Shown: positions 1-64,000 of the stretch, in pieces | Position numbering within the stretch: the stretch's first letter is position 1 | Layout of the letters: each line of letters starts with the position of its first letter | DNA from: Neolewinella aurantiaca | Lineage (GTDB): Bacteria; Bacteroidota; Bacteroidia; Chitinophagales; Saprospiraceae | Reading direction: 5' to 3' | DNA: 64,000 bases | NCBI RefSeq assembly: GCF_008014675.1 | Contig: NZ_VOXD01000017.1 | Span: 62,001-126,000 of the forward strand | Position numbers and translations under genes: made by a program | The notes under the pieces: model-generated | What the model was told of the DNA's origin: nothing | Seen by the model: the letters and a program-made list of their open reading frames with translations, nothing else | Database searches by the model: none

Positions 1-960
1 TTTTTTGCGGAGTTCTGCGGCTTCGCGGCGCAGTTTTTTCACCTGCGCCGTGTCGGGGTGATCAGCGATCTGGATATCGAGGGTATGGCGAAGTACTTCT
101 TCCTCAACCCTGCTGATGTTACCGGTGCGAACTACGTCAAGCCCCATTTCTGCAAGACGCATCGTTACGAGGTCTGCAGCGGAGTTGGACGGCGTGCAGA
201 ATAGCACGCGTCCTTCGGTTTTGACGAGCTCCCCTACTGCGGCGACCAGGGTTGTCGTTTTTCCGGTTCCGGGAGGTCCGTGGATGAGGCTGAGGTGACT
301 GGCGCCAAGGATAGCCTGTACGGCAGCCCGTTGGCTTTCGTTGAGGTGGCCAAGGTGATCGACCGCTGATGCAGGAACCGGGCGTTCTTCGCCAGCCCTG
401 ACGCCCATGATTACGTCGCGCACTTCTGCGATTCTGCCTCCTTCCACCGATTCGAGTACCTGGAGGGCGCGGTCCATCTCAACGTACGTCCGCTCGTCAA
501 ACATCAGGTCTACGCCAACACCGCCAGACTGGAGCCAGTCGGGGAGGTCTTCTCCGCCCAGCACGATCTTCATCCGGTTTTTCTTGATGTAGTGGATCAC
601 CCCGGCTCTTTGGGGCCCGTTAGCCATTGGCTGGGTGGTGAACAGGTTGACGGAAGTGCCCGACCTGAACTGGTGGGCTTCTTCGCCTTCGCGTACCACC
701 GTTACGGTTGGCCGCCCGCCAATTCCGTAGCCGGTCTCGGTTACCTGCAGCGGGTACCAACTGTAGCCCTTAGCAACCCTTTTGACGAGGGGCATCGCCT
801 GAATTACTTCAAGGTGCAGGCGTCGTTCTTCTTCACGTTCGAGTTGAACGAGTTGGCGTTGGTGGGTGAGGTAAGCTTTTTGTTGGTCGGTCAAGGGGGA
901 GGAAGTTCTTGTTTCGGTCGGGAAGGTAACTATGTACGAGCTTTGCTGTTCAAATACCAC
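1..960 (-). CDS. UPF1/SMUBP2-like superfamily 1 helicase, N-terminal part (runs off the left edge)
   Basis: Reading the minus strand gives an uninterrupted frame from about 960 to the window edge. It holds the Walker A motif GPPGTGKTTT (near 251-288), followed by a helicase Ia-like stretch with CTPSNSAAD. Before it lies a region of about 220 residues resembling the N-terminal beta-barrel/stalk of IGHMBP2/UPF1-type SF1 helicases, which unwind nucleic acid using ATP. I chose GTG at 960 because an AGGAAAG Shine-Dalgarno-like sequence lies about six bases before it. A downstream TTG near 890 is possible. The next gene starts divergently only 24 bp away, so the two promoters must overlap or lie inside coding sequence. 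The C-terminal motifs are outside the window. Confidence 0.8.
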   Translation of the reverse strand, partial: MVFEQQSSYIVTFPTETRTSSPLTDQQKAYLTHQRQLVQLEREEERRLHLEVIQAMPLVKRVAKGYSWYPLQVTETGYGIGGRPTVTVVREGEEAHQFRSGTSVNLFTTQPMANGPQRAGVIHYIKKNRMKIVLGGEDLPDWLQSGGVGVDLMFDERTYVEMDRALQVLESVEGGRIAEVRDVIMGVRAGEERPVPASAVDHLGHLNESQRAAVQAILGASHLSLIHGPPGTGKTTTLVAAVGELVKTEGRVLFCTPSNSAADLVTMRLAEMGLDVVRTGNISRVEEEVLRHTLDIQIADHPDTAQVKKLRREAAELRKK

Positions 961-984
961 TAAAACTTTCCTAATTACCGGTCC

Positions 985-1506
985 ATGACGAGAACATTCG
1001 TACTCCTGTCCCTGATTTCAGTTGCCTTTACGGCTTGCGAGAAAGATCCACCTGCGCCCCTACCCCGCTTTGGAACGGCCAACGAGCCAATCACCTACAC
1101 CGATTTTGAAGACATCGCCGGCCTGTTTACGCAGCAGTCTGACACCACCTACCTGATCAACTTCTGGGCTACCTGGTGCAAGCCGTGCCGGGAAGAACTC
1201 CCCCTCCTGAATCAGCTCGCCCGGGAGGAGCAAGACAAAAAGCTCAAGGTGGTGCTTGTCAGCCTCGATACCGAAGAAAATGCTATCGGTCGGATTCCGG
1301 CCTTCCTGCGGGAAACCGCTCCCGATCTTGCATCAATAATCCTAACCGACGAAGACCAGTCGTGGGGAAAAACCATCGACCGGGTGTGGAGTGGTTCTCT
1401 ACCCACCACGATCATCTATCGGGCCGATCTCCGGTACGTTTACCGCCGGGGGTTCAATACTTACCCGGATGTAAGGAGGGCACTCGAGCCTTTGATCGGA
1501 AAATGA
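985..1506 (+). CDS. TlpA-like thioredoxin-fold lipoprotein
   Basis: A 173-residue envelope thiol-disulfide oxidoreductase. It starts with a lipoprotein signal peptide whose lipobox ends in FTAC (Cys18), and continues into a thioredoxin fold with the redox motif WCKPC in the context NFWATWCKPCREELP and a cis-proline region SLPTT. TlpA/ResA relatives reduce disulfides outside the cytoplasmic membrane, for example during cytochrome c maturation. The substrate here is not evident. The gene stands alone between the divergent helicase and a small exported protein. The length is normal for the family. Confidence 0.87.
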   Translation: MTRTFVLLSLISVAFTACEKDPPAPLPRFGTANEPITYTDFEDIAGLFTQQSDTTYLINFWATWCKPCREELPLLNQLAREEQDKKLKVVLVSLDTEENAIGRIPAFLRETAPDLASIILTDEDQSWGKTIDRVWSGSLPTTIIYRADLRYVYRRGFNTYPDVRRALEPLIGK

Positions 1507-1610
1507 CACCGGTCAACTGCCGCTTTTTTACATCTTCCCCACCTTTTCAGCTCTTGATCAAGAACCACTTACGGCTTTTGCGTATTTTAACCGTTGCAAA
1601 CGGTAGACAC

Positions 1611-2195
1611 ATGAGGCATTTTTTATCACTTTTTATCATCCTTGGCCTTTCAATTTCTCTTCAGGCCGAATCTCTGCGCGGTTTCCTGCTGACAAAAGAC
1701 AACTATCAGCTCACGGGATATTTCAACGTTCTGAGCTACAGCCCAACGGGGAACATGATCACCTTCACCAACGATTTCGGTGATGTGTATTCCATTCATC
1801 CAATGCTGGTAAAAGGCTTTGGTTTCAGCAAAGACGGCACCAGTTTTCGGTTCGTGAGTCGCTTTCACGAAGGACAGTGGTTCTTTTTGCACGAGGAAGT
1901 GACGGGCCGCGCGCTCTCGCTGTTCCGGCTCCCCGACGGCTCCAACAACTGGGTAGACGACAGCATGTTGCGGCTGTTCCAGACTCCTCCGCCTACTTAT
2001 TACTTTTATTACGGTAACCGCAACCTTGTCGCAATTCCCCGCTCCGGTTTCAAACGCACCCTCAAAAAATTCTTCGAGCGGTCCAGTCCGGAACTGTCCG
2101 CAAAAATCGGAAAAAGAGGCTACCGGTACCGGAACCTCGCAGAAATAGTGGTCGAATTTAATGAGCTCAAAGGCCGTGCCCGCCGGCGTTTGTAA
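1611..2195 (+). CDS. Hypothetical exported protein
   Basis: A 194-residue protein from ATG 1611, which begins a clean signal peptide (MRHFLSLFIILGLSISLQA). The frame is open further upstream, but only as an overlap with the preceding gene, so the shorter form is preferred. The mature part is rich in aromatic and beta-prone residues and ends in a strongly basic tail (KGRARRRL). I do not recognise a family. Upstream, 105 bp separate it from the thioredoxin gene. A periplasmic or surface location is inferred from the signal peptide only. Confidence 0.65.
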   Translation: MRHFLSLFIILGLSISLQAESLRGFLLTKDNYQLTGYFNVLSYSPTGNMITFTNDFGDVYSIHPMLVKGFGFSKDGTSFRFVSRFHEGQWFFLHEEVTGRALSLFRLPDGSNNWVDDSMLRLFQTPPPTYYFYYGNRNLVAIPRSGFKRTLKKFFERSSPELSAKIGKRGYRYRNLAEIVVEFNELKGRARRRL

Positions 2196-2227
2196 GCAGT
2201 TGTAAAACCAGCCTGATTCAGTAACAG

Positions 2228-2644
2228 TTATTTGCCTTCGGGGCGTCGTACGCGCTGTCTTTTGCGCATTTCAGCCTTACGTTCGTCTTTGATGGCGTTG
2301 AACTTTTCGCGCTGCTCATCGTCCAGCATATCAAAAATTTCACGTTCCCGGGCGGCACGCAGTTTTCCTCCTTCGGCGAGCACTTTTTCACGGTCTGTAC
2401 CAGCGTTTCGGCGCAGGTCTTTGAGTTCTTTGTTGTACCGGCTATTTATTTCCCGGTAGGTTGCAGCCTGATCTTCAGAGAGGCCCAGTGCCTTAATTTC
2501 GGCATCAAGTTCGGCTTGCTTATTCCCGCGATTCTGGCGATTTTCGGCGGCAGACTCGGTGGTTTTGGCGACATTCTGTGCGGTACCGCAACCGGTACTA
2601 AGGAGGGCACAAGCGAACAAGGTTAGAAAGATAAATCGTTGCAT
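2228..2644 (-). CDS. Spy/CpxP-like helical lipoprotein
   Basis: A 138-residue lipoprotein with lipobox LLSTGC (Cys19), followed by a predominantly helical, highly charged region with long Lys/Arg/Glu-rich heptad-like stretches. The segment LGLSEDQAATYREI and the later MLDDEQREKFNAI resemble the LTxxQ motifs of the Spy/CpxP periplasmic chaperone family, which is the basis of the call. It lies 88 bp downstream of the TonB receptor on the same strand, so co-transcription is possible. The function is inferred from motif similarity only. Confidence 0.6.
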   Translation of the reverse strand: MQRFIFLTLFACALLSTGCGTAQNVAKTTESAAENRQNRGNKQAELDAEIKALGLSEDQAATYREINSRYNKELKDLRRNAGTDREKVLAEGGKLRAAREREIFDMLDDEQREKFNAIKDERKAEMRKRQRVRRPEGK

Positions 2645-2731
2645 AACAGTAGGTTTCCGACATCCGTTTTACGCGAATGTTCCATGATGAGACGGAACAA
2701 AGTTACGGAGGTCAACTGTTGGCAGCCTTAT

Positions 2732-5266
2732 TTACCAATCATAAGTAATTCTTAACGTGAGATTCCGCCCGGTGGCATCGGTAAAATAGCGTTGCCGGTC
2801 GAGGTAATCGCGGTACCGGGTATTGAAGACATTCTGGGCGGCGGCGCGCAGGTTCAGGGTGCGGTTTCCGGGCAAGGTTATCTCCCTGCTTACACTTAGA
2901 TCCAGGAGCGAGTACCCGTCTGGCGGAGCCAAAAAATCCTGGTCTTCATCGAGGCGAGTTTGGCGGGCGACGAACAGCGCGTTTGCTGAAACCGTCCAGT
3001 TTTCAACCGGGGTATGGCTGACACCAAGGCGCAGGTTATCGGCAGGCATATAGATCAGCGGCTTGTCTTCGGTGTGGTTTTGTCCACGTACGATCGCCAA
3101 CCTTCCGTCCAGCTCCCACCTGGGGTGTGGTACGTAGAAAGTTCTCAGATTGGCTCCGTAGAGCAAGGCATTTCCACCCCGGTAAAGAAAGACCGGGAAT
3201 GCCCCCCGGATGGTTAGCCTGAATTCTGATTGCGGCTCCAGAAAGATGTAATTCCTGATGGGCTGAACGAACAGCCCACCGTTGAGGGTAAGCCGGTCTC
3301 CGGCGTAGAGCACCCCGGCTTTGACTTTCAGAGACAACTCCGGCTCCAGCGCGGGGTCGCCCTCCTCGATTCCGCTGACGCCCTGATGCAGGCCATTGCT
3401 GTACAATTCATTGATCTGCGGCGCCCGCTCCCGCAGGGTAAACCCGGCCTGAATGCTGGTCTGGTCATTAAACTTCCGGCGCAACTCAAAACTGGCCCCT
3501 ACCGTCGAAAAAGTGTGCTTGAAGCGCTCTATGCGCCGGGGCAGATCGCGGCTGATGGTGATTGCTTCGTAAAACTGATGGTCGAAACGCAGGCCCGCAT
3601 GGTACTGAAAAAACTCACCTTCCTTATGGTAGGCCAGGTAGCCGGATGAACGGTTGGCGTTGTAATCAGGAATGAGCGGCAAGACGCCCGTTCCCGGCTG
3701 GTTATCGTTGAGGGTAAATTCGTACTGCAAATTAGCATCGAGGTGACGGTCCGGACCGAGTTCGTGGTGCCACACCGTCTCCAGCAGGTGATTTGTCTGC
3801 TGCAGACTCAGGGCCGGAGAGTCATTCAGTTCCCCCCTGCGGACGTCAAACTCCTTCCTGATGTCGAGCTGGCCGCCGTACCGGAAGGTAAAACGGTGAT
3901 TCTCGTTGGGTCGGAACTCCGTTTCTATTTTAGCCAGGTGGTGGCTTACGACCTGCCTGGGAGAGGTAATCTGATAAGTAAAAGAATCTCTGGTGAAGAA
4001 GGGGACTTCGCGGTTTATAGCGAGCTCAAGATCCGTCAAATTGCCTACGTGGGCTCCCCTCAGTATTCCGATGGTGGTATTGAAAACGCTGTAATAGGCG
4101 CGGGTTGTCCACTTGGAGTTATGGAAATAAGCCAGTTGGAGAGCAGCGTTTGCCTCTCTGCGTCCGGTATTGGCGAGGAAGTAGTCTGGTGCTCTGTGAT
4201 CTCCTGAATACTTCCCGCTCAGACTGAGGCGGTAGGCTAAGCGACCGCCTCCGTTGAGGCGCGCATTCAGGGTATGGCCGCGTCCGTTGGATTGGAATCC
4301 GTAGGCGATTTTTCCTCCTGCTGCTTCGTTCTCGCGCAGGGGAGCTGGTTCAATAAGTACAGTTGCCGCAACCGTTGGCCCCGCGTACTTCAGGGCTTCT
4401 ACACCTTCGACGACCCTCACGTAGGCAGCCACCCAGGGGTCAATTTCGGGTGCATGGTCGTTGCCCCATTGCTGGCCACTCTGCGCGATACCATTGTTCT
4501 GGATGCTCAGCCTGTTGCCGAAAACACCATCGAAAACCGGCTTCGAAGCCGAAGTACCGGCCCTCAGGCTGGAGACACCGGTGATGCGCTCCAGCGCATC
4601 GGTCAACAGTTCGGGAGATCGCTCGTCGAACTCACGTGAATACCCAGTGTTGGCCGTCGCGGAAACGGTTACCGTTTCGGTATAATTGTCGTGATGGTGG
4701 AGGTAGACGGTGATCTGGGTGTCCTGGCGAAGGTTCAGCGTAAGGGTTTCACCGTCGCAGCCAACGTGGGTAAACGTAAATGTTTGTTTGCCTTCGCACA
4801 GGTCCGTAAAAACGAAACTTCCCGTGCTGTCGGCCTGGATGCCCCGCCCGGCCTCCTGCCCGTAGATGGTAGCATACCCGAGGGGTTCATCGTCGTGCTC
4901 AGACAGAAGGCGGCCGGAGAGGGTGATCGTACAATCCGGAGGAGCGTTACTCAGCGGAGGCGGGGTTGAAAACCCCGCGTTTAACGCGGCAGAAGGTAAA
5001 TGCCCTACGTGCCGGTAATCGGTAGGAATTAATGGTACGAACTCTTGCCTCATGGCTTTGCCTTCCAAAGACGCCTCCCCTGCACCTGCGTCAGCGCCCC
5101 ATAAAGAAGCATTTCCGGAGGTTTCGGAGTCTGATGCGTAAGCGGAATAAAAGTGGTGAAGATAGAGCTGCAAAAAAGCTGCGGTTTCGACGTCCCTACC
5201 CGGACGCGAAACCGCAGATACCCATTGGCTATACAGGGCAAAAATTAAAAACAAGGAAATTCGCAT
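2732..5266 (-). CDS. TonB-dependent outer-membrane receptor, probable zinc importer
   Basis: An 844-residue receptor. After a signal peptide and a variable region of about 110 residues comes a carboxypeptidase-like regulatory domain (about 112-195), then a TonB plug (about 200-310) and a long beta-barrel ending in aromatic RITYDW. The plug holds WGNDHAPEIDP, which resembles the DHA..DP signature of ZnuD-type zinc receptors. Short His-rich stretches (YLHHF, YLHHHDN) are consistent with metal binding. It follows an acidic lipoprotein by 8 bp, and that operon is divergent from a Zur-like Fur protein. These facts together suggest zinc uptake; the metal is inference. The variable N-terminal region contains an antisense copy of the dispersed 18-bp repeat, translated as ADAGAG. 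Confidence 0.85.
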   Translation of the reverse strand: MRISLFLIFALYSQWVSAVSRPGRDVETAAFLQLYLHHFYSAYASDSETSGNASLWGADAGAGEASLEGKAMRQEFVPLIPTDYRHVGHLPSAALNAGFSTPPPLSNAPPDCTITLSGRLLSEHDDEPLGYATIYGQEAGRGIQADSTGSFVFTDLCEGKQTFTFTHVGCDGETLTLNLRQDTQITVYLHHHDNYTETVTVSATANTGYSREFDERSPELLTDALERITGVSSLRAGTSASKPVFDGVFGNRLSIQNNGIAQSGQQWGNDHAPEIDPWVAAYVRVVEGVEALKYAGPTVAATVLIEPAPLRENEAAGGKIAYGFQSNGRGHTLNARLNGGGRLAYRLSLSGKYSGDHRAPDYFLANTGRREANAALQLAYFHNSKWTTRAYYSVFNTTIGILRGAHVGNLTDLELAINREVPFFTRDSFTYQITSPRQVVSHHLAKIETEFRPNENHRFTFRYGGQLDIRKEFDVRRGELNDSPALSLQQTNHLLETVWHHELGPDRHLDANLQYEFTLNDNQPGTGVLPLIPDYNANRSSGYLAYHKEGEFFQYHAGLRFDHQFYEAITISRDLPRRIERFKHTFSTVGASFELRRKFNDQTSIQAGFTLRERAPQINELYSNGLHQGVSGIEEGDPALEPELSLKVKAGVLYAGDRLTLNGGLFVQPIRNYIFLEPQSEFRLTIRGAFPVFLYRGGNALLYGANLRTFYVPHPRWELDGRLAIVRGQNHTEDKPLIYMPADNLRLGVSHTPVENWTVSANALFVARQTRLDEDQDFLAPPDGYSLLDLSVSREITLPGNRTLNLRAAAQNVFNTRYRDYLDRQRYFTDATGRNLTLRITYDW
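5081..5098 (+). repeat. Dispersed TGCACCTGCG-NNN-GCGCC repeat (copy inside TonB receptor gene)
   Basis: A perfect copy, TGCACCTGCG-tca-GCGCC, lying antisense within the N-terminal variable region of the TonB receptor, ahead of its recognised domains. Confidence 0.85.
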
Positions 5267-5274
5267 ACTTAGTT

Positions 5275-5832
5275 TTACTGAATAGAAACGTCAAAGGTAA
5301 CTTCGACATCGGTTTCACCACCGGCAGCATCAGGGTTGTCGATGGTTGCGGCACTGCCTTTAGCGGGCTCGTGGCGCAGGATGACCTGAACAGAACCGGT
5401 GGAAGCGTCTCCGGTTGAAACCGAAGTGAGCAGACCGATTGGATTTCCGTCGCTGTCCATGTCTTCGTAAGAGAGAGTAAGGTTCAGGCCAGAAGAAACG
5501 GGGTAGAACACCTGGTGCTCTTCGTCTTCCTCCATGATTTCGGGGTCAATTTCTTCGTCTTCGTTAGCGAAAGAAACTACTGCATCGTAGGTAGCATTCG
5601 CTGCCATGGTACCAGTGCTGGTGATTACGGGGGCGTTGCCACCGTCGCCGTCGGCATCGACAAAGGAGAACGCTACGGTCTCGTTGGCTGCATCAGTAGG
5701 TGTGAGGGTCCAGGTAACCCGGGTGATTACTTCTTCTTCGTTTTCGATGATCGGATCGTCGTCATCGCTACAGCCGTTGGCGAAGATGATGAGAACGAAG
5801 GCAAACAGTAGGTAATTAACTTTGTTAGTCAT
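5275..5832 (-). CDS. Acidic lipoprotein of the zinc-receptor operon
   Basis: A 185-residue lipoprotein with lipobox IFANGC (Cys21) followed by the acidic linker SDDDDPIIENEEE. The rest is beta-rich, with Asp/Glu clusters (VDADGDGG, DEEIDPEIMEEDEEHQVFY). Proteins of this look commonly sit next to ZnuD-like TonB receptors in Bacteroidota, and here it is the first gene of the operon, 8 bp before the receptor. A role in surface or periplasmic metal capture is inferred from the acidic and His residues and the context. It starts 107 bp from the divergent Fur-family gene. Confidence 0.75.
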   Translation of the reverse strand: MTNKVNYLLFAFVLIIFANGCSDDDDPIIENEEEVITRVTWTLTPTDAANETVAFSFVDADGDGGNAPVITSTGTMAANATYDAVVSFANEDEEIDPEIMEEDEEHQVFYPVSSGLNLTLSYEDMDSDGNPIGLLTSVSTGDASTGSVQVILRHEPAKGSAATIDNPDAAGGETDVEVTFDVSIQ

Positions 5833-5912
5833 TTTGAATTCTTGGTTGGTGGAGTTGATTGGAACCCGGGGGTTACATAATTAAGTACAAAGCAACGGAG
5901 AATTTCTTACTA

Positions 5913-5929
5913 TTGCAACACTGTCGCAA
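5913..5929. promoter_or_regulatory. Candidate Zur/Fur operator
   Basis: A 17-bp palindrome, TTGCAACACTGTCGCAA, with arms TTGCaACA/TGTcGCAA matching at 7 of 8 positions. It ends 9 bp before the Fur-family ATG, inside the only intergenic region between that gene and the divergent lipoprotein/TonB operon. The length and symmetry suit a Fur-family dimer. Binding and metal specificity are inferred. Confidence 0.55.
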
Positions 5930-5938
5930 CAAAAAATC

Positions 5939-6316
5939 ATGAAACGTAGAAACACACCCTCAAAAACTGCAGTTTTGTCTGCGCTCGAACAAGCTGGCAC
6001 TGCGCTTAGCCACGACAAAATTCTTGCATCAATTGGTGACTCCATCGACCGGGCTACCGTTTACCGCATTCTTAACCGCTTTTGCGACGACGGCATCACC
6101 CACCGCATCGTGGCCGACGACGGCAAGCAGTACTTCGCCCTCTGCGAAGGCTGCAGCCACGAGGCCCACGCCCACAACCATTTCCATTTTCGCTGTCTGG
6201 GTTGCGATTCAGTCGAGTGCCTCAGCTCGGAGGTAACGGTAGGATTACCCAAAGGCTACCGGGCGGAGAATTTCAACGGGGTGATTTCTGGCTTTTGTGC
6301 GGGGTGCGAGGCTTAA
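5939..6316 (+). CDS. Fur-family metalloregulator, Zur-like
   Basis: A 125-residue Fur-family repressor: N-terminal winged helix (DRATVYRILNRFCDDGI) and C-terminal dimerisation/metal region with histidine cluster HEAHAHNHFHFRC. CLGC and CAGC form the two CxxC pairs of a structural zinc site. Such proteins bind DNA as dimers when loaded with metal. The neighbouring TonB receptor/lipoprotein operon and the shared palindrome suggest zinc-responsive repression of uptake plus autoregulation. Fur (iron) remains an alternative, since family members are hard to separate by sequence alone. Confidence 0.85.
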   Translation: MKRRNTPSKTAVLSALEQAGTALSHDKILASIGDSIDRATVYRILNRFCDDGITHRIVADDGKQYFALCEGCSHEAHAHNHFHFRCLGCDSVECLSSEVTVGLPKGYRAENFNGVISGFCAGCEA

Positions 6317-6449
6317 AGCGGGTTTGGTTTTAACGGTAACGGAACTAGTAAAGGCGTCTCAGTAGCTACAAACTGTAGCGGGTTCAAACCGCACCGGTTT
6401 TCACAACTCAGCCGCCCAGTAAGTTTGAGGCACGGGTTTCTCCTTCTCT

Positions 6450-6487
6450 AAAAAAAACGCACCACTAATCTGATGATTAATGGTGCG
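6450..6487 (-). terminator. Rho-independent terminator of the 6515-7153 gene
   Basis: A 12-bp hairpin (GCACCATTAATC with its complement, one G-T pair, loop of four) is followed on the minus strand by eight Ts. It lies 28 bp after the stop codon of the lipoprotein gene. Confidence 0.8.
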
Positions 6488-6514
6488 CCTCAATTGAATT
6501 TTTCAGTTCTCGGT

Positions 6515-7153
6515 TTAGCCTTTGCTATCCGTCAGTTTATAGATAGCGAAATTTGATTGCCATTCGAACAGTTCTTGTCTGCCGGGCGGTATCTTTCCGG
6601 TTTTGATCTCTTCTGCAACAGCCATTGCCTTATCCAGAATGTAGCTCCGGTACTCTTCATTCTTGCTTTCATCAAGTACATCAGCAGACGTCAGGTAAAA
6701 CTCGGTGAGCAGGTGCAAATCGACCGGTTCGGAATAGGTCATCAGATACCCCAGGTATCTTGCAGCGACTTTCGCTTTGTCTTCAGAAGCATTCGTTTTG
6801 TTTAGAATAACCCTAGAACTATTTATGAGTTGCTCAAGGTCATACCTCATTGTGCCATCAAGTTGACCGTGGTCTGTAAGCGGAACAATCAGTTCATCGA
6901 AAGCTTTTATTGCTACCAAAAACTCGCTGTTCTGATGGTCGGCCCGAACTTTCAACGCAGCCGACATAGCAGGCGTTATAGGATCTGCGACAAGATCGAC
7001 CGTTGAAGCAATAAACTTCTTCTCTAAGCTGGAATTCAGGTTTGCGGTGAGGAACATTTCAGCTTTTTGAGCAGCTAAGCCATAGTCGACGATGTCCTTT
7101 TGACAGCCTGATAAAACGAAGGCTGCGACGATACAAAATAATATGTTTTTCAT
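6515..7153 (-). CDS. Hypothetical helical lipoprotein
   Basis: A 212-residue protein with lipobox FVLSGC (Cys17) and a mature region that looks almost entirely helical and moderately acidic. No family was recognised. It lies 20 bp downstream of the small cysteine-rich protein, so both are probably transcribed together and end at the terminator at 6450-6487. The local sequence is noticeably more AT-rich than the surrounding genes, which could indicate recent acquisition. That comparison is by eye only. Confidence 0.65.
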   Translation of the reverse strand: MKNILFCIVAAFVLSGCQKDIVDYGLAAQKAEMFLTANLNSSLEKKFIASTVDLVADPITPAMSAALKVRADHQNSEFLVAIKAFDELIVPLTDHGQLDGTMRYDLEQLINSSRVILNKTNASEDKAKVAARYLGYLMTYSEPVDLHLLTEFYLTSADVLDESKNEEYRSYILDKAMAVAEEIKTGKIPPGRQELFEWQSNFAIYKLTDSKG

Positions 7154-7173
7154 TAGTGATATTAAGTTTTGGT

Positions 7174-7445
7174 TTATTTAATGCAGTGATTTGTCTCGCA
7201 TCCCAGGTCGGCGGGATTCATACCTGACCATGTATCGTCAGTTGTACTTGAAGATGTCACTGTACTTCCATCCGAGTAAACATGCGTTGATTCATAATCA
7301 GTTATTAGACCGTTACAATCAACATTATAAGTTATTTCCCAACTGTCACACCCTGAAGAACAATCTCCTTTGCATGAGTAGTCATTTTTTGCCAAAAGCG
7401 GGACAGCAAAAAAACACTGAGAAGCAGAAAAACTTTTGGTACCAT
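7174..7445 (-). CDS. Small cysteine-rich secreted protein, frameshifted in its signal peptide
   Basis: The downstream frame (7174-7395) encodes KNDYSCKGDCSSGCDSW and ends in LGCETNHCIK, with six cysteines, but has no ATG of its own, only TTG. In another frame, ATG 7445 begins MVPKVFLLLSVF, a convincing signal peptide start, which then runs out of frame after 36 codons. One extra base in the seven-A run at 7408-7414 would join the two into a signal peptide ending VPLLA followed by the Cys-rich mature part. Either this is a sequencing indel, a decayed gene, or a slippage-controlled switch. The product is unknown. Confidence 0.5.
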
Positions 7446-7600
7446 TAGAACTGGGTTTTGATTAAGAAATAGTTACAGAATAAGACATACCTCAACCAGA
7501 GTGGCTTAGGGCTTTGTCATTTGACATCACAGTTTTTTGGCTGTGCTATCATAACTTCTGATCTTAAGATACAGCTGATCAAACACATTCCTTCCTGAAT

Positions 7601-7640
7601 TCCCCGAAATTCCCCGAAATTCCCCGAAATTCCCCGAAAT
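7601..7640. repeat. Four perfect tandem copies of a 10-bp unit
   Basis: TTCCCCGAAA is repeated four times without change at 7601-7640, in the gene-poor stretch between 7446 and 7682. No spacer variation or associated genes suggest a CRISPR. Slippage is the likely origin. Confidence 0.9.
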
Positions 7641-7682
7641 TATTGAGTGGGCAGCAGGTATCCAAATGCAAATAGTCATTTA

Positions 7683-7907
7683 CTAACCAATGTTACCACC
7701 CTCGTCCCTGACATTCCTCAGGGCTTCGCAAGCTGCCTCTACGACTCCTTCCGGGTAGCCCAAGCATTCGTATATTTTCTTTCGCAGGGCCGGAGAAAGC
7801 ATACCTCTGGGGATTATAAGCCGATACTTACGTAATTTATTATAGAGGGTTTTTCGATCCCAACCGTACTCATGTACGATGTCTTTTTTGTACTTGTGTG
7901 CAGGCAT
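7683..7907 (-). CDS. Small helix-turn-helix-like protein
   Basis: The frame is open to 8054, but the upstream part reads like untranslated sequence. ATG 7907 gives a 74-residue basic protein (MPAHKYKKDIVHEYGWDRKT onwards). Its GWDRKTLYNKLRKYRLIIPRG resembles a helix-turn-helix in spacing and charge, and it ends in an acidic tail. No family is recognised. It is a single gene, with the tandem repeats just downstream. A DNA-binding role is inference. Confidence 0.45.
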   Translation of the reverse strand: MPAHKYKKDIVHEYGWDRKTLYNKLRKYRLIIPRGMLSPALRKKIYECLGYPEGVVEAACEALRNVRDEGGNIG

Positions 7908-8156
7908 AAGGCTTTGTCTTTTGGTGTAAACATCAAAGGGTAAAATCCTTTTAGCCCATAAATTATGCCGCGCCAACCATACGTACAGGATCAAAAAACG
8001 CTTTCCATGAGCACAAAACACAACTAAAAAACGCCAGCTACAATGCACAAACAACTAACAATCAATTTCTTACAACTTTCAAACCGGGCCGTTTTGTAAG
8101 CATGTTAAGAACATTCCACTAATCTCATTTGACGTTCCTTAACGCGCAAGTCCCTC

Positions 8157-9743
8157 CTACAACTCACTGGTAGAATGAAACTCAACCTCCGGGTGATTGT
8201 CCTTCGCCATCTGCAGGGTCCAGGCTGAATCAGCGAGATATACCAGGCGGCCTTCCTTATCGTGGCCGATGTGTTGGCGGCGGCGTTCCTCAAAAGCCTT
8301 TAGGGCGGCTTCATCCTCGCAGGTTACCCAAAGCGCTTTGTGCAGGTTGATGGGCTCGTACTGAACGGTAGCACCGTATTCATGCTCCAGACGGTATTGG
8401 ATCACGTCGAACTGGAGTGCTCCGACGCAGCCGATGATCTGGGCGTTGTCTACCGTGCGGGTAAAGAGCTGGGCGACGCCTTCGTCCATCAACTGATCGA
8501 TGCCTTTAGCCAATTGTTTAGACTTTAACGGGTCGCCGTTGTACACCCGGCGAAACTGCTCGGGGCTGAAACTCGGGATGCCTTTGAAGTGCAACTCTTC
8601 GCCTTCGGTGAGCGTATCGCCGATCTTGAAGTTACCGGAATCGTAAAGGCCCACTACGTCGCCCGCAAACGCTTCGTCTACAATTTCTTTTTTGGCGGCC
8701 ATGAAGCTGGTTGGGTTGGCAAACTTCATCTTGCGCCCCTGGCGCACGTGCAGGTAGTTGGTGTTGCGTTCAAATGTACCGGAGCAAATCCGGAGGAAAG
8801 CGATCCGGTCACGGTGTCGCGGATCCATATTGGCGTGGATTTTGAAGACGAAGCCCGAAAACTTGTCTTCATTGGGCAATACCTGACGTTCTTCAGTTGG
8901 TCGGGGGCGCGGCTCAGGCGCGATCTGCACAAAGCAATCAAGCAATTCTTTCACGCCGAAGTTATTGACGGCGGAGCCGAAAAAGACCGGGCTGATTGTT
9001 TGGTCGAGGTATTCTTCCCGCTTGAACTCAGGATACACCTCGTTGATCATATCCACTTCTTCCCGCAGTTCGTTGGCGGCGTCTTCACCGACGAGTTTAT
9101 CCAGTTCCGGGTCATCGAGATCATCGAATTCGATGGTTTCTTCGGGGCGCCCCTGTTTGTTGTCGGGCCGGAAAAGGACGAGGCGTTGCTCGAAGATATT
9201 GTACACTCCTTTGAAGCGTTCGCCCATACCGATTGGCCAGCTCAGGGGCGTGCAGGGCAATAAAAGCTTCTGTTCGACCTCATCGAGCAGGTCGAATGCT
9301 TCCTTACCAGGCCGGTCCATTTTATTGATAAAAACGATAACCGGAGTTTTTCGCATCCGGCAAACTTCAACAAGTTTTTCGGTTTGTTCCTCCACACCTT
9401 TAGCCACGTCAATCACCACGATAACGGAATCGACCGCAGTGAGGGTCCGGTAGGTATCTTCGGCAAAATCTTTGTGCCCCGGAGTATCCAGAATGTTGAT
9501 TTTCTTCTCGGCGTAGTCGAAAGCCATCACGGAAGTAGCCACCGAGATTCCCCGCTGACGCTCGATCTCCATAAAATCGGAGGTGGTGCTTTTCTTGACT
9601 TTATTGCTCTTCACCGCGCCGGCTTCCTGAATTGCTCCACCAAAAAGCAGGAGTTTTTCGGTCAGGGTGGTCTTACCTGCATCCGGGTGAGCGACGATGC
9701 CGAACGTACGGCGGCGGGCTATTTCTTGTTTCTGATTACTCAT
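8157..9743 (-). CDS. prfC: Peptide chain release factor 3
   Basis: A 528-residue translational GTPase that recycles RF1/RF2 from the ribosome after peptide release. It shows the G1 P-loop ([10 protein letters not shown]), the switch I region, G3 (DTPGHKDF), G4 (NKMDR), and domains II and III with the RF3-typical GVLQFDV-like segment ([17 protein letters not shown]). The length matches the family. It starts at ATG 9743, and a TATCTTCG sequence about 10 bp upstream resembles the Bacteroidota -7 element. A single-gene unit. Confidence 0.96.
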
Positions 9744-9899
9744 AAGCGGATGCGAAGATAAGTTAAGTACTTAAGCAGTCGTATAATCAGGCACCCAAAT
9801 AGTCTTCCGGCACGACATTTTTGGGCGCAGCCGCTGGTGCAATATCGGTTGAGAGGCAAAGCTCCGGCATATTTTCAGCGCAGCCAGGTCCAGAAACCG

Positions 9900-9930
9900 T
9901 TTGATCATATTTACGCACTCCTTATATTTG
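9900..9930 (+). promoter_or_regulatory. Bacteroidota-type promoter of tRNA-Thr
   Basis: TTTG at 9900-9903 and TATATTTG at 9923-9930 are separated by exactly 19 bp, matching the primary sigma consensus TTTG-N19-TAnnTTTG. Transcription would start a few bases before the tRNA. Confidence 0.85.
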
Positions 9931-9944
9931 TACCGTACATATCA

Positions 9945-10017
9945 GCCGTCCTAGCTCAGTTGGTAGAGCAATTCATTCGTAATGAATAGGTCGTCGGTTC
10001 GAGTCCGATGGACGGCT
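9945..10017 (+). tRNA. tRNA-Thr (CGT anticodon)
   Basis: A 73-nt cloverleaf: acceptor GCCGTCC/GGACGGC, D-arm with AGTTGGTAGA, anticodon stem ATTCA/TGAAT with loop TTCGTAA giving anticodon CGT (reads ACG, Thr), and T-arm GTCGG-TTCGAGT-CCGAT. CCA is not encoded. It stands alone with its own promoter and terminator. Confidence 0.97.
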
Positions 10018-10027
10018 CAGAAATAAT

Positions 10028-10066
10028 AACCCCCACTCGACCGAAGTTGAGTGGGGGTTGTTTTTT
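10028..10066 (+). terminator. Rho-independent terminator of tRNA-Thr
   Basis: A perfect hairpin, AACCCCCACTC with its complement, around a ten-base loop, followed by a T-rich run to 10066. It lies 11 bp after the tRNA and could also end the opposing transcript from 10106-10657. Confidence 0.92.
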
Positions 10067-10105
10067 GTCCTGACAAATCAGGACCAGGCAGTTCGCTTGT
10101 GCAGC

Positions 10106-10657
10106 TTAGCTTTTGCTCCAGGCAAACTTCTGGAACGGCTCATCCACCGGGGTTTCGGCGAGGTGGTTCACATAGTTGCTGATTACTTTCTGAGAGAGGC
10201 CCAGAATGATTTCCAGAAGCTGTCTCTCTTCGTAACCCACCGCGAAGAATGCTTCTTTTTCCGCTGGTGTCAGGTGGCCACGACTTCTGACAATCGCCAG
10301 GGTTGTGTCGTGCAGTACCTGCAGCTTCTCCGAAGGCAACGCCGTTCCGTTTCTTAAAGCTTCGGTAATTGCTCCGTCTACCTTCATCATGTGAGCGATG
10401 GCCGTGTGGGCCGGTACACAGTAATGACATTCGTGCTCTACATTGATTGTTTGCCACACCACGGTGAGTTCATCTTTATCGAAAGAGGAGTCCGCAAAGA
10501 GGCCATGCAGACTTTTGTACGCAGCGAGCAAGCCCGGCGCACCAGCCAGTACCGCGTGCAGGTTAGGAATGTAACCAAATGCCTTTTGTGAGGCTTCGAG
10601 TTGAGCTTTGCTTTCTTCCGGAGCAGTTGCGACGGTGTGAACGGTCAGATTATTCAT
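10106..10657 (-). CDS. Carboxymuconolactone decarboxylase (AhpD-like) family protein
   Basis: A 183-residue helical protein with the AhpD-type signature EHECHYCVPAHT: redox-active CHYC followed by a histidine four residues later. Members such as AhpD use this CxxC in alkylhydroperoxide reduction; others are decarboxylases or uncharacterised. The CxxC favours a thiol redox role. It follows the AraC regulator gene (132 bp gap, same strand) and sits at the edge of the redox island, which suggests it is a target of that regulator. Confidence 0.85.
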   Translation of the reverse strand: MNNLTVHTVATAPEESKAQLEASQKAFGYIPNLHAVLAGAPGLLAAYKSLHGLFADSSFDKDELTVVWQTINVEHECHYCVPAHTAIAHMMKVDGAITEALRNGTALPSEKLQVLHDTTLAIVRSRGHLTPAEKEAFFAVGYEERQLLEIILGLSQKVISNYVNHLAETPVDEPFQKFAWSKS

Positions 10658-10789
10658 TGTTCTAAGTTTTCAGATTTAAAAATCGGATCAAAAACTCTGG
10701 GCTTTTGGTCCTTTTTGTTTCTGAAGCAAAGGTCGGGGCAACGAAAAAGTCCGGAATGGAGAAAGAGGTCAACTATATGGAGACTTGGT

Positions 10790-11632
10790 TCAGGCGAGGT
10801 GATTTGAACGAAAAGTACTGGGAGGAACACCCTCGTGCTTCGTGAAAATACGGGTGAAGTACAGCGGGTCATTAAACCCTACCTCGTAGGCGATATCACT
10901 GACGGCCAGATCAGACACCATCAGCAGGCTTTTTGCCTTTTTCAATTTCTCCCCGTTGATGTAGCTAGCCGGGCTGTCGTTGAATTGCTTTTTGAATTCC
11001 CGCTTAAAAGAAGACAAGCTCATCCCGCTGAGCTTTGCCAGCTCTGCGGTCGTCAGGTTAGAGTACAGGTGGAGCCCCACCACTTCTTTGAGGCTGGAGG
11101 CCCGCGGAGAGTAAAGGTCTGAGATCAACTCCATAATGGACCCGATGTTTTTCGTCTGCATCAGCAGCAGAATCAGTTCCTTTATCTTCAACTCCAACAG
11201 GTCGTCGTTAACCAACGAAGGGTGTTGGAAGTAAAACTCCAAAGACTCAATGAACCTGGCAATGATCTCGTGGTCGGCAATATGCTTCGTAGGAGCGTTA
11301 CCCTGGTGCCCTTTTATCAGCCCCGGTAATTCATGGATGTACAGTTTTTTGAGAATCTCGGGGTACAGGTGCACGGCGATAACTTCTACCTCCCGCTCAT
11401 CGGTCCGTTTAACAATATCCATAAAGTAGGTATCACATTTAAGCAGTACAGCTTCCCTGCCTTCAACGAGTAGGTTGTCTTTCGAGGAGAGCAGCCTCAC
11501 GCCTACTTCTTTCACGTACAGGAAACAACCTTCGTCCTGAAACACTCTTTCGTGTCTGTACGGAGGCTGAATCACCATCTTTTCAATCAAAACCCTGTCC
11601 TGGTATTTAAAACCCTGCTGCTTCGCACTCAT
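10790..11632 (-). CDS. AraC-family transcriptional regulator
   Basis: A 280-residue regulator. The N-terminal part (about 1-180) looks like a cupin-type sensor of the ExsA-like group with conserved EGREAVLLKCDTYF. The C-terminal part carries two helix-turn-helix motifs (TTAELAKLSGMSLSSFKREF and VSDIAYEVGFNDPLYFTRIF), which define AraC/XylS. It lies between the cupin lipoprotein and the AhpD-like gene, all on the minus strand, and probably controls one or both. No ligand can be named. Confidence 0.9.
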   Translation of the reverse strand: MSAKQQGFKYQDRVLIEKMVIQPPYRHERVFQDEGCFLYVKEVGVRLLSSKDNLLVEGREAVLLKCDTYFMDIVKRTDEREVEVIAVHLYPEILKKLYIHELPGLIKGHQGNAPTKHIADHEIIARFIESLEFYFQHPSLVNDDLLELKIKELILLLMQTKNIGSIMELISDLYSPRASSLKEVVGLHLYSNLTTAELAKLSGMSLSSFKREFKKQFNDSPASYINGEKLKKAKSLLMVSDLAVSDIAYEVGFNDPLYFTRIFTKHEGVPPSTFRSNHLA

Positions 11633-11813
11633 TCGAAAAACTAACTTTTGCCTGTGATCTCACTTTAACAATTATTCATCCAGGGAGGTTACGGGTACAT
11701 GCAAAAAACAGAAACTCCGGCCAATGACAAGGAGGACCAGGTCTGCCCTAATCCTCCTCATCTGTTGGAGCCCGCGCTGTCAAAGGCCTTTGCAAGGCCT
11801 CTCCGGTAAATTG

Positions 11814-12665
11814 TTATTTAGCGGAAGACAGACGAACGGCTCCGTTGGTTCTTACGTAGACAACGGTTTCCTGAGCCGAACCTACCGCAACATCATGAAC
11901 AGACGCTCCCGTAGACGTGAAGTAACCGCCGATATCCAGGACACTCGCCTTGTCTTCGCCGGGTATTGTATAGTCTACCTCTCCTCCAATAACCACGGCA
12001 TGGAAGACGGAGCCACTGGTTTCGACCTTACCGGTAAACCCGGCAGGTAATTTCAGGTACATACCGTACAGATCGTCGCCTTCGGGGTTCCCCCACAGGT
12101 AAGACCGCTTGAGGCCGTCGCCGGAGCCTTCCACATCCGCCCAAACAATGTTGGACTCATCGATATTCAGCGGCCGTTCTCCTTCGTCGAATGCTTCGTC
12201 GGTGGGCTTAACGAGGTAAGGACCGTGATCGATTTCGATGTATGCCATATTCTCAGCGGCGCTCGCCGCCGTAATGTGCGCCTCTCCAGCTGGTTGTGTC
12301 CAGAAAGAACCTGCAGGCATCCACATTTTGGCCGCGTCAGGATCATCGTTGTGGATCAAGCCTTTGATGACGGTGCCGCGGTAGGTAACGTTGTGAATGT
12401 GTGGCGGTGACGAGAAGCCTTCCTTGAACTTGACGAGAAAACCGGTCGCTACTTCAGCACTACGGTCTCCCCAGATGGTTCCGGCCTGCGGACTGGCGTC
12501 GCCACGAGCAGGGTTGAGTGGCGTCCACTCGATTTCGGAGCTAAGTTTTATCCGGTTTGTGGGCTCGACAACCTCTGCGGTGTCGCCTGCATTTGACTTA
12601 ACTACAGCGTCCTCACAACCAGTAAGGAACGCTACAAACAGTATTAAAATAATTAGATGCTTCAT
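11814..12665 (-). CDS. DUF4437-like cupin lipoprotein
   Basis: A 283-residue protein starting at ATG 12665. The open frame extends to 12710, but the inner start begins the lipoprotein signal ([17 protein letters not shown]). Two cupin-like halves follow, the first with [18 protein letters not shown] and [15 protein letters not shown], whose histidines fit a metal-binding cupin. The organisation resembles DUF4437 proteins. It is exported and lipid-anchored. It lies upstream of the AraC gene in the same direction (181 bp gap). Confidence 0.75.
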
Positions 12666-12782
12666 TATTCTTTGATGTTTTTTTTGACATACTCCCCTCG
12701 GCCACAGCAACAGGTAACCGAGGGAAATACAGAATTAGTGTTTTATTAATTTCGTCAGTACGGGAAAGAGGCTATTCTTTTG

Positions 12783-12870
12783 GGCGCAAACCAGATTGTC
12801 GCTCCCCCCCTCCCAGCCTCCCCACATCGCTACGCTGGGGAGGAGCAATCGCGACAATTTGGTTTGCGCC
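12783..12870 (+). repeat. 88-bp palindromic element, copy 1
   Basis: The end arms GGCGCAAACCAGATTGTCGC (12783-12802) and its complement (12851-12870) match at 19 of 20 positions. An inner pair, CCTCCCCA/TGGGGAGG, makes a nested stem. A second, inverted copy lies at 17341-17430. The element occupies the 341-bp gap 12666-13006 between the cupin lipoprotein and the SDR gene; I see no gene in the rest of that gap. The size and structure suit a REP-type or MITE-like repeat. Confidence 0.85.
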
Positions 12871-13006
12871 TTAGTTGCCTTGGTCATCAAAGGTGAAATT
12901 TTGGCGAGGTGATATTATTATCTGGCGATCCGACAAGTTGAAGGCATAGCCGTAACTACGGCAGAACCTGGCGGCAAAGCCAAATGTCAAAAGCGGCCGC
13001 CAAAAA

Positions 13007-13834
13007 TCACCTGGGGCGGCCGGGGCAACTATAAAATGTGTTCAGCAGCTGATCGGTCACCTGCATGAGTTCATCAATTGTATCCTGATCATATGCGTCC
13101 GGATGTGCACGACTGTAACTACCTCTGTCATTGTCGAAGTAGGCTCCGGTCTTGCTGAGATGCTTATTGTCAGTAACCAGGTCGATCAGAATGTCAGCTC
13201 CTTTATCTGCCGGCGCCCAGTGTTTTCCGTAGGCTTCTTTAACCATCTTCGTATTCAGCAGCGAGCCGGGGTTTACTGCGATGAAAACTATGTCGCCGTA
13301 CTGAGCGGCCATGGCCGAGTTCCAGATGGTGAGCGCCAGCTTACTCTGCGCGTAAGCAGCCTGATCAGCAAGCGCAACGCTGCCCTGCAGGGCAGCTATC
13401 GAAACCGGCGACTGTGCCGCTGAACTCAGACTGATCACCCGCGGGGCATCCGCAGCTTTCAGGGCCGGCAAGAGTTTCCGGGTCAGCAGAACAGGAGCCA
13501 GAAAATTGACCGTGAAGCGGATGTCCAGTCCATTTTCATCACGTGGTGAATCCGCCAGAAGTACACCTGCGTTGTTTATCAGCGCATCGATCTTCGGGTG
13601 ATCGGAGATTACGGCTTCAGCCATTTCTCCGACGGCTTTCAGGTCAGAGAGATCAGCTACGTAGCCACTGATGCTGCCTCCCGCAGATTCCTTGCTCACT
13701 TCAACTTTCACTGCATCCAGCTTCCGAGCATTACGTCCGTGAAGAATAATATTGAAACCTGCTGCAGCCAGTTTCTTAGCGGCCAGCAGGCCAATACCGT
13801 CTGTGCTTCCCGTAATAAAAATAGTCTTTATCAT
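13007..13834 (-). CDS. Short-chain dehydrogenase/reductase
   Basis: A 275-residue Rossmann-fold oxidoreductase with the NAD(P) motif TGSTDGIG near residue 8, structural NNAG, catalytic Ser (SLSSAAQ) and YAQSK as the YxxxK pair. The divergent long SDR form resembles retinol/chlorophyllide-type reductases. Its start lies 12 bp after the luciferase-like gene, so it is the last gene of a three-gene operon (alcohol dehydrogenase, flavoenzyme, SDR). The substrate is unknown. Confidence 0.92.
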   Translation of the reverse strand: MIKTIFITGSTDGIGLLAAKKLAAAGFNIILHGRNARKLDAVKVEVSKESAGGSISGYVADLSDLKAVGEMAEAVISDHPKIDALINNAGVLLADSPRDENGLDIRFTVNFLAPVLLTRKLLPALKAADAPRVISLSSAAQSPVSIAALQGSVALADQAAYAQSKLALTIWNSAMAAQYGDIVFIAVNPGSLLNTKMVKEAYGKHWAPADKGADILIDLVTDNKHLSKTGAYFDNDRGSYSRAHPDAYDQDTIDELMQVTDQLLNTFYSCPGRPR

Positions 13835-13846
13835 AGCTGTTGTTTT

Positions 13847-14806
13847 TTATCTGGCCAGGTGAAACTCAGGCAGTACATACTCCGCCAGTTTCGTCAGTGT
13901 GCGTTCAATACCGTTCGTTTCGAACCGCAAATTGATGGCCAGGTGATTCACTCCTGCTTCTTTCAGCAGTTGTAGAAACTCATTCAAAAAGTGGAGTCCC
14001 GTTCTGAAACCAAGTTGAATTGGCTGTGGCTTGAAGTCGGGATCAGGATGAAGGATAACGTACATTGCCTGCATAAAAGGCTTATCGTGCGTAGCGTACC
14101 GGCTCACCAGATCCCGCCATTCGGTAATGGTATTTTTCTGCATAGCAGGATCCCGCAGGTAGTACATCCAGCCGTCTCCGTTTTCGGCGTTCCAGGCAAG
14201 GTTCTGCCTGCTGTGTCCGGTAATAAGCATGGGTAATTTGTGTCCCGCTGCTTTAGGCAATACATCCACCCGTCCGTTAAGTGCGCCGAAGTTCCTGGTT
14301 TCCAGGGCAGGGAATTCTTCCTGTGCCGCACGTACGTACGCAAAGGCTTCCCGGAACAATTCACCCCGGTTTTCGAAGTTGATTCCCATTGCGGGGTATT
14401 CGTCCGGTCGGTCGCCGGAGGCGACCCCCAGAATCAGCCGCCCACCAGACAGCCGATCAACGGTAGAAGCCGCCTTGGCAACGTGTACCGGATGGTGCAA
14501 CGGAAGTGCGATGCTGGATACGCCCAGCGCAATTTTATCCGTCTGCCCGGCCAGAAACCCCAGGTAGGTGAATGGATCGAATGTTTGCCCCACATCCCCG
14601 AATCCGGGAACGTTCAACGGAATATCTCTCGTCCAAACAGCCTTGAAGCCAAGATCTTCGACCAGTTTAACCCGCTCGAGATGATCGGTCATATCCGGGG
14701 CAGTACCCACGGCGTAATGCTCGATGGGAACCACAACGCCAAGGCTTAGCTCCCCCGGTACGAATACACTGTTGAATCCCTGGTTTATGCTTTCAAATGG
14801 TTTCAT
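13847..14806 (-). CDS. LLM-class (luciferase-like) flavin-dependent oxidoreductase
   Basis: A 319-residue TIM-barrel flavoenzyme of the bacterial luciferase family. Signatures include GFKAVWTRDIPL, IALGVSSIALPLHHPVHVAKAAST, DRLSGGRLILGVASGDRPDEY and PMLITGHSRQN. These enzymes use FMN or F420 to oxidise or reduce small molecules. It sits mid-operon, 76 bp after the alcohol dehydrogenase and 12 bp before the SDR, suggesting related substrates. The exact reaction is not predictable. Confidence 0.9.
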   Translation of the reverse strand: MKPFESINQGFNSVFVPGELSLGVVVPIEHYAVGTAPDMTDHLERVKLVEDLGFKAVWTRDIPLNVPGFGDVGQTFDPFTYLGFLAGQTDKIALGVSSIALPLHHPVHVAKAASTVDRLSGGRLILGVASGDRPDEYPAMGINFENRGELFREAFAYVRAAQEEFPALETRNFGALNGRVDVLPKAAGHKLPMLITGHSRQNLAWNAENGDGWMYYLRDPAMQKNTITEWRDLVSRYATHDKPFMQAMYVILHPDPDFKPQPIQLGFRTGLHFLNEFLQLLKEAGVNHLAINLRFETNGIERTLTKLAEYVLPEFHLAR

Positions 14807-14882
14807 TACCGTAGAAAATTCAATTGCTTAATGGTCGGTTGCAGGATATCCTGCGTAATTACTCTGGTCGTTACTCCTGTAA

Positions 14883-15896
14883 TCAGAAGAGGACAACCGT
14901 CTTCCCAATGGATTTACCTGACTCCTGAAGCCTGTGCGCTTCCCTCAGGTTTTCGGCAGAAAAGCCACGGATGATTTTCGTGGTGGTAGGCTTTAACACC
15001 CCCTCATCGAGCAAGTCTGCCACATGATTGAGAATTTCATGCTGACGGGTGATATCATCGGTACCGAACATTGAACGGGTGTACATAAACTCCCAGGAGA
15101 ACGTGACGCTCTTCGCCTTCAGGCTGTTGAGGTTCAACGGAGTGCTGCTTTCGGTGATGGATACGATGTGCCCCTGCGGCTTGATGATTTCAGCCATCAA
15201 CTCCCAGTATCCCTCCAGGTCAACAAAGTCGAGGATATAATCGACTTCGCTGTGGCCAATCTTCTCCAGCTCCTCTTTCAGGTTATGGTGATTCACCACA
15301 AAGTCGGCCCCCATCTGTTTACACCACTCCGAAGATGATTCGCGCGACGCTGTAGCGATTACCGTCAGGTTGCCGAGTTTTTTGGCCAACTGGGTTGCAA
15401 TCGAGCCCACCCCTCCGGCTCCTGCCAGCACGAGCACTGTTTTGCCTTTATCCTTTACGGGATCTACTTTGATCCGGTCGAAGAGCGATTCGTAGGCAGT
15501 AAGAGCGGTAAGTGGTATTCCTGCAGACTGGGAAATATTCAGGTTTTTCGGCTTGCGCCCGACGATGCGTTCGTCCACCAGTTGGTATTCAGCGTTGCTT
15601 CCGCTGCGGGTAAGATCCCCTGCGTAGTAAACTGAATCACCAACCTCGAACAATGAAGTGTCTCCCCCAACAGCTTCCACAGTACCTACGGCATCCCATC
15701 CAATAATCTTTGGGGTGTCAAGAGCAGCATCTTTTGCCGCCGTTTGCCGAATTTTAAAATCTACAGGGTTGACCGAAACAGCCTGAACTTTCACCAGAAT
15801 ATCTTTTCCGGAAGGACGGGGAGTATCGGTTTCAAATTCGATAAAGCTTTCTTCTTCGGTAATTGGGAGTGAGCGTTTGAATCCTATTGCTTTCAT
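14883..15896 (-). CDS. Zinc-binding alcohol dehydrogenase family protein (MDR, quinone-reductase-like)
   Basis: A 337-residue medium-chain dehydrogenase/reductase from ATG 15896; the open frame upstream to 15992 lacks a plausible start. The N-terminal GroES-like part has VSVNPVDFKIRQ and the Rossmann part has VLVLAGAGGVGSIATQLAK. The classical catalytic zinc cysteines are not obvious, so a NADPH-dependent quinone/enone reductase is likelier than a true alcohol dehydrogenase. It is the first gene of the operon and is divergent from an AraC regulator across a 198-bp gap, the natural site for AraC control. Confidence 0.9.
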   Translation of the reverse strand: MKAIGFKRSLPITEEESFIEFETDTPRPSGKDILVKVQAVSVNPVDFKIRQTAAKDAALDTPKIIGWDAVGTVEAVGGDTSLFEVGDSVYYAGDLTRSGSNAEYQLVDERIVGRKPKNLNISQSAGIPLTALTAYESLFDRIKVDPVKDKGKTVLVLAGAGGVGSIATQLAKKLGNLTVIATASRESSSEWCKQMGADFVVNHHNLKEELEKIGHSEVDYILDFVDLEGYWELMAEIIKPQGHIVSITESSTPLNLNSLKAKSVTFSWEFMYTRSMFGTDDITRQHEILNHVADLLDEGVLKPTTTKIIRGFSAENLREAHRLQESGKSIGKTVVLF

Positions 15897-16094
15897 GGTA
15901 TTTCTTATTTTGTATTTTTCCTGCACGAGACGATTTCCGTACCCGGGCAAGACAAAGATGCAGGGACAAAGCGGCCACAGAACTGTATACAAAAAGGATA
16001 TTAAGGTATATCCGAAGGTTTCCGGGCTAAAAAATCACCAAAAATCGTTTAAACAACCTAGATTAGAGTCTTATTAACATTCAAACCGAGCATA

Positions 16095-16982
16095 ATGCGA
16101 GTCGTACAATCAGATAAACCTTTTGAAATACAAGTTCTCAAACTATCGAAATGGCAGGAGCGCCCCCTGCAGAACAACTTTTTCGAGGTAGTCTATATCG
16201 CTAGTGGCGAGGGGTCTCAGTGCATCAACTACAACTTGTACGATTATAAGGGAGGCAACATTTTCCTGCTCCCTCCGCTTCGCTGCCATTCTTTTACGAT
16301 CGACTCTCCTACCGAGTTTGTTTTCCTGAAATTCACGAAGTCTTTCTTCGTCAGCAACGGAGATCACGGATCGGACCATGAGAAGTGGTTCAGAGAAGCC
16401 TCGTATATTCTTGCCAATTACCAGCAACAGCCGGGGGAAGTCATCAGCAACGAACACGATCGGAGAAACCTTATCGCGCTGATCGACATAATCCGGTACG
16501 AAGCGCAAAACCAAAAGGAAAACGCGACGGAATTGATAAAAAGCCTGATGGTGGGCATGCTGCACATACTCATTCGCAGCATCAAAAAAAACAGTATTGT
16601 GGAGTCCGAGCGGCTGAGTTCCGATAGTCGTCTGAACGAGATGACCGCTTACATTCAGGAAAACCTCGGGTCGGCAGACCGGTTGAAGCTGGAAAACCTG
16701 GCCAAACAGTTTCATCTGTCGGCCACCTATATCAGTGAGTTTTTCCGAAAAAACATGGGTGTTTCGTTGCGGGAGTATATTGCGCGCTCCAGGCTGAAAC
16801 TGGTGGAAATTCGCCTTCTGTATTCGGATTACAAACTGGTGGAAATTGCCGAAGAACTCGGCTTTACGGATGCCAGCCATTTATCGCGCACCTTCAAAAA
16901 ATATTCCGGCCAGACGATACGTGAGTTCAGGCGCAAAGGTGAGTACAACTTATTGAAGGTAGCAAAATGCGAAGTTGCCTAA
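16095..16982 (+). CDS. AraC-family transcriptional regulator
   Basis: A 295-residue regulator: N-terminal cupin sensor (about 1-130, with YKGGNIFLLPPLRCHSFTID), a helical linker, and a C-terminal double helix-turn-helix (LENLAKQFHLSATYISEFFR and LVEIAEELGFTDASHLSRTF). It is transcribed away from the alcohol dehydrogenase/flavoenzyme/SDR operon, which it probably controls. The ligand may be a small electrophile or alcohol handled by those enzymes; that is inference. Confidence 0.9.
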   Translation: MRVVQSDKPFEIQVLKLSKWQERPLQNNFFEVVYIASGEGSQCINYNLYDYKGGNIFLLPPLRCHSFTIDSPTEFVFLKFTKSFFVSNGDHGSDHEKWFREASYILANYQQQPGEVISNEHDRRNLIALIDIIRYEAQNQKENATELIKSLMVGMLHILIRSIKKNSIVESERLSSDSRLNEMTAYIQENLGSADRLKLENLAKQFHLSATYISEFFRKNMGVSLREYIARSRLKLVEIRLLYSDYKLVEIAEELGFTDASHLSRTFKKYSGQTIREFRRKGEYNLLKVAKCEVA

Positions 16983-17062
16983 GCTTCTCTGCGTACCGTT
17001 TCAGGCTTCAGGCCTGCCGTTTTCCATAGGTGTGCCATGCAGTGACTTCTTCCGGATAACGG

Positions 17063-17080
17063 GGCGGGGCCGCAGGGGCA
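17063..17080 (-). repeat. Degenerate copy of the dispersed TGCACCTGCG-NNN-GCGCC repeat
   Basis: The minus strand reads TGCCCCTGCG-gcc-CCGCC, two mismatches from consensus. It lies in the 588-bp gap 16983-17570 after the AraC gene, which also holds the palindromic element and a gene remnant. Confidence 0.5.
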
Positions 17081-17340
17081 GAGCGATGTTTGGAGGAGCA
17101 AAGAGAGAGAAAGAGGTCAATAACCGTATAAATCATTAGTCGATCCGTAATTAGCATAAAAGTGCCGGAGAGAGAAGCTTTCATCTTTGCAACATCAATT
17201 TACCGCAAAGAATAAATCATGGCACGCCTCAGCGACAGGACCGAAATTATGCTCAATCTGTTTGGTCCCCAAAGGAGGAAACCAGATTCAGATCACGCTA
17301 TACCGGAAACGAACCATCCGGGAAGGCCCATCATCTATAG

Positions 17341-17430
17341 GGAGCAAACCAGATTGTCATGATTGCTCCTCCCCAGCGGCAGCGATGTGGGGAGGTTGGG
17401 AGGTCGTTGAGCAACAATCTGGTTTACGCC
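17341..17430 (-). repeat. 90-bp palindromic element, copy 2 (inverted relative to copy 1)
   Basis: The ends GGAGCAAACCAGATTGTCAT and, on the complement, GGCGTAAACCAGATTGTTGC match the arms of the 12783-12870 element. The asymmetric core (CCTCCCCACATCGCT..GCTGGGGAGGAGCAATC on the minus strand) shows the opposite orientation. A smaller degenerate palindrome with the same AAACCAGATT word lies just upstream (about 17249-17290). Confidence 0.85.
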
Positions 17431-17510
17431 TCACCTGTACGGGTGGCACGGACGGCATTGGCCGCGTCGCCGTAGACATGCTTACTGAAAGTGGGCATAT
17501 CTACGAGTAA
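17431..17510 (+). pseudogene. Remnant of a short-chain dehydrogenase N-terminus
   Basis: The reading frame directly after the palindromic element translates as TCTGGTDGIGRVAVDMLTES followed by GHIYE and a stop. GGTDGIGR plus the following helix is the cofactor-binding start of an SDR, but nothing after it is preserved. A small ATG-initiated frame at 17219 (MARLSDRTEI) could be its former start, separated by the palindromic element. It looks like a decayed SDR. Confidence 0.4.
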
Positions 17511-17570
17511 TTTCAGGCAACTGAATTAGCGACTTAAGCGATTTTGCCACCTTATGAAATCTTGCATCGT

Positions 17571-18716
17571 ATGCGATTCAAAATAAAATCTATTCTCAAA
17601 AAGACTGCTTATGTTCTGTTTGGCAGCGTCCTTATCGTTGTTCTGATAGCTGCTTTGTTTATGAACCTCAGTCCACAATTTGGAGGGTCAATGTCTGAAG
17701 CTGAGAGACAGGACCTCGAAAAACTGGCTCACTTTGAATCCGGCCACTTCCTGAACGAGGAAGTAATCGATATGAGCATCGACTTTCAGAGCATGGTGAG
17801 GATTCTAAAAGAGATGGTTACTTCCAGTCCTAATACAGCTCCGGCTAAAAATGTAGATGTCAGGCCCTTTGCTGTTGAACAAATAGGCAAAGACCTCCAT
17901 GGCAAAGCCAGGGTTACCTGGCTGGGCCATTCTTCGTTTTTGATCGAAATGGACGATCAGGTGATGCTGATTGATCCGATATTCGGCGACTACGCAGCAC
18001 CCCACAGCTTATTGGGACAGAAACGTTTTAACGAAGAGATGCCGTTTGACGTAACTGATCTGGAAACCCTCGATGCCATCGTTATTTCCCATGACCACTA
18101 TGATCATCTGGATTACGAGACGATAATTAAGGTAAAAGACAAAGTCAAAAGGGTAATTGCACCGCTAGGTGTTGGCAGACATTTCCGGGAGTGGGGCTTC
18201 GACGAGAGCACAATTAAGGAACTCGACTGGTGGGAAGAGACGCAACTCGGTCAACTCAAAATTTCTTTCACTCCCTCACGACACAGTTCAGGCCGGGGAA
18301 TCTCCGATCAGAACACAACGCTTTGGGGATCATGGTGCTTTTTAGGAGAGAACCAAAAATTGTATTTCAGCGGGGATGGCGGCTACGGGAAGCACTTTCA
18401 GCAGATCGGCGAAAAATATGGCCCTTTCGATTTCGCAATGATTGAATGTGGTCAGTACGATGAAAAGTGGGCGGGTGTACACATGATACCCGAAGAGAGC
18501 GTACAGGCCGGTATTGACGTTGGTGCCTCCGTCATCATGCCTATTCACTGGGGAGCATTCAGGCTGGCCAACCATACCTGGACAAGCCCGGTAGAGCGGT
18601 TCGTAAACGAAGCAAAAAAACTGGAGGCGGAAATTTGTACTCCTGAAATCGGAGAAGCCGTCATCATCAAATCAGAGAACTACCCCCAATCTTCCTGGTG
18701 GGAAAATTACAATTAA
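17571..18716 (+). CDS. Membrane-anchored metallo-beta-lactamase-fold hydrolase (NAPE-PLD/UlaG-like)
   Basis: 381 residues from ATG 17571, which begins a basic N-terminus and a single membrane segment (YVLFGSVLIVVLIAALFMNL); the open frame upstream is not needed. The hydrolase part has the hallmark zinc motif SHDHYDHLD, a preceding WLGHSSFLIE, and later FSGDGGYGKHF and PIHWGAF, typical of the beta-lactamase-like superfamily branch containing RomA, UlaG and NAPE-phospholipase D. The substrate is unknown. The next gene begins 6 bp after its stop codon, so the pair forms an operon. Confidence 0.88.
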   Translation: MRFKIKSILKKTAYVLFGSVLIVVLIAALFMNLSPQFGGSMSEAERQDLEKLAHFESGHFLNEEVIDMSIDFQSMVRILKEMVTSSPNTAPAKNVDVRPFAVEQIGKDLHGKARVTWLGHSSFLIEMDDQVMLIDPIFGDYAAPHSLLGQKRFNEEMPFDVTDLETLDAIVISHDHYDHLDYETIIKVKDKVKRVIAPLGVGRHFREWGFDESTIKELDWWEETQLGQLKISFTPSRHSSGRGISDQNTTLWGSWCFLGENQKLYFSGDGGYGKHFQQIGEKYGPFDFAMIECGQYDEKWAGVHMIPEESVQAGIDVGASVIMPIHWGAFRLANHTWTSPVERFVNEAKKLEAEICTPEIGEAVIIKSENYPQSSWWENYN

Positions 18717-18722
18717 CAATCT

Positions 18723-19397
18723 ATGAAAACTATCATCACAGGAGCAACAGGAATGGTTGGCAAAGGAGCTTTGCTGGAATGCATTGACGACTCAAGAGTA
18801 GAAGAGATCCTTCTAATTACCAGAAGCAGCGTAGGTGTCAGTCACCCTAAGGTAAAAGAGGTTCTCCACAAAGACTTTCGGGATTTTACTGGAATTGAAT
18901 CTCAATTCCATGGATACGACGCTTGCTTTCACTGCATGGGCGTATCATCGGCGGGAATGAGTGAGGAGCAATACACTGAAATCACTTACACTATGACTGA
19001 AGCTCTCGTCGCTACTCTACACAGCATCAATTCCGGGATGGTATTCATTTACGTCTCCGGAGACGGAACCGACGAAACGGAAACGTCAAGCACGATGTGG
19101 GCACGCGTCAAGGGTAAAACCGAGAACATGGTGTTAGACAGAGGATTTAAGGACGCGTATGCGTTCCGTCCCGGTGCAATCCTGCCAGAACGCGGCATTG
19201 AATCGGGTACCAGGCTCTACAACGCCATATACTTCATCACCCGCCCGTTGTTCCCTCTGATGAAACACATAAAGTCGGTTACTACAACTTCCAAATTGGG
19301 CAAGGCGATGATCAACGTCTACCACTACCCTCAAACTTTGAAACGTCCCAGGGGTGGTGACATCAATGAGATCGCGGAGGCTGACGCACCCCAGTAA
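18723..19397 (+). CDS. NAD(P)-binding Rossmann protein (NAD-dependent epimerase/dehydratase-like)
   Basis: A 224-residue atypical SDR-type protein with the N-terminal nucleotide motif GATGMVGKGAL. It lacks a clear YxxxK catalytic pair, having instead YVSGDGTDETE and WARVKGKTE, as in the YbjT/HTATIP2-like group of sensors or weak oxidoreductases. It is translated 6 bp after the metallo-hydrolase. A role as an NADP-sensing partner is inference. Confidence 0.8.
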   Translation: MKTIITGATGMVGKGALLECIDDSRVEEILLITRSSVGVSHPKVKEVLHKDFRDFTGIESQFHGYDACFHCMGVSSAGMSEEQYTEITYTMTEALVATLHSINSGMVFIYVSGDGTDETETSSTMWARVKGKTENMVLDRGFKDAYAFRPGAILPERGIESGTRLYNAIYFITRPLFPLMKHIKSVTTTSKLGKAMINVYHYPQTLKRPRGGDINEIAEADAPQ

Positions 19398-19402
19398 AGT
19401 TC

Positions 19403-19633
19403 TTAGTATTTATGCTGTGGCATATTGGTACTACCCTTCTTACGAAGCATAAACAGTACGACCACAAGAATGAGAATAACAGCCCCGATCCAAATGAAGG
19501 GCTGAGCGTACCACACCTCATTATCGGCGACATAGGTGGCGCCACGATTAGGGCTGTCAACGGGCTCCTGCCCCAGCAGGGCATTAGCTGAGAGGAATGC
19601 GGATAAGAGGAAAAAAGTGATTCGGTTGGTCAT
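19403..19633 (-). CDS. Small exported membrane protein
   Basis: 76 residues with an N-terminal signal peptide ending in ALLGQ and a C-terminal transmembrane helix (FIWIGAVILILVVVLFML) followed by a basic tail. No family is recognised. It is convergent with the NAD-binding protein, with 5 bp between stops. A similar size and environment to the DUF1328 gene 78 bp upstream suggests they could be co-transcribed. Confidence 0.6.
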   Translation of the reverse strand: MTNRITFFLLSAFLSANALLGQEPVDSPNRGATYVADNEVWYAQPFIWIGAVILILVVVLFMLRKKGSTNMPQHKY

Positions 19634-19711
19634 GATTTTTAGCTTTAGATGAACAAAGTCGTGCCCGGAACGAATACGGACACGACTTCAGTTAATATTT
19701 ATTATGTGTGT

Positions 19712-19876
19712 CTAGATCTTCCGCGTTGAACCGGTAACAACACTTATTACCAGAAGAATAAGGAAGATAAAGAACAGAACTTTTGCGATTGAGGCCATTC
19801 CACCTGCTATACCACCAAAGCCGAGTACACCGGCGATAAGGGCAACAACGAAGAATATAATAGCGTAACGTAACAT
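19712..19876 (-). CDS. DUF1328 family small membrane protein (YtjA-like)
   Basis: The minus strand from ATG 19876 encodes 54 residues beginning [20 protein letters not shown], followed by [16 protein letters not shown] and ending TGSTRKI. This is the two-helix DUF1328 pattern (glycine-rich turn between two membrane segments). The function is unknown; it is often seen near stress genes. The gap 19877-20137 holds no gene that I can see. Confidence 0.85.
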
Positions 19877-20137
19877 GCTGAAAAAATTTATGGTTAACTA
19901 ATGCACAAGCACGTGTTTATCAAATGCTTACACCTCTAAAACGCAGCCATATTTTCTGGTGTTCGGAGTCTCATCAAAATTTTGTTTCAACGGCTCCGCA
20001 TTTTCTTTCTTCTAATCCTACTCTGCGCACTCCGGCTTAGGTATAATTGGTTTTGCTCCGTTACTCTTGTTCCAACACCCCGGCGTGGCCAGTAAAGCGA
20101 CAGCCAACACCCACCGTGTGCCTTCTGTTACGAGAAT

Positions 20138-20737
20138 ATGACAACCCCAAATGACAACCTCTATTTTCAAAACGTACAGAGCCCTTTAATTCGCGAATGG
20201 TTTGCCGAAACCCTCGCCCGGTATCCTGAACTGCACAACCGACCGATTTACCTCCGTAAACTTTCCATGAAGCGCAGTACCATGCGTGCGCAACCAATCA
20301 TTAACTGGTCGTTTTTCCGGCGCGCCACGCGCCACTACCGGGTCGATTTCAGCGACCACCTCGACGTCACCAAGCATGTGATCGTACAAGACCTCCCCAA
20401 AGAGGTAGTTGTAGGTTGGTTCGCTCACGAACTCGGGCACATCATTGATTACCTCAACCGGCCGGTACTGGGTATGATCAGTTTCGGACTTGGTTACGCG
20501 CTTTGGTCGCGCTACATGCGCAAAGCCGAACGGATAGCAGATACCATTGCCGTAGAGCATGGTTTCGGAGACGAAGTCAGGGCGACCAAAGCCTATCTGC
20601 TTCAGCACGCTACCCTGCCTTTTAACTACAAGCGACGCCTGAACAAATATTACCTCTCGGCCGATGAGCTCGAAGGTCTTATCCTTGCCTGGGAGCAGGA
20701 GCAGAACATACCCGAAGTCGTAGACATCGAGGAGTGA
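20138..20737 (+). CDS. HExxH zinc metallopeptidase-like protein
   Basis: A 199-residue cytoplasmic-looking protein, with no signal peptide. It contains WFAHELGHIIDY, an HExxH zinc site. A downstream acidic residue in the segment RKAERIADTIAVEHGFG could be the third ligand, as in gluzincins, where the Glu lies in ExxAD-like context. The glycine/aromatic stretch LGMISFGLGYALWSRYM may be a membrane-facing helix. Its substrate is unknown. A peptidase is likely but unproven. Confidence 0.75.
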   Translation: MTTPNDNLYFQNVQSPLIREWFAETLARYPELHNRPIYLRKLSMKRSTMRAQPIINWSFFRRATRHYRVDFSDHLDVTKHVIVQDLPKEVVVGWFAHELGHIIDYLNRPVLGMISFGLGYALWSRYMRKAERIADTIAVEHGFGDEVRATKAYLLQHATLPFNYKRRLNKYYLSADELEGLILAWEQEQNIPEVVDIEE

Positions 20738-20782
20738 ACTCTCCCTTCATCCGGCTTCACGAAACAACCTTGCCTTACTGTA

Positions 20783-23002
20783 CTACCAGACCTGGAAAAC
20801 GCTGCCCAGTTTACCATCTGTGGATTTAACAAAATACATTCCCGGCGTCAACTCGGTCGTCGGCACGTGAACCGTGCGGCTGCTTGCCCGCAGCGCACCG
20901 ACCACCCTGCCGTGAACATCGACAATTCTTAGCTCCCGACCCTGCGGGTCGGTTGGCAGTTCGAGGGTTATCTCCTGCCCGCGGCGGGCAGGGTTGGGGT
21001 AGGTTTTCACCGGAACGGTTACTTCCTCTTCGTTGTATACAGCCGTTAGATTGTCGGCAAAGATGGTTTCCGCGAAGCTGAAAGCGTCTCCCCCCAGCGC
21101 CCGACCGATGATCCGGCCGGGTACATCGTCTGCCGGAGGGTGAATACCTCCCCAGATGCGGGAAAGAGAGGTTTGGTCCGAAGCATCGCGGTAAGTAGCC
21201 CACTGAAGAACAACATCCACACTCGGGCCCCGCTCAAACACCAGAAAGGAGTCTTTAGGAGCTACAAACTCTCCCATTCCGCCCGGAAAAAAGGCTGAAC
21301 CCGTAATTTCCTCCATAATGGTGGCAGCGGCGCTGCTGTAAGTCGAGTGGCCGGAGATGTAGCCGGCGAAGTTCGGCGTTACGAAATTGGGGCGCTGGTA
21401 GGGCATCCACAGGGCCGGGTTGATCCAGCCAACACCGGCTACGTCGGTTCGGGGATCATCGATGGCGTCGGGGCCAATCCAGGCCTTCACTTTGGTCAGG
21501 GCCAGGGTCGAGCTGTTTTGCAGCACGGCAGGATCATTGAGCCGCTCGATGTACCCCGGGTCATAACGCAGGCCGTAAAGTTGGTAGTTGGGGTCGCCGG
21601 GCTCCGAAGCCTGTCCGTTTTTAGCCATCCAGCGGATGGCGGTGATGGGGCGAGCGTAGTCGTATTTCCCCTTTATGCTCCAGGCAGCGATGGCTGCGTC
21701 GTGCATGGCTCCGCCCAGGGTCAGGTAGGCCTTCACGTCGTACTCCAGTTTACCCATCGGCTCGGTTCCTCCGAAGCTGTATTCGAATTCAGGATGGTCC
21801 ATAACTTTGTTCAGGATCGAGAACCAGTGTCCGGGCGGAGTTTCGCTTGCCGGGCCGTCGGCCCAGAACTCAGCTAAAACCCTTGTGTAATCTCCACGAG
21901 GCACGATATTAGGGGCGTAAGGCTCTCCCGTAGCCGGATTCAAGGGGTGGCCATCGGCACCAAAGGTGCCGCCTTCGTGTAGGCGGTAGAACGCGTCGTA
22001 GTCTTCAAAGTCCGTCGGGTAATCACCCTGAAAGTTGCCCCGGGCACCGGGGCTGATATCCCACATCACGCCATCGGTAGGATCCAGGTGGCTGCTCCAC
22101 TTCAGGACTAGCTCGAATCCCCAACGGTACATATCGAAGCTTTCCGGTTCGCCCGGGGTATACAGAGGCGGCGGTCCCGGATCGTAGTAGACCGGGTTGT
22201 TGCCCCGGATGGGGTTTTCGGGTGTAGGGTCTGTCCGTTGCTCTTCGGTAAGTGAAAAAGGAGTTACCTGCCCCCACTCTGCCCCGAGGAAAGGGAGCAA
22301 TGCGTTACCTAACACCTGCCCGGACTGATCGATGATGGTGCCGGGAAACTGCAGCGTTTGCCAGTGATTAGGGTCTGAAACGCTGAAAATAGAGAAAACA
22401 TTATTGAAATCCAGCGGGCGGTTTACCGGGTCGGGATACGTCCGGTTGGCATAGTTGAAGGCCTCGTTACTCCCATCCTGCAGTCCGAAAGCAATGATTT
22501 GCTCAGCAATGTAATTGCCCAGGTCTGCGGGGTTACCGTTCAGGTAGTCAGTCCCCGCGTACGTAGTGTCATAGCCCATCTCCAGCATGAGCGCGTTGAA
22601 GCGCGGCAGGGTTGTTTCGGCGTTCGGTGAAATGCTGTACCGGTGGTGCAATACGCGGTAAGCAGCGTAGCTGATGGCTTCGTTGCTCGCAGCGACGGGG
22701 TCGGCATAGTCATTGATCAGCCAGTGATCTACCGGCAGCGAATAGCCTGCCTGTACTGTGCCCATAAGTGCAGGAGAACCTTTCTTATTGACCAAAGCCC
22801 AGGCGTCGTACATCGCCGCCGAGGTGTGGTACAGGTTCCGGGCATGGACGACCGGGCGGGCGAAATCGTTGCGGATCGCTTCCAGCATTTCCTCGTTCCA
22901 TTGCCGGGCCACAGAGTGCTCCTGGGCGCGAACGCAGGTGCAAAGGGAAAGGACAAAAAGCAAGCTTAATAAAAGCCGGTATTTTTCTGAGCTAAAGTTC
23001 AT
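20783..23002 (-). CDS. Vanadium-dependent haloperoxidase/PAP2 protein with T9SS sorting domain
   Basis: 739 residues from ATG 23002; the longer frame to 23107 is less likely because this Met begins the signal peptide. The three vanadate/phosphate motifs of the PAP2 fold are present: KYDYARPITAIR, SGHSTYSS (around residue 550) and SRIWGGIHPPADD. The last 75 residues (TYPNPARRGQEI onwards, ending FVKSTDGKLGSVFQVW) form a type A T9SS C-terminal domain, so the enzyme is secreted through the outer membrane. Related enzymes oxidise halides with peroxide or act as phosphatases. The signal peptide end, LCTCVRAQ, is encoded by a copy of the dispersed repeat. Confidence 0.93.
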   Translation of the reverse strand: MNFSSEKYRLLLSLLFVLSLCTCVRAQEHSVARQWNEEMLEAIRNDFARPVVHARNLYHTSAAMYDAWALVNKKGSPALMGTVQAGYSLPVDHWLINDYADPVAASNEAISYAAYRVLHHRYSISPNAETTLPRFNALMLEMGYDTTYAGTDYLNGNPADLGNYIAEQIIAFGLQDGSNEAFNYANRTYPDPVNRPLDFNNVFSIFSVSDPNHWQTLQFPGTIIDQSGQVLGNALLPFLGAEWGQVTPFSLTEEQRTDPTPENPIRGNNPVYYDPGPPPLYTPGEPESFDMYRWGFELVLKWSSHLDPTDGVMWDISPGARGNFQGDYPTDFEDYDAFYRLHEGGTFGADGHPLNPATGEPYAPNIVPRGDYTRVLAEFWADGPASETPPGHWFSILNKVMDHPEFEYSFGGTEPMGKLEYDVKAYLTLGGAMHDAAIAAWSIKGKYDYARPITAIRWMAKNGQASEPGDPNYQLYGLRYDPGYIERLNDPAVLQNSSTLALTKVKAWIGPDAIDDPRTDVAGVGWINPALWMPYQRPNFVTPNFAGYISGHSTYSSAAATIMEEITGSAFFPGGMGEFVAPKDSFLVFERGPSVDVVLQWATYRDASDQTSLSRIWGGIHPPADDVPGRIIGRALGGDAFSFAETIFADNLTAVYNEEEVTVPVKTYPNPARRGQEITLELPTDPQGRELRIVDVHGRVVGALRASSRTVHVPTTELTPGMYFVKSTDGKLGSVFQVW
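22925..22943 (-). repeat. Dispersed repeat copy in the haloperoxidase signal peptide
   Basis: The minus strand reads TTGCACCTGCG-ttc-GCGCC, a perfect copy, in the sense orientation of the gene. It encodes the signal peptide C-region CTCVRA around the expected cleavage site. Confidence 0.9.
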
Positions 23003-23169
23003 TACGCTGTAATTTGGGATTCTGGCCGCAAGATACGAAGGGAAACGAGATGTCGTGTCACGACATTTGGTCCGCCAGGCGGTCATTCTCATTGAAAATA
23101 GTAGCATTTAAGCCCCTCCTATACCCTGCAACAATGGTTTCATCCGTATTTCTCCCCCTCAAACCTCCC

Positions 23170-23188
23170 TTGCACCTGCGGCCCCGCC
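23170..23188 (+). repeat. Dispersed repeat copy upstream of metH
   Basis: TTGCACCTGCG-gcc-CCGCC, one mismatch. It lies in the 272-bp divergent gap between the haloperoxidase and metH, pointing towards metH, and ends 86 bp before its ATG. Confidence 0.85.
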
Positions 23189-23245
23189 TGCCTTGCCTCC
23201 GTAAATAATGACGTAATCCCGGCATTCTCCGTCGGTTCAGCGGCC

Positions 23246-23253
23246 TATCTTTG
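23246..23253 (+). promoter_or_regulatory. metH -7 promoter element
   Basis: TATCTTTG fits the Bacteroidota -7 consensus TAnnTTTG and ends 21 bp before the chosen metH ATG. No clear TTTG is visible 19 bp upstream. Confidence 0.6.
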
Positions 23254-23274
23254 CGCGTCCTTAAATCAACGTTT

Positions 23275-26200
23275 ATGTCCGCTGCTTCTCTTCGCCAGAT
23301 TTTCTCCGAACGCATTCTTGTACTAGACGGTGCCATGGGTTCCCTCATTCAGGGCTACGGGCTGAAAGAAGAAGATTACCGGACGGGGTACTTTGAAGAT
23401 CACCCCAGTGACCTGAAGGGTAACCATGACCTGCTGGTTCTGACCCGCCCGGATGTGATCCGCGAAATCCATGAACTTTACCTGGAAGCCGGAGCCGATG
23501 TGATTGAGACCAATACGTTCTCCGGCACCACCATTGCCCAGGAAGACTACGGTACCGAGCACATCGTGTACGAGATGAACGTAGCCGCCGCGCGCGTTGC
23601 GCGCGAAGCTGCCGACAAATACACGGCCCGCAACCCGGCCAAGCCACGCTTCGTTGCCGGCGCCGTAGGACCAACCAACCGCACCCTTAGCATCAGCCCC
23701 GACGTGAACGACCCGGGCTACCGGGCCATCACCTTCACCCAACTGGCCGATGCGTATTACACCCAGATAAAAGGCCTTGCCGATGGTGGTTCTGACCTCA
23801 TCCTGATCGAAACTATTTTCGATACCCTCAACGCCAAAGCCGCCCTCTTTGCCCTCAACCGCGTCCGGGAGGAACTGGACCGCGAGCTGCCCGTGATGAT
23901 CTCGGGCACTATTACCGATGCCTCCGGCCGTACGCTATCCGGCCAGACCGTCGAAGCTTTCTACTACAGCATCGCGCATTCCAATCCACTCTGTGTTGGT
24001 CTCAACTGCGCCCTCGGGGCGCAGGAAATGCGGGTCCACCTCGCGGCACTCAGCAAAGTTGCCGAGTGCAACGTTCATGCTTACCCCAACGCCGGGCTCC
24101 CCAACGAAATGGGAGAATACGACCAGGACGCCGAAGAGATGCAGCAATACATCCGCGATTTCGCCGCCAGTGGCTTTGTGAATCTGATCGGAGGCTGCTG
24201 CGGAACGACACCAGATCACATCGGGGCCATGGCCAAAGCTATTGACGGAATGAAGCCCCGCGAAATTCCTACCCTACCGCCCTACTCTACCTATGCCGGG
24301 CTGGAACCTCTCGTGGTCAGACCCGAGACCAACTTCATCAACGTAGGGGAGCGGACCAACGTCACCGGTTCCCGGAAATTCAGCCGGCTCATCATGAACG
24401 GCAAGTACGACGAAGCCCTGGCCGTTGCCCTTCATCAGGTAGAAGGCGGCGCACAGGTGATCGATGTAAATATGGACGAGGGCCTGCTGGAATCAAAAGA
24501 AGCTATGGTAACCTTCCTGAACCTCGTAATGGCCGAGCCGGACATCGCCAAGCTCCCCATCATGATCGACTCCTCGAAGTGGGACGTCATCGAGGCTGGC
24601 CTGCAATGCGTACAGGGCAAGTGCATCGTCAACTCTATCTCGATGAAGGAAGGCGAGGAAGAATTTCTCCGCCAGGCAAAACTAGTAAAAGCTTACGGCG
24701 CCGCAGCCATCGTAATGGCCTTCGACGAAACAGGCCAGGCCGACACCGAAGACCGTAAAGTTGAAATATGCGCCCGGGCCTACAAGCTGCTGGTCGAGAA
24801 AGCTGACTTCAAACCACAGGACATCATCTTCGACCCCAACATTTTTGCCGTCGCCACCGGAATCGAAGAGCACAATAATTATGGCGTAGACTTCATCGAA
24901 GCGACGCGCAGAATCAAAGAACTTTGCCCCGGCGCCAAGATCAGCGGAGGAGTTTCAAACGTGAGTTTCTCCTTCCGGGGCAACAACGTCGTCCGCGAAG
25001 CGATGCACTCGGCTTTTCTGTACCATGCGATCAAAGCGGGTATGGATATGGGTATCGTCAACGCCGGCATGATCGAGGTCTATCAGGACATCCCCGAAGA
25101 TCTTCTTGTTCACGTCGAAGACGTCATCCTGAACCGTCGACCGGATGCGACCGAGCGCCTGACCGAGCTCGCTGAAGGTCTCAAGAACGTTGGTGGCCGC
25201 TCGGTCGTAAAAGACCTCGCCTGGCGGGAATCCACCGTTGAGGAACGCCTTAAGCACAGCCTCGTACGCGGCATTACCGAATTTATTACCGAAGACACCG
25301 AGGAAGCCCGCCTTAAATACCCCCGCCCGCTGCACGTAATCGAAGGCCCGTTGATGGACGGCATGAATGTGGTTGGTGACCTCTTCGGGTCCGGAAAAAT
25401 GTTCCTGCCTCAGGTAGTTAAATCCGCACGGGTAATGAAGGCCGCAGTAGCCTACCTGAATCCGTTTATTGAGGCGGAGAAGGCGGAAATATCAGCAAGG
25501 GAGGCCCTCGCTTCAACTTCCGACAACGGGGGTGCTCGCTCCGCTCGAAACCTCACCCCCGGCCCCTCTCCGAAGGAGAAGGGAGAATACGATGCTCGCT
25601 CCGCTCGTGAGCGGGTAGAGACGGTGGTTACTGACAATTACTGGCAGCTACCAGAAAAGACCGCAGGAAAGGTCTTGGAATACGCCCGGGCAATGAGAAA
25701 AACAGCTACTAAAGCCGAGCAAATTCTCTGGGATGCTCTTCGCGACCGCAAACAGGAAGAAAAATTTGTTCGTCAGAAGCCGATGGGGCTAAGCATTCCT
25801 GATTTTGTCTGCCTAAACAAACGCCTTATTATTGAGGTAGACGGAGGATACCACGACCGACCTGAAATGCTGCTGGCAGATGCTGAGCGCGATCAAAAAT
25901 TTGCTGACGCCGGCTACCTCATCCTGCGTTTTAAGAACAGCGAAGTAGAGACCAATCTGGATGCAGTGTTGGACCAGATTAAAGCAGAACTTCTTGCTTT
26001 ACCCGACCGTCCTTATCCCTACCCGACAGAAGCAATCTCGGTCCAAAATCCTGATCAAACTCCCCTCTCCCCCGGAGAGGGGCTGGGGGTGAGGTTACGA
26101 GCGGAGCGAGCATCCACGTCTCCCCTATCCCCCAAAGAAGAGTCTGATGTAAAGCTACAAGCGGAGCGAGTTACCTCACCCGCCCCCGAAGAGAGCATTG

Positions 26201-27666
26201 TAGCCTCCCGCCAGTACAAAGGCACCGTCCTCCTCGCCACCGTAAAAGGAGATGTTCACGACATCGGCAAAAACATCGTTGGCGTTGTTCTGGCCTGTAA
26301 CAACTACGAGATCATCGACCTGGGGGTGATGGTCCCGGCCAATAAAATTCTGGACGAAGCCCAGCGGGTAAATGCCGACATCATCGGGCTGAGCGGTCTG
26401 ATTACGCCTTCGCTCGACGAGATGGTCAACGTAGCCGCCGAAATGGAAAGGCGCGGCATGACGACGCCCCTCCTCATTGGCGGAGCCACGACCTCCAAGA
26501 CACACACCGCGCTTAAGGTGGAACCCGCTTACACCAAAGGAGCCACCATCCATGTGCTCGATGCCAGCCGGGCGGTTACGGTGGCCGGCAGCTTGCTGGA
26601 CGGCGAAGAAGAAGACCGTATCGCTTATAAAGAAAGCATTACCGCCGAGTATGAGCGCGTGCGGGTTCACCGGGCGAAACAGAAGTCAGAAAAAGCATTC
26701 CTGCCCATCGCCAAAGCACGGGAGAACGGCCTGCAACTAGACTGGGAAAACTACACGCCTCCCGTCCCCGGCTTTACCGGCACCAAGATCTTCGCTGACT
26801 ATGACCTGGCGGAGCTGGTCGACTACATTGACTGGACGCCCTTCTTCAGCAGCTGGGCCCTGGCCGGGAAATTCCCGGACATCCTGACCGATCATATCGT
26901 CGGGGAGCAAGCAACCACCCTCTACCGGGAAGCCCGGGAGATGCTGGATCAGATCGTTGCGGAAAAGTGGATCAGCGCAAAAGGCGTAATTGGCTTCTGG
27001 CCAGCGTCTGCCGAGGTGGAAACCGACACTATCAACATCATGGCCTCTGCAACATCGCCGTTGTCTACCTTCCACATCCGCCAGCAGAGCAAGAAGGCGA
27101 AAGGGCGCCCGAACCAGTCCCTGACCGATTACATTGCACCTGCGTCCGCGCAAAAAGAGGATTACATCGGAGCCTTTGCGGTGACCGCAGGAATCGGTAT
27201 CGAGCCCCACGTTAAGCGCTTCGAAGACGCCGGCGACGATTACTCGGCCATCATGCTGAAGGCCCTGGCCGACCGCCTGGCCGAAGCATTCGCTGAGCGA
27301 ATGCACCAACGCGTACGTATGGAATACTGGGGCTACGCCCCCGATGAGTCGGTTTCTAACGACCAGCTCATTGCCGAGCAGTACCAGGGCATTCGCCCTG
27401 CCCCCGGCTACCCGGCCTGCCCCGAGCACACCGAAAAAGCCAAAATATGGGAGTTGCTGGACGCCGAGGCGGCCACGGGAATTAAGCTCACGGAAAGCAT
27501 GGCGATGTACCCGGCCAGTTCGGTCTCAGGCTGGTACTTCTCCCACCCCGAAGCCAAGTACTTTACGGTACGCGGCATCAAACCCGATCAGGAAGCCGAT
27601 TACGCAACGCGAAAAGGCTGGAGCGAAGAAGAACGGGAACGCTGGCTGGCGGCTGTTAGGAGCTAG
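23275..27666 (+). CDS. metH: Cobalamin-dependent methionine synthase with an inserted DUF559 nuclease domain
   Basis: 1463 residues from ATG 23275. MetH transfers a methyl group from methyltetrahydrofolate to homocysteine. Domains in order: homocysteine/zinc domain (about 1-330, with GLNCALG and [11 protein letters not shown]), pterin domain from [14 protein letters not shown] (about 350-650), cap helices ending [10 protein letters not shown] (about 734), then an insertion (about 735-979), cobalamin domain (GDVHDIGKN, His995) and the AdoMet reactivation domain ([15 protein letters not shown]). Without the insertion the length equals the usual 1,230 residues or so. The insertion replaces a short linker and keeps the frame. 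The C-terminal domain also contains a translated copy of the dispersed repeat (APASAQ). All catalytic motifs I can check are intact. Confidence 0.96.
25532..26171 (+). mobile_element. DUF559 endonuclease cassette bounded by inverted repeats, inserted in frame in metH
   Basis: The left repeat at 25532-25585 and the right repeat at 26060-26113 are near-perfect inverted copies about 54 bp long, each with GCTCGCTCCGCTCG and a CCTCACCCCC..CCCCTCTCC palindrome. The left one translates as [13 protein letters not shown], a peptide commonly produced by a repeat widespread in Bacteroidota. A degenerate further right copy lies at 26119-26171 and a short direct copy at 25594-25607. Between them, MetH residues 801-909 form a DUF559 domain (Vsr-like fold): PDF with Asp843, IEVDGGYHD with Glu854, Asp856 and His860, then LRFKNSEV. 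No intein splice residues are seen. Confidence 0.85.
27134..27152 (+). repeat. Dispersed repeat copy inside metH
   Basis: TTGCACCTGCG-tcc-GCGCA, one mismatch, sense to metH. It is translated as the variable loop IAPASAQ just before the conserved DYIGAFAVT of the AdoMet domain. The loop keeps its usual length. Confidence 0.85.
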
Positions 27667-27769
27667 GAGTTAGAAACTAGAGGAACTAGGAGCTAGCATA
27701 ACACTAACTCCTAGTTTCTGATTCCTGATTCCTAGTTTCTAGCTCCTAATTTCTAACTCCTAACTCCTC
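27656..27769. repeat. CTAGGAGTTAG-type inverted repeat between convergent metH and proC
   Basis: Alternating copies of AGGAGTTAG/AGGAGCTAG/GAAACTAG on the left are mirrored by CTAACTCC/TAGTTTC words on the right, giving a long imperfect hairpin. It supplies the last two codons (Arg-Ser) and the stop codon of both genes, and probably ends transcription from both sides. Confidence 0.75.
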
Positions 27770-28563
27770 CCCAATTCTTCCGCCCGCGCCAATGCCGCCT
27801 TGGCTCCGTTCTTGATGTCTTCAAAAACTGAGGTTGCCCGGAATGTATTCATGGCTGCTTCGGTGGTTCCGCCCTTACTGCTTACCCTGCTGATCCATTC
27901 GGCACAAGTGAGGTCGTTTTTCATTTGCAGTTCAACGGCTCCGCGAAAAGTCTGAGCGACGAGTAGTTCAGCCTGGCTTTCGTCGAAGCCCATTTCGCGG
28001 GCAGCCTCGATCATAGCTTCCATGAAATAGAGGACATAAGCCGGGCCGCTTCCTGAAATAGCAGTAGTGGCATCGATGGCGTGCTCGTTGTCTACATAGA
28101 TGGCTTTACCCGTCGTATTAAGAAGATTTTGAACAAGTACCAGTTCTATTCTCGTTACAGCGTCGGACGCCGTATAGCTGGTCATTCCCAGACCAATCTG
28201 CGCAGGCAGATTTGGCATGGCCCGGATGACCTTGTCTACGCCCAGTCCTTTCTGGATAGACTCGATCGTTACGCCGGCCATGATAGACAGGTAAACCTGC
28301 TGAGGGTCCGTATTGGGCCGCAGCTTCGCAAAAAGCGTGGCACTGTCCTGAGGTTTTACCGCCAGAATAATGAGGTCGGCAACATCCAGGCATTTAGAAG
28401 CATCGGTAAAAACGACACCGATATTCTCGTCTTTCAGTTTTTCCGCTTGCTCGGGGCTGCGCTCCAGCACCATCAGGTCATTAGGTTGAACGAGGTGAGC
28501 ACGCAGCAGGCTCCGGGCGTAGGTTTTACCCATATTGCCGCCGCCGATTATTAATATTTTCAT
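27760..28563 (-). CDS. proC: Pyrroline-5-carboxylate reductase
   Basis: A 267-residue enzyme making proline from pyrroline-5-carboxylate with NAD(P)H. It has the N-terminal Rossmann motif IIGGGNMGKTYA, VIRAMPNLPAQIG, and the signature region ISGSGPAYVLYFMEAMIEAA with VSSKGGTTEAAM. The length is normal. It is convergent with metH; its last two residues come from the repeat at 27656-27769. Upstream, a dispersed repeat copy lies 131 bp from its start in sense orientation. Confidence 0.95.
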   Translation of the reverse strand: MKILIIGGGNMGKTYARSLLRAHLVQPNDLMVLERSPEQAEKLKDENIGVVFTDASKCLDVADLIILAVKPQDSATLFAKLRPNTDPQQVYLSIMAGVTIESIQKGLGVDKVIRAMPNLPAQIGLGMTSYTASDAVTRIELVLVQNLLNTTGKAIYVDNEHAIDATTAISGSGPAYVLYFMEAMIEAAREMGFDESQAELLVAQTFRGAVELQMKNDLTCAEWISRVSSKGGTTEAAMNTFRATSVFEDIKNGAKAALARAEELGRS

Positions 28564-28694
28564 GAATTGAGGGGTTTATCCAGAAAACGAAGGTAAGTTG
28601 ATTGGTAGCGGGTTACCTGTTCTATTCAGCGCCTAATTCCGATGTTCAGCAACTTACTACCCACAAGGAGGGTTAATGACAAAAGGTTTTTTCG

Positions 28695-28713
28695 GGCGCG
28701 CACGCAGGTGCAA
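28695..28713 (-). repeat. Dispersed repeat copy upstream of proC
   Basis: The minus strand reads TTGCACCTGCG-tgc-GCGCC, perfect. It lies between divergent proC and glnS and points towards proC. Confidence 0.9.
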
Positions 28714-28781
28714 AGTGAGTTGTGGCAACGCTTTCTGAGCGACTATCGGCCTCCGACTGCTTGACTATCTGACTACTTGAC

Positions 28782-28789
28782 TACCTTTG
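28782..28789 (+). promoter_or_regulatory. glnS -7 promoter element
   Basis: TACCTTTG fits TAnnTTTG, with CTTG at 28760-28763 18 bp upstream as the -33 element. It lies 27 bp before the glnS ATG. The preceding bases are a low-complexity run of TGACTAC words. Confidence 0.65.
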
Positions 28790-28816
28790 CCTTTCCCCAA
28801 AAGATTAAACTTCAAC

Positions 28817-30472
28817 ATGGCCAAATACGAAGCTGATAACTTTATCGAAGAATTCATCGTCGAAGACCTCGAAAATGGTAAACACGGCGGCAGAATCCAC
28901 ACCCGCTTCCCGCCTGAGCCCAACGGCTATTTGCATATTGGCCACGCCAAGGCAATTGTGATCAATTTCGAGATCGGCAAGAAATTCGGAGGCAGCACTA
29001 ACCTGAGGATGGACGACACCAACCCGTCTACCGAAGAAACCCACTTTGTGAACTCTATTGCCAACGACATCAAGTGGCTCGGTTACGAATGGGAAGGAGA
29101 TATCCTTTATGCTTCCGATTATTTTGGAGACCTCTACCAATTTGCCCTGAAACTTATCGATAAAGGCCTCGCTTACGTAGACGACTCTACCGCCGAAGAA
29201 ATTGCCGAACAGAAAGGAGACATCGATCGACCAGGGACCAACTCCCCTTTCCGTGACCGCACTCCGGCTGAAAACCGCGACCTTTTTGAACGGATGAAGG
29301 CGGGTGAATTTGCCGACGGAAGTAAGGTGCTCCGTGCAAAGATCGACATGGCTCACCCGAACCTGCTGCTACGCGACCCCGTACTGTACCGTATTAAGAA
29401 AGAAACACATCACCGGACCGGAGATGAATGGTGCATCTACCCTCTGTACGACTTCGCTCATGGTCAGTCCGATTCACTGGAGAAAATCACTCACTCGCTT
29501 TGCAGTCTGGAGTTTCGGCACCACCGTGACCTTTACAACTGGTTGATCGAAGCGCTGGAAATCTTCCCCAGCCGTCAGATTGAGTTCGCCCGGATGAACG
29601 TAGACTACCTCATCACCAGTAAACGTCGCTTGAAAAAGCTGGTCGAAGAAGGTGTTGTGAGCGGTTGGGACGACCCCCGAATGGGAACACTCGCCGGGAT
29701 GCGCCGCAAAGGATATCCCGCTCAGGCTATCCGTAATTTCTGCATCCGTACCGGAGTAACCAAACGCGACAACCAGCAAGAATTCGACTTTCTGGAACAT
29801 TGCGTTCGTGAAGTACTCAACGATACCGCTGATCGTTACATGGCCGTTCTGGATCCCGTGAAGCTCGTCATCTCCAACTACCCGGAAACGGGAGAACTCC
29901 TTCCCCTCGACAACAACCCGGGAGACGAAACCAGTGGCAGCCGCGAAGTACCCTTCAGCCGTGAGTTGTGGGTAGAGCGCGAAGACTACCGCAAGGAACC
30001 ACAAAACCGGAAGTACTTCCGGATGGCACCCGAAAAAGACGTTCGCCTCAAAGGAGCTTATATCCTCCATATTGACGGACACGAAGAGGATGCCGACGGC
30101 AACGTAACGCAGATCAATGCAACCTACTACCCCGACAGCCGCTCCGGTTCGGACACCTCTGGCGTAAAAGCCAAAGGAACCCTTCATTGGGTAGATGCCG
30201 CAACGGCCATCGACATCGAGGTTCGTGATTATGCTAAGCTCTTTACCGACGCCACGCCGATGGACCATGAGGACAAAGACTTCATGGACTTCATCAACCC
30301 CGACAGCCTCAAGGTTATTTCGGCCAAGGGAGAACCAGCGCTGACCAACGCGAAACCCGGCGACACCTTCCAGTTTCTCCGTAAGGGTTACTACACTGCA
30401 GACGAAGATTCCACCGAAGACAAGATGGTCTTCAACCTAACCTGTGGGTTGAAGTCATCGTGGAAAGGCTAA
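28817..30472 (+). CDS. glnS: Glutaminyl-tRNA synthetase
   Basis: 551 residues from ATG 28817; the earlier TTG in frame would fall on the promoter. A class I synthetase charging tRNA-Gln. It has the HIGH-type motif PNGYLHIGHAKA, then LRMDDTNP and the KMSKS-equivalent ITSKRRLKKL, followed by the GlnRS anticodon-binding beta-barrels (RDNQQEFDFLEHCVRE, WVEREDYRKEP). The length and the reader motifs distinguish it from GltX. Its presence implies direct glutaminylation rather than only the amidotransferase route. Confidence 0.96.
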   Translation: MAKYEADNFIEEFIVEDLENGKHGGRIHTRFPPEPNGYLHIGHAKAIVINFEIGKKFGGSTNLRMDDTNPSTEETHFVNSIANDIKWLGYEWEGDILYASDYFGDLYQFALKLIDKGLAYVDDSTAEEIAEQKGDIDRPGTNSPFRDRTPAENRDLFERMKAGEFADGSKVLRAKIDMAHPNLLLRDPVLYRIKKETHHRTGDEWCIYPLYDFAHGQSDSLEKITHSLCSLEFRHHRDLYNWLIEALEIFPSRQIEFARMNVDYLITSKRRLKKLVEEGVVSGWDDPRMGTLAGMRRKGYPAQAIRNFCIRTGVTKRDNQQEFDFLEHCVREVLNDTADRYMAVLDPVKLVISNYPETGELLPLDNNPGDETSGSREVPFSRELWVEREDYRKEPQNRKYFRMAPEKDVRLKGAYILHIDGHEEDADGNVTQINATYYPDSRSGSDTSGVKAKGTLHWVDAATAIDIEVRDYAKLFTDATPMDHEDKDFMDFINPDSLKVISAKGEPALTNAKPGDTFQFLRKGYYTADEDSTEDKMVFNLTCGLKSSWKG

Positions 30473-30484
30473 AAAACTCTTTAG

Positions 30485-30525
30485 CGCAGGCGCAGTGTTC
30501 CCCAAAAACAGACACTGCACCTGCG
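30485..30525 (+). terminator. Hairpin after glnS built from the dispersed repeat
   Basis: CGCAGGCGCAGTGT (30485-30498) pairs with ACACTGCACCTGCG (30512-30525), 13 of 14 positions plus one G-T, 13-nt loop. It starts 12 bp after the glnS stop. No T-run follows, so terminator function is uncertain. Confidence 0.45.
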
Positions 30526-30533
30526 TAAGCGCC
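30516..30533 (+). repeat. Dispersed repeat copy upstream of the TPR histidine kinase
   Basis: TGCACCTGCG-taa-GCGCC, perfect core. It ends 104 bp before the kinase ATG, in sense orientation, and half of it forms the right arm of the hairpin above. Confidence 0.9.
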
Positions 30534-30637
30534 CGGACACTTTGTGTACGATTTAAACCTGCTTGCCACGCAATTTTGCCGGTTGCCTGCAGCTTTCCGT
30601 GTGAAAGCCGGATCATCCATTTTGCTTATTTTGTGAA

Positions 30638-32740
30638 ATGGATCTTTATCTTTTTAGTTTTCGGCGATTTTTTGCGCTGGTTCCTCTCCTTTGTATCAGC
30701 TCATTCTTCCTTACTGCTCAGCCCATTCCGCGCGAACAGGTGCTCAAAAATCAGTTGGCTACAGCAACGCCTCAGGACAGCTCTACCCTCCTGGTTGGGA
30801 TCATCAGAAGTTCCCGGGACCTCAGCATGGATTCAGTACGTGTGTACGGGCGAATGCTGATAGACTTTCACCGCCGCCACCGGGATACCACCGGCATCAA
30901 CATGGGTTACTACCTTACCACCATGATGCTGCAGCAGCGCGGGTACTATCAGGAATCTCTCGACCTCCTGGATGAAGTATGGCCTGTTTTTGAAGCTCCT
31001 CCCTTTGACTCTCTCGGGCCGCTATACGGCGCAATGCGCCACCGTCGTGGAGAAGCACTTGCGATGCTGGGTCAAACGGATGCTGCGCTAAAGGATTATT
31101 ACACCGCCCTGTACCAGTGGCGCAAACAAGATCACCCATTCAAGGCGGGCCTATACCAGAGTGTAGGCAGAATTCACGCAAGCAAAGGAACGTACGATTC
31201 GGCAATCCATTACTACCAGCTAAAGGTAGATATCGACCTTCGGCAAAAGCAGGAGTATTCAGCAGCCTCCGGAATGGCCGATATAGCGGATGTGTACCGG
31301 ACTACCGGTCGCTACGCCGAAGCTCTGGAACTGCAACAACGCGCGCTGAAACTTCAGTATCAGAGCGATGACCCCCTGGCATACATCTACGGCCTGGAGA
31401 ACATGTGTACGCTACGTTCGGAAATGAATGGCGATTCCGTTCGCTACTACTGTCAGGCAGCAATAAAAGAAGCTGAAACCTATAATACTTACACAACGAT
31501 AGATAGAGCCGCCACTGCTCTGGCGGATTATTATGTAAGTCGGGGTGGTCAACAAGACAGCATCGGTTATTACTTCAAGAAAGCTTTCTCAGCCGGCAAA
31601 CAGTTACCGATCGACCTGAATTTCATAAACAAGTCCACCCGGTACGGTAGCTACCTCCTGCAAACCGGAAACCCGGCAGCGGCACACGATATTCTTCATA
31701 CCACCTTACTCAGCCACCGCGAAAACCCCCAATTGGAATTCCCGAATCAGGGCCAACTCTACCTGGCGCTCGCCCGGTCGGAAGTAGCTACCTCCCGGAA
31801 TGATTCCGCAGCCGTTCACCTGGCTAAAGGCCTGGCTTTACTCGAAGCGGACTACGAGCGTAAAAGCCAGCTCAGTGTAGCTGAAGCAACCGCCAGTTAC
31901 CAGGTAGAGGAGGCTCAGTACGCTACCCAGCAGGAAAGGTTCGACCGGGTGCTTGCCGAACGGAAAAACGAAGAACAACAACGAATGATCCTGCTCGGTG
32001 GCGGCGGTGGCCTGTTATTGTTGCTTCTGGGAGGAGGCTTTTATCTCCGCCTGAGTCGCGACCGAAAGATGATTGCCCGAAAAAACGAGCAACTGGCCAT
32101 TGCCCTGAACGAACGTGGAATACTGCTCAAAGAGATCCATCATCGAGTGAAGAACAATCTCCAGATCATCAGTGGCCTGCTCTATAAGCAGGCGCGAATT
32201 TCCGTCTCGGAAGATGTACGGGCGACCCTTCAGGGAGGCCAGGACCGGATACACGCTATGGCGTTGGTCCACCAAAGCCTGTACCAACGCGAGGAGCTTA
32301 CCTACATCAATGCCCGCGACTTTGTCGCGGAACTTACAGGGCAACTAAAAATCAGCCAGGCCAGTACCAGCCAGAAGGTCGTAATGAAAGTTGATGTTGC
32401 TGATGAGGAACTGAATATGGACCAGGCCATTCCGATCGGTCTGATCCTCAATGAACTGGTGACCAACGCATATAAGTATGCGTTTAAGCCCAACAAGAGA
32501 GATGCGGAATTGAGCATCGAATTTCAGCGGGTCGACATGGGAAAAAACTATGAGCTAAGGGTCGCAGACAACGGGAGTGGCTTGCCGGAAGGTTACGAGC
32601 TTCGCAGCCAGAAAGGCCTTGGGCTGAATCTGGTTCGCGGCCTTGCCCGTCAACTGGGAGGTACATGGAGAATCACTAATCTGAAAACCGGTGGAACAGC
32701 AGCTACCGTGCGTTTTTCTACAGTTCGTCCCAACATTTAA
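30638..32740 (+). CDS. TPR-containing sensor histidine kinase (HisKA_2 type)
   Basis: 700 residues. A signal peptide/N-terminal segment is followed by an extracytoplasmic tetratricopeptide array (about 70-400, e.g. GLYQSVGRIHASKGTYDSAI), a coiled linker, a glycine/leucine-rich membrane helix (about 447-468), and a cytoplasmic kinase. The phospho-acceptor box EIHHRVKNNLQ (His501/His502) is of HisKA_2 type. The ATPase has LNELVTNAYKYAF, DNGSGLPEG and KGLGLNLV. It should phosphorylate the LytTR regulator encoded 83 bp downstream. The signal is unknown; TPRs suggest a protein or peptide ligand. Confidence 0.93.
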   Translation: MDLYLFSFRRFFALVPLLCISSFFLTAQPIPREQVLKNQLATATPQDSSTLLVGIIRSSRDLSMDSVRVYGRMLIDFHRRHRDTTGINMGYYLTTMMLQQRGYYQESLDLLDEVWPVFEAPPFDSLGPLYGAMRHRRGEALAMLGQTDAALKDYYTALYQWRKQDHPFKAGLYQSVGRIHASKGTYDSAIHYYQLKVDIDLRQKQEYSAASGMADIADVYRTTGRYAEALELQQRALKLQYQSDDPLAYIYGLENMCTLRSEMNGDSVRYYCQAAIKEAETYNTYTTIDRAATALADYYVSRGGQQDSIGYYFKKAFSAGKQLPIDLNFINKSTRYGSYLLQTGNPAAAHDILHTTLLSHRENPQLEFPNQGQLYLALARSEVATSRNDSAAVHLAKGLALLEADYERKSQLSVAEATASYQVEEAQYATQQERFDRVLAERKNEEQQRMILLGGGGGLLLLLLGGGFYLRLSRDRKMIARKNEQLAIALNERGILLKEIHHRVKNNLQIISGLLYKQARISVSEDVRATLQGGQDRIHAMALVHQSLYQREELTYINARDFVAELTGQLKISQASTSQKVVMKVDVADEELNMDQAIPIGLILNELVTNAYKYAFKPNKRDAELSIEFQRVDMGKNYELRVADNGSGLPEGYELRSQKGLGLNLVRGLARQLGGTWRITNLKTGGTAATVRFSTVRPNI

Positions 32741-32823
32741 ACCATTCGTCCCAGCGGCCGCACAACATTGAGCTTTAAGGCATTGACCGTCGCTACCTTC
32801 CCACTCAAGGAAGACTTTTAGTT

Positions 32824-33537
32824 ATGAGCCAACTTAACTCCCCCCTGCAAATCCTCGTCGTCGAAGATGAATTTGTAACCCTGGACACCCTTTGTGATGC
32901 CCTGAATGATATGGGGTACGAAGTTGCCGGCGATGCGATGACCATTGAGGAAGCCAAAGAGGTGTTGGCCAGGCAGGAAGTAGACCTGGCTATTCTTGAC
33001 ATCAACGTCCGCGGTAAAAACAAAGGCATCGAGCTCGGGCATTATATAAACAAGCACTTCGGGATTCCTTTTGTTTACCTGACCGCTTACAGCGACCCCG
33101 CAACCATTGCTTCAGCTACAGATTCTGCTCCTTACGGTTACCTGATCAAGCCTTTTAGCCCTGCTGAAATCCATGCTTCGATAAAAGTAGCCATCAACCG
33201 GTACCAGGCATCAGCGAAAACAAAAGAGAACTATATCTACCTGAAAGACCAGGGGACCTTCTTCCGTTTGCGGGTCGAGGACATCCATTACGTGGAGGCT
33301 TTTCGCAATTATGTTGAAGTGAACACCAACGAGGGAAAAAGAGTGATACGGGGAACGCTAAAGGAAATAACCGAGAAACTTCCCTCCCGCACTTTCTTTC
33401 AGCCACACCGGTCTTTTCTCGTCAACGCAGAATGGGTAAGCAGCTACAAAGGAGGATTTCTGACCGTACGAGGTGCATCGGTTCCCGTAAGCCGCTCCGG
33501 GCACAAAGTGGTTATGCAGGTGTTTTCCCGGCGTTGA
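32824..33537 (+). CDS. LytTR-family response regulator
   Basis: 237 residues: receiver domain (1-125) with acidic pocket VVEDE, phospho-acceptor Asp59 in LAILDINV, YLTAYS and LIKPF; then a LytTR DNA-binding domain (about 138-235) with IHYVEAFRNYVEVNT and FFQPHRSFLVN. It forms a two-component system with the kinase upstream. The neighbouring giant protein genes are convergent, so whether they are targets cannot be told from the sequence. Confidence 0.93.
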   Translation: MSQLNSPLQILVVEDEFVTLDTLCDALNDMGYEVAGDAMTIEEAKEVLARQEVDLAILDINVRGKNKGIELGHYINKHFGIPFVYLTAYSDPATIASATDSAPYGYLIKPFSPAEIHASIKVAINRYQASAKTKENYIYLKDQGTFFRLRVEDIHYVEAFRNYVEVNTNEGKRVIRGTLKEITEKLPSRTFFQPHRSFLVNAEWVSSYKGGFLTVRGASVPVSRSGHKVVMQVFSRR

Positions 33538-33974
33538 TGTTATTCGTCCCACCCAACCTTCGCTTGGTCCCTCCCACCGGTCAAAACCCCAAAAAAGGGC
33601 GTTAATCTTCTAAATTTGTCGACATAACATATTCCCTTTGTTTGACTGTTATTATTTAAACAACACTTTGAACAATACATTTTTTCAACAACACTTTATC
33701 CTGAGCGTGTTTCTGTAATCCCAATTACCTTAGTTTGAGCTGACTCTTATTTTCACTTGAATTTTTGGAGCTGCCTTTCTCTTTGATAGGGAAAGGCGGT
33801 TCCTTTTTACTACTGTTTCAGGGCGGCGGAGCGCAGGTGCAAGGCTCCGGACAAGAGGCACAGACACCTCCCACCAGTACAACAAGGTTCTGGAACAACG
33901 ATCAGCATTCAGCCTGCCGGTCCCGACAAACTGAATGCTGAATACTGTTTACGATAAAACGATTATGCTACGAT
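33538..33974. other. Intergenic region with hairpin and repeat copy
   Basis: 437 bp between the convergent regulator and giant protein genes. AT-rich at first, it contains a hairpin GCCTTTC/GAAAGGC (33773-33797) followed by TTCC and five Ts, which could terminate rightward transcription or end a small RNA starting near 33670. A dispersed repeat copy follows. I see no protein-coding gene. Confidence 0.35.
33824..33842 (-). repeat. Partial dispersed repeat copy
   Basis: The minus strand reads TTGCACCTGCG-ctc-CGCCG: a perfect first 11 bases but a displaced second half. It lies between convergent genes and does not point at a nearby start codon. Confidence 0.6.
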
Positions 33975-36900
33975 CTACCTGTTGGAGCCGTCCCACATGA
34001 AGCTTCCACAATCGACCAGCAGGATGGTAAAGTCCATGCGCGCCACGTCAGGGCCACACGGTCCTTCGGGGTCATCACTGATGAAGCGGAAAGAAACCTG
34101 ACCGGCTTCGCGGTCCAGCGGTCCTGGGATATACTCGGTCGCGCCCGGCACCCGATTTCCGGTAGTGAAGGTTCCGTCACCCGATGTTTGGAACTCACCC
34201 GTCAGGTCAGCGGGGCTGATCGAAAGGGCAGCCTGCAGATCAAATCCGGTAATACAGGTAGTTGCTCCGGTCAGTTCCACCGTTGGGGCCTGATCTACGG
34301 TAACCGTCAGCGTTGTTTCAGCCGTACACTCACCGTTGAGGGTAAACTGAACGGTGTATACCTGATCGGCCTGCAGATCGGAGATAGTCGGTTCGAAACT
34401 CGTTGGATCGTCCAGTCCAATGGAAGGGAGGATCAGGATTTCGAGATCTTCCTGTAATGCTGGCGGAATATTGAAATCAATTTCCTGAGCGCCTTCATTA
34501 CAAACGGTAGCTTCGTAAGGGCCAAAACTGAATTCCTCTACTGTTTCTACAGGAATATCAATATCAATCGGGCAGGCACCAAAGTTTCCACTCACCTTAA
34601 GGGTTGAGCTCAACACACCATCAGCTAAGGTGAAGGATACTGTTCCATCCATATTGTCAACTACCATACCGTCCGTAGCTGGGATAAAGTTGTAATTCAG
34701 GTCGGCACAGATGCCTTCCAGCATGCCGGTCTCCCCGGGACAGAGCGCAATAGATTCGCCCAGATCACTCACGAAGTCTGGCAGAATATCCTCTACTGAC
34801 AGTACGCTTTCACCGCAGGCACAGCCCGCCGCCTGGAGGCGGATCAGAACCGGGCAAACGTCGGCCTGGTCAATGCCACTAAAGGCCCCGCTGATCATTG
34901 ACGTTTCGCCGGCGGCTACCGTTACGTTGGCCATATTGGCGCTGCCCAGCATCATATCGATGGCCGGATCAACTTCGCCGTTACCGTCTACATCACTGAA
35001 GAGGTCTACCGTAACCGGACCACTAAAGTCCTGGCTCAGTGCTGCCACCCCAAAGGTATAATTGATGTCAAAAGTACCCATCGTCGCTCCACAACTGGCG
35101 GTCACCTCAGATTCACCACTGATGGTGACGGCTGGAACTACGGTTGCGTTGACAACCGGCCCTTCATTGATTATGCTTTCCACCATACAGAACTCACCGG
35201 TAGCCTGGCAAAGCAGTTCTAAGGTTTGCTTAAAGGCGATACCGATAGGGTAATCACCACACTCCAGGTCATCGATGACGACATTGACTGAGAGGCAGAA
35301 AGTCCCCCCCACTCCTACGCTTGGCGGCGCGTTAAAGCTGTACATGGTCACACCTCCGCCTAGTGGAGTAGCTGTGATACTATCAGCAGTAATGACATAA
35401 TCTGCAGGAACTAATACCTCTACATTGTTCTCGTTCAAACTGAATCCACTCGGCAAAGTGAGCATTACGGTAGTTCCACCGGCTGGTGCCTTACCGAGGT
35501 TGAGGGCTGTGATGACAATATCCGTGCCGTCTGCACCGCAGCTTACTTCGACATTGTCGGGCAGGTCAAGCTCGAACGATGGGCTTGGTGCGCCAGGGTC
35601 ACTCACCCGGATGGCAGCGGAAGCCGTTAAATCAGAGCCGAATGGCTCGTTACATTCATTGTTTGCATTAATGGCCGAAGCAATGGAAGAACCGTCAATG
35701 AAGTCGCAGGTAGTAGAAGCATTGAAGCTTATCGTGACAATGTCCCTCGGCTCCACGACCATATTGGTCAGGAAAGCGTTGATTTCCGCCTGATCGAAGA
35801 CGTAAGCCTCGCCATAGACATTATTACTGCCGGGCTGGGCGGCAGGATCAGTCAGGCCAGCCGTCCCCCCCCCCACTAAGGTGATCATAAAGCTACCGGG
35901 CGTAAACTCGAAGCCGGAGGGTAGGAAGAGCAATGGCATGAAGTCCTGCAGGTCTCCATTACCCGTATTGCGGTAGGTGACGCTGTAGGTCTGCTCAGTA
36001 CATAAGCCCGATTGCATAGGCGTATTGAAGGATGTCTCTAGATCAGCATTACCTGCGCGGTATTCGTAGCAGACTCGCAGATCGCCACAATCGAGCATGA
36101 ACTCAGCCAGTGCAGCAATTTGATTTTCCACCGGCACCTGGCTATCCGCACAGCCCAAAGCCGCATTGAGACAAACAAAGCCCTCGTCGCAAAAGATCAG
36201 GTCGGTTTCTATTGTCAGGCTGAAACATTCGTCTATCGCCAGGCCAGCGGGGATTTCTACAGCGTAGAAGGTAGAAGTATCCGTAATCAGCGCCGTATTA
36301 AAGACTGTTGCACCTCCACTGATACTGACCAGACTGACACTGTTGGCTACTTCGATAGACAAAGCCCCCGCGGCTAAAGCCTCTCCTGCTTGCGGGCAGA
36401 GCATGAAGTCGTTTGTTTCTGTACCCGCACCGTCCGTGAGGTCAGCGTTGGCAATTGTCGTGGTGCCGCTTAGCTCGGCAGGCAGGCCATTTGGAACAAC
36501 CGGGACAAGCGGGTTGTTGATTTGTCGCTCCAGACTAACGGGATCAGTAGTGCTTCCTACAACCCCCCCCAGGCGTTCAAAAGGCAAATAAGCGTCGGAG
36601 CTAGTCCCTTCAGGAAGTGGAATAGGTACGACAGTCTGGCCTTCATTACCCCGGATCATACCATCCCAGAAGTTGTTATTAATAACGTAACCGCGCATTT
36701 CCAGATCAGGCAGATGCAGATTTGCCGCATCAAAATCCATGGTCAGTCCGGTGGTCGGAAGCGCACCACAGACCCGGGTCAGCGGGATGCGGAACACTAG
36801 TGAATCATCTGCTCCTCCCTGGAAGCCAAGCAGGGGGAAAGTTCCCCCGACGGTGGTGATATCGTCGATCCCCTGAGAGTAGTAGCCTGCGTAACCGTCG

Positions 36901-39900
36901 GGGCGTACGCCGTCGAGGAATTCTGCATCCCGGAAGTACAGCGTTCCAAAGACTCCATCAGGAATTACCGAGGTCGTTCCTAGTATCGTCGCAGTATCTA
37001 ATCCACTTGTAGAATCCGGTTCGACGGGCATTGGGGCCAGGCCTCCGGTTTCTACGGTAGCTCCTCCATCGTAGTAGTACGGGAAGGGGATATCTACGCC
37101 AAACTGCTCGATACCGGCAACGAGCCGGTATTCGTTGGTAAACCAGGTATCCGGAATATTACCGGCCTCAAACCTGACGACCAATTCCGCTTCGCAATCA
37201 TCCGTGTATTCTATGCGAGATTCAGCTACAACCTCAGGGCTTTGGTAGAAAGCGCGGGTAGCATTGGATATACATGCTCCTGCACTAATATTTAAGGAGT
37301 TGTTTGCAGTCGGATCACCAATAAATTGGAACGCCGTTACGCTACCATCAAAAAATATACTGTTCGTTACCCCGTCCCAGCCCGGGTTATCAACCAAAGG
37401 AACAGTTATTTCTATTTCAATCGTGTCCCCAAGTTGCAATGATCCTCCGATGGCATCAAAGAAAGTGCCTACCCCGTTGACACCAGTGCTTAATTGATTT
37501 GACAACTGAATACTGAGGTATCTTCCATCGATACCGTCGGAAGAGGAGTTTTGCAGACCAAAAGTGTAGCCTCCGTCGGGAAAGGCTGGCTGACCTCCCT
37601 CTCCGCTGAAGAAGGTAAAGTCAGAATTAACACTATTCGAGCCACCCACACCGACGGTCAGCCCGGTATTGTTCAAAATATCCGTTCCTCCGTTTCCGCT
37701 GAAAGCTGCAGCAATATCAATTGTCTCGTTCGTACTGGGGCGGATGAGCTGAAACGTTTCCACCTGGGCCAGATAGATGTCCAACATGGCCGGCATTTGG
37801 GCAGGAGAATTGTTGCCGGCATCAGACCGCATGAACATCTGAAAGTAGAGGATGTCATCTGCCTCATTCCAGTCGGGTAAACGGTTTCGGTCGATAACTA
37901 CTTTCTGTCGGACCCTGATGATGTCTCCGGAGACGTATCGTAGCGAGTCATCTCTGCTGACCGTACTGAAATCTACCTCGTCGGTTCTCGTATTGTCCGC
38001 AAAACCACGGCTTACCCGTTCTGTTTCATGAAAAACAGAGTAGGTACAGTCGCAATCCAGGCTATCCGGATCAATAATGAGCGTCGTTGAGGAACAGGTT
38101 CGTACGGGTGCACAGTCACAACCGGAAGCACATTCCGTGGTCAGATATGCGTCCATAAAAATGAGTTGGGGCGGAGAACATTCCGCCGTGTCACTGGCCA
38201 TGTCGAAGTTAAAACTGAAGGGGGTGTTAGCAGTGACACTTCCGCCTTCAATAGTAACCGTCGTCATGCCGTCCTCTGAATTGTCGACTGTTACCATACC
38301 CGAGGGAGCTCCATCAAACAGTACGTTTTCGTAAGTAAAGTCATTGGTCAGGAATTCACTTCCAGACACCTTGAGCGTCAAAGTTGCGGTACCGACATTT
38401 GTAGGACACTGAAACAAATCAGCATCACTCAAAAGGTACTCAAAGTTGAGGTTTTGCCGTCCTTCGACCAAAGTTGGCGTAAGCCCGGTAGTGCCAAAAT
38501 CGTAGCCCGAAAACGTTGCCCCCCCGTAGTTAAAGGTTCCTGCATTACTGAAAGAAGAGGATGAGGCTGCGGTGAACTCAGTAGCCTCATTAAAAGGAAC
38601 TACTGTCGAAACTGCTCCGGAGTTACAGGCCCGGCGACCTCTGATACCGATTTCGTTGAACTGACAATCAACCGGTCCGCTGCCACCTGCATTAGGCGCA
38701 GTATTACAACCTCCAAGTTCTTCATCAGAGCAGGAAACGGGGAAGATAAAACGGAAGCGAATGGAATTATTTCCGGCTAGGTCGTCGAAATTGCCGTCTC
38801 CGTCCAAGTCAATCAGGCCGGCAGCACTCAGATCTACGGCATTTCTCCGCAAGTCCACCCGCACGGTTCCGGCCCGGTTTGCCGTTGGATTATCATCGCT
38901 GTCCAGTTCGTCGGTTTGCCGGGTAGTGACCAGGCTTTCGTCTACCGTACCGAGAACAGTACTACCGTCATCCGAAATGAGTTGCACCTCACTGATACTC
39001 AAGCCCGGTATTTTACACCGGCGGACATCAAAAAAGACATCCGTCATCTGGTCATCCAGTTCATCCATTCCTCCTGTGCCTATGACGATATCAAAAGAAT
39101 AAGGATCACCAGCGCATACATCAGGCTGTTGTTCGTTGAGGAATTCGGCAGTGAAGCGGGGGCGTTGGGGAAAATTGGTCACCAAAGTCGAAGCTCGTTC
39201 ATCCAGCGGACCGGAGCATACTTCCCCTTCGCAAGCATCAATGACTGTATAATTAGGAAAGTAATCAATATTCGGAATACATGCACCGTAGGTATAGCAA
39301 ATCTCTACGGATGTGGTTTCGTTGAAATCAAGCAGCCCATCAGCCGTGGCATTCGTCACGGTCAGTTCCAGTGCACCGGTTGCCGGATCAATTGTGTAGG
39401 TTGTTGGATCAGCCGGAACCCCTTCCACATTTACCATGGAGATAGTGATACCTTCTTCAAAGCCATAGTTGCCGGCCGTGAAAATGTAGCCGGAAGCAGA
39501 AGCGTCAATTGTGGCCTGAGAAATATCAATCGTCTGGCAGGCGTCCTCGTTAAATCGTCCCAAGTTGGTACTGGCGGGAACATTTGTGATGACGACCTGT
39601 GGAATCAAAACATTACCACCATAATCTTCCAGCGTAACGGAGCCCGTACAGGCTACTCCATCGGCATTGGTGTAAGAGAAGTTGAAGGTTACATCCGGGT
39701 TGTTGATAGAGAAGTCAACACCACACTCTGCGCGTACACCGAGATAAACGATTACTCCTCCCGTTGCTTCACTCACCTGGTCCAGCAGGAAAGAAGGAGA
39801 TTCGGGGTTCTCAGTACTGATGGTGTCTAACTGTGCTCCGGAATTTGAAAGCGTATTGTCAACGTAAGCAAAGCCACCGTACTCGATGCCATCCTCAAAA

Positions 39901-40307
39901 ATTACATCCAGCCGGATGTCCTGCAACGGTGAAACTGACTTCGTGAAAAGCATAATTGGAATGGTGTCTCCGGCACCGCAGACCTCCAGTGCATCGGGCT
40001 GAGCGTAACACTCAATGTTGCGCAAATCCTGTACCCGAAGTTGAAAGGGGTCCGGTGAAAGCAGTGCAGGTGCAGGCAACGCAACGAAACGATGCTTGCG
40101 GTATACTTCCTGTAACGCCGTTTGCTCGGACAGTAAAAACTCCGGTACTGCTTTTGAGTAGCCAGTAAAGGCACTCCCTGTAATATTTTCTGCTTTCAAC
40201 GGATTTCCAAAGGCAGAAAGCAAAAGCAGCAAAAACAACATGGAAGGCTTGCACCAATCTTCCATCCGTACGGACAGAGAGGTGCCAGAGCTAATTTGAC
40301 AACACAT
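33975..40307 (-). CDS. Giant secreted beta-domain protein, paralogue 2
   Basis: 2110 residues with a signal peptide (MLFLLLLLSAFGNPLKA); ATG 40265 is an alternative start. The protein is a string of beta-rich, Cys-containing modules with DUF11-like wording (TYSVTYRNTGNGDLQDFMPL). It is co-linear with the upstream giant gene over its whole length, sharing phrases such as GIEYGGF/GLEYGGF and SGCDC/AGCDC. It ends in LLVDCGSFMWDGSNR. I find no T9SS type A or B C-terminal domain, although the preceding module resembles those usually found before one. It carries runs of 10, 8, 7 and 7 Gs on its coding strand. A surface or matrix role is inference. Confidence 0.85.
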   Translation of the reverse strand: MCCQISSGTSLSVRMEDWCKPSMLFLLLLLSAFGNPLKAENITGSAFTGYSKAVPEFLLSEQTALQEVYRKHRFVALPAPALLSPDPFQLRVQDLRNIECYAQPDALEVCGAGDTIPIMLFTKSVSPLQDIRLDVIFEDGIEYGGFAYVDNTLSNSGAQLDTISTENPESPSFLLDQVSEATGGVIVYLGVRAECGVDFSINNPDVTFNFSYTNADGVACTGSVTLEDYGGNVLIPQVVITNVPASTNLGRFNEDACQTIDISQATIDASASGYIFTAGNYGFEEGITISMVNVEGVPADPTTYTIDPATGALELTVTNATADGLLDFNETTSVEICYTYGACIPNIDYFPNYTVIDACEGEVCSGPLDERASTLVTNFPQRPRFTAEFLNEQQPDVCAGDPYSFDIVIGTGGMDELDDQMTDVFFDVRRCKIPGLSISEVQLISDDGSTVLGTVDESLVTTRQTDELDSDDNPTANRAGTVRVDLRRNAVDLSAAGLIDLDGDGNFDDLAGNNSIRFRFIFPVSCSDEELGGCNTAPNAGGSGPVDCQFNEIGIRGRRACNSGAVSTVVPFNEATEFTAASSSSFSNAGTFNYGGATFSGYDFGTTGLTPTLVEGRQNLNFEYLLSDADLFQCPTNVGTATLTLKVSGSEFLTNDFTYENVLFDGAPSGMVTVDNSEDGMTTVTIEGGSVTANTPFSFNFDMASDTAECSPPQLIFMDAYLTTECASGCDCAPVRTCSSTTLIIDPDSLDCDCTYSVFHETERVSRGFADNTRTDEVDFSTVSRDDSLRYVSGDIIRVRQKVVIDRNRLPDWNEADDILYFQMFMRSDAGNNSPAQMPAMLDIYLAQVETFQLIRPSTNETIDIAAAFSGNGGTDILNNTGLTVGVGGSNSVNSDFTFFSGEGGQPAFPDGGYTFGLQNSSSDGIDGRYLSIQLSNQLSTGVNGVGTFFDAIGGSLQLGDTIEIEITVPLVDNPGWDGVTNSIFFDGSVTAFQFIGDPTANNSLNISAGACISNATRAFYQSPEVVAESRIEYTDDCEAELVVRFEAGNIPDTWFTNEYRLVAGIEQFGVDIPFPYYYDGGATVETGGLAPMPVEPDSTSGLDTATILGTTSVIPDGVFGTLYFRDAEFLDGVRPDGYAGYYSQGIDDITTVGGTFPLLGFQGGADDSLVFRIPLTRVCGALPTTGLTMDFDAANLHLPDLEMRGYVINNNFWDGMIRGNEGQTVVPIPLPEGTSSDAYLPFERLGGVVGSTTDPVSLERQINNPLVPVVPNGLPAELSGTTTIANADLTDGAGTETNDFMLCPQAGEALAAGALSIEVANSVSLVSISGGATVFNTALITDTSTFYAVEIPAGLAIDECFSLTIETDLIFCDEGFVCLNAALGCADSQVPVENQIAALAEFMLDCGDLRVCYEYRAGNADLETSFNTPMQSGLCTEQTYSVTYRNTGNGDLQDFMPLLFLPSGFEFTPGSFMITLVGGGTAGLTDPAAQPGSNNVYGEAYVFDQAEINAFLTNMVVEPRDIVTISFNASTTCDFIDGSSIASAINANNECNEPFGSDLTASAAIRVSDPGAPSPSFELDLPDNVEVSCGADGTDIVITALNLGKAPAGGTTVMLTLPSGFSLNENNVEVLVPADYVITADSITATPLGGGVTMYSFNAPPSVGVGGTFCLSVNVVIDDLECGDYPIGIAFKQTLELLCQATGEFCMVESIINEGPVVNATVVPAVTISGESEVTASCGATMGTFDINYTFGVAALSQDFSGPVTVDLFSDVDGNGEVDPAIDMMLGSANMANVTVAAGETSMISGAFSGIDQADVCPVLIRLQAAGCACGESVLSVEDILPDFVSDLGESIALCPGETGMLEGICADLNYNFIPATDGMVVDNMDGTVSFTLADGVLSSTLKVSGNFGACPIDIDIPVETVEEFSFGPYEATVCNEGAQEIDFNIPPALQEDLEILILPSIGLDDPTSFEPTISDLQADQVYTVQFTLNGECTAETTLTVTVDQAPTVELTGATTCITGFDLQAALSISPADLTGEFQTSGDGTFTTGNRVPGATEYIPGPLDREAGQVSFRFISDDPEGPCGPDVARMDFTILLVDCGSFMWDGSNR
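35865..35874. repeat. Ten-base homopolymer (poly-G on the coding strand) in giant protein 2
   Basis: Ten consecutive Cs on the plus strand encode Gly-Gly-Gly in ITLVGGGTAGL, near residue 1478 of 2110. Runs this long are prone to slippage. Shorter runs occur at 36563-36570 (8), 35304-35310 (7) and 38519-38525 (7). Confidence 0.9.
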
Positions 40308-40656
40308 TTTAGGATCGTTTAATTTTCATGAATAGACCATGTTGCTACGCTTTCAAGCTAGAACACATAACAACCTTGACATTCACCTACAAAAAGAGAT
40401 GTTAAAACATTGAACACAACTACAAATCTAAACACTTGTTGTTACATTCATGCGACATTCGGCACATAATATGGGTTTCAAGTCAGATTTTCTTTTTTTG
40501 AAGCCCTTATCTGGTCGAGCTAAGCCCCTTTTAGCTACTTGTGTTCCTGTTGTTCGAAAATGCTCCGGGAAAATTGGCTCCCCGAAAAGTACGTATACCT
40601 AAGTCAGAGTGGTTTGGGTATAGGTCAAGAAGCTCTTTCCAAACATTCACTTTTCT

Positions 40657-40674
40657 GGCGCGATCGCAGGTGCA
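40657..40674 (-). repeat. Dispersed repeat copy upstream of giant gene 2
   Basis: The minus strand reads TGCACCTGCG-atc-GCGCC, a perfect core, 350 bp upstream of giant gene 2 and pointing towards it. Confidence 0.85.
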
Positions 40675-40863
40675 GGATTGTGAACCAAGGAGCAGAGTAG
40701 CTCCCCTTTCCGCCAGGCCTCCTTTTAGCATGTAAATTGCTCATTAGCCCGACTTTGTTCTCCCCCGGACAACGATGAGCTCCTCATCAGGTGCTTTACG
40801 TTACAGGTACTGTTTAAGTTCTCGGTGTGTATCAAGGCCTCACCTTTTCTCTCTAAACTTCTA

Positions 40864-40882
40864 TTGCACCTGCGGCCGCGCC
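40864..40882 (+). repeat. Dispersed repeat copy between giant genes
   Basis: TTGCACCTGCG-gcc-GCGCC, perfect; inverted relative to the copy 190 bp to its left. Confidence 0.9.
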
Positions 40883-40984
40883 CGTACCCTTGCTGCTTCA
40901 GGTCAACAGAGCTCCCTCAGACTCTCAGCATCGCGCCCTTTCGGGATAAGGTCCGAATAAAATTCGTAAATCCATCCCGTCTGT

Positions 40985-41024
40985 TGCCATGCGGATCACC
41001 TCTTCGGTAAGGATCCGCATGGCA
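40985..41024. repeat. Perfect 13-bp inverted repeat after giant gene 1
   Basis: TGCCATGCGGATC (40985-40997) and its exact complement (41012-41024) enclose a 14-nt loop, 20 bp after the stop of giant gene 1. There is no T-run, so it may be an mRNA 3'-end structure rather than a classical terminator. Confidence 0.7.
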
Positions 41025-41044
41025 GAAAACAAAGATGAACCCCA

Positions 41045-44000
41045 TTAATTCCCTCCGTCCCAGGGGAATGATCCACAATCGACCAGTAGCACGATTATCT
41101 GTAATTCGTCTACTCCGATTGCGCATGCACTTGGTCCTACGATCAGAGACGGATCGTCGGTGCGCAGCGTGAGGGTAAAGGAGAGATTCTCGAGGTCTTC
41201 CGGACCTGGCGTGTAGGTGGTTGAAGATGGGAAATCACCAGTAGACGGATCAGCATCGGCGTCGGTATCGTTAAAAGTCCCGTCGCCGTCGGTCTGCCAG
41301 TAACCACCCAATTCTGAAGGATTTATCGAGGCATCCAAACTGGCTAGCATGAGGCTTGCCGTTTTACAGATGGCGGTTTCCATAACGGCAATCTCAGCCT
41401 GAAAATCGATTACACTGATCGGGAATTCGGCCTCCGTACTACATTCTCCGTCGTTGAAGCTGGCGGTAATCGTGTAGGTAAGGGGAGCAGCCGGGTTTTC
41501 GATTTCCGGCGTCGGGCTGGTAGGGTCGCTCAGGTAAGTTGTTGGCGACCAACTGATGTCTGCTCCATCCTCCCACTCGGTGGGCAACATCATGTCCAGC
41601 TGAGTAACCCCGTCAAGACACACTGCGGTACTGGCGTAAGGCCCGATCTCCAGATCGGGGAGTTGGTAGATGTTCAGGTTGGAAGCTATGGGGCAGCTTC
41701 CTGCTCCTCCGGTAACTCCCAGAATTACGGGTTCAGTCTCTCCGAAGCCGTCATTGATCGCAATAGTGGCTGTATTACCAGACATTGTGATGGTTCCTCC
41801 GGCAACGGGAGACAGTGCGAGTTCGAAATCGCTGCAAACGTCCAGTACCAGTTCATCACCAGGGCAGAGGTATACCGGCCCGTCCAACTCTACGACGAAT
41901 GTTGGTTCAGGGTTTTGGATGGGCAGGGTTTCGCGATCACACCCACAGCCGCTTCCGTAATCCACCACTAGTATCGCCGGACAGGAAATTTCGTTTGCCG
42001 CGCTCAACGTGCCACTCAGCGTAGCCATCTCGTCGGTCGTAACAACTAGTGCCTGCATGTCGGTATCCAGGAGTGGGTCGTAGTCGTCGAGTTGTCCGTT
42101 GTCATCGATATCCCGGTAGAGTGAGATGGTTGCCGTGGTATTGAGGTCATCACCGAAGTTGGCTACCTCAATATTGTAGTCGTACGTAACGTTATCGGGA
42201 TCACTATCACAAGCAACCGAAGCCTCCAGTTCAACCGTTTCAAGGGGAGGGACAATGTTGATGTACAATTCATTGTTCAGGGAGTTGTTGACGTTGATGT
42301 CACAATCAGGTCCCGTGGAACAGGGGACATCCATGACAACGCTGCTGATATCAGTACCGATTTCAAGTTCTCCACAGGTAGCATCGGAGCTTACATCCAC
42401 AAGCATATAAACTTCCAGGAACTGCCCTATACCGATTCCGTCAGGTATATCGAAGCAGACCTGAGTTTCGGTACCTTCGGTCGTTGAGGTCAGATTTGCG
42501 GGTACAAATCCTGTAGGCGCTACAAAGTTGAGCGTACCGGAATACGTGAGGTCCTCCGGGAGTGTGATACACATAGTTGCGTTCTCGGTCTCCCCGGCTC
42601 CTTGCAGGGCCAGAGCCGTAAAGGCCAGCGTATCGGCCGTCACTCCACAGTTTACGTCAACCGGATCTGCAACCACGAGGAAGCGGGGGAAATTGACAGG
42701 ATTGGCCTCAGGTACGATGTATGTTTCGGAGTAGTCGAGGGCGCGCACGTCCTGTCCACACCCATCATAAGAAATGGTACGGGAGAACGCACGTCTTCCG
42801 GATACGAAGTCTTCACAATTCGTGACTACGGTAACACGGACAGCAAGTTCATTCCCGTCATTAGGTGCCGAAATTCCGGGAAGTCCAGCTGTATCAATCT
42901 GGACGACGAAATCTCCAACATCGTCGAAACGATGGTAAGTTCCGAATGGGTTATCCGGTGGAGTCGTGATGGTTTCCCAGGTTAAATTGTCAAAGTCATC
43001 CGCTCCGGGGTAAGCATATTCCCAGCTACCCGCAACTGGCGTAACGCCAGGAGGGAAAAGTACCTCGAGGCTGGGGTTGAAGAGGATTCCATTCCGTACG
43101 TTTTTAATCCGGGTGTAGTAAATGATTTCATCACAAAGCGTCGCGACTTCAGGTACAACCTCCATTTCAAGCTGAATGTCTGAGGCGTCACCGACGTACT
43201 CATAACAGATGCTGGTGCTCCGACAAGCGCCGGCCCCACCACTGATGATAGCTGAGACTTCAGCGTCTACACATCCGCCAGCAGTTGCCGAAAGACAAAC
43301 CCTTGGTACAGGTACAGATAGTGGGTCCAGCAATTGGGAAGGACACAACAGAAGTTCGGTAAAAATATCGATAGGGATATCCGTTCCGGGAGCCATTGAA
43401 TTGGTGACTAATACTGAATAGATGGTACTGTCTGTCGTAATGGCAACGGGAGTAGCGGTCAGGCTCGCGCCTGAGTTCACGTCGACAACGTCAATCAGTT
43501 CTACCGTAGAAGGCACGGAGATAGCAACGACTACATCCGGTAAGGGAGTGGCTCCGCCACCGGCCATAAGCGTGAATCGGTTGACTTCGTTTCCTGCCGG
43601 TTCATCCCCTAGCAGAGACATAGAGATTGAGCTGGTGAGGCTGGGCAGCGTTACTATGGTTCCTGAAGACAGGTAGTCGATGCCATTACGGGCGGGAAAC
43701 CGGTGAACGTTCGCAGTATCACGGCTGCCGAAGTCAAAGTAGGCGCCACTGCAGGGCACTCCATCGTTCCAGTAGTACGCAGCGTTGGCGTTGTTGTTGT
43801 TATTACAGAGAAACGGACCACTTGGGTTGTTGTACTCGGGTAGCGTCAGGTAAGAAGCATAATAGAGCAACTCAAGGCCGGAATCGTCTACGTCATCCGA
43901 ACAGACCTGTGATATGGGAATACGGAAAATAAGAGAATCAACCTGATCCAGTCCGACCGACAGGGGTCTGAAAGTGCCACCTATTCTGGTGAAGTCATTG

Positions 44001-47000
44001 TCTCCCTGATCAATACTCAAATTTGGATCAATACCATCTACTTGCCGGTAGCCTCCGGCTGTTCCGTCCTGCTCTTCTGCATCCGAAAAATAGAGTTGGC
44101 TATTAGATTGCCCGGGGCTGTAATAGGTTACTCCTCCAGCAGTAAATTCGGTCATTCCATTCAGAGTGGAATCCGGTTCGACGGGAAAGGTGGCTCCGGT
44201 AATATCTTCCCATTCAGCTCCTCCTGCGTAGACGAAGGGAGGTGGCACAGTGGAAGCCAGGTTCTCCAGGCCAATTATTGGTCGAAATTCGTTCGCAAAC
44301 CAGCCAGGGGGAGGGTTAGGGATTTTAAATACGTGTTCGATTACGGCACCACATGGCTCGTAGGTGATTTGTGAATTCCCCACAATTTCAGGCTCCCAAA
44401 AGCTGTAGAGAGCATTGCTTTGACAGTTGTCAGAAATACGTGTATTGGGGGTTGTGATATTTTGGCGGCTAAAAGCGGTTCCAACCGGAATAATTGAAGG
44501 CTGCAGCTCTGTTCCCGCCGTGGGATCAAAGCCCGGATTAGCGATAACCGGCACCTCCCATACAACGGTGACCACATCTCCGTCCTCAAATCCTCCGATC
44601 ATATCTCTGAGAGGGTTTAAACAGTCATCGTTACTAGCCCCACTTCCCCGGTAAGCATTATTATTATCAGTAAAATCAACAATCAAATAGTTACCATCCC
44701 TCCGGTCATCGCCATGATTTGCATTAACCCAAAACCAGGAATCCTGGCCAGGAGGAGTTGGTAATCCCGGGTGGATAGCAACAGTATCACTAGGAGAATT
44801 AGCCCAAATGTACAGCCCCGCATTCGTGCCATTATTGTCTCCCTCATCGTTACAAACTAAGGTTGACACATCCCAGTTTTGACCAGTACCCGGCCGGTCT
44901 ACGGTAATGGTTTGCACCCTTGCGAGTTGTCCATTCCAGAGAGAGCGCACACGATTCATATTATTGACTCCTCCTGTAGTTTCGTGCCTCACATCAAAAC
45001 GCAAAATTGAGTTAGCAATATTTAAAGGAACAGCATTGAGGACTTCGTACTCTGCTCTGACCACCATGGTATCTCCGGGCAAAAACCGCAACATATCGTT
45101 TGGCGAAATGGTGGCGGGGTCAACCTTTGTGTCTAAGCTTTTGTCCGTGTAGCCCAATGACGCACGACTAAGGTTCACCTCTCCCATTATATCACAAGTA
45201 CAACCAACGTCCTGCGGGTCAACGAACATAACGACCTCCCCACATGCTTTTGGCAGTTGACAATCACAGCCTGCGGGGCATTGCTCTATGATACTCGCTG
45301 CACCGCCAAAGTAAATTGGAGGCCTACAATAAGAAGTATCCAGCGTAGAGACCCAGCGCATCGTTATGTCTGTGTTTGGTAGCGGGTTTGGAATCTCTAC
45401 CCGAAGGTACCGGGTAGAAAGAGCCGGATCATCTACAACGGTAATATTTCCGGCGGCAATCGGTGTAAACACCATAGTGTTGGTGTCTCCGATTTCAATA
45501 TTGTCGAACTCCATGTCAAAGGCAATCCGCTCCTCTGAACTTACTGCAAATTGAAAAATGTGGGTTCCTCCACATGTCGCAAAGTTGGTTGGCATGAAAT
45601 TGTAGGTAAACTCCATGTCTACCGAACTGGGCGTATCATCCACACCTCCGATATATCCAATTTGGCCGAAGTTGTAGCCGTTAGTCAGATTAGGCAGGGT
45701 TCCTTCTGCAGCATCGCGGTAAAAGGTAAACCCGGCAGTGCTCTCGTACCCTACTACTGGTGAGTTGGTGATATTAGCAGACTGAGCAAAAGAAGTACCA
45801 CAGTAACGCTCCCCTTCGATACGAACAGAAGATATCTGACAACTGGAAGCCACACAGCCCTGTAAAACATCAGGACACTGAACTGCTAACAACACCTCAA
45901 TATTGATACTCTGGTCTCCGGGCAGGTCATCGTAGAACAGATCACCGTCAACATCATCGATGCCGCCAGCGCCGTCAGGGTCTGCGGTAAGGCCGGTAAA
46001 ATCAATACTTATCTGGTTTCCGGTAGAGTAACCAATTGCACTGCTCGGCAACGAGTTTCCGTTCACAAGAATGTCCTGTACGATGAGGAAGTTTGAATCA
46101 CAACTGTTAAGCTTCAATACAATGTTTTCGTACAATCCCCGTTCCGGGTCGTTGTTGTTTGATTGGAACTGAATCTGTAGTCTTGCATCCTGGCCACACA
46201 CCTCAGCCCCGTCCAAAAGTGTAACGTTAGCCGTGGCGGTGACTCCAAAGTTAGGGTTGAACTCCATAGTTCCGTCTACCCGGTCCCCTACTCCGGTACA
46301 TACAACGCCCTGGCAAACCTGGTCGACGCCGTAGATAAGGTTGGGCAAGGCCTCGTTCGTACAGGTAGGAATAGTGTAGCAAATCTCTACGGTCAACGTT
46401 TCGTCCTCATCGAAGAAATCATCGGCAGGGCCGGGGTTGCCGTTTGCCATGAAGAAACTGTTGCTGATGTTAGCCGCCAGGCGCGAGGTGCCCGCGTCGT
46501 AATCGTAATCGGTCAGCGGCATACTGTTGACGGTGATGCCGGCAACGCTCAGTATGGATAAGTCCAAACTGTCAACCGTAAAGCGGAGACTGTCCATTTT
46601 GGCGTTAATACCGTCCTGTGAAATATTGAGCGTATGACAACGCTCCTGATCAAGATTGGTAAAATTGAGTTCAGCCGGCTGATTGTTGATATTAACAATT
46701 GGGGCCAGCGCAGCCGATTTGAAAATCTCGCGGGAAAAGCTGTACTCATCACTACAGCGACTGGTGACCGAAGTATTTGGGTCAGTGTAGTTGTAGTTGA
46801 ATTCGGTGAGCATGCTGTAATCTCCGGCAAGGGAAGTACAGTTGGTGCTTATGCCCATGTACACCAGTACCGGATCATCCTGCGTAAGGGTCGGGATGTT
46901 GAAACGGGGAGCCAGTGGGTTACCCGCACTGGTTAGTACAACGGAGCCACTGACATCAGAGGTTACAAAGCCGCCGTACTCAAGACCTCCGCCTAATCTT

Positions 47001-47566
47001 GCAACGATGCCTACGTCGGTCAGCGGTACATCAGAGGTGGTATACACCAGAAACGCAAGTGTATCAGATCCTACACACAACTGAAGTTCGTTGAGTGTGG
47101 GGTAACCGATTACGTCGTTGAGCGGAACGGCTCTCACTGAGACATCGCTTCCGCCGTTCACAACGCTGGTTGTTGGTGGAATGAGGGATTGTTTACCCAC
47201 GGCCTTCGCCCGGGGAGCGGCGCTCAGGGAAAAGGCAGATAACATGGCTAAGTCGCGCGGCTCACTTTCCGAACCGCTTTCTTCGGCCAGGTAGGTATCC
47301 AGAGAGACCAAAGGCCGAGTGAAGAACACCATAGGAGCCTCGCCTCCCTGTTCGGATATTCTGTGAAGGTACTGCGAACGCTGTTCCGGAGTTGCCGTAC
47401 CATATTGTTCGTGATAAAAGTTGGCGAGCAAGCTTTTGGGGCTAACGCGCTCGGCGCTTAGGTTACCAAGAGATAATAGAAAAAGGCCGAAGAGGAAGGC
47501 AAAAATAATTGCTCTTTTCTCCCCTGCATGAGACACCCCAGAGGGAGTCCGTCCAAACAAACACAT
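41045..47566 (-). CDS. Giant secreted beta-domain protein, paralogue 1
   Basis: 2173 residues from ATG 47566, with an N-terminal signal peptide (AFLFGLFLLSLGNLSA) after a basic stretch; an in-frame TTG at 47602 is less likely. It has the same modular plan as paralogue 2: an N-terminal region with LEYGGFVTSDV, Cys-rich modules, DGDLFYDDLPGDQSI, PAGCDCQLPKACG, a DUF11-like middle, and a tail ending VLLVDCGSFPWDGGN. No T9SS C-terminal domain is recognised. Asp/Asn-rich loops (DDNGQLDDYDP) look calcium-binding. Tandem duplication is the simplest origin. The role is unknown. Confidence 0.85.
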   Translation of the reverse strand: MCLFGRTPSGVSHAGEKRAIIFAFLFGLFLLSLGNLSAERVSPKSLLANFYHEQYGTATPEQRSQYLHRISEQGGEAPMVFFTRPLVSLDTYLAEESGSESEPRDLAMLSAFSLSAAPRAKAVGKQSLIPPTTSVVNGGSDVSVRAVPLNDVIGYPTLNELQLCVGSDTLAFLVYTTSDVPLTDVGIVARLGGGLEYGGFVTSDVSGSVVLTSAGNPLAPRFNIPTLTQDDPVLVYMGISTNCTSLAGDYSMLTEFNYNYTDPNTSVTSRCSDEYSFSREIFKSAALAPIVNINNQPAELNFTNLDQERCHTLNISQDGINAKMDSLRFTVDSLDLSILSVAGITVNSMPLTDYDYDAGTSRLAANISNSFFMANGNPGPADDFFDEDETLTVEICYTIPTCTNEALPNLIYGVDQVCQGVVCTGVGDRVDGTMEFNPNFGVTATANVTLLDGAEVCGQDARLQIQFQSNNNDPERGLYENIVLKLNSCDSNFLIVQDILVNGNSLPSSAIGYSTGNQISIDFTGLTADPDGAGGIDDVDGDLFYDDLPGDQSINIEVLLAVQCPDVLQGCVASSCQISSVRIEGERYCGTSFAQSANITNSPVVGYESTAGFTFYRDAAEGTLPNLTNGYNFGQIGYIGGVDDTPSSVDMEFTYNFMPTNFATCGGTHIFQFAVSSEERIAFDMEFDNIEIGDTNTMVFTPIAAGNITVVDDPALSTRYLRVEIPNPLPNTDITMRWVSTLDTSYCRPPIYFGGAASIIEQCPAGCDCQLPKACGEVVMFVDPQDVGCTCDIMGEVNLSRASLGYTDKSLDTKVDPATISPNDMLRFLPGDTMVVRAEYEVLNAVPLNIANSILRFDVRHETTGGVNNMNRVRSLWNGQLARVQTITVDRPGTGQNWDVSTLVCNDEGDNNGTNAGLYIWANSPSDTVAIHPGLPTPPGQDSWFWVNANHGDDRRDGNYLIVDFTDNNNAYRGSGASNDDCLNPLRDMIGGFEDGDVVTVVWEVPVIANPGFDPTAGTELQPSIIPVGTAFSRQNITTPNTRISDNCQSNALYSFWEPEIVGNSQITYEPCGAVIEHVFKIPNPPPGWFANEFRPIIGLENLASTVPPPFVYAGGAEWEDITGATFPVEPDSTLNGMTEFTAGGVTYYSPGQSNSQLYFSDAEEQDGTAGGYRQVDGIDPNLSIDQGDNDFTRIGGTFRPLSVGLDQVDSLIFRIPISQVCSDDVDDSGLELLYYASYLTLPEYNNPSGPFLCNNNNNANAAYYWNDGVPCSGAYFDFGSRDTANVHRFPARNGIDYLSSGTIVTLPSLTSSISMSLLGDEPAGNEVNRFTLMAGGGATPLPDVVVAISVPSTVELIDVVDVNSGASLTATPVAITTDSTIYSVLVTNSMAPGTDIPIDIFTELLLCPSQLLDPLSVPVPRVCLSATAGGCVDAEVSAIISGGAGACRSTSICYEYVGDASDIQLEMEVVPEVATLCDEIIYYTRIKNVRNGILFNPSLEVLFPPGVTPVAGSWEYAYPGADDFDNLTWETITTPPDNPFGTYHRFDDVGDFVVQIDTAGLPGISAPNDGNELAVRVTVVTNCEDFVSGRRAFSRTISYDGCGQDVRALDYSETYIVPEANPVNFPRFLVVADPVDVNCGVTADTLAFTALALQGAGETENATMCITLPEDLTYSGTLNFVAPTGFVPANLTSTTEGTETQVCFDIPDGIGIGQFLEVYMLVDVSSDATCGELEIGTDISSVVMDVPCSTGPDCDINVNNSLNNELYINIVPPLETVELEASVACDSDPDNVTYDYNIEVANFGDDLNTTATISLYRDIDDNGQLDDYDPLLDTDMQALVVTTDEMATLSGTLSAANEISCPAILVVDYGSGCGCDRETLPIQNPEPTFVVELDGPVYLCPGDELVLDVCSDFELALSPVAGGTITMSGNTATIAINDGFGETEPVILGVTGGAGSCPIASNLNIYQLPDLEIGPYASTAVCLDGVTQLDMMLPTEWEDGADISWSPTTYLSDPTSPTPEIENPAAPLTYTITASFNDGECSTEAEFPISVIDFQAEIAVMETAICKTASLMLASLDASINPSELGGYWQTDGDGTFNDTDADADPSTGDFPSSTTYTPGPEDLENLSFTLTLRTDDPSLIVGPSACAIGVDELQIIVLLVDCGSFPWDGGN

Positions 47567-47710
47567 ATTACGGTCTTTTAAATCACGAGAAAAGCCGTAC
47601 AACCTACTGATTATATACCAATTATGTCATTCATTTCAGCTGCCAGGCAACACAAAGATAGTTTTTACATAGCATGTAGTCTACATTTTCCGCCAGACAA
47701 CCACAAAGTG

Positions 47711-47744
47711 AAAATCCCGGCCACCAATTTTGGCAGCCGGGATT
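47711..47744 (-). terminator. Terminator-like hairpin after nrdA
   Basis: AATCCCGGC with a near-complementary arm GCCGGGATT and inner TGCCA/TGG pairs, ending in TTTTC on the minus strand, 34 bp after the nrdA stop. The T-run is short. Confidence 0.65.
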
Positions 47745-47777
47745 AATGATCTTACCCTGAATGAGGCACTTCGTCGT

Positions 47778-50303
47778 TTAGGCGGAGCAGGAGATGCAAT
47801 CCGGATCGTCCAGACTACAAGACTTCCCGACGTTCTCTACGTCAGCGGCACTCAGTTCGTCGAAACCGTTTGCACTGGCGGCGGCCTTTGCTCCAGCAGC
47901 CTTTACCTGCGGGATTTCAGCAACGGTAGTCGCAGCAGTACTTTGCTCCTTCTCCCCCTGCACTGCACCTGCGTCTGCGCCCTTATGAACTTTAGCTTTT
48001 ACTTCGCCACTTCCCTCTTCGCTCTGCTTGCCCAGTTTGGATTTGTCGACCGTGAACTGAATAGCATCCCGCGCAGCTTTCGTACGGAGGTAGTACATGC
48101 CTGTTTTCAGGCCCTTACTCCAGGCGTAGAAGTGCATGCTCGAGAGCTTACCGAAGTTCACGTTCTCGACAAACAGGTTCATACTCTGGCTCTGACAGAT
48201 GAATGCGCCCCGGTCAGCGGCCATATCGATGACGACCTTCTGGCTGATCTCCCATACCGTTTTGTAGAGGTCGCGCAGGTGCTGTGGAACATCATCGAAG
48301 TCTGCGATCGAGCCATTGCTGGCCATCAGGCGGTTCCGCATTCCGTTGTCCCAGAGGCCAAGGCCGATAAGGTCGTGCAGCAGGTGCTTGTTGACCACCA
48401 CGAATTCTCCGGAGAGGGTACGGCGGGTGTACATGTTTGAGCTGTACGCCTCGAAACACTCGTTGTTACCGAGTATCTGGCTGGTAGAAGCCGTCGGCAT
48501 CGGAGCGATGAGCAGTGAGTTGCGCATGCCGTATTTGGCAAGGTCCTCTTTGAGGCCCGCCCAGTCCCAGCGGTCTGAAGGGGTGACTCCCCAAAGGTCG
48601 TACTGCAGTTCTCCCTTACTGGCCGGCGAGCCGGGGTAGCTTTCGTAGTGGCCGTACTCTTTGGCCAGCGCGATGGATTCGGTACAGGCAGCGAAGTACA
48701 TTGCTTCGAAGATGTCTTTGTTCATCTGGCGCGCTTCTTCCGAGTCGAACGGCATCCGCATCATAATGAAAGCATCCGCAAGGCCCTGAACACCAAGACC
48801 AATCGGGCGGTGCTTCATGTTGGAGTTGCGTGCCTCCTCAATCGGGTAGTAGTTCTGATCGATAACTTTGTTGAGGTTACGGGTAACTACGCGGGTTACT
48901 TCAACCAGACGATCGAAATCATACGTTTTGTCCTCTTTTACGTACTTGGGCAGCGCGAGACTGGCCAGGTTACACACGGCCACCTCATCGGGGCTGGTGT
49001 ACTCCATGATCTCGGTACACAGGTTGGAACTGCGGATGGTACCGAGGTTCTGCTGGTTCGACTTCTTATTGGCTGCATCTTTGTACAGGATGTAGGGCGT
49101 TCCGGTTTCGATCTGGCTGTCCAGAATAGCAAACCACAGGTCCTGTGCTTTAACCTGCTTGCGGGCTTTTCCTTCTTCTTCGTACTGGTGGTAAAGTGCT
49201 TCGAATTCACCTCCGTAAGCATCAAACAGACCGGGCGCTTCGTTGGGGTCAAAGAGGCTCCACATAGCGTCGTCCTTCACGCGCTGCATGAACAGGTCGT
49301 TCATCCACAGTGCGTAGAAAAGGTCACGGGCACGCATCTCTTCCTTACCGTGGTTTTTCTTGAGGTCCAGGAAATCGAAGATGTCGGCGTGCCAGGGTTC
49401 CAGATACACAGCGAATGCACCTTTACGCTTTCCGCCGCCCTGATCGACGTAGCGGGCTGTGTCGTTGAACACCTTCAGCATCGGCACGATACCGTTAGAC
49501 GTTCCGCCCGTTCCTTTGATGTAAGACCCGGTGGCACGAACGTTGTGGATGCTGAGGCCGATGCCTCCGGCAGCCTGGCTGATGCGGGCACAACGGCGAA
49601 GTGTTTCAAAAATACCCTCGATGCTATCGTCCGTCATACTGAGCAGGAAGCAAGAGCTCATCTGAGGCTTGGGCGTCCCCGAATTAAACAGCGTAGGCGT
49701 AGCGTGAATGAACCACTTTTCACTCATCAACTGGTAAGTCTGGATGGCAGACTCGATGTCCTCCTGATGAATGCCTACCGAAACGCGCATCAGCATCTGC
49801 TGAGGGCGCTCCACCACTGCACCGTCCATACGCATGAGGTAACTGCGCTCCAGGGTCTTATATCCGAAGTAGTCGAACTCGAAGTCGCGGTCGTAGATGA
49901 TTGCAGCATCCAGCCGGGCCTTATTCTTGCGGATCACCTGCATGGTTTCCTCTCCGATCAGGCCGGCGGCATCGCCGGTCTTTGGGTCGACGTAGTTATA
50001 GAGTGCCTCCATAGTGTTGGAGAAACTCTTGTCGGTTTCTTTGTGCAGGTTAGAGATTGCGATCCGGGCAGCAAGCTGGGCGTAATCCGGGTGAACGGTA
50101 CTCATGCTGGCCGCGGTTTCTGCGGCGAGGTTGTCGAGTTCTACGGTGGTAACACCATCGTACAGGCCCTGAATGACCTTTTTGGTTACGTTGATGTGAT
50201 CAACGAAGTTCTCGTCGAGCCCGTAACACAGTTTCTTGATGCGGGCGGTAATTTTATCGAAGGAGACGTTTTCCGGCCGTCCGGAACGTTTGATGACTTT
50301 CAT
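47778..50303 (-). CDS. nrdA: Ribonucleoside-diphosphate reductase, alpha subunit (class Ia)
   Basis: 841 residues; makes deoxynucleotides from ribonucleoside diphosphates with NrdB. An N-terminal ATP-cone ([18 protein letters not shown]) is followed by the catalytic barrel with [17 protein letters not shown] and [11 protein letters not shown], and the C-terminal thiol relay DPDCISC. Between the barrel and that tail is an unusually Ala/Lys/Glu-rich linker of about 70 residues, part of it encoded by an antisense copy of the dispersed repeat (GADAGAV). nrdB lies upstream on the same strand, separated by a strong hairpin. Confidence 0.96.
47964..47981 (+). repeat. Dispersed repeat copy in the nrdA C-terminal linker
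   Basis: TGCACCTGCG-tct-GCGCC, perfect core, antisense to nrdA, within the flexible linker before the C-terminal cysteines. Confidence 0.85.
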
Positions 50304-50335
50304 GGTGAGGTGATGTATTAGATAGGCGGCTTATG

Positions 50336-50353
50336 GGCGGGGCCGCGGGTACA
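50336..50353 (-). repeat. Degenerate dispersed repeat copy upstream of nrdA
   Basis: The minus strand reads TGTACCCGCG-gcc-CCGCC, three mismatches. It lies 32 bp before the nrdA ATG and points towards it. Confidence 0.45.
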
Positions 50354-50390
50354 TTGAAGGGTTGAGGGAGCAAGGTTTGAACGGGTCGAT

Positions 50391-50457
50391 GCGCTCTCAG
50401 ATCGCAAGCGGTCCCTGCGCCCGGAGAACAAAAGGACCGTTTGCGCTCGGAGAGCGC
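50391..50457. repeat. Long hairpin between nrdB and nrdA
   Basis: 24-bp arms (50391-50414 and 50434-50457) pair with three mismatches around a 19-nt loop. It begins 9 bp after the nrdB stop and could stabilise or partly terminate the nrdB message ahead of nrdA. Confidence 0.75.
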
Positions 50458-50466
50458 GGTAACCTG

Positions 50467-51444
50467 CTAGAAGTCTTCGTCGAGCGAGAACGTCTGTTTG
50501 TCACGGTCGGAAGTAACACCAGCTTTCTGGTACTCGCCCACCCGCTTTTCGAAGAAGTTGGTTTTGCCCTGCAGGTTGATCATATCCATCCAGGGGAAGG
50601 GGTTTTCTACGTTCCAGACCTTTTCCTCGCCCAGCTCAGACAGGAGACGGTCAGCGACGAATTCGATGTACTGGCACATCATGTCGGAGTTCATACCGAT
50701 GAGGTTCACAGGCAATGAGTCAGACACGAACTCTTTTTCGATGGCAACGGCGTCTTTGATGATGCCGGTTACTACACCAGGAGCCAGTTTATTGACGATG
50801 TGGTTGTTGTAAAGCAGACAGGCGAAGTCGCAGTGCATGCCCTCATCACGGCTGATCAGTTCGTTACTGAACGTAAGCCCTGGCATCAGGCCCCGCTTTT
50901 TCAGCCAGAAGATGGAACAGAAAGAACCGGAGAAGAAGATTCCTTCTACCGCCGCGAAGGCAATGATCCGTTCTGCAAAGGTGCCATTGTCGATCCAGCG
51001 CAATGCCCATTCAGCCTTCTTGGTCACGCAAGGCATCGTTTCGATAGCGTTGAAGAGGTAGTCCTTCTCTTTAGGATCACTGATGTAAGTGTCAATTAGA
51101 AGGGAGTAGGTTTCCGAATGGATGTTCTCCATCATGATCTGGAAACCGTAGAAGAATTTAGCTTCTGTGTACTGAACCTCGGCAACGAAATTTTCGGCCA
51201 GGTTTTCGTTTACGATACCATCACTGGCCGCGAAAAACGCAAGTACGTGCTTGATGAAGTGGCGTTCGTTGTCGTTAAGCTTGTTGTTCCAGTCATTTAG
51301 ATCCGCCGAAAGGTCAATTTCCTCGGCTGTCCAAAAACAAGCCTCATTGTCTTTGTAGTATTTCCAAATATCGTCGTGCTCAATAGGGAAGAGTACGAAT
51401 CGGCCTTCATTTTCGGCAAGGATTGGTTCTAGTTTAGCATTCAT
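50467..51444 (-). CDS. nrdB: Ribonucleoside-diphosphate reductase, beta subunit (class Ia)
   Basis: A 325-residue ferritin-like subunit holding the diiron site and tyrosyl radical. Helices carry [20 protein letters not shown], the segment [20 protein letters not shown], whose Tyr after HSET matches the radical tyrosine of eukaryote-like R2 proteins, and [13 protein letters not shown] with iron ligands. It ends in TFSLDEDF, the C-terminal peptide that docks to NrdA. It precedes nrdA on the same strand (163-bp gap). DnaA boxes lie 350-480 bp upstream. Confidence 0.96.
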
Positions 51445-51794
51445 AAGTAAGAGAAGAAGTAAAGTAAATAATCGAATTAGGGAATAAAGGGCTTGTGAAT
51501 TGGTAACAGTAAGCTGGTCCTCATGGCCGTCGGCGCCTCGCTTACTTCAATACCGGAGGCCGGAAAGAAGTAAGAAAATCAGTAAACCGAGGTCGTGAGA
51601 AAGAAAGTATGGTTGTAGAGGCCTGCACTTTTAAGCAGTCGCCAACCAAGGGACACCCAATTTCAGTAGAGGGAATAAATGTCGCCTTAGCCTAAGTGGT
51701 ATCAGTAAGTTGAAAGCACAAAGAAAAAATAATTTGTTGTTTTCCTTCGTGCGGCTGCTAAGGTAAACCAAATATTAAGAGGTTTTCACTCAAG

Positions 51795-51923
51795 TTTTCC
51801 ACACACTGTGGATAAACAAGCACTTTCTGCTGAAAACCAACCAATTAACAATTAATCCTAATTTATCCACAATGTGGATAACCCAAAAAGACATGTGGAA
51901 AAAGTGACTATTCATGTGGAAAA
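51795..51923. promoter_or_regulatory. Cluster of DnaA boxes (candidate oriC or nrd regulatory region)
   Basis: Perfect TTATCCACA boxes: 51807-51815 (minus), 51863-51871 (plus), 51873-51881 (minus). One-mismatch boxes (TTTTCCACA): 51795-51803 (plus), 51894-51902 and 51915-51923 (minus). The central pair forms TTATCCACAATGTGGATAA. AT-rich sequence lies on both sides. Six boxes in 129 bp is origin-like. DnaA also controls nrdAB in E. coli, so a regulatory role is the alternative. Confidence 0.7.
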
Positions 51924-52116
51924 CAAAGGCGTCCACATCACCAATAGAGAACATTGAGCTTTTCCGTACGTGTTTCCACCTGATTACAGGCTGGTTATAA
52001 AACATCTTTTACAGCTATTGGTACAGTCGTGCCGTGAGCTACGGGCGGCCTGTAATTTTACGTTCAGCGGATAATTTCCCGGTCACTGACATAGCAATAT
52101 CTGAACCTGAGATAAA

Positions 52117-52153
52117 AAAGCAGCCCCTGTTGCAAATGCGACAGGGGCTGCTT
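52117..52153 (-). terminator. Rho-independent terminator of tsf
   Basis: A perfect 11-bp hairpin GCAGCCCCTGT/ACAGGGGCTGC with a 10-nt loop, followed on the minus strand by six Ts, 41 bp after the tsf stop. It ends the ribosomal operon. Confidence 0.92.
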
Positions 52154-52192
52154 CAAGTTGGAGTTGGTTACTCCGGTCGGATCAGTTCCGGA

Positions 52193-53023
52193 TTATACCA
52201 GTGTAACGTGCTTGAAGCTCGTAGCCTTGAGTCCTTTATCAGAACTGTCGAGGTACTGGGCAACGGTCTTCTTATTGTCCTTTACGAACATCTGGTTAAC
52301 CAGGGTATTCTCCTTGAAGAACTTGTTGAGCTTACCCATAGCGATCTTTTCGATCATTGCTTCGGGCTTGCCTTCCTGACGAGCAAGGTCTTTACCGATT
52401 TCGATCTCGGTTTCGATAACCTTAGCGTCAACACCGTCTTTATCGAGAGCAACCGGCTTCATCGCAGCAACCTGCATAGCTACGTCGCGGCCTGCATCGT
52501 AAGCAGCGTCGCTGTTCTGGCTGAGACCAACGAGAACACCGGCGCGGTTACCAGAGTGGATGTACTCAGCAACGAGAGGAGCCTCAATCTGCTCGTAAGC
52601 AGTAATGTTGATCTTTTCGTTGATCTTACCTACCATCTCAGTTACTTTGTCCTGGATAGAAAGGTCACCTTCCATTGGCAGTGCCATCAGAGCGTTCAGA
52701 TCAGCTGGCTTGTTGGCCAGAGCAATGTCAGCAACTTTGTGAGCGAACGCAACGAAGTCATCGTTCTTAGAAACGAAGTCGGTCTCAGAGCTTAGGCGGA
52801 TGATGATGCCATAGTTCTTAGCGTCATTGATCTTAGCGATCACTGCGCCTTCATTGGCATCACGGTCTCCACGCTTAGCAGCAACCTTCTCACCGCGCTT
52901 GCGGAGGACCTCGATGGCTTTGTCGAAATCACCGTCGGCTTCGGCCAGGGCTTTCTTACAATCCATCATTCCGGAACCGGTCATGTCCCGTAGTTTCTTT
53001 ACGTCTTGGGCGGAAATTGCCAT
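52193..53023 (-). CDS. tsf: Elongation factor Ts
   Basis: 276 residues; the nucleotide-exchange factor for EF-Tu. It shows the N-terminal UBA-like helices (VKKLRDMTGSGMMDCKKAL), the core motif LSSETDFVSKNDDF, and the repeated subdomain with VGLSQNSDA. It is the last gene of rplM-rpsI-rpsB-tsf, 202 bp after rpsB across a nested inverted repeat, and ends at a strong terminator. Confidence 0.97.
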   Translation of the reverse strand: MAISAQDVKKLRDMTGSGMMDCKKALAEADGDFDKAIEVLRKRGEKVAAKRGDRDANEGAVIAKINDAKNYGIIIRLSSETDFVSKNDDFVAFAHKVADIALANKPADLNALMALPMEGDLSIQDKVTEMVGKINEKINITAYEQIEAPLVAEYIHSGNRAGVLVGLSQNSDAAYDAGRDVAMQVAAMKPVALDKDGVDAKVIETEIEIGKDLARQEGKPEAMIEKIAMGKLNKFFKENTLVNQMFVKDNKKTVAQYLDSSDKGLKATSFKHVTLV

Positions 53024-53100
53024 AGCGTTTTTATTTTATTGTTTTCTTTTTGATTTTGGGTGGTGGGCCTGGGATTTGTCTCTTCGCCCGTTCAGAGAGC

Positions 53101-53217
53101 GTAGTGGGTAGCATGTAGTTGGTAGTGCTCCGTGGGTTAGCTTTCCTACGCTTGTTCACCTTAAATAAACAAGCGCAGTGAAACATAACAACGGCAGCAC
53201 TACCTACTACCCACTAC
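53101..53217. repeat. Nested inverted repeats between rpsB and tsf
   Basis: An outer imperfect stem (53101-53129 with 53196-53217, GTAGTGGGTAG..GGTAGTGCT against its complement) encloses a perfect inner stem CGCTTGTT/AACAAGCG (53149-53156/53168-53175). It fills the rpsB-tsf gap and may modulate read-through or mRNA processing. Confidence 0.7.
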
Positions 53218-53225
53218 TTTTCTAT

Positions 53226-54011
53226 CTACTCCTCAGTGGCAGGAGCAGTAGCTTCAGCAGCCGGAGTTGCCGCTTCTGCTTTAGCTTCAGATTTACCTTC
53301 AGCCTTAGCGTCCTTTTCCTCACCGCGCTCGGCCAGGCCTTGCTTGATGCAGTCAGTCAGGTAATTAAGGATGACAGTAACCGACTTGGAAGCGTCGTCG
53401 TTGCCCGGGATCGGGTAATCTACGCTGCTTGGGTCGGCGTTGGTATCCACGATACCGAACGTACGCATGTTGAGTTTCTTGGCTTCGGCCACGGCGAGGT
53501 GCTCGTGAACGATGTCTACCACGAAGATAGCGTTGGGGATGCGGTTCATGTCCGCAATACCACCAAGAACTTTCCGCATTTTCTCGTGCTCACGCGTGAG
53601 GGTCAGTTTTTCCTTTTTGGTTACACTGTCAAGCGTACCGTCTTCGAGCATCCGCTGAATGTTCTGCATCTTACGGATAGAACGGCGGATAGTGTTGAAG
53701 TTGGTCAGCATACCTCCCTGCCACCGGTCGGTAACGTAAGGCATGTTTACTTCCTCGGCGCAAGACGTAACGATGTCACGTGCCTGCTTCTTGGTTGCAA
53801 CAAAAAGGACCTTTTTGCCCGCGCGTGCGATCTGGCGCATGGCGTTGCCGGCGCGCTCCATCGTCTGGAGGGTAGAGTTAAGGTCGATGAGGTGAATACC
53901 GTTCTTTTCGCCGAAGATGTAGTTGGCCATCTTTGGGTTCCACTTGCGGCGCAGGTGGCCAAAGTGAACACCGGCTTCGAGCAGCTGCTGGTGGGTGGGC
54001 TTAGTAGCCAT
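53226..54011 (-). CDS. rpsB: 30S ribosomal protein S2
   Basis: 261 residues. Family signatures: LLEAGVHFGHLRRKWNPKM, YIFGEKNGIHLIDL, FVATKKQARDIV, VTDRWQGGMLTNF and GIVDTNADPSSVDYPIPGND. It ends in an Ala/Glu-rich tail (about 40 residues) beyond the conserved core, as is common in Bacteroidota. It is third in the operon, after rpsI across a G/C-rich hairpin. Confidence 0.97.
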   Translation of the reverse strand: MATKPTHQQLLEAGVHFGHLRRKWNPKMANYIFGEKNGIHLIDLNSTLQTMERAGNAMRQIARAGKKVLFVATKKQARDIVTSCAEEVNMPYVTDRWQGGMLTNFNTIRRSIRKMQNIQRMLEDGTLDSVTKKEKLTLTREHEKMRKVLGGIADMNRIPNAIFVVDIVHEHLAVAEAKKLNMRTFGIVDTNADPSSVDYPIPGNDDASKSVTVILNYLTDCIKQGLAERGEEKDAKAEGKSEAKAEAATPAAEATAPATEE

Positions 54012-54029
54012 GGGTTATTATATTTTGGC

Positions 54030-54112
54030 CCCCTAGCCCCCAAGGGGGGAATACGGGGCAGCTTTTTAATAAGGATGAATTGCCATCTAGTTCCCCCTTT
54101 GGGGGCTAGGGG
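54030..54112. repeat. 22-bp inverted repeat between rpsI and rpsB
   Basis: Arms 54030-54051 and 54091-54112 (CCCCTAGCCCCCAAAGGGGG type) match at 21 of 22 positions over a 39-bp spacer; each arm is itself a small C5/G5 hairpin. Similar sequences are frequent between genes in many Bacteroidota. Confidence 0.85.
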
Positions 54113-54116
54113 ACTA

Positions 54117-54506
54117 TTAACGCTTAGAGAACTGGAAGCTCTTACGTGCCTTAGGCTTACCGTACTTCTTACGTTCTACAACGCGAGCGTCACGAGTAAG
54201 CATTTTCTGCTGCTTGAGCGGGCTACGAAAATCTTCGTTCAGTTTCACGAGAGCGCGGCTGATACCCATACGGATAGCTTCTGCCTGGCCCTTGATGCCG
54301 CCGCCGTCTACGTTCACTTTGATGTCGTAAATAGCGTTGTCTACACCAATGATGCCGAATGGCTGAACCACTGCTGGCTGAATGTGGTGCTGAGGAAAGT
54401 ATTCCTTATAGTCCTTACCGTTCACGGTGATATTTCCCGTGCCCTGGGTCAGGTAAACGCGGGCCACTGAGGCTTTGCGTCGTCCGATGGCATTAATTTG
54501 CTCCAT
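54117..54506 (-). CDS. rpsI: 30S ribosomal protein S9
   Basis: 129 residues with INAIGRRKASVARVYLTQG at the start, GGGIKGQAEAIRMGISRAL in the middle and the basic C-terminal tail KPKARKSFQFSKR that contacts P-site tRNA. It follows rplM in the usual order; the 178-bp gap contains a dispersed repeat copy, which is long for this gene pair. Confidence 0.97.
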   Translation of the reverse strand: MEQINAIGRRKASVARVYLTQGTGNITVNGKDYKEYFPQHHIQPAVVQPFGIIGVDNAIYDIKVNVDGGGIKGQAEAIRMGISRALVKLNEDFRSPLKQQKMLTRDARVVERKKYGKPKARKSFQFSKR

Positions 54507-54599
54507 GGGAGAATAATGGTTGAAAGGAAGAAAGGAGTAAAGCTTACCCTTCAGTCTTCCGGTTAGTTAGATTGGTTTCGCGTTCACCACTGTTCCAGA

Positions 54600-54618
54600 G
54601 GCGCGAACGCCGGTGCAA
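54600..54618 (-). repeat. Dispersed repeat copy between rplM and rpsI
   Basis: The minus strand reads TTGCACCGGCG-ttc-GCGCC, one mismatch. It lies 93 bp before the rpsI ATG in sense orientation, within an operon. Confidence 0.85.
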
Positions 54619-54684
54619 AGGAGGTTGACGAGGAAGTGTTGTTCTGTAAACAATATTCCCCCTGTCCTTTTCACCTTGCCCTTA

Positions 54685-55125
54685 CTACTTGAGTTCTTCG
54701 GGCTTCTGTGCAGTGTGCGGGTGCTCAGCACCAGCGTAGATGTGCAGCTTCTTGATCTGAGCACGACCGAGCTTGGTCTTAGGCAGCATGCCTTTAATCG
54801 CCATTTCAAGTACGCGCTCCGGCTTCTTAGCGAAGAGGTCGCGGGGAGTAGCAGCACGCTGACCACCGGGGTAGCCCGTGTGACGCAGGTAAACCTTATC
54901 GGTGAGTTTCTCACCGGTAAAACGAACCTTATCTGCATTGATGATGATCACATGATCGCCATTGTCAAAATGAGGGGTAAAGTCAGGCTTGTGCTTGCCA
55001 CGAAGAACAGTAGCGATCTTAGAAGCCACGCGGCCTACGATCTCACCTTCCACGTCAATCACGTGCCACTTACGCTCTACCGATGCGGCATTGGCCGACT
55101 TGGTTTTGTAGCTTAGTGTATTCAC
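54685..55125 (-). CDS. rplM: 50S ribosomal protein L13
   Basis: 146 residues, starting with GTG at 55125. Family motifs: [47 protein letters not shown] and [12 protein letters not shown]. It is the first gene of rplM-rpsI-rpsB-tsf and is preceded by a good TACCTTTG promoter element. Confidence 0.97.
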
Positions 55126-55198
55126 TGTATTGCTGATTTTATTGCGTTATGCGCAGGCTTCCGAACTGGTTTTTCCAGGGTTTCCACCTAAGCGGCTG

Positions 55199-55263
55199 CA
55201 AAGGTAGGTGGATTCCTTCTCTGAAACAAGCATTTTACACGATATTTTTCATCACCTACCTTT
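55199..55263 (-). promoter_or_regulatory. rplM operon promoter with flanking inverted repeat
   Basis: TACCTTTG on the minus strand (55199-55206) fits TAnnTTTG, 73 bp before the rplM GTG. The 11-bp word containing it (CACCTACCTTT, minus, 55200-55210) recurs exactly on the plus strand at 55253-55263, giving a perfect inverted repeat across the -33 region. Confidence 0.6.
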
Positions 55264-55439
55264 ATAAGTAGCTGAAAAACAGGGCGAATTTCGCTCAGCT
55301 TTTATACTACCTGCTGATTTACGGGCCATTACACCCGTCCTGAGGAGTTCCGTAATGTACTACTTATGCTCCCCGCAAAAACTCTTCCCTTGGCCCCTGT
55401 AGTATGTTCCCTCCTCCCCACCCGGACCTCCACCCCTCT

Positions 55440-55458
55440 TTGCACCCGCGGCCGCGCC
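55440..55458 (+). repeat. Dispersed repeat copy upstream of the DUF1761 gene
   Basis: TTGCACCCGCG-gcc-GCGCC, one mismatch, 79 bp before the ATG and in sense orientation. The rest of the 412-bp gap 55126-55537 holds the rplM promoter and no gene that I can see. Confidence 0.85.
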
Positions 55459-55537
55459 AGAACAAGCTGTTTTGTTTTTTATCGAAAAATTTAAAACCAA
55501 ATGCGTATTTTACACCAGTAAACACACCCAATCTGAT

Positions 55538-55984
55538 ATGAAGAGAAAAATAAATTGGATCGCGGTAGCAGTAGCTGCCCTTGCCGGTATGTTCATCGGT
55601 TTCCTTTGGTACGGCGCTTTTTTCAACGCTCAGTGGTCCGCAGGAGTGGGCTTTACCGGGCCCGGCCTAACGGAGGCAGGCGCTGAAGTCTTCAAGCACG
55701 GTGAAGCGGTCACGCTCGATCCGGTCACCCCCATGTTGTTCAATCTTCTGGTGATGGTTCTGTACGCCACCTTCATGGCGTGGCTTACCGGAATCACAGG
55801 TCGCACCACGCTGATGGGAGGCCTCCTTCTCGGCGCAATTGTCGGCGGAGTTCTCGCCCTCAATCACGTAACCACTAATATGTTCGCCATGAACCCGTCT
55901 GTACTGACGGTCATCGATGGCAGTTATTGCGTTGCGCTCTTTGCGGTAATGGGAGCCATCGCCGGCGCGTGGCGGAAGAAGTAG
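55538..55984 (+). CDS. DUF1761 membrane protein
   Basis: 148 residues from ATG 55538; the longer frame from 55472 is AT-rich leader. Four predicted membrane segments, the first (WIAVAVAALAGMFIGFLWYG) and last (YCVALFAVMGAIAGAW) typical of DUF1761. The motif GFLWYGAFF.. followed by an amphipathic loop and ALNHVTTNMFA fits the family. The function is unknown. It stands alone. Confidence 0.82.
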   Translation: MKRKINWIAVAVAALAGMFIGFLWYGAFFNAQWSAGVGFTGPGLTEAGAEVFKHGEAVTLDPVTPMLFNLLVMVLYATFMAWLTGITGRTTLMGGLLLGAIVGGVLALNHVTTNMFAMNPSVLTVIDGSYCVALFAVMGAIAGAWRKK

Positions 55985-56080
55985 TTCCTGGCGAAGTGAG
56001 CGGCGCAGGCCGAACCCTTCCTTCTGGCTAACGGAGAAAACTGTCCGAAACGCCGCTCACTTGCATTCTTATTTAAAGGC

Positions 56081-57280
56081 TTACCCGGCCATAACCAGGG
56101 AGAACTCGCTCCACTGGCCTTCTTCCGAGGCGATTTTGATTTCGCCCCGCAAGAGTTCCGCCATCCTCTTTACAATGGAAAGCCCTACGCCGTGGCTTTC
56201 CTCTTCCCCTTCCACCGCAGTGGTGTAGAAAAGATTGAAAATAGAGCGTTGGGCCCTCTCGGAAATACCGCGGCCGTTGTCCCGGACCGACAGCACTGCT
56301 CCGTCTTCGGTCACCTGATAGCCCACCTCAATTACAGTTTCCGGCTTGTCCCGGTACTTGATAGCGTTGCTGATAAGGTTTTGCAGCACCTGCTCGACCG
56401 CCAGCTTAGAAGCATACATTTCACCTACGGGGCCTACGAATTCAACGCGGCAATCTGGCGGCGGCAGAAGACGAACCTTCATTGCTTCCACTACTTCGCG
56501 GAGGTCGACAACTTCACGTTCTTCATCGACCTTCGTGACCGCTTCGCTGTACTTCAGCACTCCGGATATCATTCGTTGTGCGTCTTTGGTCAGGTCGCCC
56601 ATCATGGCGAGCATTTCTCTGCCGTCTTCAGGGATAGACTGGCCGTAGTCGGCAGTTACCAGTTCAGCAAACTGCCCGATGTTGCGCAGCGGTGCCTTGA
56701 GGTCATGCGCCACTACATAACTAAAGTCCAGCAGGTTCTTATGAGCCGCCGCCTTTAATTCGTACTGGTGGCGTGTTGCGGCCAGCGACTTCCGCAATTC
56801 CAACAGCTTAATTACCTGCCGGCTCAAGGCGGTAAGGGCTTCGACTTGTTCCTCGGTCAATTCCCGTGGCTTCAAGTCTACCACACAGATGCTGCCAAGG
56901 GCGTGGCCTTCGTCCGTAACCAGCGGGGCTCCTGCATAAAAGATGGCGTTAGGTGCCGCAGACACGAAGGGATTGTCGGAAAACCGAGGGTCTTCGCGCA
57001 TATCCTTAATCACCAGCGGGCCGGATGCATCCAGAATATTATGGGCACAGAAAGCAACATCCCGCCCGGTCTCAGTCAATGCCGGATCAACTCCCACAGT
57101 AGACTTATACCACTGCCGGTCTTCATCAATGAGGCTGATCATCGAAACCGGGGTGCCGCAAATCTGAGAGGCGATGGCAGTCAGGTCATCGTACTCCTGC
57201 TCCCGGCCAGTATCCAAAATTTCGTACTGACGAAGGTTCTCCAGCCGCTCCGCTTCGTTGACAGGTATTCTTGCTTTCAC
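56081..57280 (-). CDS. GAF-domain sensor histidine kinase
   Basis: 399 residues from GTG 57280. An N-terminal GAF domain (about 20-165: YDDLTAIASQICGTPVSMIS, VAFCAHNIL, GAPLVTDEGHALGSICVVD) precedes a HisKA dimerisation helix with AHDLKAPLRNI (His192) and an HATPase with NLISNAIKY, DNGRGIS and GVGLSIVKRMAEL. It lacks membrane segments, so it senses a cytoplasmic cue, and there is no receiver domain or adjacent response regulator. The partner is unknown. Confidence 0.93.
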   Translation of the reverse strand: MKARIPVNEAERLENLRQYEILDTGREQEYDDLTAIASQICGTPVSMISLIDEDRQWYKSTVGVDPALTETGRDVAFCAHNILDASGPLVIKDMREDPRFSDNPFVSAAPNAIFYAGAPLVTDEGHALGSICVVDLKPRELTEEQVEALTALSRQVIKLLELRKSLAATRHQYELKAAAHKNLLDFSYVVAHDLKAPLRNIGQFAELVTADYGQSIPEDGREMLAMMGDLTKDAQRMISGVLKYSEAVTKVDEEREVVDLREVVEAMKVRLLPPPDCRVEFVGPVGEMYASKLAVEQVLQNLISNAIKYRDKPETVIEVGYQVTEDGAVLSVRDNGRGISERAQRSIFNLFYTTAVEGEEESHGVGLSIVKRMAELLRGEIKIASEEGQWSEFSLVMAG

Positions 57281-57443
57281 TTCACGAAGATAGTTTCAGG
57301 CTGTCATTCTTTTTTATATTTCTTCGCCACGCTGCCGAGGCTAGTGCCTTGTCAAGCTCAGATTTTTGGATTAGCTGCGGTGTCTTTTGCCAGCCACTAA
57401 AATCTACCAGCGCCCAACCCGAAAATTGAACATTGACAGCCCA

Positions 57444-59942
57444 CTAGTTCCCGAGGCCAACCAAATTAGCAAACAAGCGGTACGCCCCCGGTACGCCAGC
57501 GGGCAATTCCCGGAAAAAGCTGTAGCCGGTGTAGACGTAGTGGCCTTCGCCGTATTCAGCGACCAACATGCCGCCGTCGTGCGGTTCTTCGCCGGGGTCA
57601 TTGCTACTCAGAATTGGCGTGTAGCGCTTATCCCAGCTACTGGGAAAGTAGAGCCCCCGCTCCTGCACCCAGCCTTCGAAATCTTTGCTGGTGATCTTAT
57701 TTGGGTAATTGAGTACCGGGTGGTCGGGCGCAAGGATGCGAACTTCAGCTTCTTCGACGGTTGTCCGGTCGCGACTGAGTTGCATGGGGTACGGGCCGAG
57801 TTCTGTCATCGGGATCGTCAATCCACGGCTGGTGTTGTACTGAATCACCAAGGTCCCTCCTTTTTTCACATAATCCATGAACCGGGGCTGGATGTTGGCC
57901 ATATCGGCATTGGTATTGTAGGCCCGGATACCAACCACGATGGCGTCGAATCCGCTGAGGTCTCCGGTAGTGATGTCTTGTTTGTCGATTTCGGTAACGC
58001 TGAAACCGATATTGGTCAGTGCTTCGGGGATCGCATCTCCGGCTCCGGGGAGATAACCGATGTTCTTGCCTGCGATTTTCAGGTCTAGCTTTGCTACGGG
58101 CGCACTTGCGTCGAGATCCGCCAGCTGAACGGGGATGTGATCGTGATCGATTTTTATCAGTTTACGGGTATATCCGTCTTCCTGACCAGCGAGCTTTACG
58201 AGGGGAACGATCATTCCTTGTTCCTGCCCCGCCGGAGGCGTCAGCATGAACTCGAAGTATTGTTCTTCGCCTTTACGCTTAAGCATAACCTCTGTTTTCT
58301 CGGGCGTTACCTTCCACCCTTCCGGTGTACAGAGTTCTACTGTACCTTTTAGATCGGCTTGTGCCGCCGTTACCTTGATCCGAACCGGAGTTGGCTTGCT
58401 TTCGGTAAAGAGGTAGCTGCTCTTGTCCAGTTCGGCAAAAACGGGCGGCATGATTTCCAGGGGCTGAACCTGTTCCCCCATTACCCGGTCGGTAAATGAG
58501 TGCCGAACAGGACGGCGGTACGTGAAGCGCTCCCCCGCAATGTCGACGATGAAGTTTACCACCAGCGGGTCTTCACTTTCACCCCGGCCCCGAATTTCCT
58601 GGTCTTCGACTGTGTACATCCCCAGTTTCCAGGGCGCCTTGAGCCAGTACGGCGTACTGCTCTTCAGGCCCGGCAGAATAGTCATCTCGGTTTCCTGCAG
58701 GAAAGGACGGTTTTTAGTCAGCACCGAATCAACCGTGGCACGGGTCATACTGACACCTTCCACGAAGTAGTCGACCAGCTTTACGGGTTGGTCGCTGCGA
58801 TTAGTGGCTTCGATTCCGATTTCGATTTCAGCTCCCGCCGTTGCGATGGGGTCATCGGTGCTGGCGAAGAGGTAAAGCCCGAGAGCTCCGGCGATAATCT
58901 CATCGAGTTCCGCCATTTTCTTCTCCTTCCAGAATCCGTCGGGGAGGGCCTTCATCATTTTCCGGACACGGAGGAGATCCGGAACAGATGCAGAAGGATC
59001 ATCGAAATTGAAGCCCAGTTCGATTTCTTTCAGGATAAGACCGATGTCTTTCCCGCCCGTGATGCGCTCCCAACTCACGTCAATGTTGGCGAAGGGGTCG
59101 CCTTCGGCGTCTTTGTCGTCACCCTTCAGGAGTTCGAGTTGCTCGATCTGCTCGCCCCGGCTGCCCGAGGAACCGAAGCCCTGGCTACGGTGCTGGCTGC
59201 GGCTTCGCGCAGCGATTTCGTTGACCGACTCTCCCAGCTTTGGCAGGTAAGTACCAGCATCGACCTTTATAATTTTGTCTTGCTGCATGTGATCGGGCAC
59301 GCCGCGCCAGGTGTAGGCATTCCAGTAAATCCGGCGGGGTTGCCACGGCTCTACGTACTTGAGTTGTTCGGGGAAGGCATCAGGGTCTCCCGCAAGGTCA
59401 AAGGCTTCCATCCCAATGACGGCACTGGCGGTATGGTGGCCGTGAGTAGTGCCGGGCGCACGCGGATCGAAGCGCAGCACGATCACGTCTGGCCGCCATT
59501 TACGGATGATCCATACCGCATCGGCCAGTACGTCCTGTTTGTCCCATATATTGAAGGTTTCATCGGGGTGCTTAGAGTAGCCGAAGTCGTTGGCCCGACT
59601 GAAAAACTGGGTACCGCCGTCGGTGCGGCGGGCAGCGAGCAATTCCTGGGTGCGGGTAAGGCCTAGTAATTCCCGGATGTCCGGCGCAATAAGGTTCTGG
59701 CCGCCATCGCCGCGGGTAAGGCTGAGGTAAGCTGTTTCTACCTTTTCGACGTTGCTCAGGTAAGCGATCAGACGGGTGTTTTCGTCGTCCGGGTGAGCAG
59801 CCATGTACAGTGCGGAGCCAAGTACTTGCAATTTCTGGATCCCGGCGTGCAACTCACCCGAGGTTGGCCGGTCAGGAATCTGGGCGCTGACGCTGGTGCA
59901 AAGGAAGGTAAAGAGGCAGAGTAGGAGGGGTAGTCTTTTCAC
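57444..59942 (-). CDS. Exported LmbE/PIG-L family deacetylase-like protein
   Basis: 832 residues from GTG 59942. The signal peptide ends LCTSVSAQ, encoded by a repeat copy. Residues about 45-250 form a PIG-L/LmbE N-acetylglucosaminyl deacetylase domain: AAHPDDENTRLIAYL supplies the AHPDDE zinc motif and GTTHGHHTASAV the downstream histidines. The remaining 550 residues include beta-sandwich-like segments and, near the C-terminus, a glutamine-amidotransferase-like fold (GFDAIVVGIRAYNTN). A periplasmic role in sugar or glycan deacetylation is inferred. Confidence 0.87.
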   Translation of the reverse strand: MKRLPLLLCLFTFLCTSVSAQIPDRPTSGELHAGIQKLQVLGSALYMAAHPDDENTRLIAYLSNVEKVETAYLSLTRGDGGQNLIAPDIRELLGLTRTQELLAARRTDGGTQFFSRANDFGYSKHPDETFNIWDKQDVLADAVWIIRKWRPDVIVLRFDPRAPGTTHGHHTASAVIGMEAFDLAGDPDAFPEQLKYVEPWQPRRIYWNAYTWRGVPDHMQQDKIIKVDAGTYLPKLGESVNEIAARSRSQHRSQGFGSSGSRGEQIEQLELLKGDDKDAEGDPFANIDVSWERITGGKDIGLILKEIELGFNFDDPSASVPDLLRVRKMMKALPDGFWKEKKMAELDEIIAGALGLYLFASTDDPIATAGAEIEIGIEATNRSDQPVKLVDYFVEGVSMTRATVDSVLTKNRPFLQETEMTILPGLKSSTPYWLKAPWKLGMYTVEDQEIRGRGESEDPLVVNFIVDIAGERFTYRRPVRHSFTDRVMGEQVQPLEIMPPVFAELDKSSYLFTESKPTPVRIKVTAAQADLKGTVELCTPEGWKVTPEKTEVMLKRKGEEQYFEFMLTPPAGQEQGMIVPLVKLAGQEDGYTRKLIKIDHDHIPVQLADLDASAPVAKLDLKIAGKNIGYLPGAGDAIPEALTNIGFSVTEIDKQDITTGDLSGFDAIVVGIRAYNTNADMANIQPRFMDYVKKGGTLVIQYNTSRGLTIPMTELGPYPMQLSRDRTTVEEAEVRILAPDHPVLNYPNKITSKDFEGWVQERGLYFPSSWDKRYTPILSSNDPGEEPHDGGMLVAEYGEGHYVYTGYSFFRELPAGVPGAYRLFANLVGLGN
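59883..59901 (-). repeat. Dispersed repeat copy in the LmbE signal peptide
   Basis: The minus strand reads TTGCACCAGCG-tca-GCGCC, one mismatch, sense to the gene. It encodes CTSVSA at the signal peptide cleavage region, the same position as in the haloperoxidase. Confidence 0.85.
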
Positions 59943-60079
59943 TTGAGCGGTTCGGATTGATTGCTAAAGTATGGAGACGCTTTTAAGGGGGATTAGTTCA
60001 GCGGGCCCGGCTCAGCCACCCCCGTTCGTCTGCCAGGCGCAGTTTTCCTTTGCCAACGACCTGGTTATCACTGAGGGGA

Positions 60080-60538
60080 TCACTCTTCGATGAACGCCAG
60101 CAGCCCCTCCAGTTCTTCATCCGTAAGGTTAGGGTAATTGCTCATCACCCGCTTGTCGTTTTCCTTCCACACGACCAGTGCGCGGGGGTGCTGGGCCGCA
60201 ACGAGTGCCTGGCTGTTTCTGATCCAGTCGTAGAGATCTTGCTCCGGGTAGTCGGCCCAACGCTCTGTTACTCCCCTCAGCGCGGGACCTGTCATATCGT
60301 CTTTCATGTTTTTGTTATGGCAGGAGCCACAGGCGTTGGCGTTCCAGACCCTGCGGCCGATGGTGTAAGCTGCGGAGGCCTGCTGCGCCTCCGGCGCAGT
60401 ACGGCTGGCAGCAGTAGTTGTGGCCATAATGGCCACGGGTTGCTCTTCCGCAAGGGTGTAACCTGCAAGCAGGCTCAGGATGAAGAGAATTCCGAAAACA
60501 CCAGCATAAAGGAGGGGAAGCAATGAGCGCGTTTTCAT
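60080..60538 (-). CDS. Membrane-anchored monohaem cytochrome c
   Basis: 152 residues from ATG 60538. An uncleaved-looking N-terminal helix (LLPLLYAGVFGILFILSLLAG) is followed by an Ala/Thr-rich linker and a class I cytochrome c domain with haem motif ANACGSCHNK and distal methionine candidate RVMSNYPNLTDEE. It carries electrons on the outer face of the membrane. The cytochrome oxidase subunit III gene is 2.5 kb away, so a link to respiration is plausible but the gene is alone on its strand. Confidence 0.88.
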   Translation of the reverse strand: MKTRSLLPLLYAGVFGILFILSLLAGYTLAEEQPVAIMATTTAASRTAPEAQQASAAYTIGRRVWNANACGSCHNKNMKDDMTGPALRGVTERWADYPEQDLYDWIRNSQALVAAQHPRALVVWKENDKRVMSNYPNLTDEELEGLLAFIEE

Positions 60539-60734
60539 GAACAACAATTTTGGTGTTCAGTAAAATTACCGACCAGACCGCCAGGTTTCAAGCCGGAAGG
60601 ACTTGTTTGAACCAGCTTTGAATTAGACGTAAAAACGAACCATTCTGAGGGTTGGGGCACAAGCTGTTCCTTCCGGAAGGCGGCCACCCTGAAGGGTAGT
60701 AAACAGCAGGCTGAAGCCTGCCGAACAATCAGCA

Positions 60735-60753
60735 TTGCACCTGCGTGCGCGCC
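60735..60753 (+). repeat. Dispersed repeat copy upstream of the YfiT-like gene
   Basis: TTGCACCTGCG-tgc-GCGCC, perfect, 43 bp before the ATG and in sense orientation. A short hairpin GCAGGCT/AGCCTGC lies at 60706-60721. Confidence 0.9.
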
Positions 60754-60796
60754 AAATCGTACCTTGCGTGAAAAGGCCCAAACTAAATTATTCTCC

Positions 60797-61306
60797 ATGC
60801 GCTACCCCATAGGAAAATTTGTTCTCCCTGATCACGCCACCGCTGCGGCAAACCGCACAGATTACATCAAGGACATCGGCGAATTGCCGGCAATCGTAGC
60901 CAACATCGCGACCGAACTGAAGCGCCGTGATTTGCTCGACACCCCCTACCGCGAAGGGGGATGGACCGCCCGACAGGTCGTTCACCACCTGGCCGACAGC
61001 CACACAAATGCTTACGTCCGCCATAAGCGTATTCTTACCGAAGACCACCCGACGCTGATTCCTTACGACGAAGTCCGGTGGGCTGAACTTGCCGACGTAA
61101 CGGCCGTCCCGATTGCCGCCAGTTTGGAAATCCTGCGTGGTCTTCACCTGCGTTGGTCTACCCTGCTGGCCACCTGTTCCGATGCTGACTGGGAACGTAC
61201 CGGTTTTCACGGCGGCAACGGACAAACTTACCGGCTGGACAGCCTGGCGGCACAATACAGCTGGCACGGCCGACACCACGTCGGGCACCTTAAGTTGGTG
61301 CTTTAA
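60797..61306 (+). CDS. DinB/YfiT-family metal-dependent transferase-like protein
   Basis: 169 residues from ATG 60797. A four-helix DinB-superfamily fold with the YfiT-type opening MRYPIGKF, WTARQVVHHLADSHTNA carrying the first histidine, and a C-terminal SWHGRHHVGHLK with the other metal-binding histidines. Relatives act as bacillithiol S-transferases or putative hydrolases. Whether this organism makes bacillithiol is not visible here. It is convergent with the TIGR01777 gene, with one base between stops. Confidence 0.87.
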   Translation: MRYPIGKFVLPDHATAAANRTDYIKDIGELPAIVANIATELKRRDLLDTPYREGGWTARQVVHHLADSHTNAYVRHKRILTEDHPTLIPYDEVRWAELADVTAVPIAASLEILRGLHLRWSTLLATCSDADWERTGFHGGNGQTYRLDSLAAQYSWHGRHHVGHLKLVL

Positions 61307-61307
61307 G

Positions 61308-62210
61308 TTAGGAGCGCAAAAGATTCCGGAGTGCACCATCCAGTTCCGGGTACTCGTACGCAAAGCCAGTAGCCAGCAGCTTGCCGGCTGAGCAACGTGC
61401 CGAATCGAGCACGGTATGGCTCATCTCGCCCATCGCAAGTTTCATGGCAAAAGCGGGAGCCGGAACCACCAAAGCTGATTTATTCATCGCCGGGCCGAGG
61501 GCCCGGGCAAGTTCTTTATTGGTTACCGGATTTGGGGCCACCCCGTTGTATATTCCGGTAAGGTTTTTGCTGATGGCATGGCGGTAAGTATTGACCATAT
61601 CATCGATATGAATCCAGGAATAGAACTGGCTGCCGTCGCCAAAATAAGACGACACCCAAAAATTCAGCGGGATCAGCATTTTCTCAAGCGCGCCTTCGTC
61701 CGGATGCAACACAATACCCGTACGGATAATGCAGGTTGGGATATTGAGGTTGTCAATGTCAGCGACGCTGCCCTCCCAGGCTACGCAGCTCTTACTCAAA
61801 AAGCCATTGCCGGGTTTTGAAGGTTCGGTGAGCAGCTCGTTGCCCCGGTCACCGTAATACCCGATCGCCGACGCCGAGAGGTACAACTTCGGCTTTACGC
61901 CAAGGCGTGCCATTGTAGTGGCGAGCAGCAGCGTACTACCCGTCCGGCTATTGATGATTACCTGCTTCCGGGCTTCCGACCAACGTTTGCCGACAATACC
62001 GGCTCCGGCAAGGTTGATTACGTAGTCCACCCCGGCGAAAGCGGCGTCGTCAATAGTCTGCTCTTTCACGTCCCATACGAAAGTCTTGAAGGCGGCATCG
62101 GGCCTGGCCGACCGGCTCAGGATGCGGACCTCGTGTCCGTCGGCCGCAAGTGTCCGGGATAAGTGTTTACCGATAAATCCGGTTCCGCCGCCGATGAGTA
62201 TGGTTGACAT
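61308..62210 (-). CDS. TIGR01777-family NAD(P)-dependent epimerase-like oxidoreductase
   Basis: A 300-residue extended SDR: ILIGGGTGFIGKHL at the N-terminus, then VINLAGAGIVGKRWSEARK, SASAIGYYGDRG and the C-terminal DUF1731-like block (NPVTNKELARALG..PAFAMKLAMGEM). These features match the YfcH/SulA-type TIGR01777 group. The substrate is unknown. A single gene. The promoter region 62211-62270 is AT-rich. Confidence 0.93.
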   Translation of the reverse strand: MSTILIGGGTGFIGKHLSRTLAADGHEVRILSRSARPDAAFKTFVWDVKEQTIDDAAFAGVDYVINLAGAGIVGKRWSEARKQVIINSRTGSTLLLATTMARLGVKPKLYLSASAIGYYGDRGNELLTEPSKPGNGFLSKSCVAWEGSVADIDNLNIPTCIIRTGIVLHPDEGALEKMLIPLNFWVSSYFGDGSQFYSWIHIDDMVNTYRHAISKNLTGIYNGVAPNPVTNKELARALGPAMNKSALVVPAPAFAMKLAMGEMSHTVLDSARCSAGKLLATGFAYEYPELDGALRNLLRS

Positions 62211-62575
62211 TGCTTTCTGAGTTGAGGGTGATCATAATGTATAACAGGCTAACGTGAGTTACCCAACGACTGGTTCGTTACCAATCCTGACGGAACATCC
62301 GTTCTGCAAGCTTAATGCGGATTCCTGAGAAATGTTGAACTCCTGCCCGGTTTACACCCAAGTCAATCCACTACTAGACAAATGAGATGACCGGGCGCTT
62401 GAAGACCCGACTAAGTCAGGGCGCTTCAAGACCCTAATAGGGGATTTGTCTACCAGTATGCCTAAGTCAAAGTAGTTCGCTGTAGTCCGTCTCTCCTGCC
62501 CCGCCAGTTTCCAAAGAAAAAATTAGTCTGCAACCATCTTCGTTCTTTTCCGTTAGGTCAGAAAATCAAGCTACT
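62211..62575. other. Noncoding region with a bounded repeat element
   Basis: 365 bp between divergent genes. TAGACAAAT (62375-62383) and its complement (62444-62452) enclose two copies of GGGCGCTTnAAGACCC (62393-62408 and 62419-62434) spaced 26 bp apart. I see no gene; the promoter of the small ORF at 62576 must lie to its right. Confidence 0.6.
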
Positions 62576-62746
62576 ATGTTCGGACTATTCAAGAAAAACC
62601 CCATCAAGGCACTCGAAAAACAACACAAAAACCTGATGGAAGAAGCCATGGCGCTGCAGCGCAGTGGCGATTTGAAAGCCTATGCGACTAAGATTGCCGA
62701 AGCCGAAAAAGTGATGGATAAGATTGTGGCGGCGAATAATAAGTAA
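62576..62746 (+). CDS. Lacal_2735-like small cytoplasmic protein
   Basis: 56 residues: MFGLFKKNPIKALEKQHKNL followed by a charged helix with GDLKAYATKIAEAEKVMDKI. The MFGLFKK start and amphipathic helical remainder match the Lacal_2735 family seen in Bacteroidota. The function is unknown. It is too short for routine ORF cut-offs, but it has a strong codon pattern and lies just upstream of another tiny gene. Confidence 0.78.
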   Translation: MFGLFKKNPIKALEKQHKNLMEEAMALQRSGDLKAYATKIAEAEKVMDKIVAANNK

Positions 62747-62839
62747 TTGTTATTCCTGATCAGCAAGTGTATTCCCCCAGGATAAAATGAATGTGCATTA
62801 GTTTTCTATCAAAAATCAAACCTGATTCCCCACTCTGAA

Positions 62840-62983
62840 ATGAAAAAATCAGATCTACCCACTAAAGTCTGCCCGGTTTGCCAACGTCCGTTTACGTGGC
62901 GCAAAAAATGGGAAAAGGTCTGGGACGACGTGAAGTACTGTTCGGAACGTTGCCGCAGGAATAAAACAAAAGCGAACGCTTAA
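62840..62983 (+). CDS. DUF2256 zinc-ribbon-like protein
   Basis: 47 residues with two CxxC-type pairs: [20 protein letters not shown] and [12 protein letters not shown]. The CPVCxRPFxWRKKW and YCSxRCR pattern is the DUF2256 signature. It is probably zinc-binding; the role is unknown. It lies 93 bp after the 56-residue gene on the same strand. Confidence 0.9.
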
Positions 62984-63054
62984 CACTTAAACCACCGGCT
63001 GACGTCTCTGGTGCAGGGCCCCGGTCGTTGAGTAACAAACGCTAAATATTTCCG

Positions 63055-63705
63055 ATGAAAGATCGTCCGCACGAACTCCCTAACATCGCCGAAGCAGAGC
63101 AGGACGGCAACTTCGCCTTCCACCCCCGCAATGTCGTCCTGATGCTGATTATGTTCAGCCTCACGATGCTGTTCCTTGCGCTTTCGGCTGCCTTCGTTTA
63201 TACCCGGATTCAGAGCGACCTGCCGCCGATAAAGCTGCCCATTCTTTTCGTACTGAATACGGTAATCCTCATTGCCGGCAGCTACACCATGATTCTCGCC
63301 AAGCGTGCTTACCTCGCCGACGACACGAAACGGTATGTCAGGATGCTGTGGTACACCATGGGGTTGTCCGTTTTGTTTCTGGGTATGCAGTGTATTGCCT
63401 GGTACCAGCTCTTTGATCAGCAGGTGTATATCACTTCAGACAACTCTGCCGGTTATCTCTACGTCATTAGTGGCCTCCACTTTGCTCACGTCATCGGAGG
63501 CATTCCTTTCCTCGGCTTTTTCCTTTACCAGGCCGGGAAGTACATGAAAGAGCCCGTTTCTGTACTGGTTTACTTCTCAGACCCTTCCAAAAGGCTGAAC
63601 CTCCGTCTGCTCACGATGTACTGGCATTTTCTGGACGGGCTATGGATCTACCTGGTACTGTTCTTTTTCGTCAATCAACTCATCTGGCAGTTTTTCCCAA
63701 CCTGA
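63055..63705 (+). CDS. Haem-copper oxidase subunit III
   Basis: 216 residues with five membrane segments (from VVLMLIMFSLTMLFLALSAA to WIYLVLFFFVNQLIW). The conserved SGLHFAHVIGG and LTMYWHFLDGLWIYL are typical of cytochrome c oxidase subunit III (CoxC). Its seven-to-five helix reduction is normal in bacteria. Other oxidase subunits are not in the window. A terminal-respiration role is well supported. Confidence 0.92.
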   Translation: MKDRPHELPNIAEAEQDGNFAFHPRNVVLMLIMFSLTMLFLALSAAFVYTRIQSDLPPIKLPILFVLNTVILIAGSYTMILAKRAYLADDTKRYVRMLWYTMGLSVLFLGMQCIAWYQLFDQQVYITSDNSAGYLYVISGLHFAHVIGGIPFLGFFLYQAGKYMKEPVSVLVYFSDPSKRLNLRLLTMYWHFLDGLWIYLVLFFFVNQLIWQFFPT

Positions 63706-63782
63706 TAAGGCTGTGGTGAAGGATTCTCTTTTCCCGACATGACCTTATGTATCGGAATCAAGGCCAGTCCTTAAATTGCACC

Positions 63783-64000
63783 ATGAAGCAACACATCCTC
63801 CTCTCCCTTTTTCTTCTCTCCTTTGTTCAACTTTTCGCTCAGACACCGCCCGCTGCTGATGCACGTCTGTATGACATTGCCGACGCTCCGTCTGCCGATC
63901 GGCTGGAAGCCGACATCACCCGCCTTGCCGGCTTCGGCACCCGTCATACCCTTAGCGATACAACCTCAACGACCCGGGGCATCGGCGCTGCCCGTCGTTG
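63783..64000 (+). CDS. Start of an exported M28-like peptidase (runs off the right edge)
   Basis: 72 codons: signal peptide MKQHILLSLFLLSFVQLFAQ followed by RLEADITRLAGFGTRHTLSD, the opening commonly seen in exported M28-family aminopeptidases of Bacteroidota. The catalytic zinc motifs are beyond the window, so the family call rests on the N-terminal pattern only. Confidence 0.6.
   Translation, partial: MKQHILLSLFLLSFVQLFAQTPPAADARLYDIADAPSADRLEADITRLAGFGTRHTLSDTTSTTRGIGAARR

Follow-up and report, generated by a model that had tools for sequence, protein, structure and literature searches.

Related systems

According to a section of one review (PMC3943268), EDxHD enzymes act as group I intron endonucleases, and it is association with self-splicing sequences that allows homing endonucleases to enter conserved genes of their hosts. 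The insert analysed here shares with EDxHD or Vsr-like homing endonucleases such as I-Bth0305I a related nuclease, a position inside genes, a patchy distribution and a recurrent site. Those systems are described from group I introns, whereas the present copy shows no intein, has inverted ends of triplex type and shares one continuous frame with its host enzyme. Inteins with homing endonuclease domains are also in-frame inserts in essential proteins, but in these a splicing domain surrounds the nuclease, and Pfam reports no such domain in our copy.

The ends of the insert resemble the bacterial intrastrand triplex motifs (TM or PIT; Holder et al. 2015) in their three-block mirror-hairpin architecture, occurrence in inverted pairs and large number of copies. 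In the sections of that report that we draw on, the E. coli motifs are said to lie exclusively between genes, none of them close to a mobility gene, and in vivo support for stable triplexes was not found (Holder et al., PMC4666352). Unlike those of E. coli, the motifs described here flank a nuclease and are found in frame within coding sequences. REPINs, found with RAYT, are dispersed inverted pairs of short palindromes in genomes that contain a dedicated nuclease; the same combination is seen here, except that the candidate enzyme is DUF559 and not a Y1 nuclease. Rickettsia palindromic elements, which occur as in-frame palindromic repeats within protein-coding genes, are similar by description to the nuclease-free in-frame copies reported below, and are not known to contain a nuclease. 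Neither in-frame inserts of DUF559 nor an association of DUF559 with triplex motifs was found described in the open-licence literature, although a description may be in print elsewhere.

A nuclease domain within the MetH linker

The window is a 64,000-nucleotide stretch of a Neolewinella aurantiaca contig and contains metH as a single open frame (Table 1), for which the ATG at 23275 is the probable start because the protein (P0002) has 1463 residues. A Pfam scan of the window protein recognizes all five MetH domains together with DUF559, which is placed between B12-binding_2 and B12-binding (aa 992–1086). The PF04480 match scores 100.3 bits in the whole protein and 103.5 bits in the insert alone (cut-off 20.6), and the match to the insert spans profile positions 4–108 of 109; the domain is complete. 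The linker up to VKGDVHDIG measures 290 residues in the window MetH, 81 residues in congeners G002 and G008 and 58–64 residues in six others; the excess is therefore about 210–230 residues. A sequence-only reading of this DNA had placed a complete DUF559 domain, at 25477–26215, in the linker that precedes the cobalamin domain. Its coordinates fit and its location of the excess is correct; it gave the excess as about 235 residues. No stop codon lies within the insert, the metH frame being continuous from 23251 to 27666. The same reading had argued against an intein, and an intein is rejected for the window copy on the Pfam scan of the whole protein, which lists no intein splicing domain.

Table 1. 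Coordinates of metH, the inserted nuclease and its end motifs in the window
Feature	Position	Strand	Details
metH, single open frame	23251..27666	+	1471 aa from TTG; nuclease cassette in frame
Host MetH cap domain B12-binding_2 and next helix	25198..25495	+	B12-binding_2, aa 663–736
Element between outer borders of 60-nt inverted repeat	25526..26119	.	arms 25526–25585 and 26060–26119
Left end region	25533..25607	+	TGCTCGCTCCGCTCG at 25533–25547, repeated at 25593–25607, flanking the left triplex-type motif
Left triplex-type motif	25551..25583	+	mirror block CCTCACCCC (25551–25559), loop CGG, then hairpin
Left motif hairpin	25563–25571 / 25575–25583	+	CCCCTCTCC / GGAGAAGGG, one decayed pair
DUF559 nuclease domain (PF04480)	25675..25992	+	aa 809–914; Pfam
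Right triplex-type motif, inverted copy	26062..26094	-	+ strand: CCCCTCTCC, CCC, GGAGAGGGG, CTG, GGGGTGAGG
Second, decayed copy of right end repeat	26120..26170	-	73% identity to 26060–26110
Host MetH cobalamin domain resumes	26215..26700	+	

The genome assembly consists of 104 contigs and is 99.3% complete with 0.14% contamination. All three of its DUF559 domains lie in frame in housekeeping enzymes, namely MetH, IleRS and MurE, each of which is single-copy, and no match to MetE (PF01717) is present in this genome. The three enzymes therefore probably function with the insert in place. The suggestion that a nuclease cassette occupies a linker of a needed enzyme is borne out.

The window DUF559 domain keeps all 16 invariant columns of a 13-row alignment (A1), including the conserved acidic, His and Arg positions of a PD-(D/E)xK-like nuclease; some of these columns are putatively catalytic. 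A profile built from this alignment matches 3r3p_A, a ‘Mobile intron protein’ that we take to be I-Bth0305I, at 3.9e-7, and reaches only 0.32 against E. coli Vsr (1cw0). The description of the domain as Vsr-related can thereby be sharpened.

Triplex-type motifs at the ends of the element

The DUF559 domain is enclosed by a 60-nt inverted repeat that is 88% complementary and had gone unmentioned in the sequence-only reading. The inverted-repeat score of the element is 39, and the maximum at 141 random window positions is 13. Both ends show the TM architecture of a mirror block, a hairpin strand and a complementary strand joined by short loops, and both are read through in frame as part of MetH. 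The right motif forms a perfect 9-bp hairpin with the mirror block outermost and a single T in its purine third block. Folding of the ends was no better than that of shuffles under a model that has no triplex term.

Of 60 DUF559 loci fetched, 12 were too short to use; among the 48 that were scored, 26 had an inverted-repeat score of at least 14. This value was reached by 1 of the 95 displaced controls and by none of the 141 random window positions; the 12 in-frame copies of the genus contribute 11 scored loci, all of which reach this value. Across the phylum (34 loci used of 40 fetched), a triplex-type motif lies within 500 bp of DUF559 at 24 loci compared with 8 of 136 controls, and on both sides at 12 compared with 0. 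In this set the mirror block sometimes lies on the inner side: 32 motif copies point outward and 23 inward, each count containing 7 false copies from an N run in L153. In a set of named loci (72 used of 80), the motif is present within 500 bp at 59, as against 23 of 244 displaced controls, and on both sides at 47, as against none of the 244 (Fisher 4e-32). The remaining 13 named loci, several in-frame MetH copies among them, have no motif within 500 bp.

Mirror blocks covary with their own hairpins: among 237 hairpins the match is 0.648, compared with 0.574 when blocks are swapped between loci, and exceeds the maximum of 1000 shuffles (0.592). A match of at least 0.85 is seen for 94 of the 237, representing 38 distinct stems. 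From locus to locus, the nuclease and its end sequences covary weakly (Mantel r 0.15, p 0.006). Strong DUF559 matches occur in 52 of 68 genomes that have at least three copies of one motif, compared with 115 of 324 others (p 8e-10). The other 16 motif-rich genomes have no strong DUF559 match (for example G080 with 21 copies and G412 with 14), and in 115 of the 167 genomes that do have one, that one motif occurs fewer than three times.

Distribution in other genes and genomes

The IleRS and MurE copies of the window genome have inverted ends of 24 nt (92%) and 41 nt (100%), respectively, and no splicing domain was found in either protein or in MetH. Thirteen strong DUF559 matches were obtained in the genus. 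Open frames of 663–1928 residues enclose 12 of them, whereas the thirteenth (301 residues) lies at a contig edge; a fourteenth match is weak. Hosts include LeuRS, MetRS, RecG, MurC, UvrC, UvrD, restriction enzymes and, in congener G006, a DnaE intein (Pfam Intein_splicing, 70.5 bits) that contains DUF559. A matching domain is present in 331 long proteins; a protein search with the insert alone as query returned 6 proteins. Two nuclease cores share one host protein in 6 of 8 cases checked, these having been picked for high score or length. The sequence-only reading had proposed a search for the cassette in other essential genes, where it is found many times. Judged from these sequences, the inserts have a unit structure and recur in unrelated genes. 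End motifs without a nuclease are seen in frame in other genes of the window genome and are dispersed through it.

The MetH linker holds DUF559 in 5 of 18 other genus genomes with a metH match, and thus in 6 of 19 when the window genome is counted; the linker of G015 holds what looks like a remnant of the element. Flavobacterium metH is occupied in 4 of 29 readable cases. The sequence-only reading, which had called for a comparison with relatives, would have been refuted had all of them carried the domain without inverted repeats; neither half of this holds, as many relatives lack the domain and inverted repeats are present. The Flavobacterium insertions replace about 7–11 linker codons, and no target duplication is definable at the sites examined. 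The possibility that the insert is a phage or plasmid gene was considered and rejected: a search with the IleRS copy found relatives in 3 of 50,697 phage records and in 41 of the 72,556 records of plasmids. Viral contigs, when scanned, gave 72 loci.

Phylogeny and selection

One nuclease clade (support 100/99) spans the genus copies in MetH, MurE, MurC, a phosphoesterase and the DnaE intein. Within the nuclease tree, the MurE copy of G000 is sister to the MetH copy of G005 (support 98/90), and MetH copies require at least three label changes on supported branches. On the host tree, the occupied Flavobacterium metH genes are interspersed with empty ones, and supported branches force at least three changes of occupancy; the sequences show repeated gain at one linker. 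Occupied G415 stands beside empty G570 (support 94/75, not a starred fork).

For the pair G415/G623, dS of the nuclease is 0.31 compared with 0.81 and 0.71 for the host, and the insert is thus less diverged than the gene that contains it. A Gillisia pair (L231/L227) behaves in the same way (insert 0.48, host 0.73 and 0.94), and the opposite pattern is seen for IleRS in G000/G003 and MetH in L062/L063, where the inserts are more diverged than the host gene. The remaining same-site pairs are near saturation. The nuclease dN/dS is 0.087 for G415/G623 and 0.20–0.32 among less alike inserts, indicative at the sequence level of purifying selection on the nuclease.

Several of these features would be expected if DUF559 were specific for each linker and spread only between alleles of one gene, the triplex-type motifs being incidental. 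The same MetH site is hit repeatedly: among 83 MetH proteins listed and scored by anchor motifs, the nuclease core is in this linker in 62 and elsewhere in 21, at least P0028 having one core in each place. The lower divergence of the inserts in the Flavobacterium and Gillisia pairs, scattered occupancy in Flavobacterium, kinship to 3r3p and the occupation by DUF559 of the endonuclease position of an intein are all in keeping with homing of this kind. It does not account for a nuclease clade shared by unrelated genes, for end motifs on both sides of most named loci and no control, or for nuclease-free ends dispersed in the genome, and we regard it as an unlikely explanation taken by itself.

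Proposed mechanism and alternatives

On balance we favour the view that the insert is a small mobile element, non-splicing and homing-endonuclease-like, in which a Vsr/EDxHD-type nuclease with triplex-type ends settles in protein linkers. The element would consist of a DUF559 nuclease gene bounded by two inverted intrastrand-triplex-type motifs, with the layout (mirror-B-C)-nuclease-(C'-B'-mirror') in the window, and, where it lies inside a gene, would bring along neither a start or stop codon nor any splicing component. Flexible inter-domain linkers would provide in-frame landing sites where the element is translated within the host enzyme, and its G/C-rich ends, in the frames used, read as Pro/Ser- or Gly/Glu/Arg-rich linkers. 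The nuclease is predicted to fold as its own domain in the fusion and to cut or nick DNA, the target being the insert-free allele, the folded ends of the element, or both. In the manner of a homing endonuclease, break repair would then copy the element either into the unoccupied linker or to a different location, and nuclease-free end repeats would be its MITE/REPIN-like derivatives. Cleavage, mobility by DUF559, use of the ends and selfishness are our inferences; neither transposition nor cleavage nor polymorphism within a species was observed.

A nuclease that benefits the cell in repair, restriction or regulation and has become fused to enzymes, for instance one for very-short-patch repair, would also be kept under purifying selection, and several hosts are indeed restriction-modification proteins. 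A section of a study of the Caulobacter DUF559 protein VsrA reports that it is required for the SOS response in cells without the methyltransferase ScmA, and proposes that it repairs T:G mismatches (PMC12907096). Such domestication is improbable for the present inserts, given their patchiness among related species, the many unrelated hosts without a shared function, the inverted repeat ends and the presence of two copies in one protein.

Slightly less credible still is that the motifs owe their movement to another enzyme, for example a RAYT (Y1) transposase, with DUF559 as cargo between two of them. Y1 transposases are present in 7 of 10 motif-bearing genomes tested (four matches in the window genome, two of them weak), and G412, which has no DUF559 match, has all 14 copies of the searched motif arranged as 7 REPIN-like inverted pairs, 5 of them spaced 118–119 nt. 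However, none of 10 Y1 loci examined (taken from 18 matches listed, two with shortened flanks) has a G/C-rich DUF559-type motif within 500 bp, and the motif-rich genomes G060, G080 and G162 have no Y1 match. Single motifs of a different composition are present at three of the ten Y1 loci, and several of the ten have their own inverted repeats. An assembly error or chance open frame, for which one might cite the draft assemblies and an N run in another repeat array, is exceedingly improbable given independent genomes of many species, the 331 long proteins with a matching domain, named isolates that carry the insert (e.g. Neolewinella lacunae, P0007, and Christiangramia fulva, P0064), the lack of a stop inside the insert and the further in-frame copies in IleRS and MurE of this genome.

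The mobile-element reading has consequences beyond this locus. In contrast to the reliance on self-splicing set out in the review cited above, conserved in-frame nuclease domains persist in single-copy IleRS, MurE and MetH without a splicing domain, and cassettes inside many essential enzymes of many bacteria point to a family of selfish DNA that has attracted little notice. Should the nuclease be what moves the element, the identity of the spreader of triplex motifs, the role of most DUF559 proteins and the entry of domains into enzyme linkers become testable. More tentatively, and at somewhat under even odds in our judgement, the EDxHD/Vsr-type nuclease may at once ride as a passenger domain in essential enzymes and mobilize the widespread bacterial triplex-motif repeats, recognizing folded ends as RAYT recognizes REPs. 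Were this so, selfish DNA of this kind could do without splicing, since its ends are translated as harmless linkers; long-unexplained triplex repeats, perhaps including those of E. coli, would gain their missing enzyme, and a whole class of mobile elements would be living inside proteins. Proteins labelled methionine synthase or isoleucyl-tRNA synthetase may contain a nuclease domain, which calls for caution in annotation.

The ycjD locus of E. coli

The neighbourhood of ycjD, an annotated DUF559 gene of E. coli K-12 (1351407–1351760; last codons CACCCTCTCCC), is a single suggestive case. Motif TM_ECO no. 9 at 1351204–1351239, a position given in part of the E. coli survey (Holder et al., PMC4666352), is 167 bp from this gene; it was missed by our motif scan, which requires a stem of at least 7 and at most one mismatch. 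In the two strains examined that lack ycjD, genes for a TetR regulator and an efflux adaptor occupy that place, and ycjD is reported, in a section of another study, to replace eefRABCD (PMC12817139); because of these genes and this exchange, no clean E. coli empty site is readable. The ycjD region is covered to at least 80% in 3333 of 5426 genomes.

The nuclease insertion in MetH

The window's MetH consists, by Pfam, of the domains S-methyl_trans, Pterin_bind, B12-binding_2, DUF559, B12-binding and Met_synt_B12, in that order. The linker stretch that holds DUF559 spans 290 aa, versus 58–82 aa in insert-free congeners; three further congeners are also of the short kind, and one genome (G010) was left out of this comparison. 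The domain is framed by a long imperfect inverted repeat, and protein-coding sequence in the metH frame passes through both arms, in which not every frame is open.

Features of the metH insertion and related MetH proteins
Feature	Position or members	Strand	Remarks
metH	23251-27666	+	One frame, without stop
DUF559 in MetH	aa 809-914		Pfam
Inverted repeat framing DUF559	25526-25585 / 26060-26119		60 nt, 88% complementary, 474 nt apart
MetH proteins with second insertion region	P0047, P0050-P0052, P0054-P0061 and others

The insert is a DUF559/EDxHD-related nuclease; an intein was ruled out by test. All invariant DUF559 residues are unchanged, and profile searches matched the endonuclease-like protein 3hrl (1.4e-35), the mobile-intron protein 3r3p (3.9e-7), PvuRts1I (0.05) and Vsr (0.32). 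Judged from substitution patterns, the nuclease is kept: dN/dS is 0.087 and 0.074 in two low-divergence pairs and 0.20–0.32 between less alike Flavobacterium inserts. A Thermosynechococcus DUF559 gene is placed in the EDxHD family in one study (PMC9403480). In Caulobacter, SOS induction in cells without a methyltransferase requires a DUF559 protein (PMC12907096); among in vivo data this is the closest hint at DNA cutting by the family.

Other copies in the same genome

The Neolewinella aurantiaca genome (5,995,659 bases in 104 contigs; the window is C14:62001-126000) contains three DUF559 matches, all Pfam-supported and within long open frames: MetH, IleRS on contig C13 and MurE on contig C9. 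The MurE copy is flanked by a perfect 41-nt inverted repeat and the IleRS copy by a 24-nt inverted repeat of different sequence, CCCCC-AAA-GGGGG. Because searches found each of the three enzymes as a single copy and no MetE in this genome, which is 99.3% complete, these enzymes, expected to be needed by the cell, probably work with the nuclease domain inside.

Nuclease-free triplex-type motifs, single or as an inverted pair, lie in frame in an RND transporter, HsdM and a CusB-like adaptor of the same genome (functions assigned by reading the sequence). The motif pattern was hit 23 times in 20 fetched stretches of the genome, some hits being outside long frames. Long-unit tandem arrays on contigs C50 and C31 (L036:1900-4200 and L037), also outside long frames, carry a related G/C-rich palindrome in each unit.

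Evidence of movement

The DUF559 tree (93 domains, 120 columns, many forks unresolved) contains a genus-specific nuclease clade (support 100/99) with copies in MetH, MurE, MurC, a phosphoesterase and a DnaE intein, within which the N. aurantiaca MurE copy groups with the MetH copy of another species (98/90). MetH copies of other families make up a second clade (99/97), which stands next to the IleRS copies (99/87). From these clades, one nuclease lineage is placed in unrelated genes, and separate lineages entered the same MetH linker.

Occupied and empty sites were compared in Flavobacterium, where 231 of 249 genomes searched had a match and the linker was read in the 30 genomes nearest to an occupied genome. 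Four metH linkers were occupied, 25 empty and one not readable, counts that do not give a rate for the genus as a whole. Most empty linkers follow EAxKDxxSSSAGK; occupied linkers lack 7–11 of those codons and carry an element of ~140 codons, with the ends AGCCCCCC...GGGGGGCT in three of the four. The four occupied genomes are dispersed over a host tree of 28 of the 30; its supported branches require a minimum of three changes, and the empty G570 neighbours the occupied G415 (94/75).

In the pair G415 and G623 the nuclease shows 16 synonymous differences over 62.3 sites, compared with 114.5 over 231.7 sites and 88.5 over 192.3 sites for the host flanks, by which the insert seems younger at its site than the species split. 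A Gillisia pair points in the same direction (0.48 in the insert vs 0.73 and 0.94 in the host); most other insert pairs are saturated or close to saturation. The opposite direction, seen for IleRS of N. aurantiaca and G003 (nuclease 0.75, host ~0.53) and for the MetH loci L062 and L063, fits the swapping of an insert for another, or an older insert. Phylogeny and site comparisons indicate that the element moves, or has moved.

Architecture of the element ends

Each arm is built as mirror block, hairpin strand and hairpin strand (e.g. CCTCACCCC CGG CCCCTCTCC nnn GGAGAGGGG), and in the window's element the mirror block is outermost. Intrastrand triplex motifs of the same three-block architecture are described as abundant in bacteria by Holder et al. 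(PMC4666352).

A motif lies within 500 bp of DUF559 at 24 of 34 phylum loci (40 fetched, six short ones dropped; at L153 a run of N was scored as motif, with a real motif also present), on both sides at 12, versus 8 of 136 displaced positions inside the same loci, on both sides at none. Among 72 named loci (80 kept, eight short ones dropped), which overlap the first sample by at least one locus (L156/L229, on contigs of the same length), the counts are 59, with 47 on both sides, versus 23 of 244 displaced positions and none. Orientation in the 34-locus test varied (32 outward, 23 inward, seven of each being the N run). An inverted-repeat test independent of the motif model agrees (26 of 48 DUF559 loci vs 1 of 95 controls). 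DUF559 at E 1e-12 or better occurs in 52 of 68 motif-rich genomes vs 115 of 324 others, with real exceptions.

Mirror blocks fit their own hairpin (0.648) better than those of other loci (0.574; maximum of 1000 shuffles, 0.592), and well-matched sets comprise 38 different stems. Since the mirror block covaries with its hairpin over these stems, the three-block fold, rather than one sequence, appears to be kept. End and nuclease sequences correlate weakly (Mantel r 0.15, p 0.006).

Seven inverted motif pairs occur in genome G412, where no DUF559 match was found, and the metH linker of G015 (L090) holds an apparent nuclease-free motif remnant at the same MetH site. Together with those of N. aurantiaca, such motifs look like non-autonomous derivatives. 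At three of the G412 pairs (L376, L392 and L400) the flanking DNA is inverted for ~15–20 nt more; a longer palindrome may contain these pairs or be carried along with them.

In Escherichia coli (NC_000913 1351204-1351760; L130), triplex motif no. 9 is a neighbour of the DUF559 gene ycjD, whose 3' end is half a motif. An IS1 element is present in the matched stretch of one strain (H1); others have efflux genes at the ycjD site.

A model for propagation

As its reading frame shows, the element is translated as part of the host protein. The nuclease domain would then fold alongside the host domains in active form and cut an empty allele or the element's own folded ends, and repair would copy the element into the linker or another place. 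In essential genes survival would be limited to in-frame copies in tolerant linkers, which would explain the pattern without foresight. The element would thus act in the manner of a homing endonuclease or of a RAYT. Its test for a link to Y1 transposases was negative, DUF559-type ends being found at none of 10 Y1 loci examined (of 18 listed) as control genes in the same genomes. The element is most likely homing-endonuclease-like selfish DNA, with known parts in a previously unknown combination; a more far-reaching interpretation, in which the triplex repeats are explained by a new class of elements, is somewhat less likely than not.

Hosts and distribution

DUF559 was found in 27 of 60 genomes compared, N. 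aurantiaca included. The genus has 14 matches, of which 13 are strong, 12 of these being inside open frames of 663–1928 aa, and one is weak (E 6.5e-8). Genus hosts besides those of the window genome, some named from reading frame alone, are MetH in five more species, IleRS in one, MurC, a metallophosphoesterase and the DnaE intein. Phylum-wide, 222 of 392 genomes match, 167 of them with an E value no higher than 1e-12, with at least 40 DUF559 open frames of at least 600 aa among the matches listed, including the N. aurantiaca IleRS. Pfam identified IcmF, UvrC, UvrD, LeuRS, HsdR, HsdM, type ISP, MmeI-like and Eco57I enzymes among the hosts. The IleRS copy as query matched 331 long proteins, and the 120 listed add what we take, from precomputed Pfam accessions, to be MetRS, aminopeptidase P, adenine deaminase, CarB and RecG.

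The named loci (80 of at least 556 confirmed) are mostly from Bacteroidota, with others from Anaerolineae, Methylomonas, Haemophilus, Omnitrophota and a Methanophagales archaeon. In the archaeon an HsdR-like frame holds the cassette. Of their in-frame proteins, a sample biased towards relatives of the query, 45 were scanned after exclusion of incomplete proteins and two others for size; 20 of the 45 match tRNA synthetases of class I, 14 of these having the LeuRS editing domain, six match MetH and four match RecG.

HsdR of G320 (L140:3675-7691) has two different nuclease domains, GIY-YIG (54.4 bits) and DUF559, ahead of the helicase; such linkers may be used by other homing-type nucleases too. 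DUF559 of G006 (L068) lies inside a DnaE intein and follows a run of almost identical repeats, each a few dozen residues long. Double DUF559 cores occur in P0025, P0026, P0028, P0029, P0032 and P0033 (MetH or IleRS by Pfam domains). A second MetH insertion region, 326–382 aa past the HDIG anchor, is present in 21 of the 83 scored MetH proteins among those listed.
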